Below are positions 1-64,000 of a DNA stretch of 64,000 nucleotides, piece by piece. Made by a program: the position numbers and the translations under genes. The stretch's first letter is position 1. Each line of letters starts with the position of its first letter. Below the pieces are notes generated by a model that saw only the letters and a program-made list of their open reading frames with translations, was not told where the DNA came from and searched no databases. The DNA comes from Acidobacteriota bacterium (lineage in GTDB: Bacteria > Acidobacteriota > Thermoanaerobaculia > Multivoradales > JAGPDF01), in assembly GCA_014584695.1 (NCBI GenBank), contig JACTMI010000007.1:1-64000 (forward strand), in the 5' to 3' direction.

Positions 1-628
1 CGGTCTCAACTGGTCGACCCAGGTGCGGTTCGACGGCACCGCCAGCCAGGTGGTCAACGACGGTGGCGTCTCCGGTGGCACGCTGCCGCTGATCCGCGGC
101 CAGTGGGTCGAGCTGCGGGTCGAGATCGATCTCGACGCCGACAACGCGGCCTTCTACTACGACGACCAACTGCTCTACTCCGGCACCTGGACCGGCCAGG
201 TGAGTGGCGGCGGAGCGCTCGACATCGCCGCCGTCGATCTGTTCGCCAACGGCGCCTCGACCATCTACTACGACGACATGAGCCTGGTCGGCGTGCCCCT
301 GCCCTGCGATGATCCCGCGGACCTGCCATGGGTCGGCGTCACCCCGACCAACGGCATCACCCTTCCGGGCGACAGCACGCCGGTCCTGGTCACCTTCGAC
401 TCGACCGGCCTGATACCCGGCACCTACCAGGGCATTCTCTGCGTGACCAGCAACGATCCCGACTCGGGGGCCGGCAACGGCACCAGCCTGGTGGTCGTGC
501 CGCTCGCCCTGGAGGTCACCGAGCCGATTCTCACCCAGGAGATCCCGACCCTGGGTCAGGCCGGCGCGGCCCTCTTCGTCCTCACCCTCGCCGGGCTCGG
601 CCTGCATTCTCTGCGCCGGCGACGCTAG
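1..628 (+). CDS. C-terminal part of a secreted protein with an IPTL-type C-terminal sorting tag (truncated at window start)
   Basis: Open frame to the left edge; C-terminus QEIPTLGQAGAALFVLTLAGLGLHSLRRRR (motif + TM helix + basic tail); close paralogue of the protein at 15303-17297. Confidence 0.8.
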   Translation, partial: GLNWSTQVRFDGTASQVVNDGGVSGGTLPLIRGQWVELRVEIDLDADNAAFYYDDQLLYSGTWTGQVSGGGALDIAAVDLFANGASTIYYDDMSLVGVPLPCDDPADLPWVGVTPTNGITLPGDSTPVLVTFDSTGLIPGTYQGILCVTSNDPDSGAGNGTSLVVVPLALEVTEPILTQEIPTLGQAGAALFVLTLAGLGLHSLRRRR

Positions 629-838
629 AAAGCTCCTCGCCGGGGCATCCAACCGGAGGGGCTGCTGATGAGGCGCCAGATCCTCATGGTCGTCGGCATC
701 GCGCTCTACTTCGGCGGCGCCATGCTCGGCTGAGGACGAACAGGGGGGATCGCGGCCCTCCTCGAGGAGGTCGCGGATCACCACGGCGGGGACCGCCTCC
801 TCGCCGTTCTCGAAGGTCTGCAGCCGCGGGAATCGCGC

Positions 839-889
839 TTGACATGCGCCGCGGCCTGCTCGATAATTAACCGTGTAGTTAATTAACCG
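839..889 (+). promoter_or_regulatory. sigma70-type promoter with overlapping operator-like repeats upstream of the ArsR regulator
   Basis: TTGACA (839-844), 17-bp spacer, GATAAT (862-867); direct repeat AATTAACCG at 865-873 and 881-889; palindrome GTTAATTAAC at 878-887. Confidence 0.75.
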
Positions 890-901
890 ACTGGTGAACT
901 C

Positions 902-1288
902 GTGCCCCGAGACCGACTCAGCTCCACCTTCGCCGCCCTCGCCGATCCGACGCGCAGAGCCATGCTCGCCCAGTTGGCGCTGGGTGAAGCGAACGTCACC
1001 GAGCTCGCGCAGCCCTTCCTCGACGACATGAGTCTGCCGGCCGTCACCAAGCACCTCAAGGTGCTCGAGAGCGCCGGGCTGATCGAGAAGACCCGCGACG
1101 CGCAGTGGCGCCCGTGCCGCATCAAGCCCGACGGCTTCAAGGACGTGGCCGAGTGGATGGAGACCTACCGCGCGTGGTGGGAGGAGAGCTTCGACCGCCT
1201 CGACGACTACCTGAAGACCGTCGTTGCCCGACCGACGCCGACGGAGACGACCGCGAAAGGAAAGCGCCATGCCCGCAAGCCGAAGTGA
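902..1288 (+). CDS. ArsR-family winged-helix transcriptional regulator
   Basis: FAALADPTRRAMLAQLALGEANVTELAQPF...PAVTKHLKVLESAGLIEK is typical ArsR HTH; GTG start. Confidence 0.9.
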   Translation: MPRDRLSSTFAALADPTRRAMLAQLALGEANVTELAQPFLDDMSLPAVTKHLKVLESAGLIEKTRDAQWRPCRIKPDGFKDVAEWMETYRAWWEESFDRLDDYLKTVVARPTPTETTAKGKRHARKPK

Positions 1289-2237
1289 GTCGAACGAAAT
1301 CGCGATCACCCGGATCTACGACGCCCCCGTCGCGGCGGTCTGGGATGCCTGGACCGACCCGGAGCAGGTGGCGCAGTGGTGGGGCCCGCGCGGCTTCACC
1401 CTGACCACCCACGCCAAGGACCTCCGTCCCGGCGGCCACTGGGACTACACGATGCACGGCCCGGACGGCAGGGACTACCCGAACGTCACCCGCTATCACC
1501 AGGTCGAGCCGCTCCGGAAGCTCGTCTACGACCACGGCGGCAGCGCCGACACCCCGCCGCTCTTCCGCGTCACCGTGCTCTTCTTCGAGCTCGAGGGCGG
1601 GACCAGGACGCGGATGGAGATGACCATGAGCCTGCCCACCGCGGCGGCGGCGCGGGAGGCGCGCATCTTCATCAAAGCGGCCGGCGGCAACGCCACCTGG
1701 GATCGCCTGGCCGAGTACCTGGAGAAGGCGCGCTCGGGCGGGGAACGGTTCGTCATCCACCGCAGCTTCGACGCGCCGCTGACGACGGTCTTCCAGATGT
1801 GGACCGACCCCGATCACCTGCCGCGGTGGCTGCCGCCGCCGGGATTCTCGATGCGGATCCTCCGCGGCGACATCCGGACCGGCAGCAGCATCCTGCTGGT
1901 CATGACCGGGCCCAACGACGCGCGGCTCCACGCGCGCTTCGATTACGAGGAGATCCGGGATCCCGAGCGGATCGTCTATGTCCAGCGGTTCTGCGACGAG
2001 CACGAGAGGGTGTCGCGCCATCCGATGCCTCCGACCTTCCCCGAGACGCTGCGCGCCACGGTGTCGTTCGCGGCTGAAGGGCCCGAGCAGACGCGCGTGA
2101 CCGTGGTCCTGGAGCCGGTGGGCGCCGTCACGCCCGCGGAGCTCGAGACCTTCGTCCAGGCCCGCGCCGGCATGACCCTGGGTTGGTCCGCCTCCTTCGA
2201 CGCGCTCGAGGAACTGCTGCCGGCCGCCGTGAGGTGA
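1269..2237 (+). CDS. SRPBCC/AHSA1-family protein with two tandem domains
   Basis: Two AHSA1-like repeats (ITRIYDAPVAAVWDAWTDPEQVAQWWGP and IHRSFDAPLTTVFQMWTDPDHLPRWLPP); start overlaps the ArsR gene end. Confidence 0.88.
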   Translation: MPASRSESNEIAITRIYDAPVAAVWDAWTDPEQVAQWWGPRGFTLTTHAKDLRPGGHWDYTMHGPDGRDYPNVTRYHQVEPLRKLVYDHGGSADTPPLFRVTVLFFELEGGTRTRMEMTMSLPTAAAAREARIFIKAAGGNATWDRLAEYLEKARSGGERFVIHRSFDAPLTTVFQMWTDPDHLPRWLPPPGFSMRILRGDIRTGSSILLVMTGPNDARLHARFDYEEIRDPERIVYVQRFCDEHERVSRHPMPPTFPETLRATVSFAAEGPEQTRVTVVLEPVGAVTPAELETFVQARAGMTLGWSASFDALEELLPAAVR

Positions 2238-2349
2238 GCGCCCGACCAACACGCTCCCCGCTCGGGCGGGCCGCGGCTCCCGGCGAGTCGGCATCGACGG
2301 CTCCCAGGTGGAGGTCTACACTTGGAGCAGCTCGAGAGCGGAGGTCACC

Positions 2350-2538
2350 ATGGCAGGTGGAAGTTACCGCGCGGTCTCCGGTCTGGTGTTCGCGCTGGTG
2401 GCGCTGATGCACTTGGTGCGGGCGGTGCGCGGGTTGCCGGTGCTGGTCGGCGACTGGCAAGTTTCGGTCGCCATGTCGTGGGCCGCCGTGGTCGTGGCCG
2501 GCGGCCTCGCGATCTGGGCCTTCCGCTCGCGCGGGTGA
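2350..2538 (+). CDS. small two-TM membrane protein, unknown function
   Basis: 62 aa with two hydrophobic segments; plausible start. Confidence 0.55.
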   Translation: MAGGSYRAVSGLVFALVALMHLVRAVRGLPVLVGDWQVSVAMSWAAVVVAGGLAIWAFRSRG

Positions 2539-2572
2539 GCGGCGCTTGGCGCGGCCGCTCACCGCGCGGGGG

Positions 2573-2947
2573 TCAGGCGCTCCACCAGACGAGGCCGGCG
2601 ACGGCGAGGAAGGCGAGCCAGGCGGGGTGGCGGCCGCGTGAGCCGATGGCGACGACGGCGGCGGTGGCGAGACAGGTGCCGGCGACGATCCGGAGCGCCA
2701 CCCGTTCGACGCCCGCCCCGCCCGGCTCGGCCAGCACGAACAGCAGCGCCGCGAAGCCCCACCAGGCGACCGAGGTCACGTGCCAGGCGAAGCGCAGCGT
2801 GCGGCGGGTGAAGTGGTCGCCGCCGAACAGGCGCGGCAGGTCCGGCCGCCGGAACAGACGCATCAGGAGGAAGCGCTCGCCGAGCACCGAGTGGGCGAGG
2901 CCGATCCCGACCAGCAGGAGCGCCGCGGCGACGAGCGGCGCGCTCAC
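2573..2947 (-). CDS. hypothetical membrane protein
   Basis: 124 aa, multiple hydrophobic segments. Confidence 0.6.
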   Translation of the reverse strand: MSAPLVAAALLLVGIGLAHSVLGERFLLMRLFRRPDLPRLFGGDHFTRRTLRFAWHVTSVAWWGFAALLFVLAEPGGAGVERVALRIVAGTCLATAAVVAIGSRGRHPAWLAFLAVAGLVWWSA

Positions 2948-3216
2948 CTCGTCCTCCGCGGCGCCCGGTTCCGCCCCGGCGACGGCGGGTCGGCGGCGGT
3001 CTCACCGGGGGCAGCCGGCTCCTGCCTCGCCTCGACGGTCGCGCGCACCCGCGGCTCGATCAGCGCCTGGACCTCGAGCAGCGCGTTGCCGACACCGCCG
3101 GGGCTGGCGCGGCGGTGGCGGTAGTAGATCCAGCCCCGCCGCTCGGTCGCCAGCGCCAGCCGGTCGAGCCCGAACAGGACCAGGATGGCGACGGCGATTC
3201 CGATGCCGAGGATCAT
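2944..3216 (-). CDS. hypothetical small membrane protein
   Basis: N-terminal TM helix MILGIGIAVAILVLFGLDRL; overlaps the next gene by 4 bp. Confidence 0.5.
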   Translation of the reverse strand: MILGIGIAVAILVLFGLDRLALATERRGWIYYRHRRASPGGVGNALLEVQALIEPRVRATVEARQEPAAPGETAADPPSPGRNRAPRRTR

Positions 3217-3261
3217 CGGCGCGACCCCTTTCGAAGGTGGATGTTACGCTGGATCGCGTCC

Positions 3262-3789
3262 ATGGCCACGGCCCCGTTCACGCTCCGCGACGCGGTCGAA
3301 GACGACGCGGCGGCGCTGCTCGGCATCTACGCGCCGGCGGTCGTCGGCGCGACCATCTCGTTCGAGGTCGAGGTCCCCACCGTGGCGCAGTTCGCGGCAC
3401 GGATCCGCGACTACGGCGACGGCTGGGCCTGGCTGCTCGCCGAGGCCGCGGGCGCGCCGATCGGCTACGCCTACGGCTCGCCCCACCGCGGCCGCGCCGC
3501 CTACCGCTGGTCGGTCGAGACCTCGGCCTACGTCGCGCCCGAGTGGCATCGCCGCGGCGTCGCGCGGGCGCTCTACCTGGCGCTCTTCGAGCGCCTGGCG
3601 GCGCGCGGCTACTGCAACGCCTACGCGGGGGTGACGCTGCCGAACGAGCCGAGCGTCGCCTTCCACCGCGGCCTCGGCTTCGCGCCGATCGGGGTCTTCC
3701 CCCGCGTCGGCCACAAGCTCGGCGCCTGGCACGACGTCGCCTGGTTCCACCGCCCGCTGCGCGACGAGCCGCCGCCGGAAGTGCCGTAG
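3262..3789 (+). CDS. GNAT N-acetyltransferase, phosphinothricin-acetyltransferase-like
   Basis: IYAPAVVGATISFE...YVAPEWHRRGVARALYLALFERLAARGY...LPNEPSVAFHRGLGFAPIGVF is typical of the PAT/Bar family. Confidence 0.88.
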   Translation: MATAPFTLRDAVEDDAAALLGIYAPAVVGATISFEVEVPTVAQFAARIRDYGDGWAWLLAEAAGAPIGYAYGSPHRGRAAYRWSVETSAYVAPEWHRRGVARALYLALFERLAARGYCNAYAGVTLPNEPSVAFHRGLGFAPIGVFPRVGHKLGAWHDVAWFHRPLRDEPPPEVP

Positions 3790-3812
3790 CGACACCGCGT
3801 CGAGGCGCCGGG

Positions 3813-4280
3813 TCAGGCCGCCGGCGCGCCGCCGCCCAGGGCAACGAGCGCCTCGGCCTGCGCGTCGCGGCGGCCGCGCCGCACCAGGGTCTCGAGGCTC
3901 ACCGAGGCCAGCGTGCAGCGGACCTGCTCGTCGATCTCGTCGAACAGCGAGCGCAGCGAGCAATGGGCGCTCTGGACGCACTGGCCCTGGTCGTGATCGT
4001 CGAGCAGGCAGCGACCCGGCGGCCGCGGCGGCTCGAAGGCCGCGAGCACGTCGAGCACCGTGGTGCGCGAGGCGGGGCGGGCGAGGCGATAGCCGCCGCC
4101 CACCCCGCGCGTGCCGAGGGCGATGCCGGAGCGCACCAGCTGCCCGACCACCTTGGCGAGCGCCGTCGCCGGGATCCGGTAGCGCGCAGCGACCTGAGCC
4201 ACGGTCACCAGGCTGCCGTCGGCCGCCGCCATCTCGGCGGCGGCGTAGAGCGCGTAGCGCGCCGACTTGCTGAGCGTCAC
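3813..4280 (-). CDS. Rrf2-family transcriptional regulator (likely Fe-S cofactor)
   Basis: TLSKSARYALYAAAEMA...VAARYRIPATALAKVVGQLVRSGI...RGVGGGYRLARP plus Cys cluster GRCLLDDHDQGQCVQSAHC; GTG start overlaps the upstream GNAT stop. Confidence 0.88.
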   Translation of the reverse strand: MTLSKSARYALYAAAEMAAADGSLVTVAQVAARYRIPATALAKVVGQLVRSGIALGTRGVGGGYRLARPASRTTVLDVLAAFEPPRPPGRCLLDDHDQGQCVQSAHCSLRSLFDEIDEQVRCTLASVSLETLVRRGRRDAQAEALVALGGGAPAA

Positions 4281-4780
4281 TTGGCCCCCGGCGCCGACCC
4301 GGTGTCGAGGTCGAGATCGAGGCAGAGCCGCGCGGCCGGCGTGAAGCCCTCCCGGTGCAGGAAGGCGAGCAGGCCGAGGTTCTCCCAGGCCACCTCGGTC
4401 TGGAGCGTGCGCAGGCCGAGGCCGCGCAGATTCGTCCGCAGCTGGGCGAGCAGCGCGGCGCCGACGTGGTGGCCGAGCAGGTCCGGATGCACGCCGATGA
4501 CGTCCAGGACCGCAGTCCGCTCCGTGATGCCGAACTCGCCGTAGTAGACCCGCGCGAGCAGGAAGCCGACGGTCCTGCCGTCGAGCTCGGCGGCGAGGGA
4601 GAGCGCGATGCCGGTATCGGTGAAAGCCTGGCGCAGCTTCTGACGGAAGAACTCGTCGCGCCGGCGGCCGGTGTGGCGCGCGTCGATCGCGATCACCGCC
4701 TCCTCGTCCTCGGGCGCCAGGCTGCGCACGACGACGGCGGGGTCGGCTCCCGGGCCGGCGTCCAGGCGGTCGTCTCTCAT
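4277..4780 (-). CDS. GNAT acetyltransferase (benzoyl-CoA operon member)
   Basis: GNAT fold sequence VDVIGVHP..LGHHVGAALLAQLRTNLRGLG; shares IDA-HTG motif with the GNAT at 10400-10870. Confidence 0.8.
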   Translation of the reverse strand: MRDDRLDAGPGADPAVVVRSLAPEDEEAVIAIDARHTGRRRDEFFRQKLRQAFTDTGIALSLAAELDGRTVGFLLARVYYGEFGITERTAVLDVIGVHPDLLGHHVGAALLAQLRTNLRGLGLRTLQTEVAWENLGLLAFLHREGFTPAARLCLDLDLDTGSAPGAK

Positions 4781-4838
4781 CGGCCATCTCCTCGCGGGTC
4801 GCGGTTCCTGCGGTAATCGTCGTCCATGGCGCCCTCGC

Positions 4839-5720
4839 TCAGGCCGCCGGCCGGGCGCCGAGGCCGACGCCGCGCGCCGCCAGCTTGCGGGCGCGGAAGG
4901 CGCCCCAGAGCGCGGCGCCGATCGCCCCGGCGAGCATGGACTGCGGGTGGCTGCGCACCGTGATCGGCGCCGCCTGCTCGGTCGCCAGCTCGCTGAGCGC
5001 GGCGAGCAGACCCTCGTCGGCGGCGAGGCCGCCGGTGACCAGCACCACGCCGCGCACCCCGGCCGAGAGCAGCAGCCGGAGATAGCGGCCGGCCATCGAC
5101 AGGTGGATCCCCTTGAGGATGTCGGGGACGCCGATGCCGCGCGAGACCATGTTGATGACGTCGGTCTCCGCCAGCACGGCGCAGATCGACGAGCAGCGCT
5201 CGGGCCGCTCGGACTGGAGCGAGAGCGGGCCGATCTCTTCGAGCGCGACCCCGAGGTAGCGGGCGATGTTCTCCAGGAACTGTCCGGAGCCGGAGGCGCA
5301 CTGGCTGGTCATCCGGTAGCCGAGCACCTTGGCGCGCTCGTCGATCTGCACCGCGCGGGTGTGGAGCGCGCCGATGTCGATCACGGCCCGCGCCTCGGGG
5401 TCGAGGAAGAGCCCGCCCCGGGCGTGGGTGGTCATGCCGTAGAAGTGGCCGGTGCGGAAGGCGATCCCTTCGCCCTCGCCGGTGGTGGCGATGTAGTCGA
5501 GCTCGCCGGCGTCGACGCCCAGCTCGCGCAGGACATCGCCGAACAGGCCCTCGGCGACGGCCAGCGGGTCGCGGCGGCGGATCCGCTCGGCGCGGCCGCC
5601 GATCAGGGTCTCGCCACCCGCCTCGTCGGTCGAGAGCACCGCCACCTTGATCGCCGCCGAGCCGACGTCGATGCCGGCGGTGAGCCTCCGCGTCGCCTGC
5701 CGTGCCGTGGGGTTGGTCAT
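4839..5720 (-). CDS. bcrD: benzoyl-CoA reductase activase subunit D (BcrD/BadG-like, ASKHA ATPase)
   Basis: TAGIDVGSAAIKVAVL...IDIGALHTRAVQID...QCASGSGQFLENIARYLGV: activase of the 2-hydroxyacyl-CoA dehydratase/BCR family, with Fe-S Cys. Confidence 0.85.
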   Translation of the reverse strand: MTNPTARQATRRLTAGIDVGSAAIKVAVLSTDEAGGETLIGGRAERIRRRDPLAVAEGLFGDVLRELGVDAGELDYIATTGEGEGIAFRTGHFYGMTTHARGGLFLDPEARAVIDIGALHTRAVQIDERAKVLGYRMTSQCASGSGQFLENIARYLGVALEEIGPLSLQSERPERCSSICAVLAETDVINMVSRGIGVPDILKGIHLSMAGRYLRLLLSAGVRGVVLVTGGLAADEGLLAALSELATEQAAPITVRSHPQSMLAGAIGAALWGAFRARKLAARGVGLGARPAA

Positions 5721-5751
5721 GGTCCGTCGCTCCCGCAAGGTTCCCGTCCGC

Positions 5752-7065
5752 TCATGCGGCGTGGCTGCCCGCGCGGCCGCGCACCGCGTCCCGATGCGCG
5801 AACAGCGCGGCGCCCAGCGCCCCGGTGTAGATCGAGTCCTCGGAGATGTTGAGCACGAGCTCGCCGTAGTTCTCGAGCACCAGCCGGCCGAGCGCCGCCA
5901 CCGCCGCCGGGTTCCGGGCCACGCCGCCGGTGAAGGTGAGCTCGTTCCTGACCCCGCCGGAGCGGGCGAGCAGCGACATGGCGCGCAGGATGATCGCCCG
6001 GTGCAGCCCGGCCAGGATGTCCTCGCGGCGCTCGCCGAGCGAGAGCCGCTCGCGCAGCTCGGCGCCCGCGAACACGGTGCAGGTCGAGTTGATGCGCACC
6101 GGGCTCGACGAGGCGCAGGCGAGCGGGCCGAGCTCGTGCAGACCGAGGCTCATCTCGTCGGCGATGTAGCCCAGGTAGCGGCCGCAGCCGGCGGCGCAGC
6201 GATCGTTCATCTGGAAGGAGGTGACGATGCCGTCGCCGTCGACCTGGATCGCCTTGGTGTCCTGCCCGCCGATGTCGAGCACGGTGCGCGTCGACGGGAA
6301 CATGGCGTGGGCGCCGAGGCCGTGGCAGAGGATCTCCGAGCGGATCTGACCTTCGGCAAAGGGCAGCCGGGCGCGGCCGTAGCCGGTGCCGACGCTGCCC
6401 GCCTGCTCGAGCTCGACGCTTTCGACGCGCGCGACCGCGGCGGCGAGCGGGGTCTCGGAGGTGCCGGAAGCGGCGAGCGCCGCCCGCGCGTGGTCGGCGA
6501 ACCGGCCGGCCGCCTCGGCGGAGCTCTCGACGTCGAGGATCGCCTTGTCGAACAGGCTCGCCAGCTGGTCGAAGGGCAGGCCCTGGGCGCGCGCCTCGCC
6601 CTCCGCCAGCTCGAGGTAGCGGCTGGCGGCGAGGTCGCGGAAGAAGTCGCTCTTGCGCCGCGCTCCGGCGGCGTAGAGGGCGGTCACCTCGGCCGCCATG
6701 GCGGCGAGGATCCGGTCCAGGGCGGCGTCGAGCGCCGGTGGGCGCATCAGGCTGCGCCGCAGACAGCGGCGCAGCTCGCGGTCGAGCACGGCGAGCTGGG
6801 CGCGGTATTGCTCGGCCCGGAAGCTGCGCTCGAGCGCGCCCACCAGCGCGGCGCGCTCCGTCTCGGCCACGCCGCCGGCGGCGAGCTCGCCGGCGACCAG
6901 GGCGAAGCGGGTGTTGATCAGCGCTTCGCCGAGCGCCACCTGGCAGGCGGCGTCGTAGTTGCTGCGCGAGTTCGTGATGCCGCGGCCGAGAACGTGGCCG
7001 TCTTCGCCCAGCACCACCGCCTTGGTGGTGGTCGAGCCGAGATCGATGCCGACGGTGTACCTCAC
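5752..7065 (-). CDS. bcrA: benzoyl-CoA reductase activase subunit A (BcrA/BadF-like), 437 aa
   Basis: VRYTVGIDLGSTTTKAVVLGEDGHVLGRGITNSRSNYDAACQVALGEALINTRF...DIGGQDTKAIQVD...DRCAAGCGRYLGYIADEM; GTG start overlaps the bcrB stop. Confidence 0.9.
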   Translation of the reverse strand: MRYTVGIDLGSTTTKAVVLGEDGHVLGRGITNSRSNYDAACQVALGEALINTRFALVAGELAAGGVAETERAALVGALERSFRAEQYRAQLAVLDRELRRCLRRSLMRPPALDAALDRILAAMAAEVTALYAAGARRKSDFFRDLAASRYLELAEGEARAQGLPFDQLASLFDKAILDVESSAEAAGRFADHARAALAASGTSETPLAAAVARVESVELEQAGSVGTGYGRARLPFAEGQIRSEILCHGLGAHAMFPSTRTVLDIGGQDTKAIQVDGDGIVTSFQMNDRCAAGCGRYLGYIADEMSLGLHELGPLACASSSPVRINSTCTVFAGAELRERLSLGERREDILAGLHRAIILRAMSLLARSGGVRNELTFTGGVARNPAAVAALGRLVLENYGELVLNISEDSIYTGALGAALFAHRDAVRGRAGSHAA

Positions 7066-8396
7066 GCGGTCGCCCCCAGCCGCTTCTGCTCGAGCATCTG
7101 GAAATAGGACTCGAGCCGGTTCTTGATGTTCGCCGCCGAGAAGTAGCGCGGATCGACGAGGTCGCTCTCGACGAATCCGCCGGGCTTGCCCGAGCGCTTC
7201 TCCACTTCGCGCAGGATGTGCAGCTGGCCGGCGGAGAACGAGTTGCAGCTCTTGACCGAGTTGATCAGGAAGCCGTCGGCGCGGTACTCGTCGAGGTAGC
7301 GGACGAGCAGCTCGATGCGGGTCGGCAGGCCGAGGTTGGTGTAGCAGCCGAGGCAGTAGTCGGCCAGCGTCTCGAGCGGCCGCTCCGGGTCGTGCCGGAA
7401 GCCGAGGTCGTAGACGCCGCCCACCTTGGTGTAGGTGGACGCCACCGCCACCGCCCCCTCGTCGGCGAACATCTTCCAGAACTGGCGGAAGCTGGTCCAG
7501 TTGGGGGGGCCTTCGACGACCACCCGGTAGCGCTCCCGCTCGACCTCGCCGTCGGGAGTCACCGGGCCCTTGCCCGCCCGCAGGCGCTCGGCGACCTCGG
7601 CGCGCAGCTCGCGGTAGTAGGCCACCGCGTCCTCGGTGCCGCGAAAGGCGGAGAAGATCGGCCCGACGTAGTAGACGGCGCCGAAGAAGGCGTCGATCGG
7701 CGACGGCACGTTGCGCGCCGACTGCAGCACCCAGACCAGGTCGTCCTCCGCCTGCGCCGAGCGGCGCAGCTGCTCGCGCAGGCGGTCCTCGTCGTAGCGC
7801 CGGCCCGAGATCCGCTCGAGCGCCGGGATCACCTCGCCGCGCAGCTGGTCGACCACGTAGCCGCGCATGGCCGGGGTGATCTTGCCCTCGGCCTGGTAGG
7901 GGACGTGGAGCATCGCCACCGGGCAGCGGTACTTCTCGCGCAGCAGCTCGAACCACTTGAGGAAGGTGAAGCAGCCGGTGTAGGAGAGCAGCAGCAGGTC
8001 GGGCAGCGGCAGCCGCTGGCCGGTGGGGCCGACGTTGCCCGACTCGAGCATGCCGATGTCGCTCTTGACGTAGGTGCAGACGTCCTCGGAGTGGCCCTGC
8101 TTCTCGGCGAGCGCGATGTAGTCGGCGGACTTGCCGCGCATCCCCGACTGCAGGGCGTTGATCTCCGGCAGCACCGGCAGCAGGTCGAAGCTGCGCAGCA
8201 GCTCGGTCAGGTTGCCGGGCACGAAGGTGTAGACGCTCTTCTCGCCCGTCTCGGGCGCCGCCGCCAGCCGGTCGTAGTGGCGGGCGATCATCTCCTTCTG
8301 CCGCCGCTGGCTGCTGTCCTTCTGCGCCTCGCCGGGCGCGGCCGCCGCGTGGGCGCCCCGCGGCGCGGGCTCGGGTGTCGGCTCGACTCGGCTCAT
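7062..8396 (-). CDS. bcrB: benzoyl-CoA reductase subunit B (2-hydroxyacyl-CoA dehydratase family)
   Basis: LLSYTGCFTFLKWFELL...GPPNWTSFRQFWKMFADEGA...ADYCLGCYTNLGLPTRIELL...NSVKSCNSFSAGQLH. Confidence 0.88.
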   Translation of the reverse strand: MSRVEPTPEPAPRGAHAAAAPGEAQKDSSQRRQKEMIARHYDRLAAAPETGEKSVYTFVPGNLTELLRSFDLLPVLPEINALQSGMRGKSADYIALAEKQGHSEDVCTYVKSDIGMLESGNVGPTGQRLPLPDLLLLSYTGCFTFLKWFELLREKYRCPVAMLHVPYQAEGKITPAMRGYVVDQLRGEVIPALERISGRRYDEDRLREQLRRSAQAEDDLVWVLQSARNVPSPIDAFFGAVYYVGPIFSAFRGTEDAVAYYRELRAEVAERLRAGKGPVTPDGEVERERYRVVVEGPPNWTSFRQFWKMFADEGAVAVASTYTKVGGVYDLGFRHDPERPLETLADYCLGCYTNLGLPTRIELLVRYLDEYRADGFLINSVKSCNSFSAGQLHILREVEKRSGKPGGFVESDLVDPRYFSAANIKNRLESYFQMLEQKRLGATA

Positions 8397-9613
8397 GCTC
8401 CACTCCACAGTTTGATGGCGTCGGCGAAGGTCCCCGCCTGCTCGCGGATGACCTGGAACTGGCCGCTGTTCTCGGAGTACTTGAAGGCGGTCCACGGGAT
8501 CGCGTCGCGCTCGACCGCTTCGACCAGCATGGGCTGGTCGAGCAGGGCCGGATCGCAGAAGCTGGGCGCGCAGAACAGCACCCCCTCGGCGGCGCTCTCG
8601 CGCGAGCGCTGCCGCAGCTCCTCGCCCTTGACTCCGTCGGCGATGTAGCGGGTGGGGCTGGCGATCCCGTCGTCGAGAAAGGCCCGCACCAGGTTGTCGA
8701 GCGGATCGCCCGCCAGCGGGATGTCGCCGCGGAGGTAGCGGTGGATCTGCACGAAGTCGTCGTCGACGATGTAGCAGCCGGCGCGCTCGAGGGTCTTGAT
8801 CAGGCCGAGCGGCGGCTGCTCGCAGAAGGAGCCGGAGAGCAGCACCCGCGCCTGGTCCATCGGCCGGCGGCCCTCCTCGGCGAGCACCAGCCGGCCGTAG
8901 TCGGCGAGCATCGCCGTCGACTCCTCGACCGGCAGCACCAGGCTCGCCCGCAGCACCACGTAGAGCTCCGAGGTCGGCACCTTCCACGGCTGCTCGCGCC
9001 GCAGCGCGTAGAGCGCACGCACCAGGGCGCGGTTTACGTTGTAGGCGGCGATGGCGGCGCGCAGCGCCTCCGGCTCGAGCGGCCGCGCGCCGCGCGCCGC
9101 GAGGTCCGAGGCCAGCGCCTCGAGCTCGTGGCGCCAGAAGCGGCCGCCGATCTCGGGCGCGAAGTTCTGCGGCACGTCGAGGTAGCGCACCAGCTGGCCG
9201 GGAAACAGCATCCGCCACATCCCCGACAGGTTGCGGATGACGTCGCAGATGGCGGGGAAGAGCAGCCCGTCGAGGCAGTCGAGGCTGCCGTTCAACCCCA
9301 GCTCGATGGTGCTGCGGGGGATGTGGCAGATGTAGGACTGGTAGTAGGCGTCGCCCTTGATGATCTCGAGGTCGTCGCGGCCGCCCATCAGGCCGACCGG
9401 CAGGACGCCCTGCGCCGCCAGCAGCTCGCGCGGCACGTAGATCGGCAGGTAGCCGACCGCGAGCCCGCCGGTGCGCGCCTTCCACTGCCGCACCGCCTCC
9501 AGCCGGTAGTCGCGATAGAGCTCCTCGGCGCGCGCCACCAGCGTTGTGAGGGTCGGGGCACCGGACTCCGCGGATTCGGAATGCGGCTCGCGCGGCGCGA
9601 GGTCGGCGCTCAC
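8393..9613 (-). CDS. bcrC: benzoyl-CoA reductase subunit C (2-hydroxyacyl-CoA dehydratase family)
   Basis: GYLPIYVPRELLAAQGVLPVGLMGG...YYQSYICHIPRSTIELGLNG...LSGSFCEQPPLGLIKTLERAGCYIVDDDF. Confidence 0.88.
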   Translation of the reverse strand: MSADLAPREPHSESAESGAPTLTTLVARAEELYRDYRLEAVRQWKARTGGLAVGYLPIYVPRELLAAQGVLPVGLMGGRDDLEIIKGDAYYQSYICHIPRSTIELGLNGSLDCLDGLLFPAICDVIRNLSGMWRMLFPGQLVRYLDVPQNFAPEIGGRFWRHELEALASDLAARGARPLEPEALRAAIAAYNVNRALVRALYALRREQPWKVPTSELYVVLRASLVLPVEESTAMLADYGRLVLAEEGRRPMDQARVLLSGSFCEQPPLGLIKTLERAGCYIVDDDFVQIHRYLRGDIPLAGDPLDNLVRAFLDDGIASPTRYIADGVKGEELRQRSRESAAEGVLFCAPSFCDPALLDQPMLVEAVERDAIPWTAFKYSENSGQFQVIREQAGTFADAIKLWSGA

Positions 9614-10395
9614 CGGTGCCTCCACCGTGGGGAGCGTCGCTCGAGGAAGGCGGCGAGCCCTTCGTGGGCGTCCGCGGTCGCCATCAGCTCGTCGAGGTAG
9701 AGCCGCTCGATCTGTCGGAGCTCGCGCTCGAAGCGCTCGACGAAGCCGGCCCGCACGGCGCGCACCGCGAGCCGCAGGCTCGAGGCCGACTTGCCGGCGA
9801 AGTGGGCGCGGGCGAAGGCGAGCGCCGCGGCCTCCGGATCCTCCGCCACCTCGTCCACCAGGCCGGCGGCCGAGGCCTCGGCGGCGGTGAGCGAACGGCC
9901 GGACAGGCAGAGGTCCTCCGCGACCCCCCGCCCCACCCGCTCGACCAGCGCCACCGACGCGGCCGGCGCGAGCACGCCGAGGGCGATCTCCGGCTGGCCG
10001 AGCCGGGCGTCGGCAGCGGCGTAGATCCGGTGGCAGAGGGTCACCAGCTCGAGCCCGCCCCCCAGGCACTGGCCGCGCACCGCCGCGACCACCGGCAGCT
10101 CGCACGCGAGCAGCGCGGTCAGCAGCTCGTGGAAGCGCGCGAGCATGCCGGCCACCTGGTCCCCCACGTGCTCCGGCACGCTGGCGCCGAACGAGAAGTG
10201 CGGGCCCTGCGCCGTGAGCAGGATCGCGCGCAGATCGGCCGACTCCCGCGCCGCCTGGAACGCCTCGGTCAGCGCCGTCATCGAGCGCTGGTCGAGGATG
10301 TTGCCCTTGCTGCCGCCGAGGACGAATCGGCGCAGCGCCCCGTCGTCGAGCGTCTCGACGACGAGCGGTGGAGATGCGGCGGTCGCCTGGGTCAT
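9610..10395 (-). CDS. dch: enoyl-CoA hydratase family, probable cyclohexa-1,5-dienecarbonyl-CoA hydratase
   Basis: Crotonase fold (SFGASVPEHVGDQVAGML...VRGQCLGGGLELVTLCHRIYAA); position in the BCR operon; 261 aa. Confidence 0.78.
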   Translation of the reverse strand: MTQATAASPPLVVETLDDGALRRFVLGGSKGNILDQRSMTALTEAFQAARESADLRAILLTAQGPHFSFGASVPEHVGDQVAGMLARFHELLTALLACELPVVAAVRGQCLGGGLELVTLCHRIYAAADARLGQPEIALGVLAPAASVALVERVGRGVAEDLCLSGRSLTAAEASAAGLVDEVAEDPEAAALAFARAHFAGKSASSLRLAVRAVRAGFVERFERELRQIERLYLDELMATADAHEGLAAFLERRSPRWRHR

Positions 10396-10399
10396 CGAC

Positions 10400-10870
10400 T
10401 CACTCCTCGGCTCCGAGCGGCAGCTCGAGCTCGACGTAGGGGCCGCCGGCGAAGCCGGAGGCGCGGAAGAAGGAGAGCACCGGCACGTCGTTGCGCCGCA
10501 CCATGGTGCGGACCAGGCCCAGGCCGGCCTCGCGGAAGCGGCGGTTGAGCGCCGACAGCAGCCGGCTCGCCACCCCGTGCCGGAGGTGTGGCTCCGCCAC
10601 CCCCACCGCGAACACCCAGCCGCAGGGCTCGGAGCCGAACTCGAAGGCGCGCGCCTCGCCGAAAACGTAGCCGGCCAGGCGCCCGTCGAGCTCGGCGGCG
10701 AGACCGACGCGGAGCGCATCCTCGGCCGGGGCGAGGAAGGCGGCGAAGACCCGCCGCCAGTACTCGGGCTTCGCGGTGCCGGTGTGCCAGGCGTCGATCG
10801 CCACGACCTGGTCGAAGTCGGCCGCCGCGAGCGGCCGGATGGTGGCGACCGCGGTCGTGACCGAGCTCAC
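10400..10870 (-). CDS. GNAT acetyltransferase (second one in the benzoyl-CoA operon)
   Basis: VFAVGVAEPHLRHGVASRLLSALNRRFREAGLGLVRTMV; GTG start overlaps the oah stop. Confidence 0.78.
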   Translation of the reverse strand: MSSVTTAVATIRPLAAADFDQVVAIDAWHTGTAKPEYWRRVFAAFLAPAEDALRVGLAAELDGRLAGYVFGEARAFEFGSEPCGWVFAVGVAEPHLRHGVASRLLSALNRRFREAGLGLVRTMVRRNDVPVLSFFRASGFAGGPYVELELPLGAEE

Positions 10871-11979
10871 GGCTCCCCCCGTCGCGGCAGGATCTCCGCG
10901 GTCAGCTCGGGCCCCCACGCCGCGCCCTCGGCGAGGCGCCGGCGCAGCAGCAGGAAATCGGCCTCGCGCCGCTCCCGCGGGCCCTCGTGGAAGGCGCGGA
11001 AGCCCGCCCGCCCTTCGGTCATCATGTTGAGCGCCAGCCAGGCGCGGTTACTCTCCCGGTTCTCGTTCCAGTGGGACAGCTTGTGCTTGCGCACGCTTTC
11101 CAGGGTCTTGGTCAGACACCCCGGCATGGTGTTGGCGAGCTTCCACACCAGCTCGTCGACCGCGGCATCGAGCGGCGCCAGGTCGACCTCGCCCCGCGCC
11201 AGCAGCCGCTTGCCGGCGTCGCGCTCGGCGCCGCGCCGCCAATCGCCGTAGACCTGCGAGCCGCCTTCGAGCCAGCGATCCGTGACCACCAGCGGATTCG
11301 GCACCAGCTCGCCGTCGACGCGCAGCGCCGGCACCAGCCGGGTCAGCAGCCCCAGCCGCGCCGCGCGATGGGCGCTCCAGGGCTCGCACAGCGTGCAGCT
11401 CTCCATCGCCGCCTCGATGCCCACGAACAGCGGCAGGAAGTCGGTGCTTCCGCCGTCCGGGGCGGAGCCGTGGCGGGGGCCCGCCTGGCCGAAGACCGCC
11501 AGGTCCTGCGCCACGGAGAAGTCGCACGCCATGCCGATCTCCTGGCCGCCGGCGATGCGCATGCCGTTGACCCGGCAGATCACCGGCTTGTCGCAGGCCA
11601 GGATGGCGCTCACCATGTCGTTGAACAGCCGCATGTACTGCCGGTACTCGTCGGGCCGGCCGGCGTAGTGCTCGGCGTACTCGGCGGTGTTGCCGCCGGT
11701 GCAGAAGGCGCGCGTGCCCGCGCCGCTGAACACCACCGCCACCGCGCGGTAGTCGGCCGACGCGCGCCGCATGCCGAGGATCACCTGCTTGACCATCGCG
11801 GTGGTGTAGGAGTTGAGCTGCTCCGGGTTGTCGAGGGTGATGCGGACGACGTGCAGGCCGTCGACGACTCCGCCCTCGGGATCGCGCAGCGGGGTGGTCT
11901 GGTAGCGCACCGTCGGCGGCACGGGCGGCGACGCCGCGGCCGGCGCCGGATCGACCAGCAGGTGGTCTTTGAAGGACAT
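10867..11979 (-). CDS. oah: 6-oxocyclohex-1-ene-1-carbonyl-CoA hydrolase (BamA/Oah)
   Basis: NPEQLNSYTTAMVKQVILGMRRASADYRAVAVVFSGAGTRAFCTGGNTAEYAEHYAGRPDEYRQYMRLFNDMVSAILACDKPVICRVNGMRIAGGQEIGMACD is characteristic of ring-opening BamA/Oah. Confidence 0.92.
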   Translation of the reverse strand: MSFKDHLLVDPAPAAASPPVPPTVRYQTTPLRDPEGGVVDGLHVVRITLDNPEQLNSYTTAMVKQVILGMRRASADYRAVAVVFSGAGTRAFCTGGNTAEYAEHYAGRPDEYRQYMRLFNDMVSAILACDKPVICRVNGMRIAGGQEIGMACDFSVAQDLAVFGQAGPRHGSAPDGGSTDFLPLFVGIEAAMESCTLCEPWSAHRAARLGLLTRLVPALRVDGELVPNPLVVTDRWLEGGSQVYGDWRRGAERDAGKRLLARGEVDLAPLDAAVDELVWKLANTMPGCLTKTLESVRKHKLSHWNENRESNRAWLALNMMTEGRAGFRAFHEGPRERREADFLLLRRRLAEGAAWGPELTAEILPRRGEP

Positions 11980-11981
11980 GG

Positions 11982-13055
11982 TCAACGCTCCGGGACGAGG
12001 ACGATGCGCCGATCGACGCCGCCGGCGTGGACCTCGGCGAAGACTTCGTTGATGGTCGCGAGCGGCCGGTGCTCGACGTAGGACCGGAGCTCGACGCGGC
12101 CGGCGAGCACCAGGTCGAGGATCGCCGGGTAGTGCTCGGGCAGGCAGCCCCAGTTGCCGCGCGCGGTGGCGTCGAGCGCCATCAGGTTCGACAGGCGCAG
12201 CTCGACACTGGCGGGCGTGTACCCGACCACGGAGAGGTAGCCGCCGTGGCCGAGCAGGGCGAAGGCGAGCTGCTGGCCGGCGGGGCTCCCCGAGGTCTCG
12301 AACACCTTGACCCGCCAGGAGGGGACGTTCAGCTGCTTGGCCAGCGCGCGCACCGCCTTGCGCAGGGCGTCGGGCTCGAGGCTGGCGGCATCGAAGGTGG
12401 CGCTCGCGCCGTGGCGGGCCGCCCGCTCGAGCGCCGCGGTCCGGACGTCGATGGCGACCACGCTCGCTCCCATCGCGGCCGCCACCTGGACGCCGAAGCC
12501 GCCGACCCCCCCGGCGCCGACGAAGACCGCCAGGTCGCCGGGCGCCAGACCCGCGCGCAACGCTGCCTGGAATGGCGTCGACACCGCGTCGGCGATGACC
12601 GCGAGGTCGGGCAGCGTCAGGCCCGCCGGGTTGCGCTCCGGGCTGGCGAGGTCGGGCACCGGGCAGAGGCCGGACGCGGGCACCCGCACCGCGGTGCCGA
12701 AGCCGCCGTCGCGATCGTTGCCGGGAAAGAGCTGGCGCGGGCAGATCGAGCCGTGGCCCTCGCGGCAAGCGGCGCACTCTCCGCACGGAATGACCGCGGG
12801 CACGATCACGGCTCGGCCGAGCCACGCCTCGGCGCCGGCGCCCGCCTCGACCACCCGGCCGGCGATCTCGTGGCCGAGCGTGAGCGGCAAGGGCTGCCGC
12901 GTCGGGACCCCGTCGTAGAAGAAGCCGAGATCGGTATGGCAGACCCCGCAGCCCGCCACCTCGACCAGGACCTCCGCCGGCCCGGCGGACTCCACGCGTT
13001 CGGCGAGGACCATCGGCTGGCCCGCTTGCTCGACTCGCCACGACTCGATGCGCAC
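11982..13055 (-). CDS. had: 6-hydroxycyclohex-1-ene-1-carbonyl-CoA dehydrogenase (zinc ADH family)
   Basis: GCGVCHTDLGFFYDGVPTRQPLPLTLGHEIAG...CGECAACREGHGSIC; adjacent to oah. Confidence 0.88.
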   Translation of the reverse strand: MRIESWRVEQAGQPMVLAERVESAGPAEVLVEVAGCGVCHTDLGFFYDGVPTRQPLPLTLGHEIAGRVVEAGAGAEAWLGRAVIVPAVIPCGECAACREGHGSICPRQLFPGNDRDGGFGTAVRVPASGLCPVPDLASPERNPAGLTLPDLAVIADAVSTPFQAALRAGLAPGDLAVFVGAGGVGGFGVQVAAAMGASVVAIDVRTAALERAARHGASATFDAASLEPDALRKAVRALAKQLNVPSWRVKVFETSGSPAGQQLAFALLGHGGYLSVVGYTPASVELRLSNLMALDATARGNWGCLPEHYPAILDLVLAGRVELRSYVEHRPLATINEVFAEVHAGGVDRRIVLVPER

Positions 13056-13089
13056 GCCGCCTCCCCCAGGCTCCCCATTCGGGGCTAAT

Positions 13090-13142
13090 TAGGTATTTCA
13101 GTACCTATTTGCTATTATTCCCTCCAGCCGGCCCCGCGTCAA
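13090..13142 (-). promoter_or_regulatory. had/bcr operon promoter with palindromic operator
   Basis: Minus strand TTGACG (13142-13137), 17-bp spacer, AATAAT (13119-13114); downstream inverted repeat TAGGTA-N6-TACCTA (13090-13107). Confidence 0.7.
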
Positions 13143-13261
13143 GCCCTTCCCGCCGCGCGCGGCTCGCGTCGCGGACAGCGCGGCTTGACCGGTCCGACGC
13201 ACCGACGTACCGTGCGGCCTGCCACCGCCCGGATCGGCTCGCCCGCGAGAGGAGCACGCGC

Positions 13262-14566
13262 ATGAAGCCCCACCCCGACACCGCCGAGCTCGTCTACGAC
13301 TGGAACACCGCCGGCACCGGCTACCCCCACCGCGAGCGCCCGGTCGAGTTCGACGACGAGACGTTGCGCGACGGCCTGCAGTCGCCCTCGGTCAAGGACC
13401 CGGAGATCGAGACCAAGATCCGCCTCCTCCACCTGATGGAGCAGCTCGGCATCCACACCCTCGACATCGGCCTGCCGGGCGCCGGACCGCGGGCGCGCGC
13501 CGACATCCTGGCGCTGTGCCAGGAGATCTCGCGCGAGCGGATGAAGATCACGCCCAACTGCGCCGTGCGCACGGTGATCTCGGACATCACGCCGCTGGTC
13601 GAGATGTCGCAGAAGGCGGGGATGGCGATCGAGGCCTGCACCTTCATCGGCTCGTCGCCGATCCGCCAGTTCGCGGAGGACTGGACGCTCGACCACATGC
13701 TGGAGCTGACCGAGAAGGCGGTCTCCTACGCGGTCGCCCACGGGCTGCCGGTGATGTTCGTCACCGAGGACACCTGCCGCGCCACCCCGGACACCATCCG
13801 CCGCCTGTTCCGCACCGCGATCGAGGCCGGCGCCAAGCGGGTCTGCATCTGCGACACCGTCGGCCACATCACTCCGCGCGGGGTGCGCAATCTGGTCCCC
13901 TACGTCCGTCAGCTGATCCGCGAGACCGGCGAGGACGTCAAGATCGACTGGCACGGGCACAACGACCGCGGTCTCGGGGTGATCAACACCATCACCGCCA
14001 TGACCTCGGGGGTCGACCGGGTGCACGCCACGGCGCTCGGCATCGGCGAGCGGGTCGGCAACTGCTCGATGGACCAGCTGCTCATCAACCTGAAGCTGAT
14101 GGGCTACATCGACAACGACCTCACCGCGCTCGCCGAGTACGTGCGGGTGGCGAGCGAGGCGACCGAGGTGCCGATCCCGCTCAACTACCCGGTCTTCGGC
14201 CACGACGCCTTCCGCACCGCCACCGGCGTCCACGCGGCGGCGATCATCAAGGCCAAGAAGAAGGGCGACGACTGGCTCGCCGACCGCGTCTACTCGGGAG
14301 TGCCGGCGGGCATGGTCGGAATGCGGCAGAAGATCGAGATCGGCTTCATGTCGGGCCTGTCGAACGTCGTCTTCTGGCTGCACGAGCACGGCATCGAGCC
14401 GACCGACCGCCTGGTCGAGGAGATCTTCCGCGCCGCCAAGGAGCGCAATCGGGTGCTGAGCGACGACGAGCTGCTCGAGATCTGCAAGTTCGCCGCGGCG
14501 GAGGCCGAGGAGCCGCTCCACCTGGACACCCTCGAGAGCTGGAAGGAAGAGGTCGAGGGGGTCTGA
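13262..14566 (+). CDS. DRE-TIM metallolyase (2-isopropylmalate/homocitrate synthase-like family)
   Basis: VEFDDETLRDGLQSPSVKDPEIETKIRLLHLMEQLGIHTLDIGLPGAG...DWHGHNDRGLGVINT...GNCSMDQLL; divergent from the bcr operon. Confidence 0.85.
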   Translation: MKPHPDTAELVYDWNTAGTGYPHRERPVEFDDETLRDGLQSPSVKDPEIETKIRLLHLMEQLGIHTLDIGLPGAGPRARADILALCQEISRERMKITPNCAVRTVISDITPLVEMSQKAGMAIEACTFIGSSPIRQFAEDWTLDHMLELTEKAVSYAVAHGLPVMFVTEDTCRATPDTIRRLFRTAIEAGAKRVCICDTVGHITPRGVRNLVPYVRQLIRETGEDVKIDWHGHNDRGLGVINTITAMTSGVDRVHATALGIGERVGNCSMDQLLINLKLMGYIDNDLTALAEYVRVASEATEVPIPLNYPVFGHDAFRTATGVHAAAIIKAKKKGDDWLADRVYSGVPAGMVGMRQKIEIGFMSGLSNVVFWLHEHGIEPTDRLVEEIFRAAKERNRVLSDDELLEICKFAAAEAEEPLHLDTLESWKEEVEGV

Positions 14567-14567
14567 G

Positions 14568-15110
14568 GTGCTCTCACCCCGCCGCGCCGGCATCCTCGCC
14601 TTCGTCGTTGCGGCGGCCGCGGGGCCCTGGTACACGGCGCCGGGCTACAGCGTCGTCGGCCACGTCATCAGCCAGCTCGGCGCGCAGAACACGCCCAACC
14701 GCGGCATCATGATCGCGGGCTTCCTGGCGCTCGGCGCCGGCCTCGCGATCGACGGCCTGCGCCGCTTCCGCGGGCCGGCCATCCCGCTCACCGCTTTCGG
14801 GCTCGCGATGGCGCTCGCGGGGCTCTTCGGCCACCGGCCGATCGACCCGGCCCTCCCCTATGACGAGCTCGCCGACCAGATCCACTCGCTGCTCGCCACC
14901 GCCGCCGGAATCTCGATCACGGTCGCGCTGGTCTGGCAGGGCGTGCTCACCCGCCCGCGCCGCGAGCGGCTGGCGGCCTTCACTCTCGCCACCCTCTGCC
15001 TCGCCCTGCCGCTCGCCATGCTCGCCTTCCCCGCCTTCCAGGGGCTGATCCAGCGCGCCATGTACCTGCTGATCTTCGCCTGGCTCTGGACCCGCTGGCC
15101 CGCGCCGTAG
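14568..15110 (+). CDS. DUF998-like integral membrane protein
   Basis: Multi-TM protein, YSVVGHVISQLGAQNTPNRGIMIAGFLALGAGL. Confidence 0.65.
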   Translation: MLSPRRAGILAFVVAAAAGPWYTAPGYSVVGHVISQLGAQNTPNRGIMIAGFLALGAGLAIDGLRRFRGPAIPLTAFGLAMALAGLFGHRPIDPALPYDELADQIHSLLATAAGISITVALVWQGVLTRPRRERLAAFTLATLCLALPLAMLAFPAFQGLIQRAMYLLIFAWLWTRWPAP

Positions 15111-15302
15111 CGCCGGCCCGGGCGGCGGCTCGCCCGGGGCGTCGGAGCGAAGTTGACGATTCGGCTCGACCTGCTACCATCGAAAATCGGTACAGTGATC
15201 GTCATTGCAAGTTTCGTCCGTCGCGGCCCGCGGACGCCGGCGGCTTTGTCGCCGGCCTCTCGGACTGGTCGTGCCACCCGTCCCCAGGAAGGAGCACCCC
15301 CG

Positions 15303-17297
15303 ATGAGAGATCGCATGGCGCGGTCGGCTTCTCTGCTCGCCGCCTTCGCGCTCGTGACCACAACCGCGTTCGCCGGCGTGGCGCCCGCACCGATGGGCGA
15401 AGGCACCACCGTCGAGATCTGCAGCAGCCCCGCCCTGGCGATTCCGGACAACCTCCCCGCCGGGGTCGTCGACTCCATCAACTGGGGTGTCGGACTGACG
15501 ATCGTCGACCTCGACGTCTACATCAACGCGACGCACACCTGGGTGGGGGACCTGCGCTTCACGCTGCAGCACGTCCCCTCGGGCACCACGGCGGTTCTCA
15601 TCGACCGGCCCGGCGTCCCGGCCTCGACCTTCGGCTGCTCGGGCAACGACTACGACGTCACGGTCGACGACGAGGGCCCCGACACCGCGATCGAGAGCCA
15701 GTGCTCCAACCTGCCTGCGATCAGTGGTCGGGCGCCCGGCGGCGACCCACCGAACACGTCGCTGCTGGCGGCGTTCGACGGCGAGAGCACCTCCGGCGTC
15801 TGGACGCTGACGGTGGTCGACAACGCCGCGGGGGATACCGGTTCGCTGGCCCAATGGTGCCTGCAGGCCACGGTGATCGGCGAGGCGCCCGACATCGACG
15901 TCGACCCGCTGTCGCTCAGCGCGACCCAGCCCGCGGACACCGTGACCCAGCAGCCCATGACCATCGGCAACCTCGGTGAGGCGGACCTGGAGTGGTCGAT
16001 CTTCGAAGACGCCTCCGGACACCCCGCAGGGGTCGACTGGAGCGACGACTTCGACAGCTATGCCACCGGCAGCCAGCTCCACGGTCAGGGCGGCTGGAAG
16101 GGCTGGTTCAACGACCCGACCGCCGGCGCGCTGACGAGCGGCGCGCAGGCCCGCAGCGCGCCCAATTCGGCCGCGATCGCAGGCGCGAGCGACCTGGTCC
16201 ACGAGTACAGCGGCTACACCAGCGGTCTCTGGACCTTCACCGCGTGGCAGTTCGTGCCCGCCGAATTCACCGGCCAGAGCTACTTCATCCTGCTCAACAC
16301 CTACAACGACGGCGGCGTCGGCCTGAACTGGTCGGCCCAGGTGATGTTCGACGGCGCCGCCAACCAGGTGGTCAACGACGGCGGCGTCTCCGGCGGCTCG
16401 CTGCCGCTGGTCCGCGGCCAGTGGGTCGAGCTGCGGGTCGAGATCAATCTCGACTCCAACAACGGGGCCTTCTACTACAACAACCAGCTGCTCTACTCCG
16501 GCACCTGGACCGGCCAAGTGAGCGGCGGCGGAGCTCTCAACATCGGCGCCGTCGACCTGTTCGCGAACGGGGCCTCGACCGTCTACTACGACGACATGAG
16601 CCTGGTCGGAGTGCCCGTGGCCTGCGATGACCCCGAGGACATTCCGTGGGCCAGCGTCAGCCCGACCAATGGCACCACAGCTCCGGGCGGCAGCTCGCCG
16701 GTCCAGGTCACCTTCGACTCGACCGGCCTGGCGCCCGGCACCTACCTGGCCAGCCTCTGTGTAACCAGCAACGACCCGGACGCGGGCCCCGGCAACGGCA
16801 CCAGTCTGGTCATTGTGCCGCTCGAGCTGGAAGTCACCGAGCCGCAGGACGCGGCGATCACGCTGGCGAAGACGGTCGGCGTCAATCCCGGCGAGTGCGC
16901 GGCCGGCTCGAACATCCTCGTCCCGCCAGGCACCACGGTCTACTACTGCTACACCGTCACCAACATCGGTGACGTCACTCTCAATTCTCACGATCTCGTC
17001 GACAGCGAGCTGGGCGTCCTCCTGAACGCTTTCGCCTACGCGCTCCTGCCGGGTAATTCGGCCTTCCTCGTCGTGCCCGCGGTGATCACCGTCACCACCA
17101 CGAACACCGCGACTTGGACGGCCGCACAGTCGAGCACCGGCGGCGCCCAGGCCGTGGCGGTCGGAACCGCCACGGTCGAGATCCTGGAGCCGCCCATCAT
17201 CCAGGAGATCCCGACCCTGGGAGATGCCGGCGTGGCGCTCTTCGTGCTCACGCTCGCCGGCCTCGGTCTGCGCTCGCTGCGCCGGCGGCACGTGTAG
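15303..17297 (+). CDS. secreted multidomain protein: proprotein convertase P-domain + repeats + IPTL-type tag
   Basis: Signal peptide MRDRMARSASLLAAFALVTTTAFAG; P-domain motif DLDVYINATHTWVGDLRFTLQHVPSGTTAVLID; C-term QEIPTLGDAGVALFVLTLAGLGLRSLRRR. Confidence 0.88.
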   Translation: MRDRMARSASLLAAFALVTTTAFAGVAPAPMGEGTTVEICSSPALAIPDNLPAGVVDSINWGVGLTIVDLDVYINATHTWVGDLRFTLQHVPSGTTAVLIDRPGVPASTFGCSGNDYDVTVDDEGPDTAIESQCSNLPAISGRAPGGDPPNTSLLAAFDGESTSGVWTLTVVDNAAGDTGSLAQWCLQATVIGEAPDIDVDPLSLSATQPADTVTQQPMTIGNLGEADLEWSIFEDASGHPAGVDWSDDFDSYATGSQLHGQGGWKGWFNDPTAGALTSGAQARSAPNSAAIAGASDLVHEYSGYTSGLWTFTAWQFVPAEFTGQSYFILLNTYNDGGVGLNWSAQVMFDGAANQVVNDGGVSGGSLPLVRGQWVELRVEINLDSNNGAFYYNNQLLYSGTWTGQVSGGGALNIGAVDLFANGASTVYYDDMSLVGVPVACDDPEDIPWASVSPTNGTTAPGGSSPVQVTFDSTGLAPGTYLASLCVTSNDPDAGPGNGTSLVIVPLELEVTEPQDAAITLAKTVGVNPGECAAGSNILVPPGTTVYYCYTVTNIGDVTLNSHDLVDSELGVLLNAFAYALLPGNSAFLVVPAVITVTTTNTATWTAAQSSTGGAQAVAVGTATVEILEPPIIQEIPTLGDAGVALFVLTLAGLGLRSLRRRHV

Positions 17298-17328
17298 GCG
17301 CCCCGCCGAAACCAGCGCTCGCCATTCC

Positions 17329-17360
17329 GGGCGGCGGGAGACCTCTCCCGCCGCCCTTTT
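17329..17360 (+). terminator. rho-independent terminator
   Basis: GGGCGGCGGGAGA-CC-TCTCCCGCCGCCC followed by TTTT, 31 bp after the stop at 17297. Confidence 0.85.
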
Positions 17361-17480
17361 CGCGCCTGCCGACTGCGTCGAGCACTCGCCGCGCGCGATG
17401 CGGAGCCTTCCCGCCGGCCCGGGCGGCTCGCGCTCGTCGGGTAAGCTCGGGGACCCCAACATCTGAAGGAGGAGCGCGGC

Positions 17481-17837
17481 ATGGCCTACGTCGACGGATT
17501 CCTGATCCCGATTCCGAAGCGCAAGGTGGCGGCCTACCGGAAGATCGCGCGGCTGGCCGGCAAGGTCTGGCGGGAGCACGGCGCGGTCGCCTACTGCGAG
17601 TGCGTCGGCGAGGACCTGGCGATTCCGGGCGGCACGTCGTTTCCGAAGCGGGTGCGGGCGAAGCCGGGCGAGACGGTGATCTTCGCCTGGATCCGCTACA
17701 AGTCGCGCGCCCATCGCGACCGAGTCAACGCCAAGGTGCTCCAGGACCCGCGACTCGAGAAGCTCGCCGCCGAACCCATGCCTTTCGACATGAAGCGGAT
17801 GTCCCACGGCGGCTTCGAGATGCTGGTGGACCTGTAG
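17481..17837 (+). CDS. DUF1428-family protein
   Basis: MAYVDGFLIPIPKRKVAAYRKIARLAGKVWREHGAVAYCECVGED...MPFDMKRMSHGGFE. Confidence 0.88.
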   Translation: MAYVDGFLIPIPKRKVAAYRKIARLAGKVWREHGAVAYCECVGEDLAIPGGTSFPKRVRAKPGETVIFAWIRYKSRAHRDRVNAKVLQDPRLEKLAAEPMPFDMKRMSHGGFEMLVDL

Positions 17838-17955
17838 GTCGACCGGCGGCGAGGCGAGAGCCCGACTTCGACGGGTGCGCCCGACGTCCTGGCGCACCAA
17901 GTCTGCTCGATGGAGGAGTTGAGACGGGACCTCTGGGCGACTGCGTGGGTCACTG

Positions 17956-18784
17956 GAAGCTATCCCTAAACCGGCATAGCGATTGCTCGGATGCGGCATC
18001 ATGCTCAAGATGTCACGCGAAGTACTCGACTGGATCTGTCAGCAGATTCCCGGTCTGTCGAAAAGCCCGCTCAGCGGGAGACCCAGCATCGACAAGCGCA
18101 AGGTCGTCGCCGGCATCTTCTGAATGCTCGACAACGGTGCGAAATGGAAGGACCTTCCACGACGTTCTGGCAGCAGGAGCGCCGTGCATCGCTGGGTCAA
18201 GCGATGGATGGAACAGGGCGTCTTCGAGGAGATCCTCCGCGCCGCGGGAAGTCTCGTCGAAGAGCGCGATGGCTACCGGTTCTACGAGTGCTTCATCGAC
18301 ACCACCTTCTCCAAGGCGAAAGGCGGAGGCGATGGCATCGGACTCACGCGAGTCGGCAAAGGCGTGAAGATCATGGTCTTGCTCGATGCTCACGGCCTCC
18401 CGGCGGCGGTCAACACGGCTTTCGCGAATCGCGCCGAAAGTCATCTCGCACAGCAACTCTTCGACTTCATGATTCCGGAATCGTTGCCCGACCGTGTCGT
18501 CGGCGACAATGCCTACAATAGCGATGCGCTCGACGAGATCCTCTCCGAGCGCGGCATCGAACTCATCGCGCCGCATCGATCGAATCGACTCCCCGAGAAC
18601 AAGACTCAGGATGGTCGATCGCTGCGTCGCTGCAAGCGACGATAGACCGTCGAGCGCTCGATCGCCTGGCTGCAGAACTACCGAAGGCTCCGCATTCGAT
18701 GGGAACGATCGGCTGCACTCTTTCAAACCTTTCTCCACTTCAGCTGCACGCTCCTGCTTCTCAGACAGGTTCTGGGATAGCTTC
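17956..18784 (+). mobile_element. degenerate IS5-family insertion sequence
   Basis: Imperfect terminal inverted repeats GAAGCTATCCCTAAACC (17956-17972) and GGTTCTGGGATAGCTTC (18768-18784), 15/17 match, flanking a transposase frame. Confidence 0.85.
18001..18780 (+). pseudogene. IS5-family transposase with two in-frame nonsense codons
   Basis: Frame reads ...VVAGIF*MLDNGAKWKDLP...LRRCKRR*TVERSIAWLQNYRRLRIRWE...; stops TGA at 18121 and TAG at 18643 sit at usual Trp positions. Confidence 0.88.
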
Positions 18785-18994
18785 TAGACGACGGAGTCAG
18801 CGCCTCAGCAGGGAGACCCCGGTTGGGTTCGTCGCGAGAGGCCGCAGCTGCCGGAGTTGACTGGCGCTCGCGGCCCCGAGAGGTCGAAGCGTATCCGGCA
18901 ACACGCCGCAGGTTTCGACAGGCGACAACACCCGGCAACTCCTGCAGAGCCGGCCCGGTGGTAGAAGCCAACCGAGGCTTCCGGGCTCTCAGGC

Positions 18995-21334
18995 TCAGGG
19001 GTGCGGCTCGAACCTCTCTACCAGACTGTCCGGCTCGCCCGCTCTCCTCGCCGGTCCTCGGCTCTGGCCGGGAGAATCCACCGCTGGAAAGCTCAGGAGC
19101 AACGTCAAGTCCTCGCCGGGGCGGATCTCGTGCTTCTGCGTGAAGCTACCGAGGTCGGGGTGCGAAACGTGGACATGGATCTCGCCAAACCGTCGCAGTC
19201 CCAGGCGGAAGGAACCGTCTGAACCCGTGAGCGTTCCGAGCCCGTCAACGGTGACTCGAGCATGGAGCACCGGCCGGCCGGCCACGTCCGTCACGGTGCC
19301 GAAGAGCGTCGCCGCGCGAAAGAGCCGCAGGTGGGCTCGGCCCGGTCTTTGGTCGTCGCAGCTCACCGCGACGCGGCTTTCGGCAAAGGAGTAACCCTCC
19401 TTCCCCGCTACCACTCGCAGCAAACCGCACGGCAGGGGCTCGAGCGTGAATCGGCCAGCTTTGTTGGTGATCACCGAGGGGAGGGGCGCCGCCGCTGGGG
19501 AGGGGCTGCGACTCTCCTCTTGTCTCTGAACGGTGATCGCGGCGCCAGCTACCGGCAATCCCTCCTCGTCCTCGACGAACCCTTCGACCATGCCGGCCCG
19601 CTCGAGCAGGAGCTCGATCTCGCCCGCCTCATCCGCCGACCTCACGCTGAGCGAGCCCGGCAAGTACCCCCGAGCTTCCACGCGAAGTTCCAACGGCACT
19701 CCCTTCGGCAGACTCGTGAGCTCGAAGCGCCCGGCCTCGTCCGAGTTCCCTGCGGCAGACGGCCCGGAGACCGCCGTCGCACCCCGGCCCTCAGGTCCGC
19801 TGACCGCGACACTCAGCCGGGCCCCCGACACCGCGGCTCGATGTTCGTCGAGCACGCGGCCGACCAGCGCGGCGCCTTGATCCATCACGATATCGCCGAG
19901 GTCGACGCGATCTCCCGGCCCCAGTACTTCGACCTCGTCACTCAGCCACACCGCGAAGCTCTCGGCGCTGACGACGACGCGGTAGCGACCGGGATCCCAC
20001 CGCCCCCGGAGCTCGAAGCCGCCGAGGAGATCAGTGGACGACGAAGCGAGCACCGCCCGCTTGGCGCGGCGCCCCGCCAGCAGGTCACGCAGCGAGCTGT
20101 CGTCGCGGGGGCTCGTTACACGCGCGGTCGCGCCTTCGATGGGCGTACCCGCCGAATCGGTTACGCGGCCCTCGAGGACCACGGAGCCGGCCCCATCCTC
20201 GCTCCGCCGGCCGACCACCAGATCACCGAGATCCTGGAACGGCGTGCCGCTCATGGGTCGGACGATTCGCGAGTTCTCGGGTACTCCCTCGACACACAGG
20301 ACGAGCGACTCGAGCCTGGGCAGCTGTCGCAATGAGAAGCGCCCCTGCGCGTCGGTCGTGGCGGACCAGAACGGCTCGCTGGCTCGCCAGACTCCCCTGA
20401 ACGGCACCGGATCGCCATGTGGATCGACCAGTCGGGCGCGCACTTCCTCGATTCGTTCCGTACGGACGATCAGCTCCTCCGGCCGCGTGGCGTCGACGGT
20501 GCCTCGCCACGATCCTTCAGGACCTTCGAGCTGCAGCGCTCGAATCCGCCAGGACCCGGCGGGCGCCGTCACCGCGAACCTCCCCTTGGGATCCGCGCGA
20601 GCCACTGGAATCTCGTGGTCCCCGAACAGAATCGCGGCCAGGGGCGCTGGCGCGCCGTCGGCATCGACGACCCTGCCGAATCGGGTGACCACTTCTGTGG
20701 GAGCGGGAGCGAGTTGGGAGTTGCCGGTCGCCGGTATCACCACCTCGCCGATCGCCGGATGGAAGGCCACGAGCTCGTCAGCCCCTTCGGGCACCTCGAC
20801 GCGCAGTTCCAGTTGCGGCTGGAGGTGAGAGACCCGCCGTTCCGATACCCAGGCCGCCTCGCAGGTAGCCGCGGGCGTCGCTCCCGCGACGATCGAGAGC
20901 TTACCAAGTCCCGAGCCAACGACGGACGGATGCAGGCCTACGCCGGCCGTCTTGAGGCGCCTGGCCACCAGTGGTGGAAGCACTTGCGATGAGCGAGTCG
21001 CCAGACCGCGCACCCACTGCCTCTCAAGTCCCTCGCCCGAGGCTTCGAGCAGGCTCAGCACACCGCGCGCATCGAGCCGGAAGGAATCCCGCCCTGCCGG
21101 AACGCTCACCGATGCGAACCGGGCCGGCCAGTGCCCTCCCACAACCGTGGGCGCTGGTAGCCAGAAAGCGGGAGCGGCCGGTACGTAAGCTGTGATCTGA
21201 AGCGGCCCTGCGGCCTCGCGGTCCGGGAAAACAATCGACCCGCTAATCTGCCGCGCGCCTTCGGCCGTCTGCTCCGCGAGCGCTGGAGCGAGCGCCACGG
21301 CACAGGCGACAATGACGATGTCACGCAGTGACAC
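18995..21334 (-). CDS. secreted protein with multiple carboxypeptidase-regulatory-like (CarboxypepD_reg) repeats
   Basis: Repeated GRVxDxxGxPVxGAxVxV-type segments; signal peptide VSLRDIVIVACAVALAPALA; start could be upstream (21397). Confidence 0.75.
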   Translation of the reverse strand: MSLRDIVIVACAVALAPALAEQTAEGARQISGSIVFPDREAAGPLQITAYVPAAPAFWLPAPTVVGGHWPARFASVSVPAGRDSFRLDARGVLSLLEASGEGLERQWVRGLATRSSQVLPPLVARRLKTAGVGLHPSVVGSGLGKLSIVAGATPAATCEAAWVSERRVSHLQPQLELRVEVPEGADELVAFHPAIGEVVIPATGNSQLAPAPTEVVTRFGRVVDADGAPAPLAAILFGDHEIPVARADPKGRFAVTAPAGSWRIRALQLEGPEGSWRGTVDATRPEELIVRTERIEEVRARLVDPHGDPVPFRGVWRASEPFWSATTDAQGRFSLRQLPRLESLVLCVEGVPENSRIVRPMSGTPFQDLGDLVVGRRSEDGAGSVVLEGRVTDSAGTPIEGATARVTSPRDDSSLRDLLAGRRAKRAVLASSSTDLLGGFELRGRWDPGRYRVVVSAESFAVWLSDEVEVLGPGDRVDLGDIVMDQGAALVGRVLDEHRAAVSGARLSVAVSGPEGRGATAVSGPSAAGNSDEAGRFELTSLPKGVPLELRVEARGYLPGSLSVRSADEAGEIELLLERAGMVEGFVEDEEGLPVAGAAITVQRQEESRSPSPAAAPLPSVITNKAGRFTLEPLPCGLLRVVAGKEGYSFAESRVAVSCDDQRPGRAHLRLFRAATLFGTVTDVAGRPVLHARVTVDGLGTLTGSDGSFRLGLRRFGEIHVHVSHPDLGSFTQKHEIRPGEDLTLLLSFPAVDSPGQSRGPARRAGEPDSLVERFEPHP

Positions 21335-21400
21335 GCGGGTACCGCCTTGGGTCGGCTCAGGCTGATGGGGCCCGTGCAACACCATCCCGGGCTTCAACGG

Positions 21401-21802
21401 CTAACACCAGTCGTTGTCCATTGGAATCCCGCTTCCGTTGTCGAAGCAATAGACTGCGCCGTCAGCAGCCTGTCCCTTGTACGCGCCCTCGCACTCGATC
21501 TCGACAGGTTGCCCGCCCTCCTGCTCTGGAGGACATCTTGCACCGGCAAGGCATCTTTCCTCGTTGCATTGGACCCACCAATAGGGGTCCAAGCTCGGGT
21601 CACCATCCTCGGGGTGAAAGCCTCCGCTGCAGAAGCCTGGATTCTGGATGCTCAAGTTGCAGTCATGGGCCCACCCGCCCGTGTTGCCGCCCCACCACCA
21701 GCTCCCGGGGCCGAGATCGGGGTTCTCTGGCGCTTCCGGCGGCGCGAGTCCCAGGAATGCCGCAATGAGAATCGCCACTCGCCCCAACGGACCCAGTCTC
21801 AT
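21401..21802 (-). CDS. small secreted Cys-rich protein, unknown
   Basis: Signal-like N-term MRLGPLGRVAILIAAFLGLAPP followed by Trp/Gly/Cys-rich mature region. Confidence 0.55.
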   Translation of the reverse strand: MRLGPLGRVAILIAAFLGLAPPEAPENPDLGPGSWWWGGNTGGWAHDCNLSIQNPGFCSGGFHPEDGDPSLDPYWWVQCNEERCLAGARCPPEQEGGQPVEIECEGAYKGQAADGAVYCFDNGSGIPMDNDWC

Positions 21803-22498
21803 GTCAACCTCCCGTTGCCTGGACCTCAACTAGAAAGCCACCATCCAGCATCGCGCCATTCAGCAAGTCCTGCAGCTCTTCATCGGGCAAGAGTATGCCG
21901 CCGCTACACCGCCTGAAGACTCCTCGAACTCCCGAAGCGTGGCGCGAAGAAGGCTAGCGCCGATGATACTGGCCTCGCCGCTCCTGTCAAGGAGTTCGCG
22001 CCAGCTCGAAGCGGCCGCCGGGCTCGGCGCCGACGCCGTGATCCTCCAGCACGCCGGAATCTGCCTCGGCGTCTCCCCCGCCCCCCAAGGTCTCACCCTC
22101 CACGACCACCGCATCCCGCTCGGCCTGGCGATCGCCATCGAAGAGCGCTGGCCCGAGCCTCCGAGGGCGCTTCCCTCCCCGCGTGGTGAAGCGCCGAAAG
22201 AGTGAGGTACCTCATCTGCCGCAATTGGCGCAATGGGTCGCACCGGACGAAGGCCAAGGCCGAAAAAAAGGACCACCGAAGGAGACGCTCGCGAGCGCTG
22301 GGGCCCTGGTGGCAAGGTCGCCCCAGCCGTCGCCGGCGCCGGCACCAGCGACCGGCCGGCCGGCCGCCCGAAACCGGGGCCGCTCCCCGGTCATTCCCTG
22401 CTATGGAGCTTCTTGCTCCTCGCGCGGACGAGGCCGCCTCGGACTCGCGAGTGGCGGGACACGGGTCGCGAGTCGGTCGACGACGCGGCGTCAGGACC

Positions 22499-25400
22499 TC
22501 ATGGGCAGGCCGCCGCCGCCCCGCTCGACCAGGCGCAGCTGTCGCCGCTCTCGAAGCTGTCGGCGAACATCGGCACTTCGGCCTGGCAGGTGTCGAAGAA
22601 GCGCTGCAGCACCAGGCCCCGGTTCGCTTCGCTCATCGCCTCGAGGGGGAAGGCGAGGAAGGTCGTGAAGTAGGTCGGTCCGAGCTTCGAGACCGCGCCG
22701 AGGTTGGTGTTGCCCGCCGGCAGATCGCCGCGGAAGGCGGTCTGGCCGCTACCCAACGTCAACGTGTCCGAGAAGTCGCTGAACAGTCCGGCGTAGGTGA
22801 GCGTCAGATCCTGGTAGGGGGAGTAGACGTTCTCGCCGTCGACCCGGGTGTAGTCGCCGCTGTCAGAGGCCACCTGGCTGAAACCGAGGTATTGCTGCAT
22901 GAACGCGTTCGCGGCCTGCGTGCCGGAGCCCAACATGTCCCAGCCGTAGTCCTGGGAGGAGAGGAAGAGGCAGCGGCCGTTCTGCAGGTAGAGCGCGAGG
23001 GCATCCTGCGCCGCCGCCTGGGGCCCGGCCGAGGGGCTGGTCGAGCCGGTGAACCGGTCGCCGGAGAACCAGACCACCGACCGGTAGGGCCGCAAGTCGT
23101 CGAGGGTCGGCTCGCCCCCTTCGACGACCACGTCCCAGACGTCGTAGACGGCGAGCGAGTTGAGCGTCGTCTGGTAGCGGTCCTGGACGTTCGGCGTGTC
23201 GTCGTCGTCGTCGACCAGGAGCACGGTCGGATTCGCGGTGTGGAACTCGAAGGCGGCCGAGACCGTCTGGCCGCAGGCATTGCCGCCGGTGACGCGCCAG
23301 AAGTAGGTCGTGTCGCCGTCCAACGCCGGCGTGACCTCCCAGCTCGTGCCGGGGACGGTGGTCGAGCGGACGATCGAGCCGAAGCCGGCGTCGATCGCGA
23401 CCTCGACCAGATAGCTCGCCGCCTGGGCCGCGGCGCTCCACGACAGCGTCGGCCGCCGCGGCACGTCGAGCGCGCCGTCGGCGGGGGTGAGCAGCGTCGC
23501 CGCGGCGGGGTTCCCGGTGAAGACCTCCAGGCCGACGTCGCGCGTCTTGACGCCGGTCGTGCTCGAGCCCTGGATCTCGATCGAGTAGGAACCGGCGCTG
23601 GCGCCGGCGGTGTTGCCGATGGTCAGGGTCGAGGAGTTGCCCGGCGTCACCGGGTTGGGCACGAAGGTCGCGGTGGTGCCCGCCGGGTGACCGCTCGCGC
23701 CGAGCGTGACCGGGTTGGAGAAACCGAGGACCGAGCCGACGTCGACGGTGTAGACGGCGTTCGCCCCCGCGCAGATCGATTGGCTCGCCGGGCCGGCGCC
23801 GAGCGTGAAGTCGGCCTGGAGCGCGCAGTTCCAGCAGACCAGCGCGAAGTCCTGGTCGGTCGGGTCGCCGTTGAGCGGCACGCCGTCGCCGGCGATCAGG
23901 GTCGCGGCGACGGTGATGGTCGCCGAGCCGCCGGGGCTCTGGACGAAGACGTTCTCGACGTTGCTGCGGATGTCTGCGGTGCCGCCGGTCGCCGACCAGC
24001 CGCTGACGAAGCGGTTGCCGAGGTAGGTGTTGCCGTTGTTCTCGACCACCAGGTCGAGGTTGTTGACCAGCGCCGGGTTGGCGCCCAGCGCGCCCGGGGC
24101 GTCGGTCCAGGCGAGCGAGACCTTGAGCGGCTTCGTCGCGTCGGGCACGCCGAGGGTGACCTGGAACTGCTGGCCGGTGTCGCTCAGGAGCTCATTCTGG
24201 TCCCAGAGCGCGCGGGAGACGGTCGGCGTGATCATCGAGGGCAGGTGGATCCGCCCCCAGCCCTCGTTGTTGTTCGGGATGTCGGCGGTCCCCATGTCGA
24301 CCGTGCCGTTGACCAGCAGCGCCTTGAGCATCGCCGGGCTGGGATCGCCGGCGGCCGGGAACTCCTGCCGCCACCATTCGGTCAGCAGGACGGCGGCGCC
24401 GGAGACGTGCGGCGCGGCCATGCTGGTGCCGGTGCAGAAGGCGTAGAGGTTGTTGGTGCCGGCGATCGCGGTCGCGCAGAGGCCGCCGAGGTCGTTGCGC
24501 GAGGAGGCGATCTGCGTGCCCGGCGCGGCGACCGTGGGCAGGATGCGGCCGTCCACCGCCGGCCCGCGGCTGCTCGAGTTGGTGATGACGTCGATGCTGC
24601 CGGCCCGGAAGTTCTGCGAGTTGGCGACCGAGATCATGTTCTTGGCCTCTTTGGGCGCCGTCAAGGTGCTGGCGCCCGGGCCCGAGTTGCCCGCGGAGAA
24701 GACCAGGGTGAAGGGCTCGGCGACGGCTGGGGTGTCGAAGTTGCCGTCGCGCACCATGAAGTCGTGGGTCCGCTCGGAGGCCTGGTAGCCGTGGGCGGTC
24801 CCCTCGCCGGTGGTCCACGAGTTGTTGCTGCCGATGGCGCCGCCGAGCAGGGCTCGCTTGGTGTGCTCCTGCCAGCCGCCGGCCGGCGGCCAGGCGGATC
24901 CCGACAGCGAGTTCATGGCGTAGATGCCGTAGGCGGGCGCGACACCCAACCCGTAGAGGAAGCCGTTGGCGTCCGCGAACAGGCCGCTGGCGTCGCCGCC
25001 GACGATGCCGGCGACGTGCGTGCCGTGGCCGCCGCCGCTGCAGTCCGAGCCGGGCTGGCCCGGCGGGTCACAGGCGCCGGCGAAGGAGGAGCCGCCGACG
25101 ATGTGCGGGCCGAGGTCGGGGTGGTCGTAGTCGACGCCGGTGTCGACGATCGCCCAGGTCACGCCGCTGCCGTCGAGGCCCACGGAGGAGAGCCAGGTGT
25201 TGTAGCCGATGAACGGGACGCCGGCGGTGTAGTTGCCGGCGACGATCTGCGAGGACATCTCGTCGTCGAGGGTCGGCCGCGGGCTCTCGTAGCCGAGCCA
25301 GACCACCTCGGGCAGCGCCGCGATCTCGGCCAGCAGCTCCGCGCCCACCTGCACGATGGCGTCCCAGAAGGCGCCGTCGGGCTGGGCGGCGTGGGACTGG

Positions 25401-26050
25401 AGGACGGTGGCGCCGAGCGTTTCGAGGGCGCGCAGCGTCGGCTCGGGATCGCCGGCGTTGAAGAAGCTGACGTCGACGTTCTCGATCCGGCCACTCTTGG
25501 CGAGCAGCTGCTCGCTGATCTTGTAGGCGGGGTGCAGGAGGCCCTGCCAGCGGACGAAGTCGAGCGTCTCGGCGGCTTCGATCTGGCTCTCCCCCGCCCA
25601 GACGAGGTAGGTGTGGTGCGGGTAGTACTGCAGCACCCGCAGGCCCGCCGCCGCCAGCTGACCGATCCACTCGGTCCGCGTCGGCCCGATCAGATGGACC
25701 AGCCGGAGCTGCTCGCCCGCCGAGCTGGCGCGGCTCGCCGCGGGCAGCGCGGGCTCGCCTTCGGCCAGCGGATCGAAGCGGTGGGCGCCCACCCGCACCT
25801 GACCCGCCTCGGCCACCTCCTCGAAGCGGACGCCGCGCGCCTCGAGGTCGCGCAGCCCCGATTCGGTCAGGACCAGCCAGCGGAAGCTGCCGTAGTCGAG
25901 GCTCCGCTCGGCGGGGATGCCCGCGAGCCGGGCGGCCTCCTCGGCGGGGACGCGGACGAAGTGCGAGCCGCGCGCCGTGTCGGCGTCGGCGGCGAGCGGA
26001 GCGAGCAGCCAGAGGGCCGCCGCGGCGAAGCGATAGCTGAGTCGGAACAT
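22499..26050 (-). CDS. subtilisin-like S8 serine peptidase, secreted, with C-terminal DSFESGDxxAWSS tag
   Basis: Catalytic motifs AIVDTGVDYDHPDL, GHGTHVAGIVGG, GTSMAAPHVSGAAVLL; signal peptide. Confidence 0.93.
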   Translation of the reverse strand: MFRLSYRFAAAALWLLAPLAADADTARGSHFVRVPAEEAARLAGIPAERSLDYGSFRWLVLTESGLRDLEARGVRFEEVAEAGQVRVGAHRFDPLAEGEPALPAASRASSAGEQLRLVHLIGPTRTEWIGQLAAAGLRVLQYYPHHTYLVWAGESQIEAAETLDFVRWQGLLHPAYKISEQLLAKSGRIENVDVSFFNAGDPEPTLRALETLGATVLQSHAAQPDGAFWDAIVQVGAELLAEIAALPEVVWLGYESPRPTLDDEMSSQIVAGNYTAGVPFIGYNTWLSSVGLDGSGVTWAIVDTGVDYDHPDLGPHIVGGSSFAGACDPPGQPGSDCSGGGHGTHVAGIVGGDASGLFADANGFLYGLGVAPAYGIYAMNSLSGSAWPPAGGWQEHTKRALLGGAIGSNNSWTTGEGTAHGYQASERTHDFMVRDGNFDTPAVAEPFTLVFSAGNSGPGASTLTAPKEAKNMISVANSQNFRAGSIDVITNSSSRGPAVDGRILPTVAAPGTQIASSRNDLGGLCATAIAGTNNLYAFCTGTSMAAPHVSGAAVLLTEWWRQEFPAAGDPSPAMLKALLVNGTVDMGTADIPNNNEGWGRIHLPSMITPTVSRALWDQNELLSDTGQQFQVTLGVPDATKPLKVSLAWTDAPGALGANPALVNNLDLVVENNGNTYLGNRFVSGWSATGGTADIRSNVENVFVQSPGGSATITVAATLIAGDGVPLNGDPTDQDFALVCWNCALQADFTLGAGPASQSICAGANAVYTVDVGSVLGFSNPVTLGASGHPAGTTATFVPNPVTPGNSSTLTIGNTAGASAGSYSIEIQGSSTTGVKTRDVGLEVFTGNPAAATLLTPADGALDVPRRPTLSWSAAAQAASYLVEVAIDAGFGSIVRSTTVPGTSWEVTPALDGDTTYFWRVTGGNACGQTVSAAFEFHTANPTVLLVDDDDDTPNVQDRYQTTLNSLAVYDVWDVVVEGGEPTLDDLRPYRSVVWFSGDRFTGSTSPSAGPQAAAQDALALYLQNGRCLFLSSQDYGWDMLGSGTQAANAFMQQYLGFSQVASDSGDYTRVDGENVYSPYQDLTLTYAGLFSDFSDTLTLGSGQTAFRGDLPAGNTNLGAVSKLGPTYFTTFLAFPLEAMSEANRGLVLQRFFDTCQAEVPMFADSFESGDSCAWSSGAAAACP

Positions 26051-26247
26051 GGTGGGCCCTCTCGACTGAAGAGCCCTCGCCGAGGCAAGCGGCGGCGCGA
26101 GCTCCGTGGACGCCGGTTCGAATCGAACGACGCAGAAACTACCACGAGCGGCGGCCCGGCGTGGTCGCGTCCGGGCGCTGGCCGACGGTTTTCCATTGCC
26201 GCTAGACTGAGGTTTCACGAAGCTCGCTTCGCACGGCGGAGGCCGAC

Positions 26248-27096
26248 ATGAGCCGATCTGGACCGGACTTCTCGAACCCGACCCGCCGCGCCGCCGCGGC
26301 CTGGAGTCTGCCGGCGTCGGGGGTGGCCGCGCTGCTCCTGGCCGCGCTGGCGGCGCCGCTCGCGGGCCAGGGCCGGTGCGACGCTTGCGGCCAGCGACCC
26401 TACGTCTGCGAGGTCGAGATCCGCGCCGCGCGCGGCGGCGAACGGCCGCGCGAGATCGATCCCCGGCGCGGGTTGCGGCTCTCGGCCGGCGAGACGATCG
26501 ACCTGGAGATCCAGGGCATCGACCAGTCGGGGCGGCGCTTCCCCGCCGAGCGCGCCGCCTTCGGCCTCGACCTCGACCGGCGCTGCCCGCGCGGCTTCGT
26601 GCGGGTCGAGGAGCGCGGCGACGGCCGCTTCCGGATCTCCCCCGGCGGCGGCCGCGGCGAGTGCGATCTCTGGCTCTGGGTGCCGGGCAATCTCAACCTC
26701 GAGTGGCGGCTGCCGCTCACCGTCGGCGCGACCGCGCTCGACGGCTACTCGCGGGCGCAGGCGGAGACGATCGCGCGCGCCCTCTACCAGGCGCTGCTCG
26801 GCCGCGACGCCGACCCGCCCGGGCTCGCGGCCGCGGTGGCCGAGATCCAGCGCGGCCGGCTCTCGTCCCAGATCGAGGGGATGGCGCGCAGCCCCGAGTT
26901 CTCGTCCCGCCGCTCCGGCCTTTCGGCCGGCCAGTTGCTCGACTCGTTCTACCTCGGCCTGCTCGGCCGCGAGGCCGACTCGAGCGGCGTCCGCACCTAC
27001 CTGCGCGACGTCGAGCGCGGCAAGATCGCCGAGGTGGTGATGGACATCGTCCGCTCGGAGGAGTTCGAGAGCCGGCTCGCCTCCGGGCGGCGGTGA
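26248..27096 (+). CDS. DUF4214-domain secreted protein
   Basis: ALYQALLGRDADPPGL...FYLGLLGREADSSGVRTYL repeats typical of DUF4214. Confidence 0.75.
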   Translation: MSRSGPDFSNPTRRAAAAWSLPASGVAALLLAALAAPLAGQGRCDACGQRPYVCEVEIRAARGGERPREIDPRRGLRLSAGETIDLEIQGIDQSGRRFPAERAAFGLDLDRRCPRGFVRVEERGDGRFRISPGGGRGECDLWLWVPGNLNLEWRLPLTVGATALDGYSRAQAETIARALYQALLGRDADPPGLAAAVAEIQRGRLSSQIEGMARSPEFSSRRSGLSAGQLLDSFYLGLLGREADSSGVRTYLRDVERGKIAEVVMDIVRSEEFESRLASGRR

Positions 27097-27115
27097 GCCG
27101 CGGGAGCGCGACGCC

Positions 27116-27718
27116 ATGCCGCACCTGAGCGAGCTGCTGGCGAGGAACCGGGCCTGGGCGGCGCGCCAGGTGGCGGGGGATGCGGGCTACTTCCAGCGCC
27201 TGACCGACATCCAGCGCCCCGACTACCTCTGGATCGGCTGCTCGGACAGCCGTGTCCCCGCCAACCAGATCGTCGATCTCGACCCCGGCCAGATGTTCGT
27301 CCACCGCAACGTCGCCAACCAGGTGTCGCCCGGCGACGCCAACGGCATGGCGGTCGTGACCTACGCGGTCGAGGTCCTGGAGGTGCGCGGCATCATCGTC
27401 TGCGGCCACTACGGCTGCGGCGGCGTGCGCGCCGCCCTGGCGGGCGGTGCGCGAGGGGTGGTCGCCGAATGGCTCGACCCGCTCGCCGAGCTGGCGCGCG
27501 TCCACCGCGCCGCGCTCGCCGCCGAGCCCGACGACGACTCCCGCTGGGCGCGGCTGTGCGAGCTCAATGTCGCCGCGCAGGTGCGGCGGCTGGCGGCGAC
27601 GGAGGTCGTCCGCGCCGCCCGGCGCCGCGACCCGCCGCTCACCCTCCACGGCTGGATCTACGACCTGCGCGATGGCCTGCTGCGCGATCTGGCCGTGGGC
27701 GACGCCGAGGCCCGCTGA
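27116..27718 (+). CDS. can: beta-class carbonic anhydrase
   Basis: WIGCSDSRVPANQI...FVHRNVANQV...GIIVCGHYGCGGVRAAL. Confidence 0.93.
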   Translation: MPHLSELLARNRAWAARQVAGDAGYFQRLTDIQRPDYLWIGCSDSRVPANQIVDLDPGQMFVHRNVANQVSPGDANGMAVVTYAVEVLEVRGIIVCGHYGCGGVRAALAGGARGVVAEWLDPLAELARVHRAALAAEPDDDSRWARLCELNVAAQVRRLAATEVVRAARRRDPPLTLHGWIYDLRDGLLRDLAVGDAEAR

Positions 27719-27858
27719 GCGAACGGGCCGCGCGCCGGCTCGCCCCGGCTCGCGGCGGGGGCGTCGAGCGCGATAAGCTTCGGCCGCCGCCCTCCCCGGG
27801 CGGCCCGCCCGTCCGGTTCCCCGGCCTTCGGCAGCTCCGTTTCGGAGGGAGTCCGTCC

Positions 27859-29187
27859 ATGAAGATATGCGTCGTCGGCAGCGGCTACGTCGGTCTGGTG
27901 ACCGGCGCCTGCCTCGCCGAGTTCGGCATGCACGTCACCGGCGTCGACAAGGACGCCACGAAGATCGCCGCGCTCGAGCGCGGCGAGATCCCGATCTACG
28001 AGCCGGGCCTCGAAGAGGTGGTCGAGAAGAACGTCAAGGCCGGCCGCCTCCACTTCACCACCGACCTGGCCCCGGCCATTCGCGACGCCAAGGCGGTGTT
28101 CATCGCCGTCGGCACGCCGCCGCTGCCCGACGGCCGCGCCGACCTCTCTTTCGTCCGCCAGGTGGCCGAGGCGATCGGCGACAACCTGAACGGCTACAAG
28201 GTGGTGATCACCAAGTCGACGGTGCCGGTGGGCACCGGCCAGATGGTCGAGCGGGTGGTGCGCGAGCGCTCCGGCGGCGGCCAGGAGTTCGCGGTGGTGT
28301 CGAACCCCGAGTTCCTGCGCGAGGGCTCGGCGCTCGAGGACTTCTTCCGCCCCGACCGCGTGGTGATCGGCGCCCGCACCCAGCGGGCGATCGACGTCAT
28401 GCTCGACATCTACGCGCCGCTCAAGGCGGCGGGGGTGCCGTTCGTGATCGCCAACGTCGAGTCGGCCGAGATGATCAAGTACGCCTCGAACGGCTTCCTG
28501 GCGACCAAGATCTCGTTCATCAACGAGGTCGCCGAACTGTGCGAGCGCGTCGGCGCCGACGTCGAGGTGGTGGCGCGCGGCATGGGGCTCGACAACCGGA
28601 TCAACCCGAAGTTCCTCCACCCCGGCCCCGGCTACGGCGGCTCCTGCTTCCCCAAGGACACCCGCGCCGTGGCCCAGATCGCCGAAGAGCACGGCATGCG
28701 CTTCGAGATCATCGAGGCGGTGCTGTCGGCCAACGAGAGGATCCGCCAGCGGATGATCGGCAAGATCGAGACCGCCTTCGGCGGTTTGGCCGGCAAGACC
28801 GTGGCCGTGCTCGGCCTCGCCTTCAAGGGCGACACCGACGACATGCGCGAGTCGCCGGCGATCCCGGTGGTCGAGGGGCTGGTGGCGCGCGGCGCCCGCG
28901 TGCGCGCCTTCGACCCGGCGGCGATGGCGGCGGCCAGGCCACTGCTGCCGCCGATCGACTACTGCGCCGATCCCTACGAGGCCGCCGCCGGGGCCGACGG
29001 GCTGGTCATCGCCACCGAGTGGAACCAGTTCCGCGCGCTCGACCTGGCGCAGCTGAAGACCCGGCTGGCGGCGCCGCTGGTGGTCGACCTGCGCAACCTC
29101 TACGAGCCGGCGCGGGTGGCGGCGGAGGGCTTCCGCTACGTGTCCGTCGGCCGGGACGTGGCGGCCCCGGCGGAGGCGGGCGCTTGA
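27859..29187 (+). CDS. ugd: UDP-glucose 6-dehydrogenase
   Basis: [23 protein letters not shown]...[15 protein letters not shown]...[15 protein letters not shown]. Confidence 0.95.
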
Positions 29188-30146
29188 AGCGGGCGGTCGT
29201 CACCGGCGGCGCCGGCTTCCTCGGCTCCCACCTGTGCGAGCGCCTGCTCGCCGAGGGCATCGCGGTGGTCGCGATCGACAACCTGATCACCGGCAAGCGC
29301 GAGAACCTCGCCCACCTTCTCGGGCGGCCCGATTTCTCGCTCCAGCTCCACGACGTCTCGCGGCCGATCGAGCTCGAGGGGGCGGTCGACTACGTCCTCC
29401 ACTTCGCCTCCCCCGCCTCGCCGATCGACTATCTCGAGCTGCCGATCCAGACCCTCAAGGTCGGCTCGCTCGGCACCCACAACTCGCTCGGCCTGGCCAA
29501 GGCCAAGGGGGCGCGCTACCTGCTCGCGTCGACCTCCGAGGTCTACGGCGACCCGCTCGTCCACCCGCAGCCCGAGAGCTACTGGGGCAACGTCAACCCG
29601 GTCGGGCCGCGCGGCGTCTACGACGAGGCGAAGCGCTTCGCCGAGGCGATGACCATGGCCTACCACCGGGTCCACGGCGTCGAGACCCGGATCGTGCGCA
29701 TCTTCAACACCTACGGTCCGCGCATGCGCCCGCGCGACGGCCGGGTGGTGCCCGCCTTCGTCGCCCAGGCGATCGCGGGCGAGCCGTTGACCGTCTTCGG
29801 CGACGGCGGCCAGACCCGCTCGTTCTGCTACGTCGACGACCTGATCGAGGGGATCTACCGGCTGCTGCTCTCCGACGAGGTCGAGCCGACCAACATCGGC
29901 AACCCGCACGAGATGACGATCCTCGAGTTCGCCGAGACGATCCGTGACGCGGTCGGCTCGCGCTCGGAGATCGTCTTCGCGCCGCTGCCGGTCGACGATC
30001 CCAAGACGCGGCAGCCGGACATCACCAAGGCGCGCGCGGTGCTCGGCTGGGAGCCGGGCGTGCCGCTCGCGCGGGGTCTGGAGCGGACCATCGCCTACTT
30101 CCGCTCGCTCCAGCCCGCGGGCGCCGGCACGGGAGCGCCCCGATGA
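29184..30146 (+). CDS. UDP-glucuronate decarboxylase-like SDR (UDP-xylose synthase family)
   Basis: [16 protein letters not shown]...[29 protein letters not shown]...[12 protein letters not shown] start overlapping the ugd stop. Confidence 0.88.
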
Positions 30147-30397
30147 GCGCCGGCTTCGCCTGCGCCCGCTGCGGCGGCGACGGCCCGCGGCTCACCCGGG
30201 CGCCGTTCGGCGGCGCGCTCGGCCGCGAGATCCTCGACCGCGTCTGTTCGTCGTGCTGGTCGGAGTGGCAGCGCGCCGAGGTCATGGTGATCAACGAGCT
30301 GCGGCTCAACTTCATGGACCCGTCGGCGCAGGAGGAGCTGGCCACCCACATGCGCCAGTTCCTCGCGCTCGACGGCGGACCGGAAGCGCCGCGCTGA
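30143..30397 (+). CDS. YggX-like Fe(II)-trafficking/oxidative damage protection family protein with two CxxC
   Basis: [49 protein letters not shown] matches the YggX core pattern. Confidence 0.75.
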
Positions 30398-31167
30398 GCC
30401 CGCACCTGCCGGAGTCGCTCGCGCCGCACCCGGCCGGCGCGCCGCCGGGGTCCCCGCGACGCGCGCTGATCCGCTTCGCCATCCTGGTCGTGCTGATCGC
30501 CGGCAGCTTCGCCGCGGTCCGCTTCACGCCGCTCCGGGAGCTGCTGACCGCCGAGCGGCTGGGCGCGCTGCTCGAGACCGCGCGCGGCCACTGGTGGACG
30601 CCGCTCGCGCTGGTCGGCCTCTACGGCGTGCTCTGCCCGCTCGGCGTGCCGGCGTCGCCGATGATCGTGGTCGGCGGCGCGATCTTCGGCTTCGGCTGGG
30701 GGACGTTCTGGAACTGGCTCGGCGGGCTGGTCGGGGCCACCGTCTCGTTCCTGCTCGCCCGCTTCCTCGGCCGCGAGTTCGTGGAGAAGATCGGCGGCAG
30801 CAAGATGCGGCGCGCCGAGCAGATGCTCTCCCGCCGCGGCTGGCCGATGCTGATCGGCATGCGCTTCCTGCCCGTCCCCTTCGCGCTCGCCAACTCGGCG
30901 GCCGCCGTGGTGGGCGTCCGCCTGCTGCCGTTCCTCGTCACCACGGCGATCGGCCTGGTGCCGCCGATGGCGGTGCTGACCTACGCCGCGACGGCGCTGC
31001 TCGCCGCCGCCGAGGGCAGCCGCGGCGAGATCCTGCGCAACCTGACGCTGGTCTTCCTGCTGTTCGGCTCGCTGGTGATCTTCCCGGTGATGATCCGCCG
31101 CCGCCTGCGCAAGCGCCGCCTGGCCCGCATCCTCGCCCGCCGCGCCGCCCGCACCAACGGCGCCTGA
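30394..31167 (+). CDS. TVP38/TMEM64 (DedA-like) membrane protein; start uncertain
   Basis: FGFGWGTFWNWLGGLVGATVSFLLARFLGREFV...MRFLPVPFALANSAAAVVGVRLLPF; no obvious ATG/GTG near the start. Confidence 0.75.
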   Translation: MSPHLPESLAPHPAGAPPGSPRRALIRFAILVVLIAGSFAAVRFTPLRELLTAERLGALLETARGHWWTPLALVGLYGVLCPLGVPASPMIVVGGAIFGFGWGTFWNWLGGLVGATVSFLLARFLGREFVEKIGGSKMRRAEQMLSRRGWPMLIGMRFLPVPFALANSAAAVVGVRLLPFLVTTAIGLVPPMAVLTYAATALLAAAEGSRGEILRNLTLVFLLFGSLVIFPVMIRRRLRKRRLARILARRAARTNGA

Positions 31168-31192
31168 ACGCCACCTCCGCGACGCCAAGCAG

Positions 31193-31280
31193 AGGAGCGA
31201 GCTGAGGAGGCGAGCGACCGCGGTGGGGTGAGGCCGCCGGATTCACTCCGGCGGCCGAGGGGAGGGCGCGTGCCCTCCCC
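31193..31280. repeat. double-hairpin dispersed repeat, copy 1
   Basis: GGCCGCCGG-ATTCACT-CCGGCGGCC (31232-31256) and GGGGAGGGC-GCGT-GCCCTCCCC (31259-31280); matching second copy at 55693-55779. Confidence 0.88.
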
Positions 31281-31282
31281 CT

Positions 31283-32989
31283 TCAGACAAACAGCGGCAC
31301 GCGTTCGAAACGGTCGACGTCGACCAGGCCCTGGTCGGTCAGCTTGAGGCTGGGGATCACCTCGAGGGCGAGGAAGCTCATCGCCATGAAGGGATCGTGG
31401 AGCGTGCTGCCGAGCGCGCGCGCGGCGGCGATCGCCTCGTCGAGCCGGCGGCGGACCTCCTCGATCGGGCGGTCGCTCATCAGGCCGCCGAGCGGCAAGG
31501 GCACCTCGGCCGCCACGCTCTCGCCCTCCGCGACCACCAGCCCGCCGCCGAGCGCCGCGGCGCGCCGGACGGCGGTCGTCATCGACGCGTCGTCGGCGCC
31601 GATCACCACCAGGTTGTGGTGGTCGTGGGCGACCGAGGAGGCGAGCGCGCCGCGCCGCAGGCCGAGGCCGCGCACGAAGCCCTTGCCCACCGCCCCCGAG
31701 GCATGGTGGCGCTCGACCACCGCCATCGCCAGCAGATCGCGCTCGGGATCCGCCACCGCGCGGCCGCCGCGCACGGTCGGGCGGTCGATCTGGTGCTCGG
31801 TGATCAGCTGGTCCGGGATGGCGCCGATGACCCGCAGCCGGTCGCCGGCCACGGCCACCGTCAGATCGAGGCTCGCCCAGTCGACGTTCATCGTCCCGCG
31901 CAGCCGGGGCAGCGCCGGGCGCTCCGCGCCGCCCACCAGCGCGCCGTCGCGCGCCGCCAGCTGGCCGCCGCGCCAGACCAGGTGCGGGCGCGGGGCGGTC
32001 AGGTCGCGGAAGGCGATCAGGTCGGCGCGCCGCCCGGGGGTGATGGCGCCGCGGTCGCGCAGGCGGAAGTAGTCGGCCGGGCTGGCGGTCGCCAGCCGGA
32101 GAGCCACCACCGGCTCGACCCCGGCGGCGATCGCCATCCGCACCAGGTGATCGACGTGGCCCTCGTCGAGCAGATCGGCCGGCTGGCGGTCGTCGGTGCA
32201 GAGGCAGAGCCGCGGGGAGTTGAGCGGCGTGACCAGCGGCAGCAGGGTCGCGAGATTGCGCGCGTTGGTCGCCTCGCGCAGGAAGACGGTCATGCCCAGG
32301 CGCAGCTTCTCGCGCGCCTCCTCGACCGTGGTCGACTCGTGGTCGGAGCCGATGCCGGCGGCGGCGTAGGCGGCGAGCGGCCGCCCGGTGAGACCCGGAG
32401 CGTGGCCGTCGATCGGCTTGCCGGCGAAGGCCTCGAGCTTGGCGAGCACGTCGGGGTCGCCGTGGACGACGCCGGGGTAGTTCATCACCTCGGCCAGGCC
32501 GAGCACCCAGGGGCTCGAGCTGAAGGAGGCGAGGTCGACCGCGTCGAGGCTGGCGCCGGAGGTCTCCATGCCGGTCGCCGGCACGCACGAGGGCGCCATC
32601 ACCAGCATCGACAGCGGCGACCCCTTGGCGCACTCGAGCATGAAGCGGATCCCCTCGAGGCCGAGGACGTTGGCGATCTCGTGGGGATCGGTGACCACGG
32701 TGGTGGTGCCGCGCGGCACCACCGCGCGCGCGAACTCCGCCGGCGTCACCAGCGAGCTCTCGACGTGGACGTGGGCGTCGATCAGCCCGGGAGCGAGATA
32801 GGCGCCGCCCAGGTCGACCACCTGGCGGGCGCGGTACCCCGAGCCGACCCCGACCACGAAGCGGCCGGAGATCGCCACCTCGGCCGGGTAGATCTCCCCC
32901 GCCAGCACGTCGACCAGCTTCAGGTGGGTGAGCAGCAGGTCCGCCGGCTCGTGCCCCGCCGCCTGCCGGATCCTGGTCGCGAGCTCCAT
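31283..32989 (-). CDS. ade: adenine deaminase
   Basis: LAPGLIDAHVHVESSLVTPAEFARAVVPRGTTTVVTDPHEIANVLG...CTDDR...HDHHNLVVIGAD. Confidence 0.93.
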   Translation of the reverse strand: MELATRIRQAAGHEPADLLLTHLKLVDVLAGEIYPAEVAISGRFVVGVGSGYRARQVVDLGGAYLAPGLIDAHVHVESSLVTPAEFARAVVPRGTTTVVTDPHEIANVLGLEGIRFMLECAKGSPLSMLVMAPSCVPATGMETSGASLDAVDLASFSSSPWVLGLAEVMNYPGVVHGDPDVLAKLEAFAGKPIDGHAPGLTGRPLAAYAAAGIGSDHESTTVEEAREKLRLGMTVFLREATNARNLATLLPLVTPLNSPRLCLCTDDRQPADLLDEGHVDHLVRMAIAAGVEPVVALRLATASPADYFRLRDRGAITPGRRADLIAFRDLTAPRPHLVWRGGQLAARDGALVGGAERPALPRLRGTMNVDWASLDLTVAVAGDRLRVIGAIPDQLITEHQIDRPTVRGGRAVADPERDLLAMAVVERHHASGAVGKGFVRGLGLRRGALASSVAHDHHNLVVIGADDASMTTAVRRAAALGGGLVVAEGESVAAEVPLPLGGLMSDRPIEEVRRRLDEAIAAARALGSTLHDPFMAMSFLALEVIPSLKLTDQGLVDVDRFERVPLFV

Positions 32990-33671
32990 CGCGCAGCCTC
33001 CGCGCGAAGTGTAGCGCCGAATCCTCGAATGACAGGGAGAGGCAAGGCTGGGTCGATCCGACGAAGCAACGGGGAAGCTCCTCCCCATTCTCCGACCGGG
33101 CGAGATGGCACGGCTCGTTGCCCGGGCGAGGGCTGCTCCGCTGCAATCGGAGCGCCTGCCGGGCTAGCTTCGCTCCGCCTGACCCAGGGCAACTGAATCC
33201 ACGAGGTCGAAGCCTCGGCCGTATGCGCGAATAGGGGATGGTTCCCAGACCGCGAACCAGGATCGGTGACGACACTCCGGGGTACTCAGTAGTGCTCGAG
33301 GGGCTCGGCGAGACGTTGGGCGCTCACGCGCGGGCACCTCCTAAAGCTCTCCTTTGTTCCTCGGGTGGGAAGCGCGATTCAACGAGACGAGTCGCTTCCA
33401 GCTTGAGGTTCCGGGCGCTCCAATCCCGATTGCTCTTGAAGCCTGGGCCTGCCGAGCGCCCGAATCTGTCGCCTGGTTCGTTCTCGGAGTAGCCGTTCAA
33501 CCGGCCGATCGCCCTTCGGGCGGCGAAGTCCAGCGAGGCATCGCTTCGGGTTGCTCCCTGGGGATCCGAAGCGCTGAGGGTCAGGGTCAGCCGGCAGCGG
33601 GGGGGCTGAAAGGGCAAGCAGGCCACAGCTTCGAGATACCGGACAGGCATCGGGATCGCAAAGGAGGCGGA

Positions 33672-34436
33672 ATGGAACATCGGAGTCGGAGGCTGCTGGC
33701 TTGCCTCATGGTTGCATGTGGCTTGGTCCTCTCGGTAAAGCCTGCGGTGGCATGGGGCTATGAAGCGTGCGGCATGGGCTGTATCTGCGTGAATTGGCGA
33801 CTCACGCCGGGCTGGGAGTACATCGAGGTGAGATGCTCCCTCGGCATAGGGACGTGGGTGCAGACGATTCCCCCACCGGGGACAACGCCGCCCGACGGAG
33901 TTGGAAGTTTCGGCGGAAACGGTACACCGCAGAGCATCCCAACTCCGCTTCCAGGAAATCCACTGACGCCGCAGCAGTTGCAGAAACTCGACCTCGCGAA
34001 GCCCAAGGCGACCTCAAAGCTCCTCGAGGTGAAGGAACCAGACACACCACCCGGTACGAGATTCGCCACGACTTGCTCTGCGCTCTTCGAGAACAATCCC
34101 ATGGGTCGAAAGGGGGCTGACCTGCTGGCTAATTATGTGATCTTCCGCGACGGAACGGGCGTCAAGGCACCGGGCACACAAACGGTAGTCTGCAACTCTG
34201 ACACGAAAGCGTGGACAACATGCTGTCTTCACAACCGAGTCGTATATCTTTGCAATAGCTTCGGAGCGACAACGAATATCGACGAACTCGCGTATTTCCT
34301 CATCCATGAGACGCTGCATGTTGCTGGGCAGAAGGAGGACTTGAACACAACTGTCGGCCCCGGGAACCCGCCATCCTCCGGACAGATCCAAGACGTCGTT
34401 CGGGCGGCTTGCGCGACTCCGACTAGAATCGAATAG
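33672..34436 (+). CDS. secreted protein with HExxH motif, possible metallopeptidase-like, unknown family
   Basis: SD AAGGAGG; signal peptide RRLLACLMVACGLVLSVKPAVA; ELAYFLIHETLHVAGQKED. Confidence 0.65.
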   Translation: MEHRSRRLLACLMVACGLVLSVKPAVAWGYEACGMGCICVNWRLTPGWEYIEVRCSLGIGTWVQTIPPPGTTPPDGVGSFGGNGTPQSIPTPLPGNPLTPQQLQKLDLAKPKATSKLLEVKEPDTPPGTRFATTCSALFENNPMGRKGADLLANYVIFRDGTGVKAPGTQTVVCNSDTKAWTTCCLHNRVVYLCNSFGATTNIDELAYFLIHETLHVAGQKEDLNTTVGPGNPPSSGQIQDVVRAACATPTRIE

Positions 34437-34448
34437 GAGACAACCTCG

Positions 34449-35231
34449 ATGAACGTAGAAAAGGCAGCCTTCTCTCGAATGACTCTCCTGATGGCGCTTC
34501 TGGTCAGCATTGGCGGGACTGCCCTCCTCGGAGCAGAACCGGCCTCGACAGGTAACGCGCCCGCGTGCGATGCCGTCGTGGCCCGAGCCGAAGCGCTCTT
34601 AAAGGGGACCGCGCGCGGACCCTCGAATGGGCACGAGCTTGCCGCCCTTGTCGAAAGGGCCCTGAGAGATTGCAACAATGGTTCAGTCGAGGCGAGAACT
34701 CGAGGTCGAGTGCTGTTGGCCGCCTCCATCGCTGGCAGCGACGAACGCGATTCTCTCTCCATGTTGCAGGAAGCCGATCAGGTCCTTCGAGAGGACGCTC
34801 CTCGGGCGAAGGAGCGTGTGATTGTCCTCGAGTATCTCGCTACCAACTGGTTGCGAGCAGGCGCCTTCGACCTGGCGACGACGGCAGCTGAAAAGAGCGC
34901 ACTACTACGACGGGATCTGTGGGGCTCGACAAGCCCAGAGGCCATTGACGGTAGGACGTTCTTGTCCTACTTCTTTATGTCGCAGTCGGAGTTCAGGGCC
35001 CCGGAAGAGAACCTCCAACGTGCACGCCGTGAGGCGCAGTCCGCCGTGGACGAGGGTGTAGCATTTCTCGGTTCGAACGCTAGAGCAACCATGCGGGCTC
35101 GCGTTGCACTTGCAAGCGCTCTGCGCGCCGAAGGCCAGAGAGCTCGGGCGAGTGAGATCATGGAGCAACTCGCCGACACCGACCTCGCGACGCTTTCGGA
35201 GGACCTCAGAGAGGTGCCTCCGGGGCCTTAG
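34449..35231 (+). CDS. secreted helical (TPR-like) protein, unknown
   Basis: Signal-like N-term; alpha-helical repeats; 12 bp downstream of the previous gene. Confidence 0.6.
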   Translation: MNVEKAAFSRMTLLMALLVSIGGTALLGAEPASTGNAPACDAVVARAEALLKGTARGPSNGHELAALVERALRDCNNGSVEARTRGRVLLAASIAGSDERDSLSMLQEADQVLREDAPRAKERVIVLEYLATNWLRAGAFDLATTAAEKSALLRRDLWGSTSPEAIDGRTFLSYFFMSQSEFRAPEENLQRARREAQSAVDEGVAFLGSNARATMRARVALASALRAEGQRARASEIMEQLADTDLATLSEDLREVPPGP

Positions 35232-35520
35232 GCCGGCCCGTAGCCCGGCTTGGACCCACCAAGTCAGGGCTGGACGTTCCCCAGGCCTGCCCTGCTCAAT
35301 CCTGCGGGCTCAGGAAGCCGAGCGCACGCCACACCGCCGCCGGGCCCTTGCCGCTGCATCCAACAGCTGCCGCGGCTTGAACAGTCGCGGCAGAGACTGC
35401 CACTTGCCTCGCGACTCGGGCCGCCCCCCCCGGCAGATCCGAGTGTGCCCGCGAGTCTGCCGGTCTAGGCGCGATCGGAATTCGCACCTTTGTTCGCGCC
35501 GCGCTCGGGACACGTCCGGC

Positions 35521-36378
35521 TCAAGACATCTCGAGGAACAAGATCAGGTGAGCCATTGCACGCCGCAAAGCTCGGCGTGCGCCTTCCGCAGAGCGACAAT
35601 GCAGCGTCGACAGCTCATCGTCGGACGCGGCGAAGAGCAACCGCCCCACGAGCAGCTCCTGCTCTTGCCTCGGGAGTGAGCACAAACCGCGCAGAATGCG
35701 TCGTCGACTCTCGGATTCCGCCGCGTTCACAAACTGCGATGGTTCCGACGAGGCTTCTTGGGCTGGCGTGAGCAACTGCGTCTCGCCGATCTGACTACGT
35801 CGAAGCTCGTCTCGGACTTGATTGCGGATGCAAGTGCAGAGAAAGCTCGCGAGCGCCGGCGGATTATCGAAGCTTGCATCCCCTCGGGCCAGCGCCTTGC
35901 AACAGGCGTCTTGAACAAGATCCTCTGGATCATAGCGCCGCCGGCTCGACGCGGGAGAAGTGCGCTTGGCGAATCTCTCGAGTTTAGGCAAGAGAGGCCC
36001 CAACCAGACCGCCACCTGGCCACTGCTCTCTTCGTACCGAACGTCAGCCGGAACGGCCTCACCAACCGATTCAGAAGAGCCCACGGATGGCGGAGGATCG
36101 AGCGGAACTTCCCGTGGCCCATTTCGGCGCCCAGCGTTTGACATTCGCTTCGTTACGAAGCGCACCCATTCCTCAGGCGCGACGGGTGGTTCACCGCTCC
36201 TTCTGAGCAAGGCGCGCACCGCTGCCTGCGCGAGATCCTCGGCGTCCGCGTGCGAGAATCCAAGCCGCTGCGCCACCGTGTGGGCGATTTGAAGAAGGCT
36301 CTGGATCGAGCCCGTTCGAGAAGGCCGCGGGCGACGGAGCAGTCCTGCTTCCATAGCGATGACCTCCAATTGATCCAC
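35521..36378 (-). CDS. ECF-like RNA polymerase sigma factor with two sigma2-like segments
   Basis: GFSHADAEDLAQAAVRALL and YDPEDLVQDACCKALARGD...FLCTCIRNQVRDELRR, followed by a C-terminal region-4-like helix. Confidence 0.75.
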   Translation of the reverse strand: MDQLEVIAMEAGLLRRPRPSRTGSIQSLLQIAHTVAQRLGFSHADAEDLAQAAVRALLRRSGEPPVAPEEWVRFVTKRMSNAGRRNGPREVPLDPPPSVGSSESVGEAVPADVRYEESSGQVAVWLGPLLPKLERFAKRTSPASSRRRYDPEDLVQDACCKALARGDASFDNPPALASFLCTCIRNQVRDELRRSQIGETQLLTPAQEASSEPSQFVNAAESESRRRILRGLCSLPRQEQELLVGRLLFAASDDELSTLHCRSAEGARRALRRAMAHLILFLEMS

Positions 36379-36456
36379 CGGCCAGGGCCAAGGGGTCGTA
36401 GATTCCCTTTCCGGCCCGACATCCTAGCGGCCAAGAGCCCGCCGGCAGGCGCCGAC

Positions 36457-37323
36457 CTAGCGGGGCGCGTGGCAGCTTGCAATCATACCCCCGAACGGGG
36501 ATCCAGGGGCCTGGCCCTGGCCGGGCTTTTGCGCCAGGTAGACGAAGCGCGAGACGCGGCGCTCGCTGGTCAGGCGGTGCACGGTGGAAAAGAACCGCTG
36601 CAGCCCCGCGAACCGCTCCTTGCCCTCGATCTCCAGCAGCGCCTCGCGCGCCGCGGCGCGCGCGTCGTGCCAGCGCTTCGAGACGAGCGCCGCGTTGTCG
36701 GTCGCGTCCTCTCGTCGCTCGAGCTCGAACCCCGCTTCACGGATCAGCCGCTCGTTCGTGTCCGGCGCGGAGAAGAGGAAATACCCGATCGAGCTCCGCT
36801 CCGCGAGCTCCTCGTTCGAGACGAGTCCGGTCACGACGACGGGATCGGTGAACAGCACCCGACCCGCGGGCGCGAGCACGCGCCGCCATTCCAGCAACAC
36901 GCGGCGCCGGTGCGGAAAGTGGTTCGCCGAGTCGACGCAGACGATCGCGTCGAACGAGCCATCCGCGAAGGGGAGCCGAGAGTCGGCGTCCACGACCTGA
37001 AAGGTCGTCCGGTCGGCCAGACCCTTCGCCCGCGCCATCTGGACCGCGGCGGCGACTCCGTGGCCGTTGATGTCGATGCCGGTGACGCGGCAACCGCACA
37101 GCCGCGCGAGGAAGATCGCGGGGCCGCCCGAGCCGCTCGCCACTTCCAGGACGCGCGACGACTCGCGCAGGTCGATCCAGCGTGCCCAGCGGCGGTACTC
37201 CTCCGCCGTGGTCCAGCTGTTCTGACCAAAATCCTCGCCGAACGTCTGACCGCGAACTCGCGCCAGAACCTCGGTCTCGAAGTGGCTGTAAGTGCTGTCG
37301 AACAGGTCGATTCCACGGCTCAT
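36457..37323 (-). CDS. class I SAM-dependent methyltransferase
   Basis: RVLEVASGSGGPAIFLARLCGCRVTGIDIN...FDAIVCVDSANHFPHRRRVLLEWRRVLAPAGRVLFTDP. Confidence 0.9.
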   Translation of the reverse strand: MSRGIDLFDSTYSHFETEVLARVRGQTFGEDFGQNSWTTAEEYRRWARWIDLRESSRVLEVASGSGGPAIFLARLCGCRVTGIDINGHGVAAAVQMARAKGLADRTTFQVVDADSRLPFADGSFDAIVCVDSANHFPHRRRVLLEWRRVLAPAGRVLFTDPVVVTGLVSNEELAERSSIGYFLFSAPDTNERLIREAGFELERREDATDNAALVSKRWHDARAAAREALLEIEGKERFAGLQRFFSTVHRLTSERRVSRFVYLAQKPGQGQAPGSPFGGMIASCHAPR

Positions 37324-37350
37324 GGTGGCGTCTCCGCGGGCCCGAGCGGT

Positions 37351-39024
37351 TCAGGGCGCCGCGCTCGACCAGGCAGCCGAGTTTCCGGTCTCGAAGCCAT
37401 CCGCGAAGAGCTGGCCGTAGAGGACCGCCACCGCGCCGGTGTCCACCTGGTGGGTCGGCGTGAAGCGGTCCCGGTACGGTGCCCCGATCGCCAGGTCGGC
37501 GAAGCCATTGCCGTCGAAGTCCCCGGCCGCCAGGGAGGAGCCATAGCGCGGCTCCCCGCCGCGATAGTCGGGAATCAGCCCGGCCGGGTCGAGGATGTCG
37601 GGGATGAAGATCCCTCCCGCCGGCCGGAGCTGGCGCGCTGGCAGGGTGAGACCCTGGACCGGCCGGCCGGCCACGACCGAGACCGCCCCGGTGGCCGAGA
37701 CGAACGGCACGAGCTGCTCGCCGGGAGTCCCGATCGCCAGGTCGTCGACGCCGTCGCCGTTGAAGTCACCGGCGGCGAGGGCGCTGCCGAACTGATCGAA
37801 CAGCTCGCTGTTGCCCGGACCGTGGAGGATGTGCTCGGTGATCCAATGCACCCGAGTCGGGTCGAGCGGTGGCCCGTAGACGACCGCCACCAGGCCGATG
37901 TCCGCCTGGGACGGCCCCTGGCCGTCGTAGAGCGGCGCGCCGATCGCCAAATCGTCCCGGCCGTCGCCGTCGAAGTCGCCTGCGGTCAGCACGGCACCGA
38001 AGCGCATTCCGGGCTGCGACTCGCCACCGAGCTCGAAGCTGCCGAAGTAGCGATGCGAGGGGAAGACCAGCGACACCGGGCTGCCGTAGACCACCAGCAC
38101 CTTGCCGACCTCGTCCTTACCCGGGATGCCGATCGCCAGGTCGTCGAAGCCGTCGCCGTTGAAGTCTCCCGCGGCCAGGGAGAAGCCGAACTCGTCGCCG
38201 TTCGACATCTGGTCGGGCAGGCCGTCGCTCCCCAACAGCATGGCGAACCCCGCGAGCGGGACCAACCCGCCGGAGTGCCCGTGCACGACGTGCACCCCGC
38301 CGGTCGGGATCAGCTCGCCGGTGGGGACGACGACCAACCCCCGATTGCGGGGCATCCCGATCGCCAGATCGTCATGGCCGTCGCCATCGAAGTCACCGAC
38401 CGCGAGCGCATGGCCGAACCGCTCATCGTCATGGGGCCTGTCCCCGAGGGGTAACTGCTGATTCTGAATGAATTGCTCCGCCGCGACCTGAATGCCGCTG
38501 GGCAGCCCGAAGTGGACCTGGACCGCGCCGACCTGCGCGGGGTTCCCCGCATGGTCCGGCCCCCAATCTCCAGGGATGCCCACGACGAGGTCGTCGTAGC
38601 CGTCGTGGTCGAAATCGCCGACGGCGAGCGCGCGGCCGTACTCCTCGAAGGCCTCGGCCGGCTCCGGGGCGTCGGGGTGCGCGGGGTCGAGTTTCAGCGC
38701 CGCCGCGAGCGCCCCGCCGAAGCGTACTTGCACCGAGCCGCAGTCCCAGGTCACGACGTCGCAGTCGTTGCCGGGAATACCGCTCGCCAGGTCGTCGAGA
38801 CCGTCGTTGTTGAAGTCCCCAGCGGCGACCGCGAAGCCGAACAGGTCGGCGGCGCCGGGGGAGTGCGGATACTGGCCGACCTCGCCCAGGATCCGAGCGC
38901 CCGGCGCGGCGAGGCCGATCCAGGGAATCTGCTGGGCGCGTGTCGGCGCCGGCGGCGCCACTGACGCGACGATCAGCAGCGCCAGGAAGGACAGTCGTGA
39001 CGGCTTCTGGAGGAGAGTCTTCAT
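37351..39024 (-). CDS. secreted FG-GAP/integrin-alpha repeat protein with C-terminal ADGFETGNxxAWSS tag
   Basis: Repeated AxGDFxGDGxDDLAIGxP motifs; signal peptide; C-terminus LFADGFETGNSAAWSSAAP. Confidence 0.9.
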   Translation of the reverse strand: MKTLLQKPSRLSFLALLIVASVAPPAPTRAQQIPWIGLAAPGARILGEVGQYPHSPGAADLFGFAVAAGDFNNDGLDDLASGIPGNDCDVVTWDCGSVQVRFGGALAAALKLDPAHPDAPEPAEAFEEYGRALAVGDFDHDGYDDLVVGIPGDWGPDHAGNPAQVGAVQVHFGLPSGIQVAAEQFIQNQQLPLGDRPHDDERFGHALAVGDFDGDGHDDLAIGMPRNRGLVVVPTGELIPTGGVHVVHGHSGGLVPLAGFAMLLGSDGLPDQMSNGDEFGFSLAAGDFNGDGFDDLAIGIPGKDEVGKVLVVYGSPVSLVFPSHRYFGSFELGGESQPGMRFGAVLTAGDFDGDGRDDLAIGAPLYDGQGPSQADIGLVAVVYGPPLDPTRVHWITEHILHGPGNSELFDQFGSALAAGDFNGDGVDDLAIGTPGEQLVPFVSATGAVSVVAGRPVQGLTLPARQLRPAGGIFIPDILDPAGLIPDYRGGEPRYGSSLAAGDFDGNGFADLAIGAPYRDRFTPTHQVDTGAVAVLYGQLFADGFETGNSAAWSSAAP

Positions 39025-39218
39025 GTCGATTACGCGCAATCGCCGCGAACGAGGGCCACGGCGTGACGACGACGTCGACGCGAGCAGTCGACACGTCACG
39101 CGGCCGCGCAGCGTCGATCCCCGTCGCTCCAGGGTGCCCAGCCACCGCGAGTCCGGGCCGAAGTGGAACGCTCCGCGGTCGCGAGATTGCGCTCATTGGT
39201 CGCCGCGCGCGGCCGGGC

Positions 39219-39770
39219 TCACGACCCGAGGGCGTCTGGATCGCCGGCCGGCTCCTCACCGCCTTCGGTGATCGGCAGGTTGAACTGCGCCTGATGGGCA
39301 CCGAACGCGAAGCTCCCGGCGACGCCAGTGGCGTCCAGGCGCGACAACTTCAGACGACCCGAGAGGTTGTCGTAGGCGTCGGTCGTCCCTTCGTAGGCGG
39401 GCGGGTCCTGGGCGGAGAGCACGTGGTAGCCGCGCAGCGCGCCCTTGTCCCGGCCGATGGAGAGCATCAGGTAGGCGCCCGCCATCCCGGTGAAGTCCCA
39501 GCGCGACACTTTGCCGTCGGCCATCAGGGCGGCGCGGTCGAAGGGTCGGTCGTAGAAGACCACGACGATCTCGTCGTACCCTTGGTCGTTCTCCGGAAAG
39601 GCGATGGCGTCGGCGATGGCTCGGGACTCACCGGCGACCTCGAAGCGGCCGGCGAACGGCGAGCTCGCGTCGAGCGGGGCCGGGGCTTCGGGGGTGGCCT
39701 TGGAACAGCCACAGCAGGCGACCAGCAGACCGAGACTCAACAGGCGCGGCAGGGAACGGGGGTGGATCAT
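39219..39770 (-). CDS. putative lipoprotein, unknown
   Basis: Lipobox-like LLSLGLLVACCGCS. Confidence 0.6.
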   Translation of the reverse strand: MIHPRSLPRLLSLGLLVACCGCSKATPEAPAPLDASSPFAGRFEVAGESRAIADAIAFPENDQGYDEIVVVFYDRPFDRAALMADGKVSRWDFTGMAGAYLMLSIGRDKGALRGYHVLSAQDPPAYEGTTDAYDNLSGRLKLSRLDATGVAGSFAFGAHQAQFNLPITEGGEEPAGDPDALGS

Positions 39771-39905
39771 GGTCGTTTTCCTCCTCAGTTGACCAGGAAA
39801 CGAGAGCCGCCGCGCTTTCGGGACACCGGGCGCTGGCGTGGACTGCTCCATCGCGCCGCGACCGCGGCTCGGGCTAGGGTCCATCGCCATCCAGAGGGGG
39901 GATCG

Positions 39906-40748
39906 ATGACGCGACGCTGCCGCCGCCGGACCGCCTGCGCCTGGGTGCTACCGCTCGCGCTGCTCGTCGCGGCCTCGCCCGCCGCCGCCCAGCCGCGCGA
40001 CCCCGGCTTCGAGCTGCGCGCCGACCTCTTCCGCGCGTCGTTCGACTCCGCCGTGCGATTCGACTCGCGCCAGCTCGGCATCGGCACCGATCTCGACCTC
40101 GAGCGCGACCTCGCCGTCGCGGACGAGTCCGATCTGCTGCGCGCCGAACTGCTCTTCCGCACCGGCCGGCGCAGCCGTTTGACGATCGACTACACGGCGT
40201 TCGACCGCGAGGGCGAGGGGCGGGTCGGCCGCACCTTCCGCTTCGGCGACTCCACCTTCCGCGCCGACGCCGACGTGGTGACCAGGACCGAAACGAGCTT
40301 CGCCGCCCTCGGCTGGCGCTACGCGATCTACCAGGACGACCGCTCGGAGCTGGGGCTGTCGCTGTCGGTGGCTTGGGTCGACATTTCGGCCTCGGTGACG
40401 GGCCTGGTGGTCGTCCAAGGGGGCCCTTCGATCGCGGTCGAGGAGCGCGGCGACGCCGAGGGTCCGGTCCCGATGCTGGGGCTCCACGGCACCTGGTGGC
40501 TCGGGCGCGGCCTGCGCTTGGCCGCCGCCGGCCGCTACCTCGAGATCGACGACCTCGACGGTTGGGGCGGCAGCGCGCTCGACCTCTCGGCGCGTCTCGA
40601 CTGGTTCTTCCTCGACCACCTGGGCGTCGGTGTCGGCTACTCCGCCACCCGGCTGGAGGCCGCCAGCAACGATCCCGCCGACGACGGCCTCACCCGAGCC
40701 GAATCCTCCTTCGACGGCTTCCGGATCGGGCTCACCGTCGTGTTCTGA
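39906..40748 (+). CDS. outer-membrane beta-barrel protein
   Basis: Signal peptide; alternating amphipathic strands; ends in Phe (GFRIGLTVVF). Confidence 0.75.
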   Translation: MTRRCRRRTACAWVLPLALLVAASPAAAQPRDPGFELRADLFRASFDSAVRFDSRQLGIGTDLDLERDLAVADESDLLRAELLFRTGRRSRLTIDYTAFDREGEGRVGRTFRFGDSTFRADADVVTRTETSFAALGWRYAIYQDDRSELGLSLSVAWVDISASVTGLVVVQGGPSIAVEERGDAEGPVPMLGLHGTWWLGRGLRLAAAGRYLEIDDLDGWGGSALDLSARLDWFFLDHLGVGVGYSATRLEAASNDPADDGLTRAESSFDGFRIGLTVVF

Positions 40749-40831
40749 GCCGAGAGACGAAGGCTCGTCCATTCGAGGTCGGGCGCTTCATCGGCCGCGG
40801 AGGGGCGCGGTATTGGAAAGCCAAGCCTCGA

Positions 40832-40960
40832 GGAAAAGACCATAGAAGGGGTGACCTGCTAGGCACGGGGGGTCCGACCGGAACTGTCCCCATCCGCGCG
40901 ACGGCCACGCCGAAGGCACATCGGCACACAACCGAGCCTTTCCCTCTATGGGCTTTTCAA
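40832..40960. repeat. foldback element with CCATAGA-containing inverted ends
   Basis: GGAAAAGACCATAGAAGGGG (40832-40851) vs CCCTCTATGGGCTTTTC (40942-40958) in inverted orientation. Confidence 0.55.
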
Positions 40961-41026
40961 GACCTCGCGAGCGCGGAACAAGCGTGGGCTCGCGAGGCAC
41001 TCGAGAGCTCCATTGAAGGGGCGACC

Positions 41027-42232
41027 TCAGCTCTTGCGCGCGTGCCAGGCGGCGAGCAGGGCGCTCTCGCGCTCGGGAGAGAGGCCGGCGCGCAGCTGGG
41101 CGCGGCGCTCCGCCGGTTGCGCGGCGAACCACTCGAGGGTATCGAGCGCCGTTCTGGCGAGCGGCCGGCAGGTCAGTCCGGCGGCCACCGCGGCGCGGTT
41201 CGACCGGCTGCCGAAGCCACCGGTCTCCGGCCCGCCGGGGACCCAGACCGGCATGTCGCTCCAGGGGGCGACCTTCTGCTCCTCGAGGAAAGCGACCGGC
41301 AGCCAGGTCAGGCGCGGCCCGGCGTCGGTCGCCGCCTGGAGGCCACAGAGCATCTCGCCCATGGTCAGCGGATGGGTCGGGCCGACGGCGTTGAACTTGC
41401 CGAAGCGCCGCGCCTCGACCATGCGGATCGTCCACTCCGCCAGGTCCCGCGCGTCGATCACCTGGACCCGGTCCGCGCCGTCGCCCGGCGCGGCGACCTC
41501 GCCGCCGCGGTCGAGCCGCACCGGCCAGTAGGTGAAGCGATCGGTCTCGTCACCCGGGCCGACGATCAGGCCGGGCCGGATCACGGTCGTGATGCCCGGG
41601 AACCACTTCTCGGCCTCCTGCTCGGCGCGGGCCTTGAGCGGACCGTAGAGCGCGAAGCCGCTCGCCCGCACCGCCTCGATCGTCTCCTGCATGGCGTCGG
41701 GCCCGGTGTACTCGTGGGTCGCGGCGCTCTCGTCGGCGTCGGGCGTCGCGTCGGAGGCGTAGGCCGAGAGGGTCGAGATGAAGACGAACTGGCCGACCTT
41801 CCCCTGGAGCAGCTGGCCGGCGTCGCGCACCCAGGCGGGCAGCGTCGTCGGGTTGTCGATGCAGACGTCCCACTCGCGCCCCTGGAGCGCCGCCAGATCC
41901 CCGGTGTTGCGGTCACCGGAGAGCTCCTCGACCTCCCCCGGCCACTCCTTGGGCCGGCGGCCGCGATTGAACAGCGTCAGCTTGTGGCCGCGGGCGAGCG
42001 CGTAGCGGACCTGGTGCGGCCCGGTGAAGCCGGTGCCGCCCAGGATCAGGATGCGCAGCGGCTTGGCCGCCCGCTCGACGCCGCCCAGCGGGGCGACCGG
42101 CACCGGCTTGGGGGCCGGCGTCGGGGCGGGGGTCTGGCCGCGCAGGAACGACGGCGCCAGGCCGAATCCGACGGCGCCGGTGGCGGTGAGCTTGAGCAGA
42201 TCTCTACGGGAAGTCGGCATGGGGGGCTCCAA
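41027..42232 (-). CDS. NAD-dependent epimerase/dehydratase family protein with Tat-like signal
   Basis: SRRDLLKLTATGAVGFGLAPSFL; LRILILGGTGFTGPHQVRYALARGH. Confidence 0.85.
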   Translation of the reverse strand: MEPPMPTSRRDLLKLTATGAVGFGLAPSFLRGQTPAPTPAPKPVPVAPLGGVERAAKPLRILILGGTGFTGPHQVRYALARGHKLTLFNRGRRPKEWPGEVEELSGDRNTGDLAALQGREWDVCIDNPTTLPAWVRDAGQLLQGKVGQFVFISTLSAYASDATPDADESAATHEYTGPDAMQETIEAVRASGFALYGPLKARAEQEAEKWFPGITTVIRPGLIVGPGDETDRFTYWPVRLDRGGEVAAPGDGADRVQVIDARDLAEWTIRMVEARRFGKFNAVGPTHPLTMGEMLCGLQAATDAGPRLTWLPVAFLEEQKVAPWSDMPVWVPGGPETGGFGSRSNRAAVAAGLTCRPLARTALDTLEWFAAQPAERRAQLRAGLSPERESALLAAWHARKS

Positions 42233-42325
42233 TCGGTGAAAGACGGGGGCTTCCTCTCGCTGCGGGAGGTCTCCGGGTGATACGGCGCCGGGTCGCTCCG
42301 GGTTCTGCCGATCCGCGGCGAGGGC

Positions 42326-43402
42326 TCAGAGGTTGGCGACGGCCCGGTCGACCTGCGGCAGGTCGATGACGACCACCCCTTCCCGGGCGCTCTTTTCGGG
42401 CTGGAGCTCGAGATCGCGCACGACGCGCCGGAAGACCTCCTTGAGAGCGCGGGCGCCGAGCCGCGGCTGGCGGGCGGCCGCGCGCGCGATGGCGGTGACG
42501 GCGTTGGGCGAGATGGCCAGCTTGACGCCGCGGCTGTCGAAGTAGGCCCTGGTCTGGTGCAGGCCGGAATCGGGCGAGTCGAGGAAGATCCGCTCGAGCT
42601 CCTCCTCGGTCAGGTCCTGGAGCAGGACGACGGCGTCGAAACGGGAGAGGAACTGCGGGCTCATGCCGTAGTCGAAGAGATCCTCGTTGCGCAGCCAGTC
42701 GGAGAGGTGGAAGACCAGCTTCTCGCTGACTCTGCCGCCCTCGACCACGGTCACCGGCTGGAGCGCCCCCTTGTCGGCGCCGATCGTCACCCGGTCGAAG
42801 ACCGCGTCGTAAAGCCCCTCGAAGGCGCCGGCGCAGACGAACAGCAGCCCGCTCGAGTCGACCGTCACCGCGCCGCCGCCCATCCAGGCCGGCAGCTCGA
42901 ACGGCACCGCTTCGTTCTCGATCAGGGTCAGCAGCGCCTCCTGCGCCCGGATGCCGCGCACGTTGACGGTGTCGCCGACCTGGGAGCGGATCTTGTCGAC
43001 CTCGTCGACGAACACCAAGCCGTGCATCGCGCGCGCCAGGTAGGCCTCGATCGGCGCTGCGACGCCGAGCTGCTCGCGCGCCCGCTCCAGCAGGCGCCGC
43101 AGCACCGCCTCGCCCGGCCGGCCGGCCGCGGCCTCTTCGCCGAGGACGTTGGCGTGCAGGCGGATCACGGTCGAGCGGATGGCGAGCTCGGGATCGCCGG
43201 CGAGGTAGGACTCGACGGCGCGCATCAGCGTCGTCTTGCCGGTGCCCGAGGAGCCGATCATCAGGATGTTGCCGACGCGCAGGCCGGCGAGCTTCTTCGA
43301 CAGCGCGATCGCCATCTCGCGCACCGCCGACCCCTGGCCGATGACGCGGCGGGAGAGGGCCTCGGAGATCTCGATCGGCGACGGGGCCGCGGTGGGAGCC
43401 AT
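42326..43402 (-). CDS. ClpX-like AAA+ ATPase without the zinc-binding domain
   Basis: RRVIGQGSAVREMAIAL...ILMIGSSGTGKTTLMRAV...HGLVFVDEVDKI...MSPQFLSRFDAVVLLQDLTEEEL. Confidence 0.8.
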   Translation of the reverse strand: MAPTAAPSPIEISEALSRRVIGQGSAVREMAIALSKKLAGLRVGNILMIGSSGTGKTTLMRAVESYLAGDPELAIRSTVIRLHANVLGEEAAAGRPGEAVLRRLLERAREQLGVAAPIEAYLARAMHGLVFVDEVDKIRSQVGDTVNVRGIRAQEALLTLIENEAVPFELPAWMGGGAVTVDSSGLLFVCAGAFEGLYDAVFDRVTIGADKGALQPVTVVEGGRVSEKLVFHLSDWLRNEDLFDYGMSPQFLSRFDAVVLLQDLTEEELERIFLDSPDSGLHQTRAYFDSRGVKLAISPNAVTAIARAAARQPRLGARALKEVFRRVVRDLELQPEKSAREGVVVIDLPQVDRAVANL

Positions 43403-43495
43403 GGCGCGATTCTACGTCCAGCCCTCTGGCGCCGCCGGCGGTCCGTGGCCGGGTGCCCTCGCGGCGCCGCGAGCCCTCGCGATAGATTCCTGCCG

Positions 43496-44485
43496 ATGCG
43501 ACCCGCCCCCGCCGCGCTCGTCCTCCTGTTCGCCCTCGCCGCCCCCCCGCTCCCCGCCCAGGCCCCCGGCGGGGATCCGCTCGCCCAGGCCGAGCAGCTG
43601 CTCGCCGGCGGCCGGACCGACGAGGCGCTGCGGCTCGCCGAAGGGGTCCTCGCCCGGGAGCCCAAGAACGCGCGGGCGCTGCTGCTGCGCTCGACGCTCC
43701 GCTGCATGGAGGGGGAGATCGAGCGCTGCAAGGCCGACCTCGACCGCGCGCTGACGCTCGAACCGACGCTGCGGCAGGGCTGGCTCAACCGCTCGGCGCT
43801 GGCGATCAGCGAGCGGCGGTACGCGGAGGCGCTGGCGGCGCTGGTCGAGGCCGAGCGGCTGGACCCGCAGGCGCCCGACAACGCCCTCAACCAGGGCGCG
43901 GTGCTGCTGCTCGACGGGCGGCTCGAGCCCGCGACGGAGCAGTTCCGCCGCTACCTCGAGCGCAACCCGCGCTCGGCCGACGCCTTCTACCTCGTGGCCT
44001 CGAACTACGCCCTCTCGGGCTACGGCGCGCTCGCCCTGCAGACGCTCGAGCGCGCGGTGGCGATCGACGAGCGCCAACGGGCCCGCGCCCGCGTCGATCC
44101 CAACTTCGCCGACCTCGCCGGCAACCCGGCCTTCGGCCGGCTGCTCTCGACCGACGGCTACCAGCTCCCCGCCGGCGCGGCGTTCGCGACCCGCACTTAC
44201 GACCTGCCCTGGCGGGGCGGCGAATCCCGCCTGCTGGTCGCGACCCTGAACGCGCTCCAGACGATGCGATGGCCGCTCGAGTCGCGGGTCGAGGTCGCGG
44301 AGAGCTGGGCGCTGATCTGGTCGGAGGCGCGGATCAAGATCGCGCGCCAGGGCGAGAGTCAGACGGTGCTCGAGCTGTCCGCCCCCCCGGGGCGCTTCAG
44401 CGAAGAGGCCTGGCGGCAGCGCACCGAGGCTCTGCTGTCGGGAATCGAGCTCGAATTGCTGCGGCTGGAGCGGCGCAGAGACTGA
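43496..44485 (+). CDS. secreted tetratricopeptide-repeat protein
   Basis: Signal peptide and TPR units (AEQLLAGGRTDEALRLAEGVLAREPKNARALLLRS...). Confidence 0.82.
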   Translation: MRPAPAALVLLFALAAPPLPAQAPGGDPLAQAEQLLAGGRTDEALRLAEGVLAREPKNARALLLRSTLRCMEGEIERCKADLDRALTLEPTLRQGWLNRSALAISERRYAEALAALVEAERLDPQAPDNALNQGAVLLLDGRLEPATEQFRRYLERNPRSADAFYLVASNYALSGYGALALQTLERAVAIDERQRARARVDPNFADLAGNPAFGRLLSTDGYQLPAGAAFATRTYDLPWRGGESRLLVATLNALQTMRWPLESRVEVAESWALIWSEARIKIARQGESQTVLELSAPPGRFSEEAWRQRTEALLSGIELELLRLERRRD

Positions 44486-44607
44486 GCCGCCGGTCCCACC
44501 CTTCCTCGACCTCGCGGCCGAGGTCCCGCCCGCGGTTCTGTCGACCTCTCGAGCTCCCTTTGCTCCGCGAGTCTCCGCGGGGCAAAGGGAGCTCGCGGAA
44601 TCACGAC

Positions 44608-45330
44608 TCAGTGGGAGCCGCCGGAGTCGCCGGTCTCGGGCGGCGCGGCGTCTTCGCTCGGGGCGCCGGCGCCGGCGGTGCGCAGGCCGTTGAGGGAGTC
44701 GACCAGCCGGCTGTGGAACGCGGTGATGGTCTCGCGCTCCTTGCGGTTGAGCGAGAGCTTCTCCGGGCAGTCGCGGCAGTTGATCACGGTGCGGTCGAAC
44801 TCGGTGATCTGCGCCGCCACGTCGACGACTCCCTTCTGCACCCGCTCCGCGTCGGCCAGCAGGTTGCGCTCGCGCTGTTCCATCCGCCCGAGGATGGCGT
44901 CGGCCTTGCCCTCGGTGCGGCCGGCGGTGGCTCCCACCTGCTCGACCTGCGCCGCCAGCTTCTGGTTCTCCTCGCGCATCACCGCGAACGCCTTGCGGAC
45001 GTCGCCGGCGAACTTGGCGAGATAGGAATCGACCTGCGTCCGCACCGCCTCCGGCAGCTGCTGGAGGAACGCCGACTTCTCCGCTTCGATCTGGCCCAGC
45101 ACCGCCGGCGCCTGGGTCTGGAGCGAAGTCGCCAGCTCCTCCCAACGCTGCGCCTCCTGCGCCGCGTTCTCCTGGCAGGCGGCGACCGCGGTCACCGCCT
45201 GCGTCCGCTCGGCCTCGCAGGCCGCGAGCTTCGCCACCACCTCGTCGTGCTGCTTCTTGGCGACGCACCCGCTCGCCAGCAGAGCCACCCCGAGCGCGCC
45301 GACCCAAAGACCCATCCGCTGTCGCACCAT
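44608..45330 (-). CDS. lipoprotein, coiled-coil, unknown
   Basis: Lipobox GVALLASGC; long coiled-coil region. Confidence 0.65.
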   Translation of the reverse strand: MVRQRMGLWVGALGVALLASGCVAKKQHDEVVAKLAACEAERTQAVTAVAACQENAAQEAQRWEELATSLQTQAPAVLGQIEAEKSAFLQQLPEAVRTQVDSYLAKFAGDVRKAFAVMREENQKLAAQVEQVGATAGRTEGKADAILGRMEQRERNLLADAERVQKGVVDVAAQITEFDRTVINCRDCPEKLSLNRKERETITAFHSRLVDSLNGLRTAGAGAPSEDAAPPETGDSGGSH

Positions 45331-45470
45331 GGAAACCTCCCTTTCCTGGAGAAAGACTCGCGATTTCTCGTGTGCTGGAGACGCTAACACACCCCTCACC
45401 TCTCCGCAGCGACGAGAGCTCCACCGCGGCACGCTCCGGGTTCAGCGACGAGCTGCTGCGCGACCGACGC

Positions 45471-45726
45471 GGCAGCCTGGTCGCGACCGAGGCAGCATCC
45501 TGCTTCTCGATTCGACCGGTGCCGCACGCGCGAAAAGCAGAAAAGCTCCTCAGAAGGGAGCGCTACCGAGGGCGAGCCGATCGTGGCGAGGTCGAGGCGG
45601 CAGCCTGGTCGCGACCGAGGCAGGATCCTGCTTTTCGATTCGACCGGTGCCGCACGCTCTAAAAGCAGAAAAGCTCCTTAGAAGGGCGCGCTTCCGTGGG
45701 CGAGCCGACCGTGGCCAGGTCGGGGC
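45471..45726. repeat. 128-bp tandem duplication (2 copies)
   Basis: GGCAGCCTGGTCGCGACCGAGGCAG... starts at 45471 and again at 45599; copies closely similar over 128 bp. Confidence 0.9.
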
Positions 45727-45793
45727 CGCAGCCGAGCGGGCAATCAGATCGCGACCGCGTCTGCGGTCCACACCCTCGCTCTGCATCGCTCTT

Positions 45794-46063
45794 CTTCGAG
45801 CGACGAACCCAACCCATCCGCCGCGAGCTCGCCACCGAAGCGCCGGCCAGGACCCCTTCTATGGAGCTTCTAGCTTCGAGCGATAAACACCACACACCCG
45901 CCGCGAGCTCGCCTCCGAGGCCCCATCCACGGCCCCTTCGATGGAGCCTCTAGCTTCTAGCTTCTAGCTACTGGCTTTTGGCTTCGAGCGACAAGCAACT
46001 CCCACGCGCCGCGAGCTCGCGACGGCGGCCCCCGCCACGACCCGGTCGATGGAGCTGTTCTGG
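45794..46063. repeat. degenerate ~80-108 bp repeats with CTTCGAGCGA...CCGCGAGCTCGC...CCTTCTATGGAGCTTCTAG
   Basis: CTTCGAGCGA recurs at 45794, 45874 and 45982; CCGCGAGCTCGC follows each copy. Confidence 0.8.
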
Positions 46064-47137
46064 TCAGAGGCGGAGCAGGACCGAGCCCCAGTGGAGGCCG
46101 GCGCCCAGGGCGGTGAAGGCGACCAGGGAGCCGTCGCCGACCTTGCCCAGCTGGCGCGCCTCGTGGAAGGCGAGCGGCAGCGTGGCCGAGGTGGTGTTGC
46201 CGTACTTCTGGATGTTGTTGTGGACCTTCTCGTCGGGCAGGCCGAGCTGCCGCTGCGCCGCCTCGTTGATGCGCAGGTTGGCCTGGTGCATTACCAGCAG
46301 GTCGAGGTCGTCCAAGGTGTAGCCGTGGCGAGCCAGCAGATTGCGGGTCGCCTCCGGCATCCGGGTCACCGCCAGCTTGAAGACCTGACGCCCCTCCATG
46401 ATCGGGAAGGTGTCGGCCTCCTCGATCGCCTGCGGCGTGACGAACGGCCGCCGCCCCGAGCCCAACCCGGGGACGAAGAGGATCTCCTTCTGGGCGCCGT
46501 CGCCGAAGAGCGCGGCGCCCAGGATGCCGCGGCCGTCCTCCGCCTCGTGGGCGCGGAAGACCATCGCCCCGGCGGCGTCGCCGAACAGCACGAGCAGATG
46601 GCGAAACCGGCTGTTGCGCTCGAAATCCTCCGGCGGGATCGGCCCCGGCTCGCGCCCCTCGATCACCGCCCAGGTGGCGTCCGAGAAGGGCATCAGCGCG
46701 GTGTGGACGTCGCAGCCGACCAGCAGCACCGTGCGCGCCACCCCGGCGCCGATCAGCGCGTCGACCATCTGCAAGCCGTAGGCGAAGCCGGCGCACTGCT
46801 GACGGATGTCGAGCGCCGGCAGCGGCGGCATGCCGAGCTTCTGCTGGATCAGCGTGCCGCTGCCCGGAAAGTAGTGGTCCGGCGTCATGGTGGCGCAGAT
46901 CAGGTAGTCGACCTCGGCCGGCGCGATGCCCGCGTCCGCGAGCGCCGCGCGCGCCGCCTCGGCGCCCAGATCGGAGGCGCCGACCCCCTTCTCGACGTAG
47001 CGCCGCTGCTCGATGCCGCTGCGCTCCCGGATCCAGTCGTCCTGGGTGTCCATTACCTTGGCCAGGGTGGCGTTGTCGACCACCCGCGGCGGCAGCGCGA
47101 TGCCGCTGCCCACGAACCGCGCGCGCGGACGGCTCAC
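46064..47137 (-). CDS. fabH: beta-ketoacyl-ACP synthase III
   Basis: GSGIALPPRVVDN...DDWIRERSGIEQRRY...DIRQQCAGFAYGLQ...HQANLRINEAAQRQLGLPDEKVHNNIQKYGNTTSATLPLA. Confidence 0.9.
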   Translation of the reverse strand: MSRPRARFVGSGIALPPRVVDNATLAKVMDTQDDWIRERSGIEQRRYVEKGVGASDLGAEAARAALADAGIAPAEVDYLICATMTPDHYFPGSGTLIQQKLGMPPLPALDIRQQCAGFAYGLQMVDALIGAGVARTVLLVGCDVHTALMPFSDATWAVIEGREPGPIPPEDFERNSRFRHLLVLFGDAAGAMVFRAHEAEDGRGILGAALFGDGAQKEILFVPGLGSGRRPFVTPQAIEEADTFPIMEGRQVFKLAVTRMPEATRNLLARHGYTLDDLDLLVMHQANLRINEAAQRQLGLPDEKVHNNIQKYGNTTSATLPLAFHEARQLGKVGDGSLVAFTALGAGLHWGSVLLRL

Positions 47138-47739
47138 CGGCGCCCCCCGACCGGCTGGCCCGGCGTGCGCAGCTGGGGCCGCGATGGCCGCGCGCCGGGG
47201 ACGTACAGCACCACCTCGCCGTCGCGCTCGACGAAGCGATAGCGGCGATCGGGGCGCTTGCCGTCGAGCCCGGCCGGCGCGCGGGGGGGATAGCGCCAGA
47301 CCTCGAGCGGCGGGTCGCCGCGGAACTCGCCCGGCTCGTACTCGATCTTCTCCGGCTCGCCGTAGAGGACCAGGATCGTGCCCCGGTCGGTTCGGCGCCC
47401 CGGATAGGCACCCTGGGTGAAGCGCCGGTCGGCCTCGGCGGCGCGCGTCTCCGCACCCTGGCGCACCGGGTTGCCGGGGCGCTCGGGGTCGGGATCGCGC
47501 CGGGCCCAGAAGCGCTCGATGAATTGACGCGCGGAAGCGTCGTCGACCAGACCGAGGAACTCGCGGCGCTCTTCCTTCGAAGCCATCCGTCCGTGGGCGC
47601 CCACCAGCCAGGTCGCCAGCTCGGGCGACAGCCGGAGGTTCAGCAGATCGACCGGGTCACGGGGCGCCGCCGGCGCCGCCGCCAGCGCGCCGAGCAGGAG
47701 GGCCACCGCGAGCGCCCGGGCGCCGCTGGGCTCAGACAT
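47134..47739 (-). CDS. GWxTD-domain-like protein
   Basis: FIERFWARRDPDPERPGNPVRQGAETRAAEADRRFTQGAYPGRRTDRGTILVLYGEPEKIEYEP. Confidence 0.82.
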   Translation of the reverse strand: MSEPSGARALAVALLLGALAAAPAAPRDPVDLLNLRLSPELATWLVGAHGRMASKEERREFLGLVDDASARQFIERFWARRDPDPERPGNPVRQGAETRAAEADRRFTQGAYPGRRTDRGTILVLYGEPEKIEYEPGEFRGDPPLEVWRYPPRAPAGLDGKRPDRRYRFVERDGEVVLYVPGARPSRPQLRTPGQPVGGRR

Positions 47740-48355
47740 CGCTGCGCCGGACCAGGTCGAGGAACTCCTCCCGCACCGGCTTCTGGTGGAAGATGCCGCG
47801 AATGGCGGAGGTGACCGTCACCGCCCCGGATTTCTTGACGCCGCGCATCTCGACGCACAGATGGCGCGCCTCGACCACGACCATGACCCCCTGCGGCGCG
47901 AGCTTGTTCTCCAGGTAGTTGGCGACCTGCTCGGTCAGCCGCTCCTGGAGCTGGGGGCGCTTGGCGTAGAACTCCAGGATGCGGGAGAATTTCGACAGCC
48001 CGAGGATGGTGTCGTTCGGAATATAGGCGAGGTGCGCGTGGCCGTAGAAGGGCACCAGGTGATGCGCGCACATGGAGTAGAACGGGATCTGTTTCTCGAT
48101 CACCATGGCGCTGTAGCGCTCTTCGTTCGGGAAGGTGGTGATCGCCGGCTCGGCACCCTCCTCGAGACCGTGGAACATCTCCAGGTAGAGCTTGGCCACC
48201 CGGCGGTCGGTCTCGGTGAGGTTGGGATCCGCCAGGTCGAGCCCGAGCTCGGTCAGGATGCCGCGCACGTGGCGCGCGATCCGCTCGATCCTCGGATCCG
48301 GACTGCCGGCGCCGGCGTCGACGACGGAGACGAGGCCGCGCTCCCGCTCGCTCAT
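47732..48355 (-). CDS. folE: GTP cyclohydrolase I
   Basis: FYSMCAHHLVPFYGHAHLAYIPNDTILGLSKFSRILEFYAKRPQLQERLTEQVANYL...EARHLCVEMRGV. Confidence 0.95.
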   Translation of the reverse strand: MSERERGLVSVVDAGAGSPDPRIERIARHVRGILTELGLDLADPNLTETDRRVAKLYLEMFHGLEEGAEPAITTFPNEERYSAMVIEKQIPFYSMCAHHLVPFYGHAHLAYIPNDTILGLSKFSRILEFYAKRPQLQERLTEQVANYLENKLAPQGVMVVVEARHLCVEMRGVKKSGAVTVTSAIRGIFHQKPVREEFLDLVRRSDV

Positions 48356-48395
48356 CGCCTCGGATACTACTCCACGATCTAGAATCAGCTCCCGA

Positions 48396-49613
48396 ATGCT
48401 CGTTCCCTTCGATCCCGGCCCGCGCGACCCGCGGACCGATACGCTGCTCGGCGAATTCCCGTCCGCGGAGTTCGACGACCGGTTCTTCCGCTGCTGCGAG
48501 CTGGTCGACCGCTACTCGCTCGATCACGCGCTCGACCTGGCGCGGGCACTGCGGCTCGAACCGGCGCTCACCGGCGGCGCCACGGTGGCCGAGGTGGCCG
48601 ACCGGCTGGCGGTCCCCGCCGCGTTCGAGCCGGCGCTCGCTTGGCTGCTCGAACGGCTCGCCGCCGGCGGTGAGCTCGAAGTCGAGGCGGTTGATCCGCC
48701 GCGCTTCCGCTCGCGGGGCCCCCTGCGCGCCGGCGAGACCGCCGAGCTGCGCGCCCTCGGCGAGGCGCTCGACCCGGGCATCGCCCGGACGCTCGACCTG
48801 TTCGACGCCGCCGCGGCCGCCTGGCCAGCCGTCGCCTCGGGCCGCTCGACCGGTGAGCAAGAGCTCTTCTCCATGGGGCGGATCGGCCTCTGGATCGCTT
48901 ACTTCCACAACGCCAATCGCGCCTACGCGATCAGCAACCGGATGGCCGCGGTGGCGGCGGCCAACCGGCTGCGGCCGGGCGGCGGCCTGCGCATCCTGGA
49001 GATCGGCGCCGGGGCGGGCAGCGCCGCGGAGGCGCTGCTCGACGAGCTCGCGCGCCGGGGCCGCCTCGCCGACCTCGAGCTCTACCTCGCCACCGAGCCA
49101 TCGCCCTTCTTCCGCCGCCGCGCCGAGCGCGACCTCAAGGCGCGCTTCGCCGGCGCGCCGCTCCGCTTCGCCGGCGCCGACGTCGACCTGCCGCTCGACG
49201 AGCAGGGGATCGGCGACGGCTTCGATCTGGTGCTCGGCGTCAACGTTCTGCACGTCGCCCGAGACCTGGTGGGCGCGGTGTCCAGGCTGCGCTCGGTCCT
49301 CGCCCCCGGCGGCTGGCTGGTCGCCGGCGAGTGCCTGCGGCTCTTCTCCGGCCAGCCGGTACCGGCCGAGCTCGTCTTCCAGCTGTTCAAGAGCTTCCAC
49401 GAGGTCGAGACCGACCCGCGCTTGCGTCCCTTGCACGGCTTCCTCGAGCCGCGCCATTGGCGGGAGATCCTCGCCGCCGCCGGCTTCGACGAGGTGGCGG
49501 TGCTGCCGGACCTCGACCGCATTCGCGAGCACTACCCCCGGTTCTTCGCGGGCGTCGCGGTCGGCCGCGCGCCGCGCGCCCCCGAACCGGCCACCCCAGG
49601 GAGTCACCGATGA
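48396..49613 (+). CDS. class I SAM-dependent methyltransferase
   Basis: LRILEIGAGAGSAAEALLDEL...FDLVLGVNVLHVARDLVGAVSRLRSVLAPGGWLVAGE; ends in ATGA overlap with the next gene. Confidence 0.85.
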   Translation: MLVPFDPGPRDPRTDTLLGEFPSAEFDDRFFRCCELVDRYSLDHALDLARALRLEPALTGGATVAEVADRLAVPAAFEPALAWLLERLAAGGELEVEAVDPPRFRSRGPLRAGETAELRALGEALDPGIARTLDLFDAAAAAWPAVASGRSTGEQELFSMGRIGLWIAYFHNANRAYAISNRMAAVAAANRLRPGGGLRILEIGAGAGSAAEALLDELARRGRLADLELYLATEPSPFFRRRAERDLKARFAGAPLRFAGADVDLPLDEQGIGDGFDLVLGVNVLHVARDLVGAVSRLRSVLAPGGWLVAGECLRLFSGQPVPAELVFQLFKSFHEVETDPRLRPLHGFLEPRHWREILAAAGFDEVAVLPDLDRIREHYPRFFAGVAVGRAPRAPEPATPGSHR

Positions 49614-49873
49614 GCCGACCGAACGCCGACGCCGAAGCCGAGATCACGATCGAGTACTGCCTGGTCTGAAACTACGGGCCACGGGCCGCGGGTCTCGCGG
49701 CCGAGCTCGCAACACGATTTGGCATCGAGCCGCGTCTGATCAAGGGGAGCGGCGGGGTGTTCGAAGTGAAACTGGGCGAGGAGGTCCTCTTTTCGAAGAA
49801 GAGCCTCGGCCGCCACGCCGAGCCGGGGGAGGTCGCCGCCACTCTCGCGGCGCGCCTCGGCCGGCCGGGGTGA
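49610..49873 (+). CDS. SelW/Rdx-family selenoprotein; in-frame UGA (49667-49669) read as selenocysteine
   Basis: Reading through TGA: MSRPNADAEAEITIEYCLVUNYGPRAAGLAAELATRFGIEPRLIKGSGGVFEVKLGEEVLFSKKSLGRHAEPGEVAATLAARLGRPG; CxxU motif; ATGA and GTGA overlaps with both neighbours. Confidence 0.92.
49684..49702 (+). promoter_or_regulatory. bacterial SECIS-like hairpin of the SelW-like gene
   Basis: GGCCGCG-GGTCT-CGCGGCC; 7-bp perfect stem, loop begins with GG, 21 nt between UGA and loop. Confidence 0.78.
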
Positions 49874-50982
49874 ACGTCGCGGCGCTCGCCGCGGCGGCGC
49901 TCCTGCTCGCCTGCGCGCTGCGCCTGCGCGCGGCGCGGCGCCTGGCTCCGCCACTGCCGCCGCTGCCGCCGGCCGCCGAGCCCCCCCCGACCACGATCCT
50001 CCTGCCGGCGCGCGACGAGGCGGGCCAGATCGAAGGCTGCGTCCGGTCGCTCGCGGCGCAGCGCGGCGCCGCGCGGGTGGTGGTCGTCGACGATCACTCG
50101 ACCGACGCCACGCCGCGGATCCTGGCGCGGCTCGCGCCCGAGCTGCCCTCCCTGCGGCGGCTGGCGGCGCGCCCGCTCGCGCCGCCCTGGGGGGGAAAGC
50201 TCAATGCCCTCCAGTCGGCGATCGAGCTGGAGGAGGAGCCGCCCGCGCCCTGGCTCCTCTTCACCGACGCGGACACCGTCCACGCCCCGGAGCTGCTCGC
50301 CCGGGCCCACGCCGCCGCGGCCGAGCACGCTCTCGACGCGCTCTCACTCGCCGGCCGGCAGCTCTGCCGCGGCGCCGGGGAAGCGCTGCTGGTGCCGGCG
50401 GTCTTCGCGCTGCTCGACTCGCTCCTGGGCGACTGGCGGCCGCACGCGCGCGGCGAGGCGCGGCCGCCGGTCGCCAACGGCCAGTTCTTCCTCCTCCGGC
50501 GGGCGGCGCTCGAGCGGGCCGGTGGATTGGCGCGGATCGCCGGCGACCCGCTCGACGACGTCGCCCTGGCCGCGGCCCTCGCCGCGAGCGGCGCGCGGGT
50601 CGGATTCCGGCGCGCCGGCGCGGCGCTCGAAGTCCGCATGTACCGGGGCCTCGCGGCGGCGATGGCCGGCTGGCGACGCAACCTCGCGCTCTTCCTCGGC
50701 CGCCGCCCGCTCCGGCTGACCCTGCTCTGCGCGCTCGCGCTGGCCGCGCCCGCGCTGCTCGGCGTCCTGCTCGGCACCGGCGCGTGGGTCGCGGCGCTCG
50801 GGCTCTATCTCGCCGGCACGGTCGCCTCCGCGCTCACCCGGGAGGGCGCCGACGCCCGCTGGGCACCCCTCTGGCCGGCCGAGCTGACACTGCTCGGGGC
50901 GACCCTGGCGCTCGCCACGATCGACCGCGCGCGCGGCCGCACCCGCTGGCGCGGCCGCGAGATCCCCCTGCGGCAGCGATAG
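49870..50982 (+). CDS. family 2 glycosyltransferase, membrane
   Basis: TTILLPARDEAGQIEGCVRSLAAQRG...VVVVDDHSTDATPRIL...FTDADTVHAPELL; C-terminal TM segments; GTG start overlapping the SelW stop. Confidence 0.85.
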   Translation: MNVAALAAAALLLACALRLRAARRLAPPLPPLPPAAEPPPTTILLPARDEAGQIEGCVRSLAAQRGAARVVVVDDHSTDATPRILARLAPELPSLRRLAARPLAPPWGGKLNALQSAIELEEEPPAPWLLFTDADTVHAPELLARAHAAAAEHALDALSLAGRQLCRGAGEALLVPAVFALLDSLLGDWRPHARGEARPPVANGQFFLLRRAALERAGGLARIAGDPLDDVALAAALAASGARVGFRRAGAALEVRMYRGLAAAMAGWRRNLALFLGRRPLRLTLLCALALAAPALLGVLLGTGAWVAALGLYLAGTVASALTREGADARWAPLWPAELTLLGATLALATIDRARGRTRWRGREIPLRQR

Positions 50983-50988
50983 CGTCGG

Positions 50989-51107
50989 GCCGCCCTCCGG
51001 GCGCGCGTCCCCGCAGCGCAGCGCGAGGGGTCCCCGCACCTCCAGCAAATAGATCCAGGTACAGCGGGGTGTCGCGGGCGCGAGGAGACCCGAGCCCGGA
51101 GGGCGGC
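50989..51107. repeat. foldback (MITE-like) element in a convergent spacer
   Basis: Perfect 14-bp inverted ends GCCGCCCTCCGGGC (50989-51002) / GCCCGGAGGGCGGC (51094-51107); further inner complementarity CCCCGCACCT...AGGTACAGCGGGG. Confidence 0.75.
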
Positions 51108-51138
51108 GCGACGCGGCGGCCGCCCGCGGACGTCGCGC

Positions 51139-51633
51139 TCAGCCGGCGGCGAGCTCCGCGCGGTAGCGGCAGCTCTGCCCGTCGGTCTCCTCGATCTCGA
51201 CCGCCAGCGCCACCACCGGCACGTCTCCCAGGTGCGCGGCGAGCGCGCGCCAGAAGTACCGGGCCAGCAGCTCCATCGAGATGTTCTCGAGCGGCAGCAG
51301 CGCGACCTCGCTCGCCGGGAAGCGGTAGCGCCGCTCCCGGAAGCGGACCTCGACCTCCTCGCCGCTCTGCGCCACCTCGATCCAGGGGCTCTTCTCGGGC
51401 AGGAGCACCCGGTCGTCGAGCTGGCGGCAGAGCTCGCGCACCCGCTTCTTCATCGGGCCGGCGTCGACCAGCAGCCCCGAGGGGTCGAGCCGACCGCCCT
51501 CGAGATCGACCCGCACCTGGTAGTTGTGGCCGTGGAGCGGCTCGGCCTCGGTGGGCGAGAAGAGGGTGAAATGGGCGACCGAGAACTTGAGATCGCGCTT
51601 GGCCAGCCGGAGGAGAAAGACCGGGCTCGTCAC
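51139..51633 (-). CDS. 6-pyruvoyltetrahydropterin synthase / QueD family
   Basis: KFSVAHFTLFSPTEAEPLHGHNYQVRVDLEG...LVDAGPMKKRVRELCRQLDDRVLLP...PLENISMELLARYFWRAL. Confidence 0.85.
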   Translation of the reverse strand: MTSPVFLLRLAKRDLKFSVAHFTLFSPTEAEPLHGHNYQVRVDLEGGRLDPSGLLVDAGPMKKRVRELCRQLDDRVLLPEKSPWIEVAQSGEEVEVRFRERRYRFPASEVALLPLENISMELLARYFWRALAAHLGDVPVVALAVEIEETDGQSCRYRAELAAG

Positions 51634-51704
51634 GGCGCGACTCTACCCCGCCCGGCGGCCGCGCCGCGCGCGCCGTCGCCGCCTGGATGCGATAGAAAGA
51701 GGGG

Positions 51705-53069
51705 ATGCGCGCGAATCTACTCGCTTTCGTCGCGGCGCTGGCGCTCGCCACGGCGCCACTCGTCGCCCAGGATCTGGCCGCCGAGCGGCGGCTGCTGCTC
51801 GTCTCGATCGACGGCCTCGCCCCGGCGAGCTACCTCGAGCCAGACGCCCAGGGCCTCGCGATCCCTCACCTGCGCGCGCTCTCGGCGCGCGGCGCCACGG
51901 CGCGGGGCGTGACCGGGGTCCTGCCGACCGTCACCTATCCCATCCACACCACGCTGCTGACCGGCGTGCCGCCGCGCGTGCACGGCATCCTGGGCAACCA
52001 GATCTTCGACCCGGAGCGGAAGAGCAACCAAGCGTGGCACTGGTACGCCGACGAGGTGCGGGTGCCGACGCTCCTGTCGGCCGCCTACCGGGCGGGCCGC
52101 ATCACCGGCGCCATCGGCTGGCCGGTGACGGTGGGGCTCGAGATCGACGCGCTGGTGCCGGAGTTCTGGCGCACCGGCTCCAGCCACCCCGCCGACAAGC
52201 GGCTGCTCGAGCAGCTCTCGTCGACTTCGCTCTTCGCCGAGGTCGAGGCGAAGCTCGGCGCCCCGCTGCCCTATCCCTTCACCGACCGCGAACGGACCGA
52301 GCTGGCGCTGCACGTGCTCACGACGCGCAAGCCCCACCTGCTCGCCGTTCACTTCGTCGACCACGACTTCGCCCAGCACGACTTCGGCCCCGATTCGGCC
52401 CAGGCGCGCGCCGCGCTCGAGCGGGTCGACGCCGAGCTCGGCCGGCTGCTCGCGGCGCTCGACGAGCTGGGGCTCTCGGAGCGCACCCTCGTCGTCGTGG
52501 TCTCCGACCACGGTTTCGTGCCGGTCGCGCGCGAGCTGCGCCCGAACACCCTGTTGCGACGCGCCGGCCTGCTCGAGGTCGACGGCGCCGGCCGGCCGAC
52601 GAGCTGGCGCGCCCAGTTCGGCGCCCACGGCGGCACCGCGCTGCTCCACCTGGCCGAGCCCGGCGACACCGGCACCCTGGCGGCGGTCCGCCGGCTGTTC
52701 GAGCAGCGCGCCGCGGAGCCCGGCGCGGGACTCCGGGCCGTTCTCGGCGCGCCGGAGATCGCCGCCCTGGGGGGCGACCCGGCGGCGAATCCGCTCGCCC
52801 TCGACGCCCGCGAGGGCTTCCACTTCGGCGACGCCGCGGAGGGCGACTGGAGCGTCCCCGCCCGCCAGCGGGGGCACCACGGCCATGCGCCGGTCCGCCC
52901 CGAGATGGAGTCGGCGCTGATCGTGGCCGGACCCGGGCTCACCGCCCGCGGCGATCTCGGCACCGTCTCGATCCTCCGCATCGCCCCGACGCTGGCCCGC
53001 TACCTCGGCCTCGAGCTCGCCGCGGAAGCCGGCGAGCCGCTGCGCTGGCTGGCCCCGCCCGCGCCCTGA
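51705..53069 (+). CDS. alkaline phosphatase family / nucleotide pyrophosphatase-phosphodiesterase
   Basis: LLLVSIDGLAPASYL...GVTGVLPTVTYPIHTTLLTGVPPRVHGILGN...VVVSDHGFVPV. Confidence 0.9.
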   Translation: MRANLLAFVAALALATAPLVAQDLAAERRLLLVSIDGLAPASYLEPDAQGLAIPHLRALSARGATARGVTGVLPTVTYPIHTTLLTGVPPRVHGILGNQIFDPERKSNQAWHWYADEVRVPTLLSAAYRAGRITGAIGWPVTVGLEIDALVPEFWRTGSSHPADKRLLEQLSSTSLFAEVEAKLGAPLPYPFTDRERTELALHVLTTRKPHLLAVHFVDHDFAQHDFGPDSAQARAALERVDAELGRLLAALDELGLSERTLVVVVSDHGFVPVARELRPNTLLRRAGLLEVDGAGRPTSWRAQFGAHGGTALLHLAEPGDTGTLAAVRRLFEQRAAEPGAGLRAVLGAPEIAALGGDPAANPLALDAREGFHFGDAAEGDWSVPARQRGHHGHAPVRPEMESALIVAGPGLTARGDLGTVSILRIAPTLARYLGLELAAEAGEPLRWLAPPAP

Positions 53070-53183
53070 ACCCGCGCGCGCTCGCTACCCGTCAGCGACT
53101 GCCTCTCGAAATCGACCGGACGCTCCGCGCTCGCCCGCAGCGCTCCGCCCGGGGTCGGGTCCCGGCGGTAGACTGCGGGCAGC

Positions 53184-55226
53184 GTGATCGCCCCCGCGCT
53201 CGAAGCGCTCCTGCTCCAAGCGACGATCCTGCTCGGCGTCGCGGTCGTCGTGCTGCTCGCCAGCCACCGGCTGCGCCTGCCGCCGATCGTCGGCCTGCTC
53301 GTGACCGGCGCCCTGATCGGCCCCTCGGGGCTCGGCCTGGTCTCCGATCCGGTGGCGGTCGAGGTCTCGGCCGAGATCGGCGTCGTCTTCCTGCTCTTCA
53401 CCATCGGCCTCGAGCTCTCGCTGGCCCGCCTCAGGGAGCTGGCGCGGATGTTCTGGGTCGGCGGCTCGATCCAGACCTTGACCACCATCGCGCTCGCGGC
53501 CGGCGTGGCGCTGGCCTTCGGGCTGCCGTGGCCGGCGGCGCTGGTGCTCGGCTTCGTCGCCGCCCCTTCGAGCACCGCGATCGTGCTCAAGCTCTACCGC
53601 GACCGGCGTGAGCTCGAATCGCCGCAGGGCCGGACGGCGCTCGGCATCCTGCTCTTCCAGGACGTCATGCTGGTGCCGATGCTGGTCGCGCTGCCGCTGC
53701 TGGCGGCGCGCGGTGGCCGGCCGCTCGAACAGGTCGGCCGGCTGCTCCTCGCGGCGCTGGTGGGCGGCGTCGCCTTCGTTCTGGCGCGCCGCCTGCTGCC
53801 GGGGCTGCTCGAGCGGGTGGCGCGGACGCGGGCGCGCGAGGTCTTCCTCTTCGGCTCCCTCTTCGCCTGTCTCGGCCTCGCCTATCTGACCGAGAAGCTC
53901 GGCTTCTCGCTCGCCCTGGGGGCCTTCGTCGCCGGCTTGCTGGTGGCCGAATCCGACTATCGCTCCCAGGTGGTGGCCGACGTCGAGCCCTTCCGCGACC
54001 TGTTCGCCAGCGTCTTCTTCGTCTCGATCGGCATGCTGGTCGACGTCGCCGCCGGCCTCGCGCGCCTGCCCACGATCGCCGCCGCGGTGGCGGCGCTGGT
54101 GCTGATCAAGGTCCTGACCGCGGCCGTCGCCGTGCGGGCGGTCGGCTTCCCCTCCCGCATCGCGGCGCTGGTCGCCTTCGGGCTGGCGCAGATCGGTGAG
54201 TTCTCCTTCGTCGTCGCGGCCGCGGCGCGCGCGCTCGGGCTGATCGACTCCGACCTGCACGCCGTGGTCATCGCGGCCGCGGCGCTGACCCTGCTGGCGA
54301 CGCCGGGCCTGGTCGCCGCCGCGCCGGCGCTCGCCGAGCACCTGCCGGCGCCGGTCGCGCGCTGGCTCGACCGCCGGGCGACGCTCGACGGCGCCCCGGC
54401 CCCCCCGGAGCCGGTGAAGGACCACGTCGTCATCGTCGGCTTCGGCGCCGGGGGACGGACGCTGGCGCGGGTCCTCGCCGAAGCTCGGATCCGTTACCAG
54501 GTGATCGAGGCCGACGCCGAGATCGTGGCGCGGGCGCGCAGGACCGGCGAGCCGATCCTCTACGGCGACGCCACCCGGCCGGAGATCCTGCGCGCCGCCG
54601 AGATCGGCCGGGCGCGCATGGCGGTGTTCGCGATCTCCGATCCGGAGGCCACGCGGCGCGCGTTGGGGCTGGCGCTCGCCGCCGCGCCGCAGGCCCACCT
54701 GCTGGTCCGGACCCGCCTGGTGGCCGAGATCGAGCGCCTGCGCGCGGCGGGGGCGCACGAGGTGATCGCCGAGGAGTTCGAGAGCTCGATCGAGATCTTC
54801 ACCCGCGTCCTCGAGACCTACCGCGTGCCGCGCAACGTCGTGCGCGCGCAGACCCGCGTCCTGCGCGGCGAGGACTACCGGATGCTGCGGGCGCCCGCGA
54901 CCGGCGGCCAGGTCTCGGCGGCGGTGCTCGACGCCCTCGCCGCCGGCACCACCGAGGTCGCGCGCGTCGAGCCGGGCAGCCCCGCGGCCGGACGGACGCT
55001 GGGCGAGCTCGAGCTGCGCCGGCGCGCGGGGGCGACGGTGATCGCGGTCGTCCGCGGCGAGCGCTCGCGCACCAACCCCCCGGCGGATTTCCGCTTCGAG
55101 GTCGGCGACGACCTCGTCCTGGTCGGCAGCCACCAGGAGATCGAGTCGGCCTTCGCGCTGCTCGAGCCGGCGGCGGCCACGACGGCCGACGCCGCGCCCG
55201 CGCCAGTCACCCCGGCGTCGAGCTAG
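53184..55226 (+). CDS. CPA2-family monovalent cation:proton antiporter with TrkA-N and TrkA-C domains (KefB-like)
   Basis: [14 protein letters not shown]...[32 protein letters not shown]...[23 protein letters not shown]. Confidence 0.92.
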
Positions 55227-55235
55227 GATCCGCGC

Positions 55236-55637
55236 GTGGCCGGGTCCGAGGTCCGCATCGACAAGTGGCTCCACGTGGCGCGCGTGTTCAAGAGCCGCGC
55301 GCTCGCCAGTCGCGCCTGCCAGCTCTCGCGCGTGCGGGTCAACGGCAGCGCGGTGAAGCCCCACCGCCCCCTGACGGTCGGGGATCGGATCGAGGCCGAG
55401 GTCGGCGGCGACTGGACGCGCGTGCTGGTGGTGCGCGAGCTCGCCGACAAGACCCTGCCCAAGGCCGAGGTGCCGCGCCTGTTCGAGGACCTGTCGCCGC
55501 CGCGGCCGAGCGCCGATCCGCTGACCCGCCTGCTGCGCCGCCCGCTGGTCCGGCGCGAGGCCGGCGCGGGCCGACCCACCAAGCGAGAGCGCCGCGCGAT
55601 GGAAGCCTACGAGAGCTTCCTCGCCGACGACGACTGA
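55236..55637 (+). CDS. RNA-binding S4-domain protein (Hsp15-like)
   Basis: [49 protein letters not shown]. Confidence 0.9.
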
Positions 55638-55692
55638 GCACCAGCTCCCAGAATCCCCACGCCCAGCGCACCGTCCGATGGCGTGCAACCCC

Positions 55693-55779
55693 AGGAGCGA
55701 GCCGCCAGGCGAGCGACCGCGGAGGGGTGAGGCCAGCGGATTCACTCCGCTGGCCGAGGGGAGGGCGCGTGCCCTCCCC
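55693..55779. repeat. double-hairpin dispersed repeat, copy 2
   Basis: GGCCAGCGG-ATTCACT-CCGCTGGCC (55731-55755) and GGGGAGGGC-GCGT-GCCCTCCCC (55758-55779). Confidence 0.88.
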
Positions 55780-55945
55780 TGTGCAGTCGACCGCCCTTCG
55801 CCGCGGTGCGGCAACGAATCCCCACCCGGGCGCGCAGCGCTCACCCACCCGATCGGCGGGTCCCGCCGGGCCGCGCGGCGGGCACCCTGTTTCTGGAGCG
55901 ATCGAGCAGGGCTCCGCGAAGCCGGAGACCCGGGGTGGAGGGGAG

Positions 55946-57250
55946 ATGGCGGGCGAAAAGAGGATCGAAGTCGGCGCGCCGCCCGCGCGCGCGGCGGCGG
56001 CGGGCGACGAGGTGCACCGTTTCGCTTTCGTCGTCCATCCGCTGACGATCGACTTCATCTACCGCCACCCGTCCTATCGCTGGACCCGTTTCCTGCTGCC
56101 GCGCGCGCTGACCGAGCGGCTCGCGGCGCTGATGCCGCCGCGCCACATGGGGCGCGTCACCGGCGGCCGCTCGCCCGCCACCGGCCAGCAGATCGAAGGG
56201 CTCCTCTATGCGCTCGGCGCCACGCCGAAACAGCTGCTCACCCGCCCCGCGCGGCGCACCTACGACGCGCTGGTCGCCGCCTCCCGCATGGCGCGCGCGC
56301 GCGGGGCGCGGATCATGGGCCTGGGCGCCTTCACCAAGGTCGTCGGCGACGCGGGCGTCACCGTCGCGCGCGAAGCGCCGATTCCCGTCACCTCCGGCAA
56401 CAGCCTGACCATCGCCGCCACGCTCGAGACCGCCAAGATCGCGGTGCGCCGGATGGGCGCACCCGACCTCGCGCGCGGCCGCGCCATGGTGGTCGGCGCC
56501 ACCGGCGCGATCGGCTCGGTCTGCGCGCGCCTGATCGCCCAGGCGATCGGCGACCTGGTGCTGGTCTCGATCGAGCCCGAGCGGCTGATCGCCCTGAAAG
56601 AGAGGATCGAGCGCGAGGTGCCGGGCTGCCGGGTCGAGGTGGCGCTCGAGGCGCGCGGCTTGGCGGGCGAGTGCGACCTGATCATCACCGCCACCTCGGC
56701 CTTCGGCCAGCGCGTGCTCGATCTCTCCGAATGCAAGCCGGGCGCGGTGATCTGCGACGTCGCCCTGCCGAGCGACATCAGCGCCGAGGAGGCCGCGGTG
56801 CGGCCCGACCTGCTGGTGGTCGAGAGCGGCGAGGTGCGCATCCCCGGGCCGGTCCGCATCGGCTACGACATCGGGCTGCCGCCCGGGGTCGCTTACGCCT
56901 GCCTGGCCGAGGCCGCGCTGCTGGCGATGGAGGGCCGCTTCGAGTGCTACACGCTGGGCCGCGACATCGATCTCGAGCGGGTGAAGCAGATCTTCCGCCT
57001 CTTTCGCAAGCACGACTACGAGATCGCCGAGCTGCGCGCCCACGGCCGGGAACTCTCGGAGGCCGACTTCGCCCATCGCCGCGAGCTGGCGCGCTCGCTG
57101 CTCGCCGATTCCGAGCTGCTCGCCCGCACGCGCGCCGAAGCCGCCGCCAAGCTGGCTCGCATCCCCCCCCGCTCCAAGGGGGTGCCAGCCACGACCGCGC
57201 CGGAAAACGGCCTGGCGCGCCTCCTACGGCGCGACGCCACCGTCGCCTGA
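55946..57250 (+). CDS. NAD(P)-binding protein resembling long-chain acyl-ACP reductase / shikimate dehydrogenase-like fold
   Basis: [47 protein letters not shown]...[29 protein letters not shown]...; overall layout like cyanobacterial AAR. Confidence 0.6.
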
Positions 57251-59125
57251 GGCTCGGCCCGGGCCCTGGCCCGAGCTGGGCTCGGCGGCCGCGATCTGCT
57301 CGAGCAACGCGGCGCCGTAGCGCTCGAGCTTCTTCTCACCCAGGCCGTGGACATCGGCGAGGTCGGCCAGGCTGGTCGGCCGGCGCGCCGCGATCTCGCG
57401 CAGGGTGCGGTCGTGGAAGACGACGTAGGCGGGGACGCCGTGCTGGTCGGCCACCGCGCGGCGCCAGGCGGCGAGGCGGTCGAACAGCTCGCCTCCGACT
57501 TCCGCGAGAGCCGGCTCCCCCTCCGGCCGCCGGCGGCGGGCCCGGCCGCGCGGCGGGCGCTCGCGCTCGCCCCGCAACGTGATCGTCGCCTCGCCGCGCA
57601 GCACCGGCGTCGCCTCGGCGGCGAGGCGGAGCGCGCCGTATCCCTCCTCGTCCGGCAGCAGCAGGCCGCGCACCACGAGCTGCCGGAACAGCGAGCGCCA
57701 CTGGCGCTCGGACAGCTCCTTGCCGATGCCGAACACCGACAGCCGGTCGTGGCCGAGCCGCGCCGCCCGCTCGTCGCCCTCGCCGCGCAGGACGCGCGCG
57801 ACGTGCTGGGCGCCGAAGCGCTGGCCGGTCCGGTAGACGGCCGACAGGGCCTTGCGCACCGGCTCGGTGGCATCCCAGGCCGGCGCCGGCTCGAGGCAGT
57901 TGTCGCAGGCGCCGCAAGGCCCCTGGTAGCGCTCGCCGAAGTGGCGCAGCAGGACCTCGCGCCGGCAGGCGGTGGTCTCGCAGTAGCCGGCGATGGCGTC
58001 GAGCTGGCGGCGCTCGATCCGCTGGCGCTCGGCGTCGGCGCCGGAGCCGTCGATCCGCCGCCGCGCGAGCACCAGGTCGTCGAGCCCCCAGGCGAGCCAG
58101 GCGTCGGCCGGCGCACCGTCGCGGCCGGCGCGCCCCGACTCCTGGTAGTAGGCCTCGGGCGAGGGCGGCAGGTCGGCGTGGGCGACGAAGCGGACGTCGG
58201 GCTTGTCGATCCCCATGCCGAAGGCGACGGTGGCGACGATCACCACGCCGTCCTCGGCGCGGAAGCGCTCCTGGTGGCGGGAGCGGGTGCCGGCGTCGAG
58301 CCCGGCGTGGTACGGCAGCGCCTCGAAGCCGCGCGCGGCGAGGAAGGCGGCGCTTTTTTCGACCGCGTCGCGGGTCCGGCGGTAGACGATGCCGCTCGCC
58401 CCCCGGTGCGGGGCGAGGAAGGCTGCGAGCTGGGCATTGCCACCGTCGCGCTCGACCACGCGGTAGAGCAGGTTCGGCCGATCGAAGCTCGACACCACCA
58501 CCGGCGCGCCGGGCAGCAGCAGGCGGTCGGCGATCTCGCGCCGGGTCGCCGGGTCGGCGGTGGCGGTGAGCGCCAGCCTCGGCACCGCCGCGTAGCGCTC
58601 GCGCAGCAGTCCGAGCTGGAGGTACTCGGGGCGGAAGTCGTGCCCCCACTGGGCGACGCAGTGCGCTTCGTCGATCGCGAAGAGGGCCAGCCGGCTGGCG
58701 TCGAGCAGCTCCAGGAACCGCTCGGTGACCAGCCGCTCCGGGGCGACGTAGAGCAGGTCGAGCTCGCCCGCGCGGAATCGCCGCTCGCGCCCCTCGGCCT
58801 CCCCCGGCGCCAGGCCGGAGTGGACCGCCGCGGCGGCGACGCCGAGCTCCTCGAGCGCCGCCACCTGGTCCTCCATCAGCGAGATGAGCGGCGAGACCAC
58901 CACCGCGCCGCCCGGCCGCAGGAGCGCCGGCAATTGGTAGCAGAGCGACTTGCCGCCCCCGGTCGGCATCAGCACCAGCGCGTCGCCGCCCGCGGCGACC
59001 GTCTCGATCACCTCGCGCTGCCGGCCGCGGAACTCCGAGTAGCCGAACACCGACCGGAGCAGCTCGTGGGCGCGATCCGGCACGGCTCCGATCTCTATCA
59101 CGCCTCGCCTGGTCGAGAGCATCAA
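57224..59125 (-). CDS. recQ: ATP-dependent DNA helicase RecQ
   Basis: [38 protein letters not shown]...[17 protein letters not shown]...[39 protein letters not shown]-like C-term. Confidence 0.95.
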
Positions 59126-59459
59126 GACGGAGAGACGGAATCGACCCTCGCAGCCTCGCGCCCGCCGAGAGAAAGCCAGCTCTTAACCGGCCTGCCTGGG
59201 TCAACAGAAAAGCAAAGGCCCAGAGAGGGAAGCAGCCAGAGCCTGCCGAGCTCCCAGGAGCCGACGACGCCGCCCGGATCTCCGCACCGGCCCGGTGCTC
59301 TCACCCCCTTCTATGGGCTTCTTCTCTGGGCGTCTCTTATCTGGGTCTTTCTTCTCTGGGCTTCGCTCTTATGAGGCTTCCTTCTTTGGGCTCGTCAATC
59401 AGGAGACTCGCTCTTCCCGACCAGAACCCCGGGCTCGTGGGCAACTTAGAATGAGCCTA

Positions 59460-59831
59460 ATGGCGAAGGTCGATCTCTTCTACGCGCGCCCCTCCTGAGG
59501 CAGCTGCGAGGGCACCCGGGAGGTGCTCGCGAAAGCTCGAGCGCGGGTCGGGGCCGAGCGCTCGACGCGCCAGGCGCCGCTCGGCGACGACGAGGTCGAC
59601 GCGCTGCTCGCCGAGGTCGACGAGGTCATCCTGGTCCGCGGCCGGCGCCCCGAGCGCCGCCCCGCCGCCGCCGTCCAGCGCGACGACCTGCGCGGCCCCA
59701 CCGGCAACTACCGCGCGCCGATCGTCCGCATCGGGCCGACCCTCCTGGTCGGCTACCACCCCCCCACCCTCGCCGACCTCCTGCGCCAGCGCCCCCCCGG
59801 CCACCCCCGGCGCCCCGCCACCGCCCGCTGA
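59460..59831 (+). CDS. ArsC-family selenoprotein; in-frame UGA (59496-59498) read as selenocysteine
   Basis: Reading through TGA: MAKVDLFYARPSUGSCEGTREVLAKARARVGAERSTRQAPLGDDEVDALLAEVDEVILVRGRRPERRPAAAVQRDDLRGPTGNYRAPIVRIGPTLLVGYHPPTLADLLRQ...; UxxC motif; GNxRAPxxRxGxTLLVG C-terminal signature. Confidence 0.85.
59506..59530 (+). promoter_or_regulatory. bacterial SECIS-like hairpin of the ArsC-family gene
   Basis: GCGAG-(GG bulge)-CACC-CGGGA-GGTG-CTCGC; apical loop begins 18 nt after UGA and has G at its second position. Confidence 0.72.
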
Positions 59832-59902
59832 CGGTGGCGGCAGACCGATCCGGCCCGCCGAAGCGGGTGCGCGGAAGGCCGCCGCCGCTCGCTTCGATGG
59901 TG

Positions 59903-60035
59903 GCCGCGCCGGTCGCCGTTCCGGTCGCCGTTCCGGTCGCCGCGCCGGTCGCCGTTCCGGGCGTCGTTCCGGTCGCCGCGCCGGTCGCCGTTCCGGGCGC
60001 CGTTCCGGTAGGGGCGCAGCGCGCTGCGCCCCTAC
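59903..60035. repeat. 12-bp GC-rich repeat array ending in 28-bp palindrome, copy 1
   Basis: Array of (G/C)CCGGTCGCCGTT-type units followed by GTAGGGGCGCAGCGCGCTGCGCCCCTAC (60008-60035). Confidence 0.9.
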
Positions 60036-60041
60036 GCCTCC

Positions 60042-60097
60042 ACGACCCGACGACCCCGCGACCCCACGACCCCACAACCCCACGACCCTGCGACCCG
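60042..60097. repeat. 8-bp tandem repeat (RCGACCCN x7), G-rich on minus strand
   Basis: ACGACCCG ACGACCCC GCGACCCC ACGACCCC ACAACCCC ACGACCCT GCGACCCG. Confidence 0.88.
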
Positions 60098-60168
60098 CCC
60101 GCCGGCGTCGGTGAAACGACCGTGGTCCCCGTCGCCGACCCACGGAACGATGCGCGCGAAGATCCGGG

Positions 60169-60249
60169 CACCGGTCGCCGCGCCGGGCGCCGTTCCGGGC
60201 GCCGTTCCGGGCGCCGGTCCGGTAGGGGCGCAGCGCGCTGCGCCCCTAC
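60169..60249. repeat. 12-bp repeat array ending in 28-bp palindrome, copy 2
   Basis: Same units, identical palindrome GTAGGGGCGCAGCGCGCTGCGCCCCTAC at 60222-60249, 18 bp past the TonB receptor gene end. Confidence 0.9.
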
Positions 60250-60267
60250 GGATCCTCCCGATCCCGG

Positions 60268-62589
60268 CTAGAAGGCGAGGCGGTAGCTCAGGCGGAGGTC
60301 TCTGCCGGGCAGGGGCGCCAGGTCCTTCAAGTAAGAGGCGTGGACGCGGGACTCCTGGTCGGTGAGGTTGCGGCCGGAGAGGACGACGTCGTGGACGGTG
60401 CCGGCGAGGAAGAAGCGGTAGCCGATCGCGGCGTCGATCCGCGTGGAGGCCGCCGTTTCCGTCTCGAAGGCCGCCAGCCGGTCCTGCTTGGCGACGCGCA
60501 TCGCCTCGATCTTCCCGAACCAGCTCTCGCTCTGGTAATTGAGGCCGACGCCGTAGCGCAGCGGTGGGATCCGCGGCAGCGGCTGGCCGCTCGCGCGCTC
60601 CTCGGCGCGCACGCCGTCGAGCGAGAGGTGGAGCTCGAGGTGGTTGGGATGCGCGTGGACGAGGCCGAGGTGGGCGTCGATCTCGAAGCCCGAGAGCTCG
60701 GCGTCGACCGCGCCGAAGCGGACCACCGGCAGCCCGTCCTCCTCCTCGCCCGTGAGGCGCTCGACGATGAAGTCGTCGACGCGGTTGTGGAACAGGCTCG
60801 CCTCGACGCGGATCCGCTCGGAGTCGAAGCGGAAGCCGAGGTCGCCGCCCAGGCTCACCTCCTCGCCGAGCGTGACGTCGCCGATCTCGTAGACGCGGGT
60901 CGCGGCGTGCGGGCCGTCCGAGTAGAGCGCCTCCGGATTCGGCAGCGTCACCGAGCGCGACAGAGCGAGCGAAGAGGAGACGCTCTCCGAGAGCTTCCAG
61001 ACCAGGCCGAGCGATCCAGAGACGCCCGAGAAGGAGCGGTCCGGGAGCTCCGCCGGGCGGACGTCGATCTGCTGCGACTCGTAGCGGGCGCCGAACTGCC
61101 AGGTGAGCGGCCCGGCGGCGACCTCCTCGAAGGCGAAGAGCGCCCAGCTGTCGGTGCGGCTGGGAGGCACGAACGCCTCTTCGCCCTCCGCTTCGAAATC
61201 GCGCCGGCCGACCTGCAGACCCCAGGCCCCGGTGACGGAACCGAAGGGCCGGTGGGCCGCCTCGAGGCGCCCCTCCCAGCCGTCGGTCTCGAACCGGGTG
61301 CCGACCTCGTCCCCCTCGAGCTCGAGGTGCCGGTAGTCGTAGTGACCGAAGCGGAACTTCAGCCGCTTCACCGGACCGAAGCCGCGCGCGAGCTCTCCCC
61401 GCAGGTCGACGCGGCGCTGCTCGAGGTCGATCCGAACCGGCTCCTCCTCGCCGTGCTCCTCGCCTTCGTGGTCGTGCTCCTCCCCGTCCTCGTCGTGGCC
61501 GTGCCCGTGGGCATGGCCGGGGACGCCGTAGAGGGTGTCGAAACCCGACACCGAGACGCCGAGAAACCCCGCCTTGCCCACCCACGAGAGACCCAGGCGG
61601 GCGCCGCCGCTCTCGATCGCGCTGTTGGGGAGCACGCCGAAGGCCAGCTCTTCTTCCTCCTCTTCGTCCTCGCCGTGCCCGTGCTCGGCCTCGCGCAGCG
61701 CGCGCGTCTCGGCGAAACCGGGGATCTCGAGGTCCTTCGCCTCGCGCTTCGAGCCGCTCGCGAACCAGGCCAGGCGGCCCAGGTTGCCGGCGAGCTCGAC
61801 CGCGCCCGCGCGCTCGTCCGCCGCCGTGCCGCCGCGCAGCGTGACCGCGCCGGAGATGGGCCGCCCCGGCAGGACTTCCGCGATCGACCCATCGATGACG
61901 TTGACGACACCCCCCACCGCGCTCGACCCGTAGAGCAGCGTCGCCGGCCCGCGCACGATCTCGATCCGCTCGGTCGAGAGCGGCTCCAGGCCGACGGCGT
62001 GGTCGGGGCTGGTGCTCGAGACGTCGCCGGTGCCGAGACCGTTGTCGAGGATGCGGATCCGGTCGCCGCCCAGGCCGCGGATCACCGGCCGGCTGGCGCC
62101 GGGGCCGAAATAGGTGGTCGAGACCCCCGGCTGGCGCGCCAGGGTCTCGCCGAGCGAGGCCTCGGCGGCCACCAGCAGCTCGCTGCCTTGGAGCACCGAG
62201 ACCGGCCGGGCGACATCCCCGGCGGCGCGGGCGTCGGGCGCCGCGGTGACGGTGATCGCCTCGGCGTGGAGAAGGACGTCGAGCTCGATCTCGACCTCCA
62301 CCCTCGCCCCGGCGGCGAGCTCGACGCGCGCGATGGCGCGCCCGTGGCGCGGGCTCGAGGCCTCGATCACGTAGCGGCCCGGAGGCAAGCCGGCGATCTC
62401 GAAGCGGCCCTCGGCGTCCGCCGTCGCCGTCCGCGAGGTGCCGACGACCCGCAAGGTGGCGCCCGCGGCGATCGCGCCGCCGTGGGTCACCGCGCGCCCA
62501 GAGATCGTGCCCTCGTCGGCGGCGTAGGCGGGCGGCGCGACGGCCAGTGTGAAACAGAGGAGAGAAATCGAGAACAGGACCTTCCGCAT
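60268..62589 (-). CDS. TonB-dependent receptor with His/Glu/Asp-rich loops, probable zinc/metal uptake (ZnuD-like)
   Basis: Plug motif VIRGLGGDRIRILDNGLGTGDVSSTSPDHAVGLEPLSTERIEIVRGPATLLYGSSAVGGVVNVID; loops HGHGEDEEEEEE and HAHGHGHDEDGEEHDHEGEEHGEEE. Confidence 0.9.
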   Translation of the reverse strand: MRKVLFSISLLCFTLAVAPPAYAADEGTISGRAVTHGGAIAAGATLRVVGTSRTATADAEGRFEIAGLPPGRYVIEASSPRHGRAIARVELAAGARVEVEIELDVLLHAEAITVTAAPDARAAGDVARPVSVLQGSELLVAAEASLGETLARQPGVSTTYFGPGASRPVIRGLGGDRIRILDNGLGTGDVSSTSPDHAVGLEPLSTERIEIVRGPATLLYGSSAVGGVVNVIDGSIAEVLPGRPISGAVTLRGGTAADERAGAVELAGNLGRLAWFASGSKREAKDLEIPGFAETRALREAEHGHGEDEEEEEELAFGVLPNSAIESGGARLGLSWVGKAGFLGVSVSGFDTLYGVPGHAHGHGHDEDGEEHDHEGEEHGEEEPVRIDLEQRRVDLRGELARGFGPVKRLKFRFGHYDYRHLELEGDEVGTRFETDGWEGRLEAAHRPFGSVTGAWGLQVGRRDFEAEGEEAFVPPSRTDSWALFAFEEVAAGPLTWQFGARYESQQIDVRPAELPDRSFSGVSGSLGLVWKLSESVSSSLALSRSVTLPNPEALYSDGPHAATRVYEIGDVTLGEEVSLGGDLGFRFDSERIRVEASLFHNRVDDFIVERLTGEEEDGLPVVRFGAVDAELSGFEIDAHLGLVHAHPNHLELHLSLDGVRAEERASGQPLPRIPPLRYGVGLNYQSESWFGKIEAMRVAKQDRLAAFETETAASTRIDAAIGYRFFLAGTVHDVVLSGRNLTDQESRVHASYLKDLAPLPGRDLRLSYRLAF

Positions 62590-62692
62590 GAGTCGACTCC
62601 CGAAGGACCGGCGCGCCCTGGCGCGCGGGTGGAGAACGCTCCGCCCGGCCACGCGCCGAACGGACGGGCCGCTACCGCGGCGCGGGAGGGAA

Positions 62693-63067
62693 TCAGGCGG
62701 TGGGCGGGGCGCGACCCGGAGCGATCGCGACCGCGGCCGGACGCGGCGAGCGCTCGGCGGCGGCGGCTTCGACCGGGGAGGCGGTGACGACGGCGGTCGC
62801 GAGCAGTTGCGGCGTGCCGGCGGCGACCTTGCGCGCCGCGGCGAGGCAGGCGCCGCACTGCTCGGCGTGGAGGCCGGCGGTCGCTTCGAAGTGAGCCTCG
62901 TCGCCGTGGTGGACGGCGGCCGACTCGACCAGGTGGATCACGGCCTCGTGGTGCCCCGAGCGGTCGGCGTCCGCGTGGGTTGCGAGCAGGCCGGGGAGGA
63001 AGCAGGCCAGCGTCAGCAGGCCGACGAGTCCCCGGTCGAGCCGGCGGCGGGGCGAGAGCGCGCTCAC
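62693..63067 (-). CDS. small secreted/membrane His-Cys-containing protein, unknown
   Basis: Signal-like VGLLTLACFLPGLLATHADAD; HHEAVIHLV...HHGDEAHFEATAGLHAEQCGAC; upstream of the TonB receptor on the same strand. Confidence 0.6.
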   Translation of the reverse strand: MSALSPRRRLDRGLVGLLTLACFLPGLLATHADADRSGHHEAVIHLVESAAVHHGDEAHFEATAGLHAEQCGACLAAARKVAAGTPQLLATAVVTASPVEAAAAERSPRPAAVAIAPGRAPPTA

Positions 63068-63121
63068 TAATGAGAAGTCTATATCATCTGGCCGAGCGTT
63101 CGAGCGGCCCCCGCCGGCGGG

Positions 63122-64000
63122 TCACGACTCCCCCCCTCCGCCGGGCTCGGTCTGCGCGCGGGCGTCGAGCAGGGCGGCCAGCTCGGCCGCCGGCAGCACC
63201 TCCCGCTCGAGGCAGAGCTGGCGGACGGTCTTGCCGGTCGCGACCGCCTCCTGGGCGATCGCCGCGGCGGCGTCGTAGCCGAGGCGCGGCACCAGCGCGG
63301 TGACCATGGCGAGCGACAGCTCGACCAGCTCGGCACAGCGCTCGCGGTTCGCCTGGAGCCCCTCGACGCAGCGCTCGGCGAGCAGCCGGCTCGCCGCCGC
63401 CAGGATCTCGATCGACTCCAGCAGGTCGTGGGCGACGAGCGGCATCATGACGTTGAGCTCGAAGCTGCCCGACATCCCGGCCAGCGTGATCGTCGTGTGA
63501 TTGCCCGCCACCTTGGTGGCGACCATGAGCGCCATCTCCGGAATCACCGGGTTCACCTTGCCCGGCATGATCGAGCTGCCCGGCTGGAGTGAGGGGAGCG
63601 TGATCTCGCCCAGGCCGCAGCGCGGCCCCGAGGCCATCCAGCGCAGGTCGTTGGCGATCTTGGTGATCGAGACGGCGACGGTCGAGAGCGCGCCCGAAAC
63701 CTCGACCGCCGCGTCCTTCGCCGCTAGCGCCTCGAACCGGTTGCGGGCCGGCACGAAGGGGTGGCCGGTCGCCGCGGCCAAGCGCGCGATGACGCGGTCG
63801 GCGAAGCCGGGCGGCGCGTTCAAGCCGGTGCCGACGGCGGTGCCCCCGAGCGCCAGCTCGGCCAGCCGGACGCGCGTCCCGGCGAGCCGCTCGAGGCCGT
63901 TCTCGATCTGCTGCGCATAGCCGCCGAAGACCTGCCCGAGGCGAATCGGCACCGCGTCCTGCAAGTGGGTGCGCCCGATCTTCACCACGTCGTCGAAGGC
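63122..64000 (-). CDS. fumC: class II fumarate hydratase (truncated by window end)
   Basis: [27 protein letters not shown]...[20 protein letters not shown]. Confidence 0.93.

Follow-up and report, generated by a model that had tools for sequence, protein, structure and literature searches.

A REP-like insertion element behind stop codons in an uncultured Thermoanaerobaculia bacterium and its possible role in Rho-dependent 3′-end formation

Since rut sites carry little sequence signature, the evolution of Rho-dependent transcript ends and the recruitment of dispersed repeats as regulatory parts are open questions. REPs are dispersed intergenic palindromes that lie 3′ of coding regions, between convergent and co-directional genes (PMC3733652). 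According to an earlier report that PMC2817692 cites, E. coli REPs facilitate Rho-dependent termination, which provides a precedent for the behaviour proposed below. In the published description of a Rho-dependent terminator, a stretch rich in C, poor in G and free of ribosomes precedes GC hairpins (PMC6407284).

The stretch of DNA analysed here (the window, 64,000 nt) belongs to the metagenome-assembled genome of an uncultured, Thermoanaerobaculia-type acidobacterium (G000). It contains two forward-strand copies of a repeat with an 86-bp core, both found where an earlier note on this DNA had located them. Copy 1 has a core made up of the 5′ module, the linker GACCGCGG-N-GGGGTGAG and both hairpins, which spans 31195..31281 and scores 93.8 bits against the covariance model described below; hairpin 1 (GGCCGCCGGA-TTCAC-TCCGGCGGCC) lies at 31232..31256 and hairpin 2 (GGGGAGGGC-GCGT-GCCCTCCCC) at 31259..31280. 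It is preceded on the same strand by a putative rut site, a stretch with more C than G (C/G about 1.8 over 78 nt, 31117..31194) that consists mostly of the end of a VTT-domain gene (stop TGA at 31165-31167) together with a 27-nt spacer, and it is followed by the convergent adenine deaminase gene ade (31283..33088, reverse strand), whose stop is 2-3 bp past the copy. Copy 2 has its core at 55695..55780 (104.8 bits), hairpin 1 (GGCCAGCGGA-TTCAC-TCCGCTGGCC) at 55731..55755 and hairpin 2, of the same sequence as in copy 1, at 55758..55779. Upstream on the same strand lies an S4-domain gene (55236..55637), and the 57-nt C-rich spacer between its TGA (55635-55637) and the core forms the putative rut region (55638..55694). 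The stem differences between the two copies are two genuine compensatory pairs, as the note had read them. Its hairpin 1 also stands, with corrected dimensions: in place of a 9-bp stem and the loop ATTCACT, the sequence folds into a 10-bp stem closed by a 5-nt loop.

A covariance model derived from 43 sequences matched 54 copies in G000, distributed over about 20 of its 48 contigs, and a BLAST search of the same genome returned 63 matches; the two window copies are not the only ones, a case that the earlier note had named as refuting its reading. Copies were few in three related species (two in G003, two in G004, four in G006), and the element was absent from 68 other genomes of the same order. 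In GTDB r220 an exact pattern scan hit two records and no others, one of an 'Acidobacteria bacterium ACD1' MAG and one of a 'Thermoanaerobaculia bacterium' MAG; they correspond to the G003 and G006 loci. The element is restricted to one Thermoanaerobaculia family and has expanded in one species. Collections of phages and plasmids and IMG/VR contained no match, and on these grounds spread by phages, plasmids or viruses was rejected. No Rfam family reached its gathering threshold with the element. We lean slightly towards regarding it as a REP-like non-coding insertion element, undescribed in the sources searched here, a judgement that covers the whole explanation developed below, including the role of Rho.

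The core is laid out as GAGCGAGCC..GGC(TCGC/GAGC)GACCGCGG-N-GGGGTGAG, hairpin 1, GA, hairpin 2 and a final T. Across the 43 distinct sequences hairpin 2 is almost invariant, and in hairpin 1 four pairs are altered on both sides, giving 35 double-sided cells versus 12.0 +/- 2.4 in shuffles. The covariation score was 0.095 versus 0.038 after shuffling, and none of 500 shuffles reached either this score or the double-sided count; the loss of covariation over a larger set of copies, which the note had named as counting against its reading, did not occur. Hairpin 1 occurs in G000 with no fewer than five different stems, each fully paired, and in G004 and G006 it has another sequence and the same shape. 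Core folds in G000 had z-scores of -4.3 to -5.2 relative to dinucleotide shuffles. Hairpins 1 and 2 together contain seven G-U versus two A-C mismatches, which weakly favours folding as sense RNA. An extra 5′ hairpin, GCGAGCC-N4-GGCTCGC, is whole in 24 of the 43 aligned sequences and broken in the other 19 by a swap of TC to GA. The resulting alleles of the 5′ module (GGCTCGC, whole; GGCGAGC, broken; core columns 18-19 of the alignment) occur with no intermediates and sometimes alternate inside one array, a pattern that could reflect template-switch inversion. A pseudoknot between loop and linker (GGTGAG with TTCACT) was considered and judged sterically unlikely over a 10-bp stem; moreover, the loop varies in G004 and G006.

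In the full-length form, about 210 nt, the 86-nt core is flanked by a 5′ unit and by a 3′ unit able to form another hairpin; most copies now retain the core. Homologous 5′ and 3′ units are kept in a few copies (the accD site, C6:262178, C9:175081 and one G003 site), the clearest of which show an additional hairpin, GCGCGGGC..GCCCGCGC. Tandem repeats, either of the 5′ module (period about 44-49) or of the tail, occur at some loci. At C15:98609-98787, C18:110880-111063 and C5:67344-67605, for example, 5′ modules are arrayed head to tail directly before the core, with tail repeats after it. These arrays look like slippage at hairpins 1 and 2, and their junctions would fit slippage between the GGA in hairpin 1 and the GGA at the core start.

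To place the element relative to genes, genes were called with a simple home-made codon-usage scorer. Of 38 clusters, 18 lie between convergent and 20 between co-directional genes; no cluster separates divergent genes. Convergent sites give no information on orientation; at the co-directional sites, 19 of 20 clusters are in the sense direction (p = 4e-5). The genes upstream are unrelated and from their sequence include those for GAPDH, AccD, PntB, a GGDEF protein and an S4 protein. Spacing is narrow: in 24 clusters the stretch from TGA to core measures 48-77 nt (58-62 nt counting the TGA in 17 of them), such that the core typically starts 55-59 nt past the TGA stop. About ten clusters, copy 1 of the window among them, have short spacers. 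By eye, promoter-like or tRNA sequences follow the element in several co-directional loci, and from these it appears to lie at the ends of transcription units. The copies at C20:41080 and C16:181970 are located between a protein gene and a tRNA gene promoter region, and the copy at C8:8386 is preceded by a 43-aa membrane-protein-like ORF.

Over roughly 78 nt ahead of the hairpins the sequence is rich in C, poor in G and weakly structured. With background statistics taken from one 340-kb contig, C minus G in the spacer was 0.197, compared with 0.022 across 60 other 3′ regions (p = 3e-7); the minimum free energy of the spacer was -9.5 versus -18.9 kcal/mol (p = 5e-9). The excess extends into the coding sequence at synonymous sites: at wobble positions, C minus G reached 0.55 in the last 5 codons (p = 2.5e-7), 0.47 at 5-10 codons from the end (p = 2.3e-5) and 0.31 at 10-20 codons from the end (p = 9e-4), with no significant difference from background farther into the gene, so that the C>G bubble covers the last ~20 codons. 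YC dimers also exceeded those in shuffles (p = 0.0016). By a RhoTermPredict-style rule (78-nt window, C/G > 1.5, cytosines every 11-13 nt; rule from PMC6407284), such windows were found in 23 of 24 element genes versus 38 of 286 other genes. In the ten short-spacer clusters the stretch is mostly inside the gene, right before the hairpins, with a median C/G of 1.61 versus 0.96 (p = 1e-5); this comparison was chosen after the main result had been seen, but on different loci.

Because the G-rich linker is near-invariant although unpaired, and pairing with the spacer was seen in one fold, we considered an attenuator-like switch between two RNA folds in which the C-rich spacer pairs with this linker (GGAGGGGTGAG). 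The predicted pairing was no better than with shuffled spacers (-17.9 versus -17.5 kcal/mol, p = 0.92); this pairing was rejected, and a switch of this kind is highly improbable.

Comparison with relatives shows that the element is an insertion. The accD-folC spacer measures 10-29 nt in five relatives versus 213 nt in G000, where it is filled by a full-length copy. A similar short gap is present behind pntB in G003. The empty sites at accD-folC show that the element inserts directly behind stop codons, and pntB looks alike. The accD-folC element (C7:695-780 and flanks, about 210 nt) may have split an operon. At the ade locus, which was compared in the same way, gene order is unconserved in the relatives. 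None of the genes beside the G003, G004 and G006 copies is orthologous to an element-bearing site of G000. CTGA stands at both ends of two full-length copies, and the base directly before the TGA is C in 23 of 24 genes with the element versus 131 of 237 others; C plus TGA may be a target motif, and the C may equally be attributed to the C-rich stretch.

These observations, together with the lineage-specific expansion and four Y1 transposase genes (PF01797) in G000, are what would be expected of a REP-like insertion element that has no part in termination, is tolerated behind stop codons, and keeps its hairpins for its own mobility through a transposase recognising folded single-stranded DNA. 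However, no core was found in the 6 kb around each of the four PF01797 genes, and a link to RAYT/Y1 proteins was rejected, no copy being near the Y1 loci examined. Mobility alone also leaves unexplained why copies are oriented in sense, why synonymous sites carry the C>G bubble and why this bubble shifts into the gene where spacers are short. We regard it as a fairly unlikely account of the whole. A 25-bp, 84% core match lies 2.3 kb from a Y1 transposase gene (L057:5300-5324, E = 0.03); it is weak and probably due to chance.

A further possibility is that the element inserts preferentially into, or survives at, Rho terminators or C-rich gene ends that already exist, and does not create them. 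Some element-free gene ends are C-rich as well, and for accD the element-free orthologues had C/G values of 1.06-1.60 versus 1.36 with the element. In contrast, element-free orthologues of pntB ranged from 0.72 to 1.39 versus 2.00 with the element, and those of a 2-oxoacid oxidoreductase gene from 0.79 to 1.10 versus 1.83. Among the three genes compared, then, the C>G stretch looks acquired at pntB and the oxidoreductase gene and pre-existing at accD, and preference for pre-existing ends seems an unlikely general explanation. In the most ancestral-looking copies (the accD site and the G003 sites) the 5′ unit contains a hairpin and the excess of C is small, which suggests that the rut-like leader may have arisen secondarily.

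G000 encodes Rho, and a scan for U-tract terminators at copy 1 detected none; other copies have tails with the sequence TTTCAG, TGTGAG or TTCTAG. A GC hairpin with no T-rich tract led us to reject an intrinsic terminator, on the basis of the scan at copy 1. Two sequence features described for Rho-dependent terminators are present: a ~78-nt stretch of C>G with cytosines every 11-13 nt, and a hairpin within 150 nt downstream, the core hairpins beginning where the C-rich stretch ends. Given this C-rich, ribosome-free stretch with its GC hairpins, the Rho gene and the missing U-tract at copy 1, we read the element as a 3′-end module. According to this model, sense transcription of the upstream gene would run on into the element. 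Around the stop codon (about -35 to +45) the RNA is rich in C, poor in G and weakly structured, and there it would load Rho after the ribosome departs; RNA polymerase would be halted over or past the GC hairpins. The same hairpins would bar 3′-5′ exonucleases and set a stable mRNA 3′ end. Its placement after stop codons, with a rut-like stretch upstream, points to termination and 3′-end formation, and the element probably marks mRNA ends. The earlier note's suggestion of a conserved structured element, possibly a mobile palindrome or a 3′-end RNA motif and possibly undescribed, agrees with 54 covarying copies inserted at gene 3′ ends and matching no Rfam family. On sequence evidence, we consider it somewhat probable that at the mRNA level this insertion element serves both as a Rho-dependent terminator and as a stable 3′ end.

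The hairpins might instead be mRNA 3′ stabilisers or weak intrinsic terminators that work without Rho, the C-rich leader serving just to keep the region unstructured for hairpin folding. The very stable sense-strand fold, the weak lean of its mismatches towards sense RNA and the unstructured spacer would all suit such a function, but the U-tract is absent at copy 1 and YC dimers exceed what composition gives, an excess that mere lack of structure would not need; we consider this quite unlikely.

If the element does act through Rho, a mobile repeat might build Rho-dependent ends. Insertion behind a stop codon would supply a hairpin pause site and a 3′ barrier. Changes at synonymous sites in the last ~20 codons of the host gene and at non-coding sites in the spacer would then produce a C-rich stretch for loading Rho, giving standardised termination modules for more than 30 transcription units of one genome. 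We offer this extension tentatively and hold it at less than even probability. Several observations count against a Rho-dependent role of the element as such: termination behind accD would shut off folC unless that gene has a new promoter, the accD gene end is already C-rich in element-free orthologues, other gene ends are C-rich without the element, and the most ancestral-looking copies have little excess of C.

How, then, does the element compare with known systems? Like REPs (palindromic units) and BIMEs, it is a dispersed intergenic palindrome at the 3′ ends of convergent and co-directional genes and shows stem-preserving substitutions; high copy number, extragenic location, placement at gene 3′ ends and compensatory stem changes make it REP-like in the broad sense. 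It is not, however, a classical REP or REPIN, the class that the earlier note had offered as one possibility, and it departs from that class in tag, size, RAYT association and inversion. The tetranucleotides GTAG (GTRG) and CGTC are absent from the 43-sequence consensus on either strand. A REP palindrome has 20-40 bp, whereas the core here is 86 nt with three hairpin positions (two to three hairpins). Copies in the REP/RAYT system flank a RAYT gene, and the element has no RAYT neighbour; adjacent copies in REPINs and BIMEs are inverted and alternate, whereas copies of the element within a cluster share one orientation. It differs from REPs and BIMEs also in its fixed stop-codon distance and C-rich leader. 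With intrinsic (U-tract) terminators it has in common a GC hairpin at gene ends, but, in the scan at copy 1, no U-tract. To our knowledge, ordinary rut sites do not occur as dispersed repeats. In this one genome more than 30 likely transcript ends are tagged by an inserted repeat that can be recognised, and relatives have empty sites; the origin of a termination signal can thus be traced from one site to the next, along with synonymous change in the adjoining gene. The element resembles Rho-dependent terminators of the RhoTermPredict model (PMC6407284) in its little-structured RNA stretch of ~78 nt with more C than G and with spaced cytosines, its GC hairpins within 150 nt and its position near stop codons, and it differs from them in that its pause or hairpin part is repeated, conserved in sequence and inserted.
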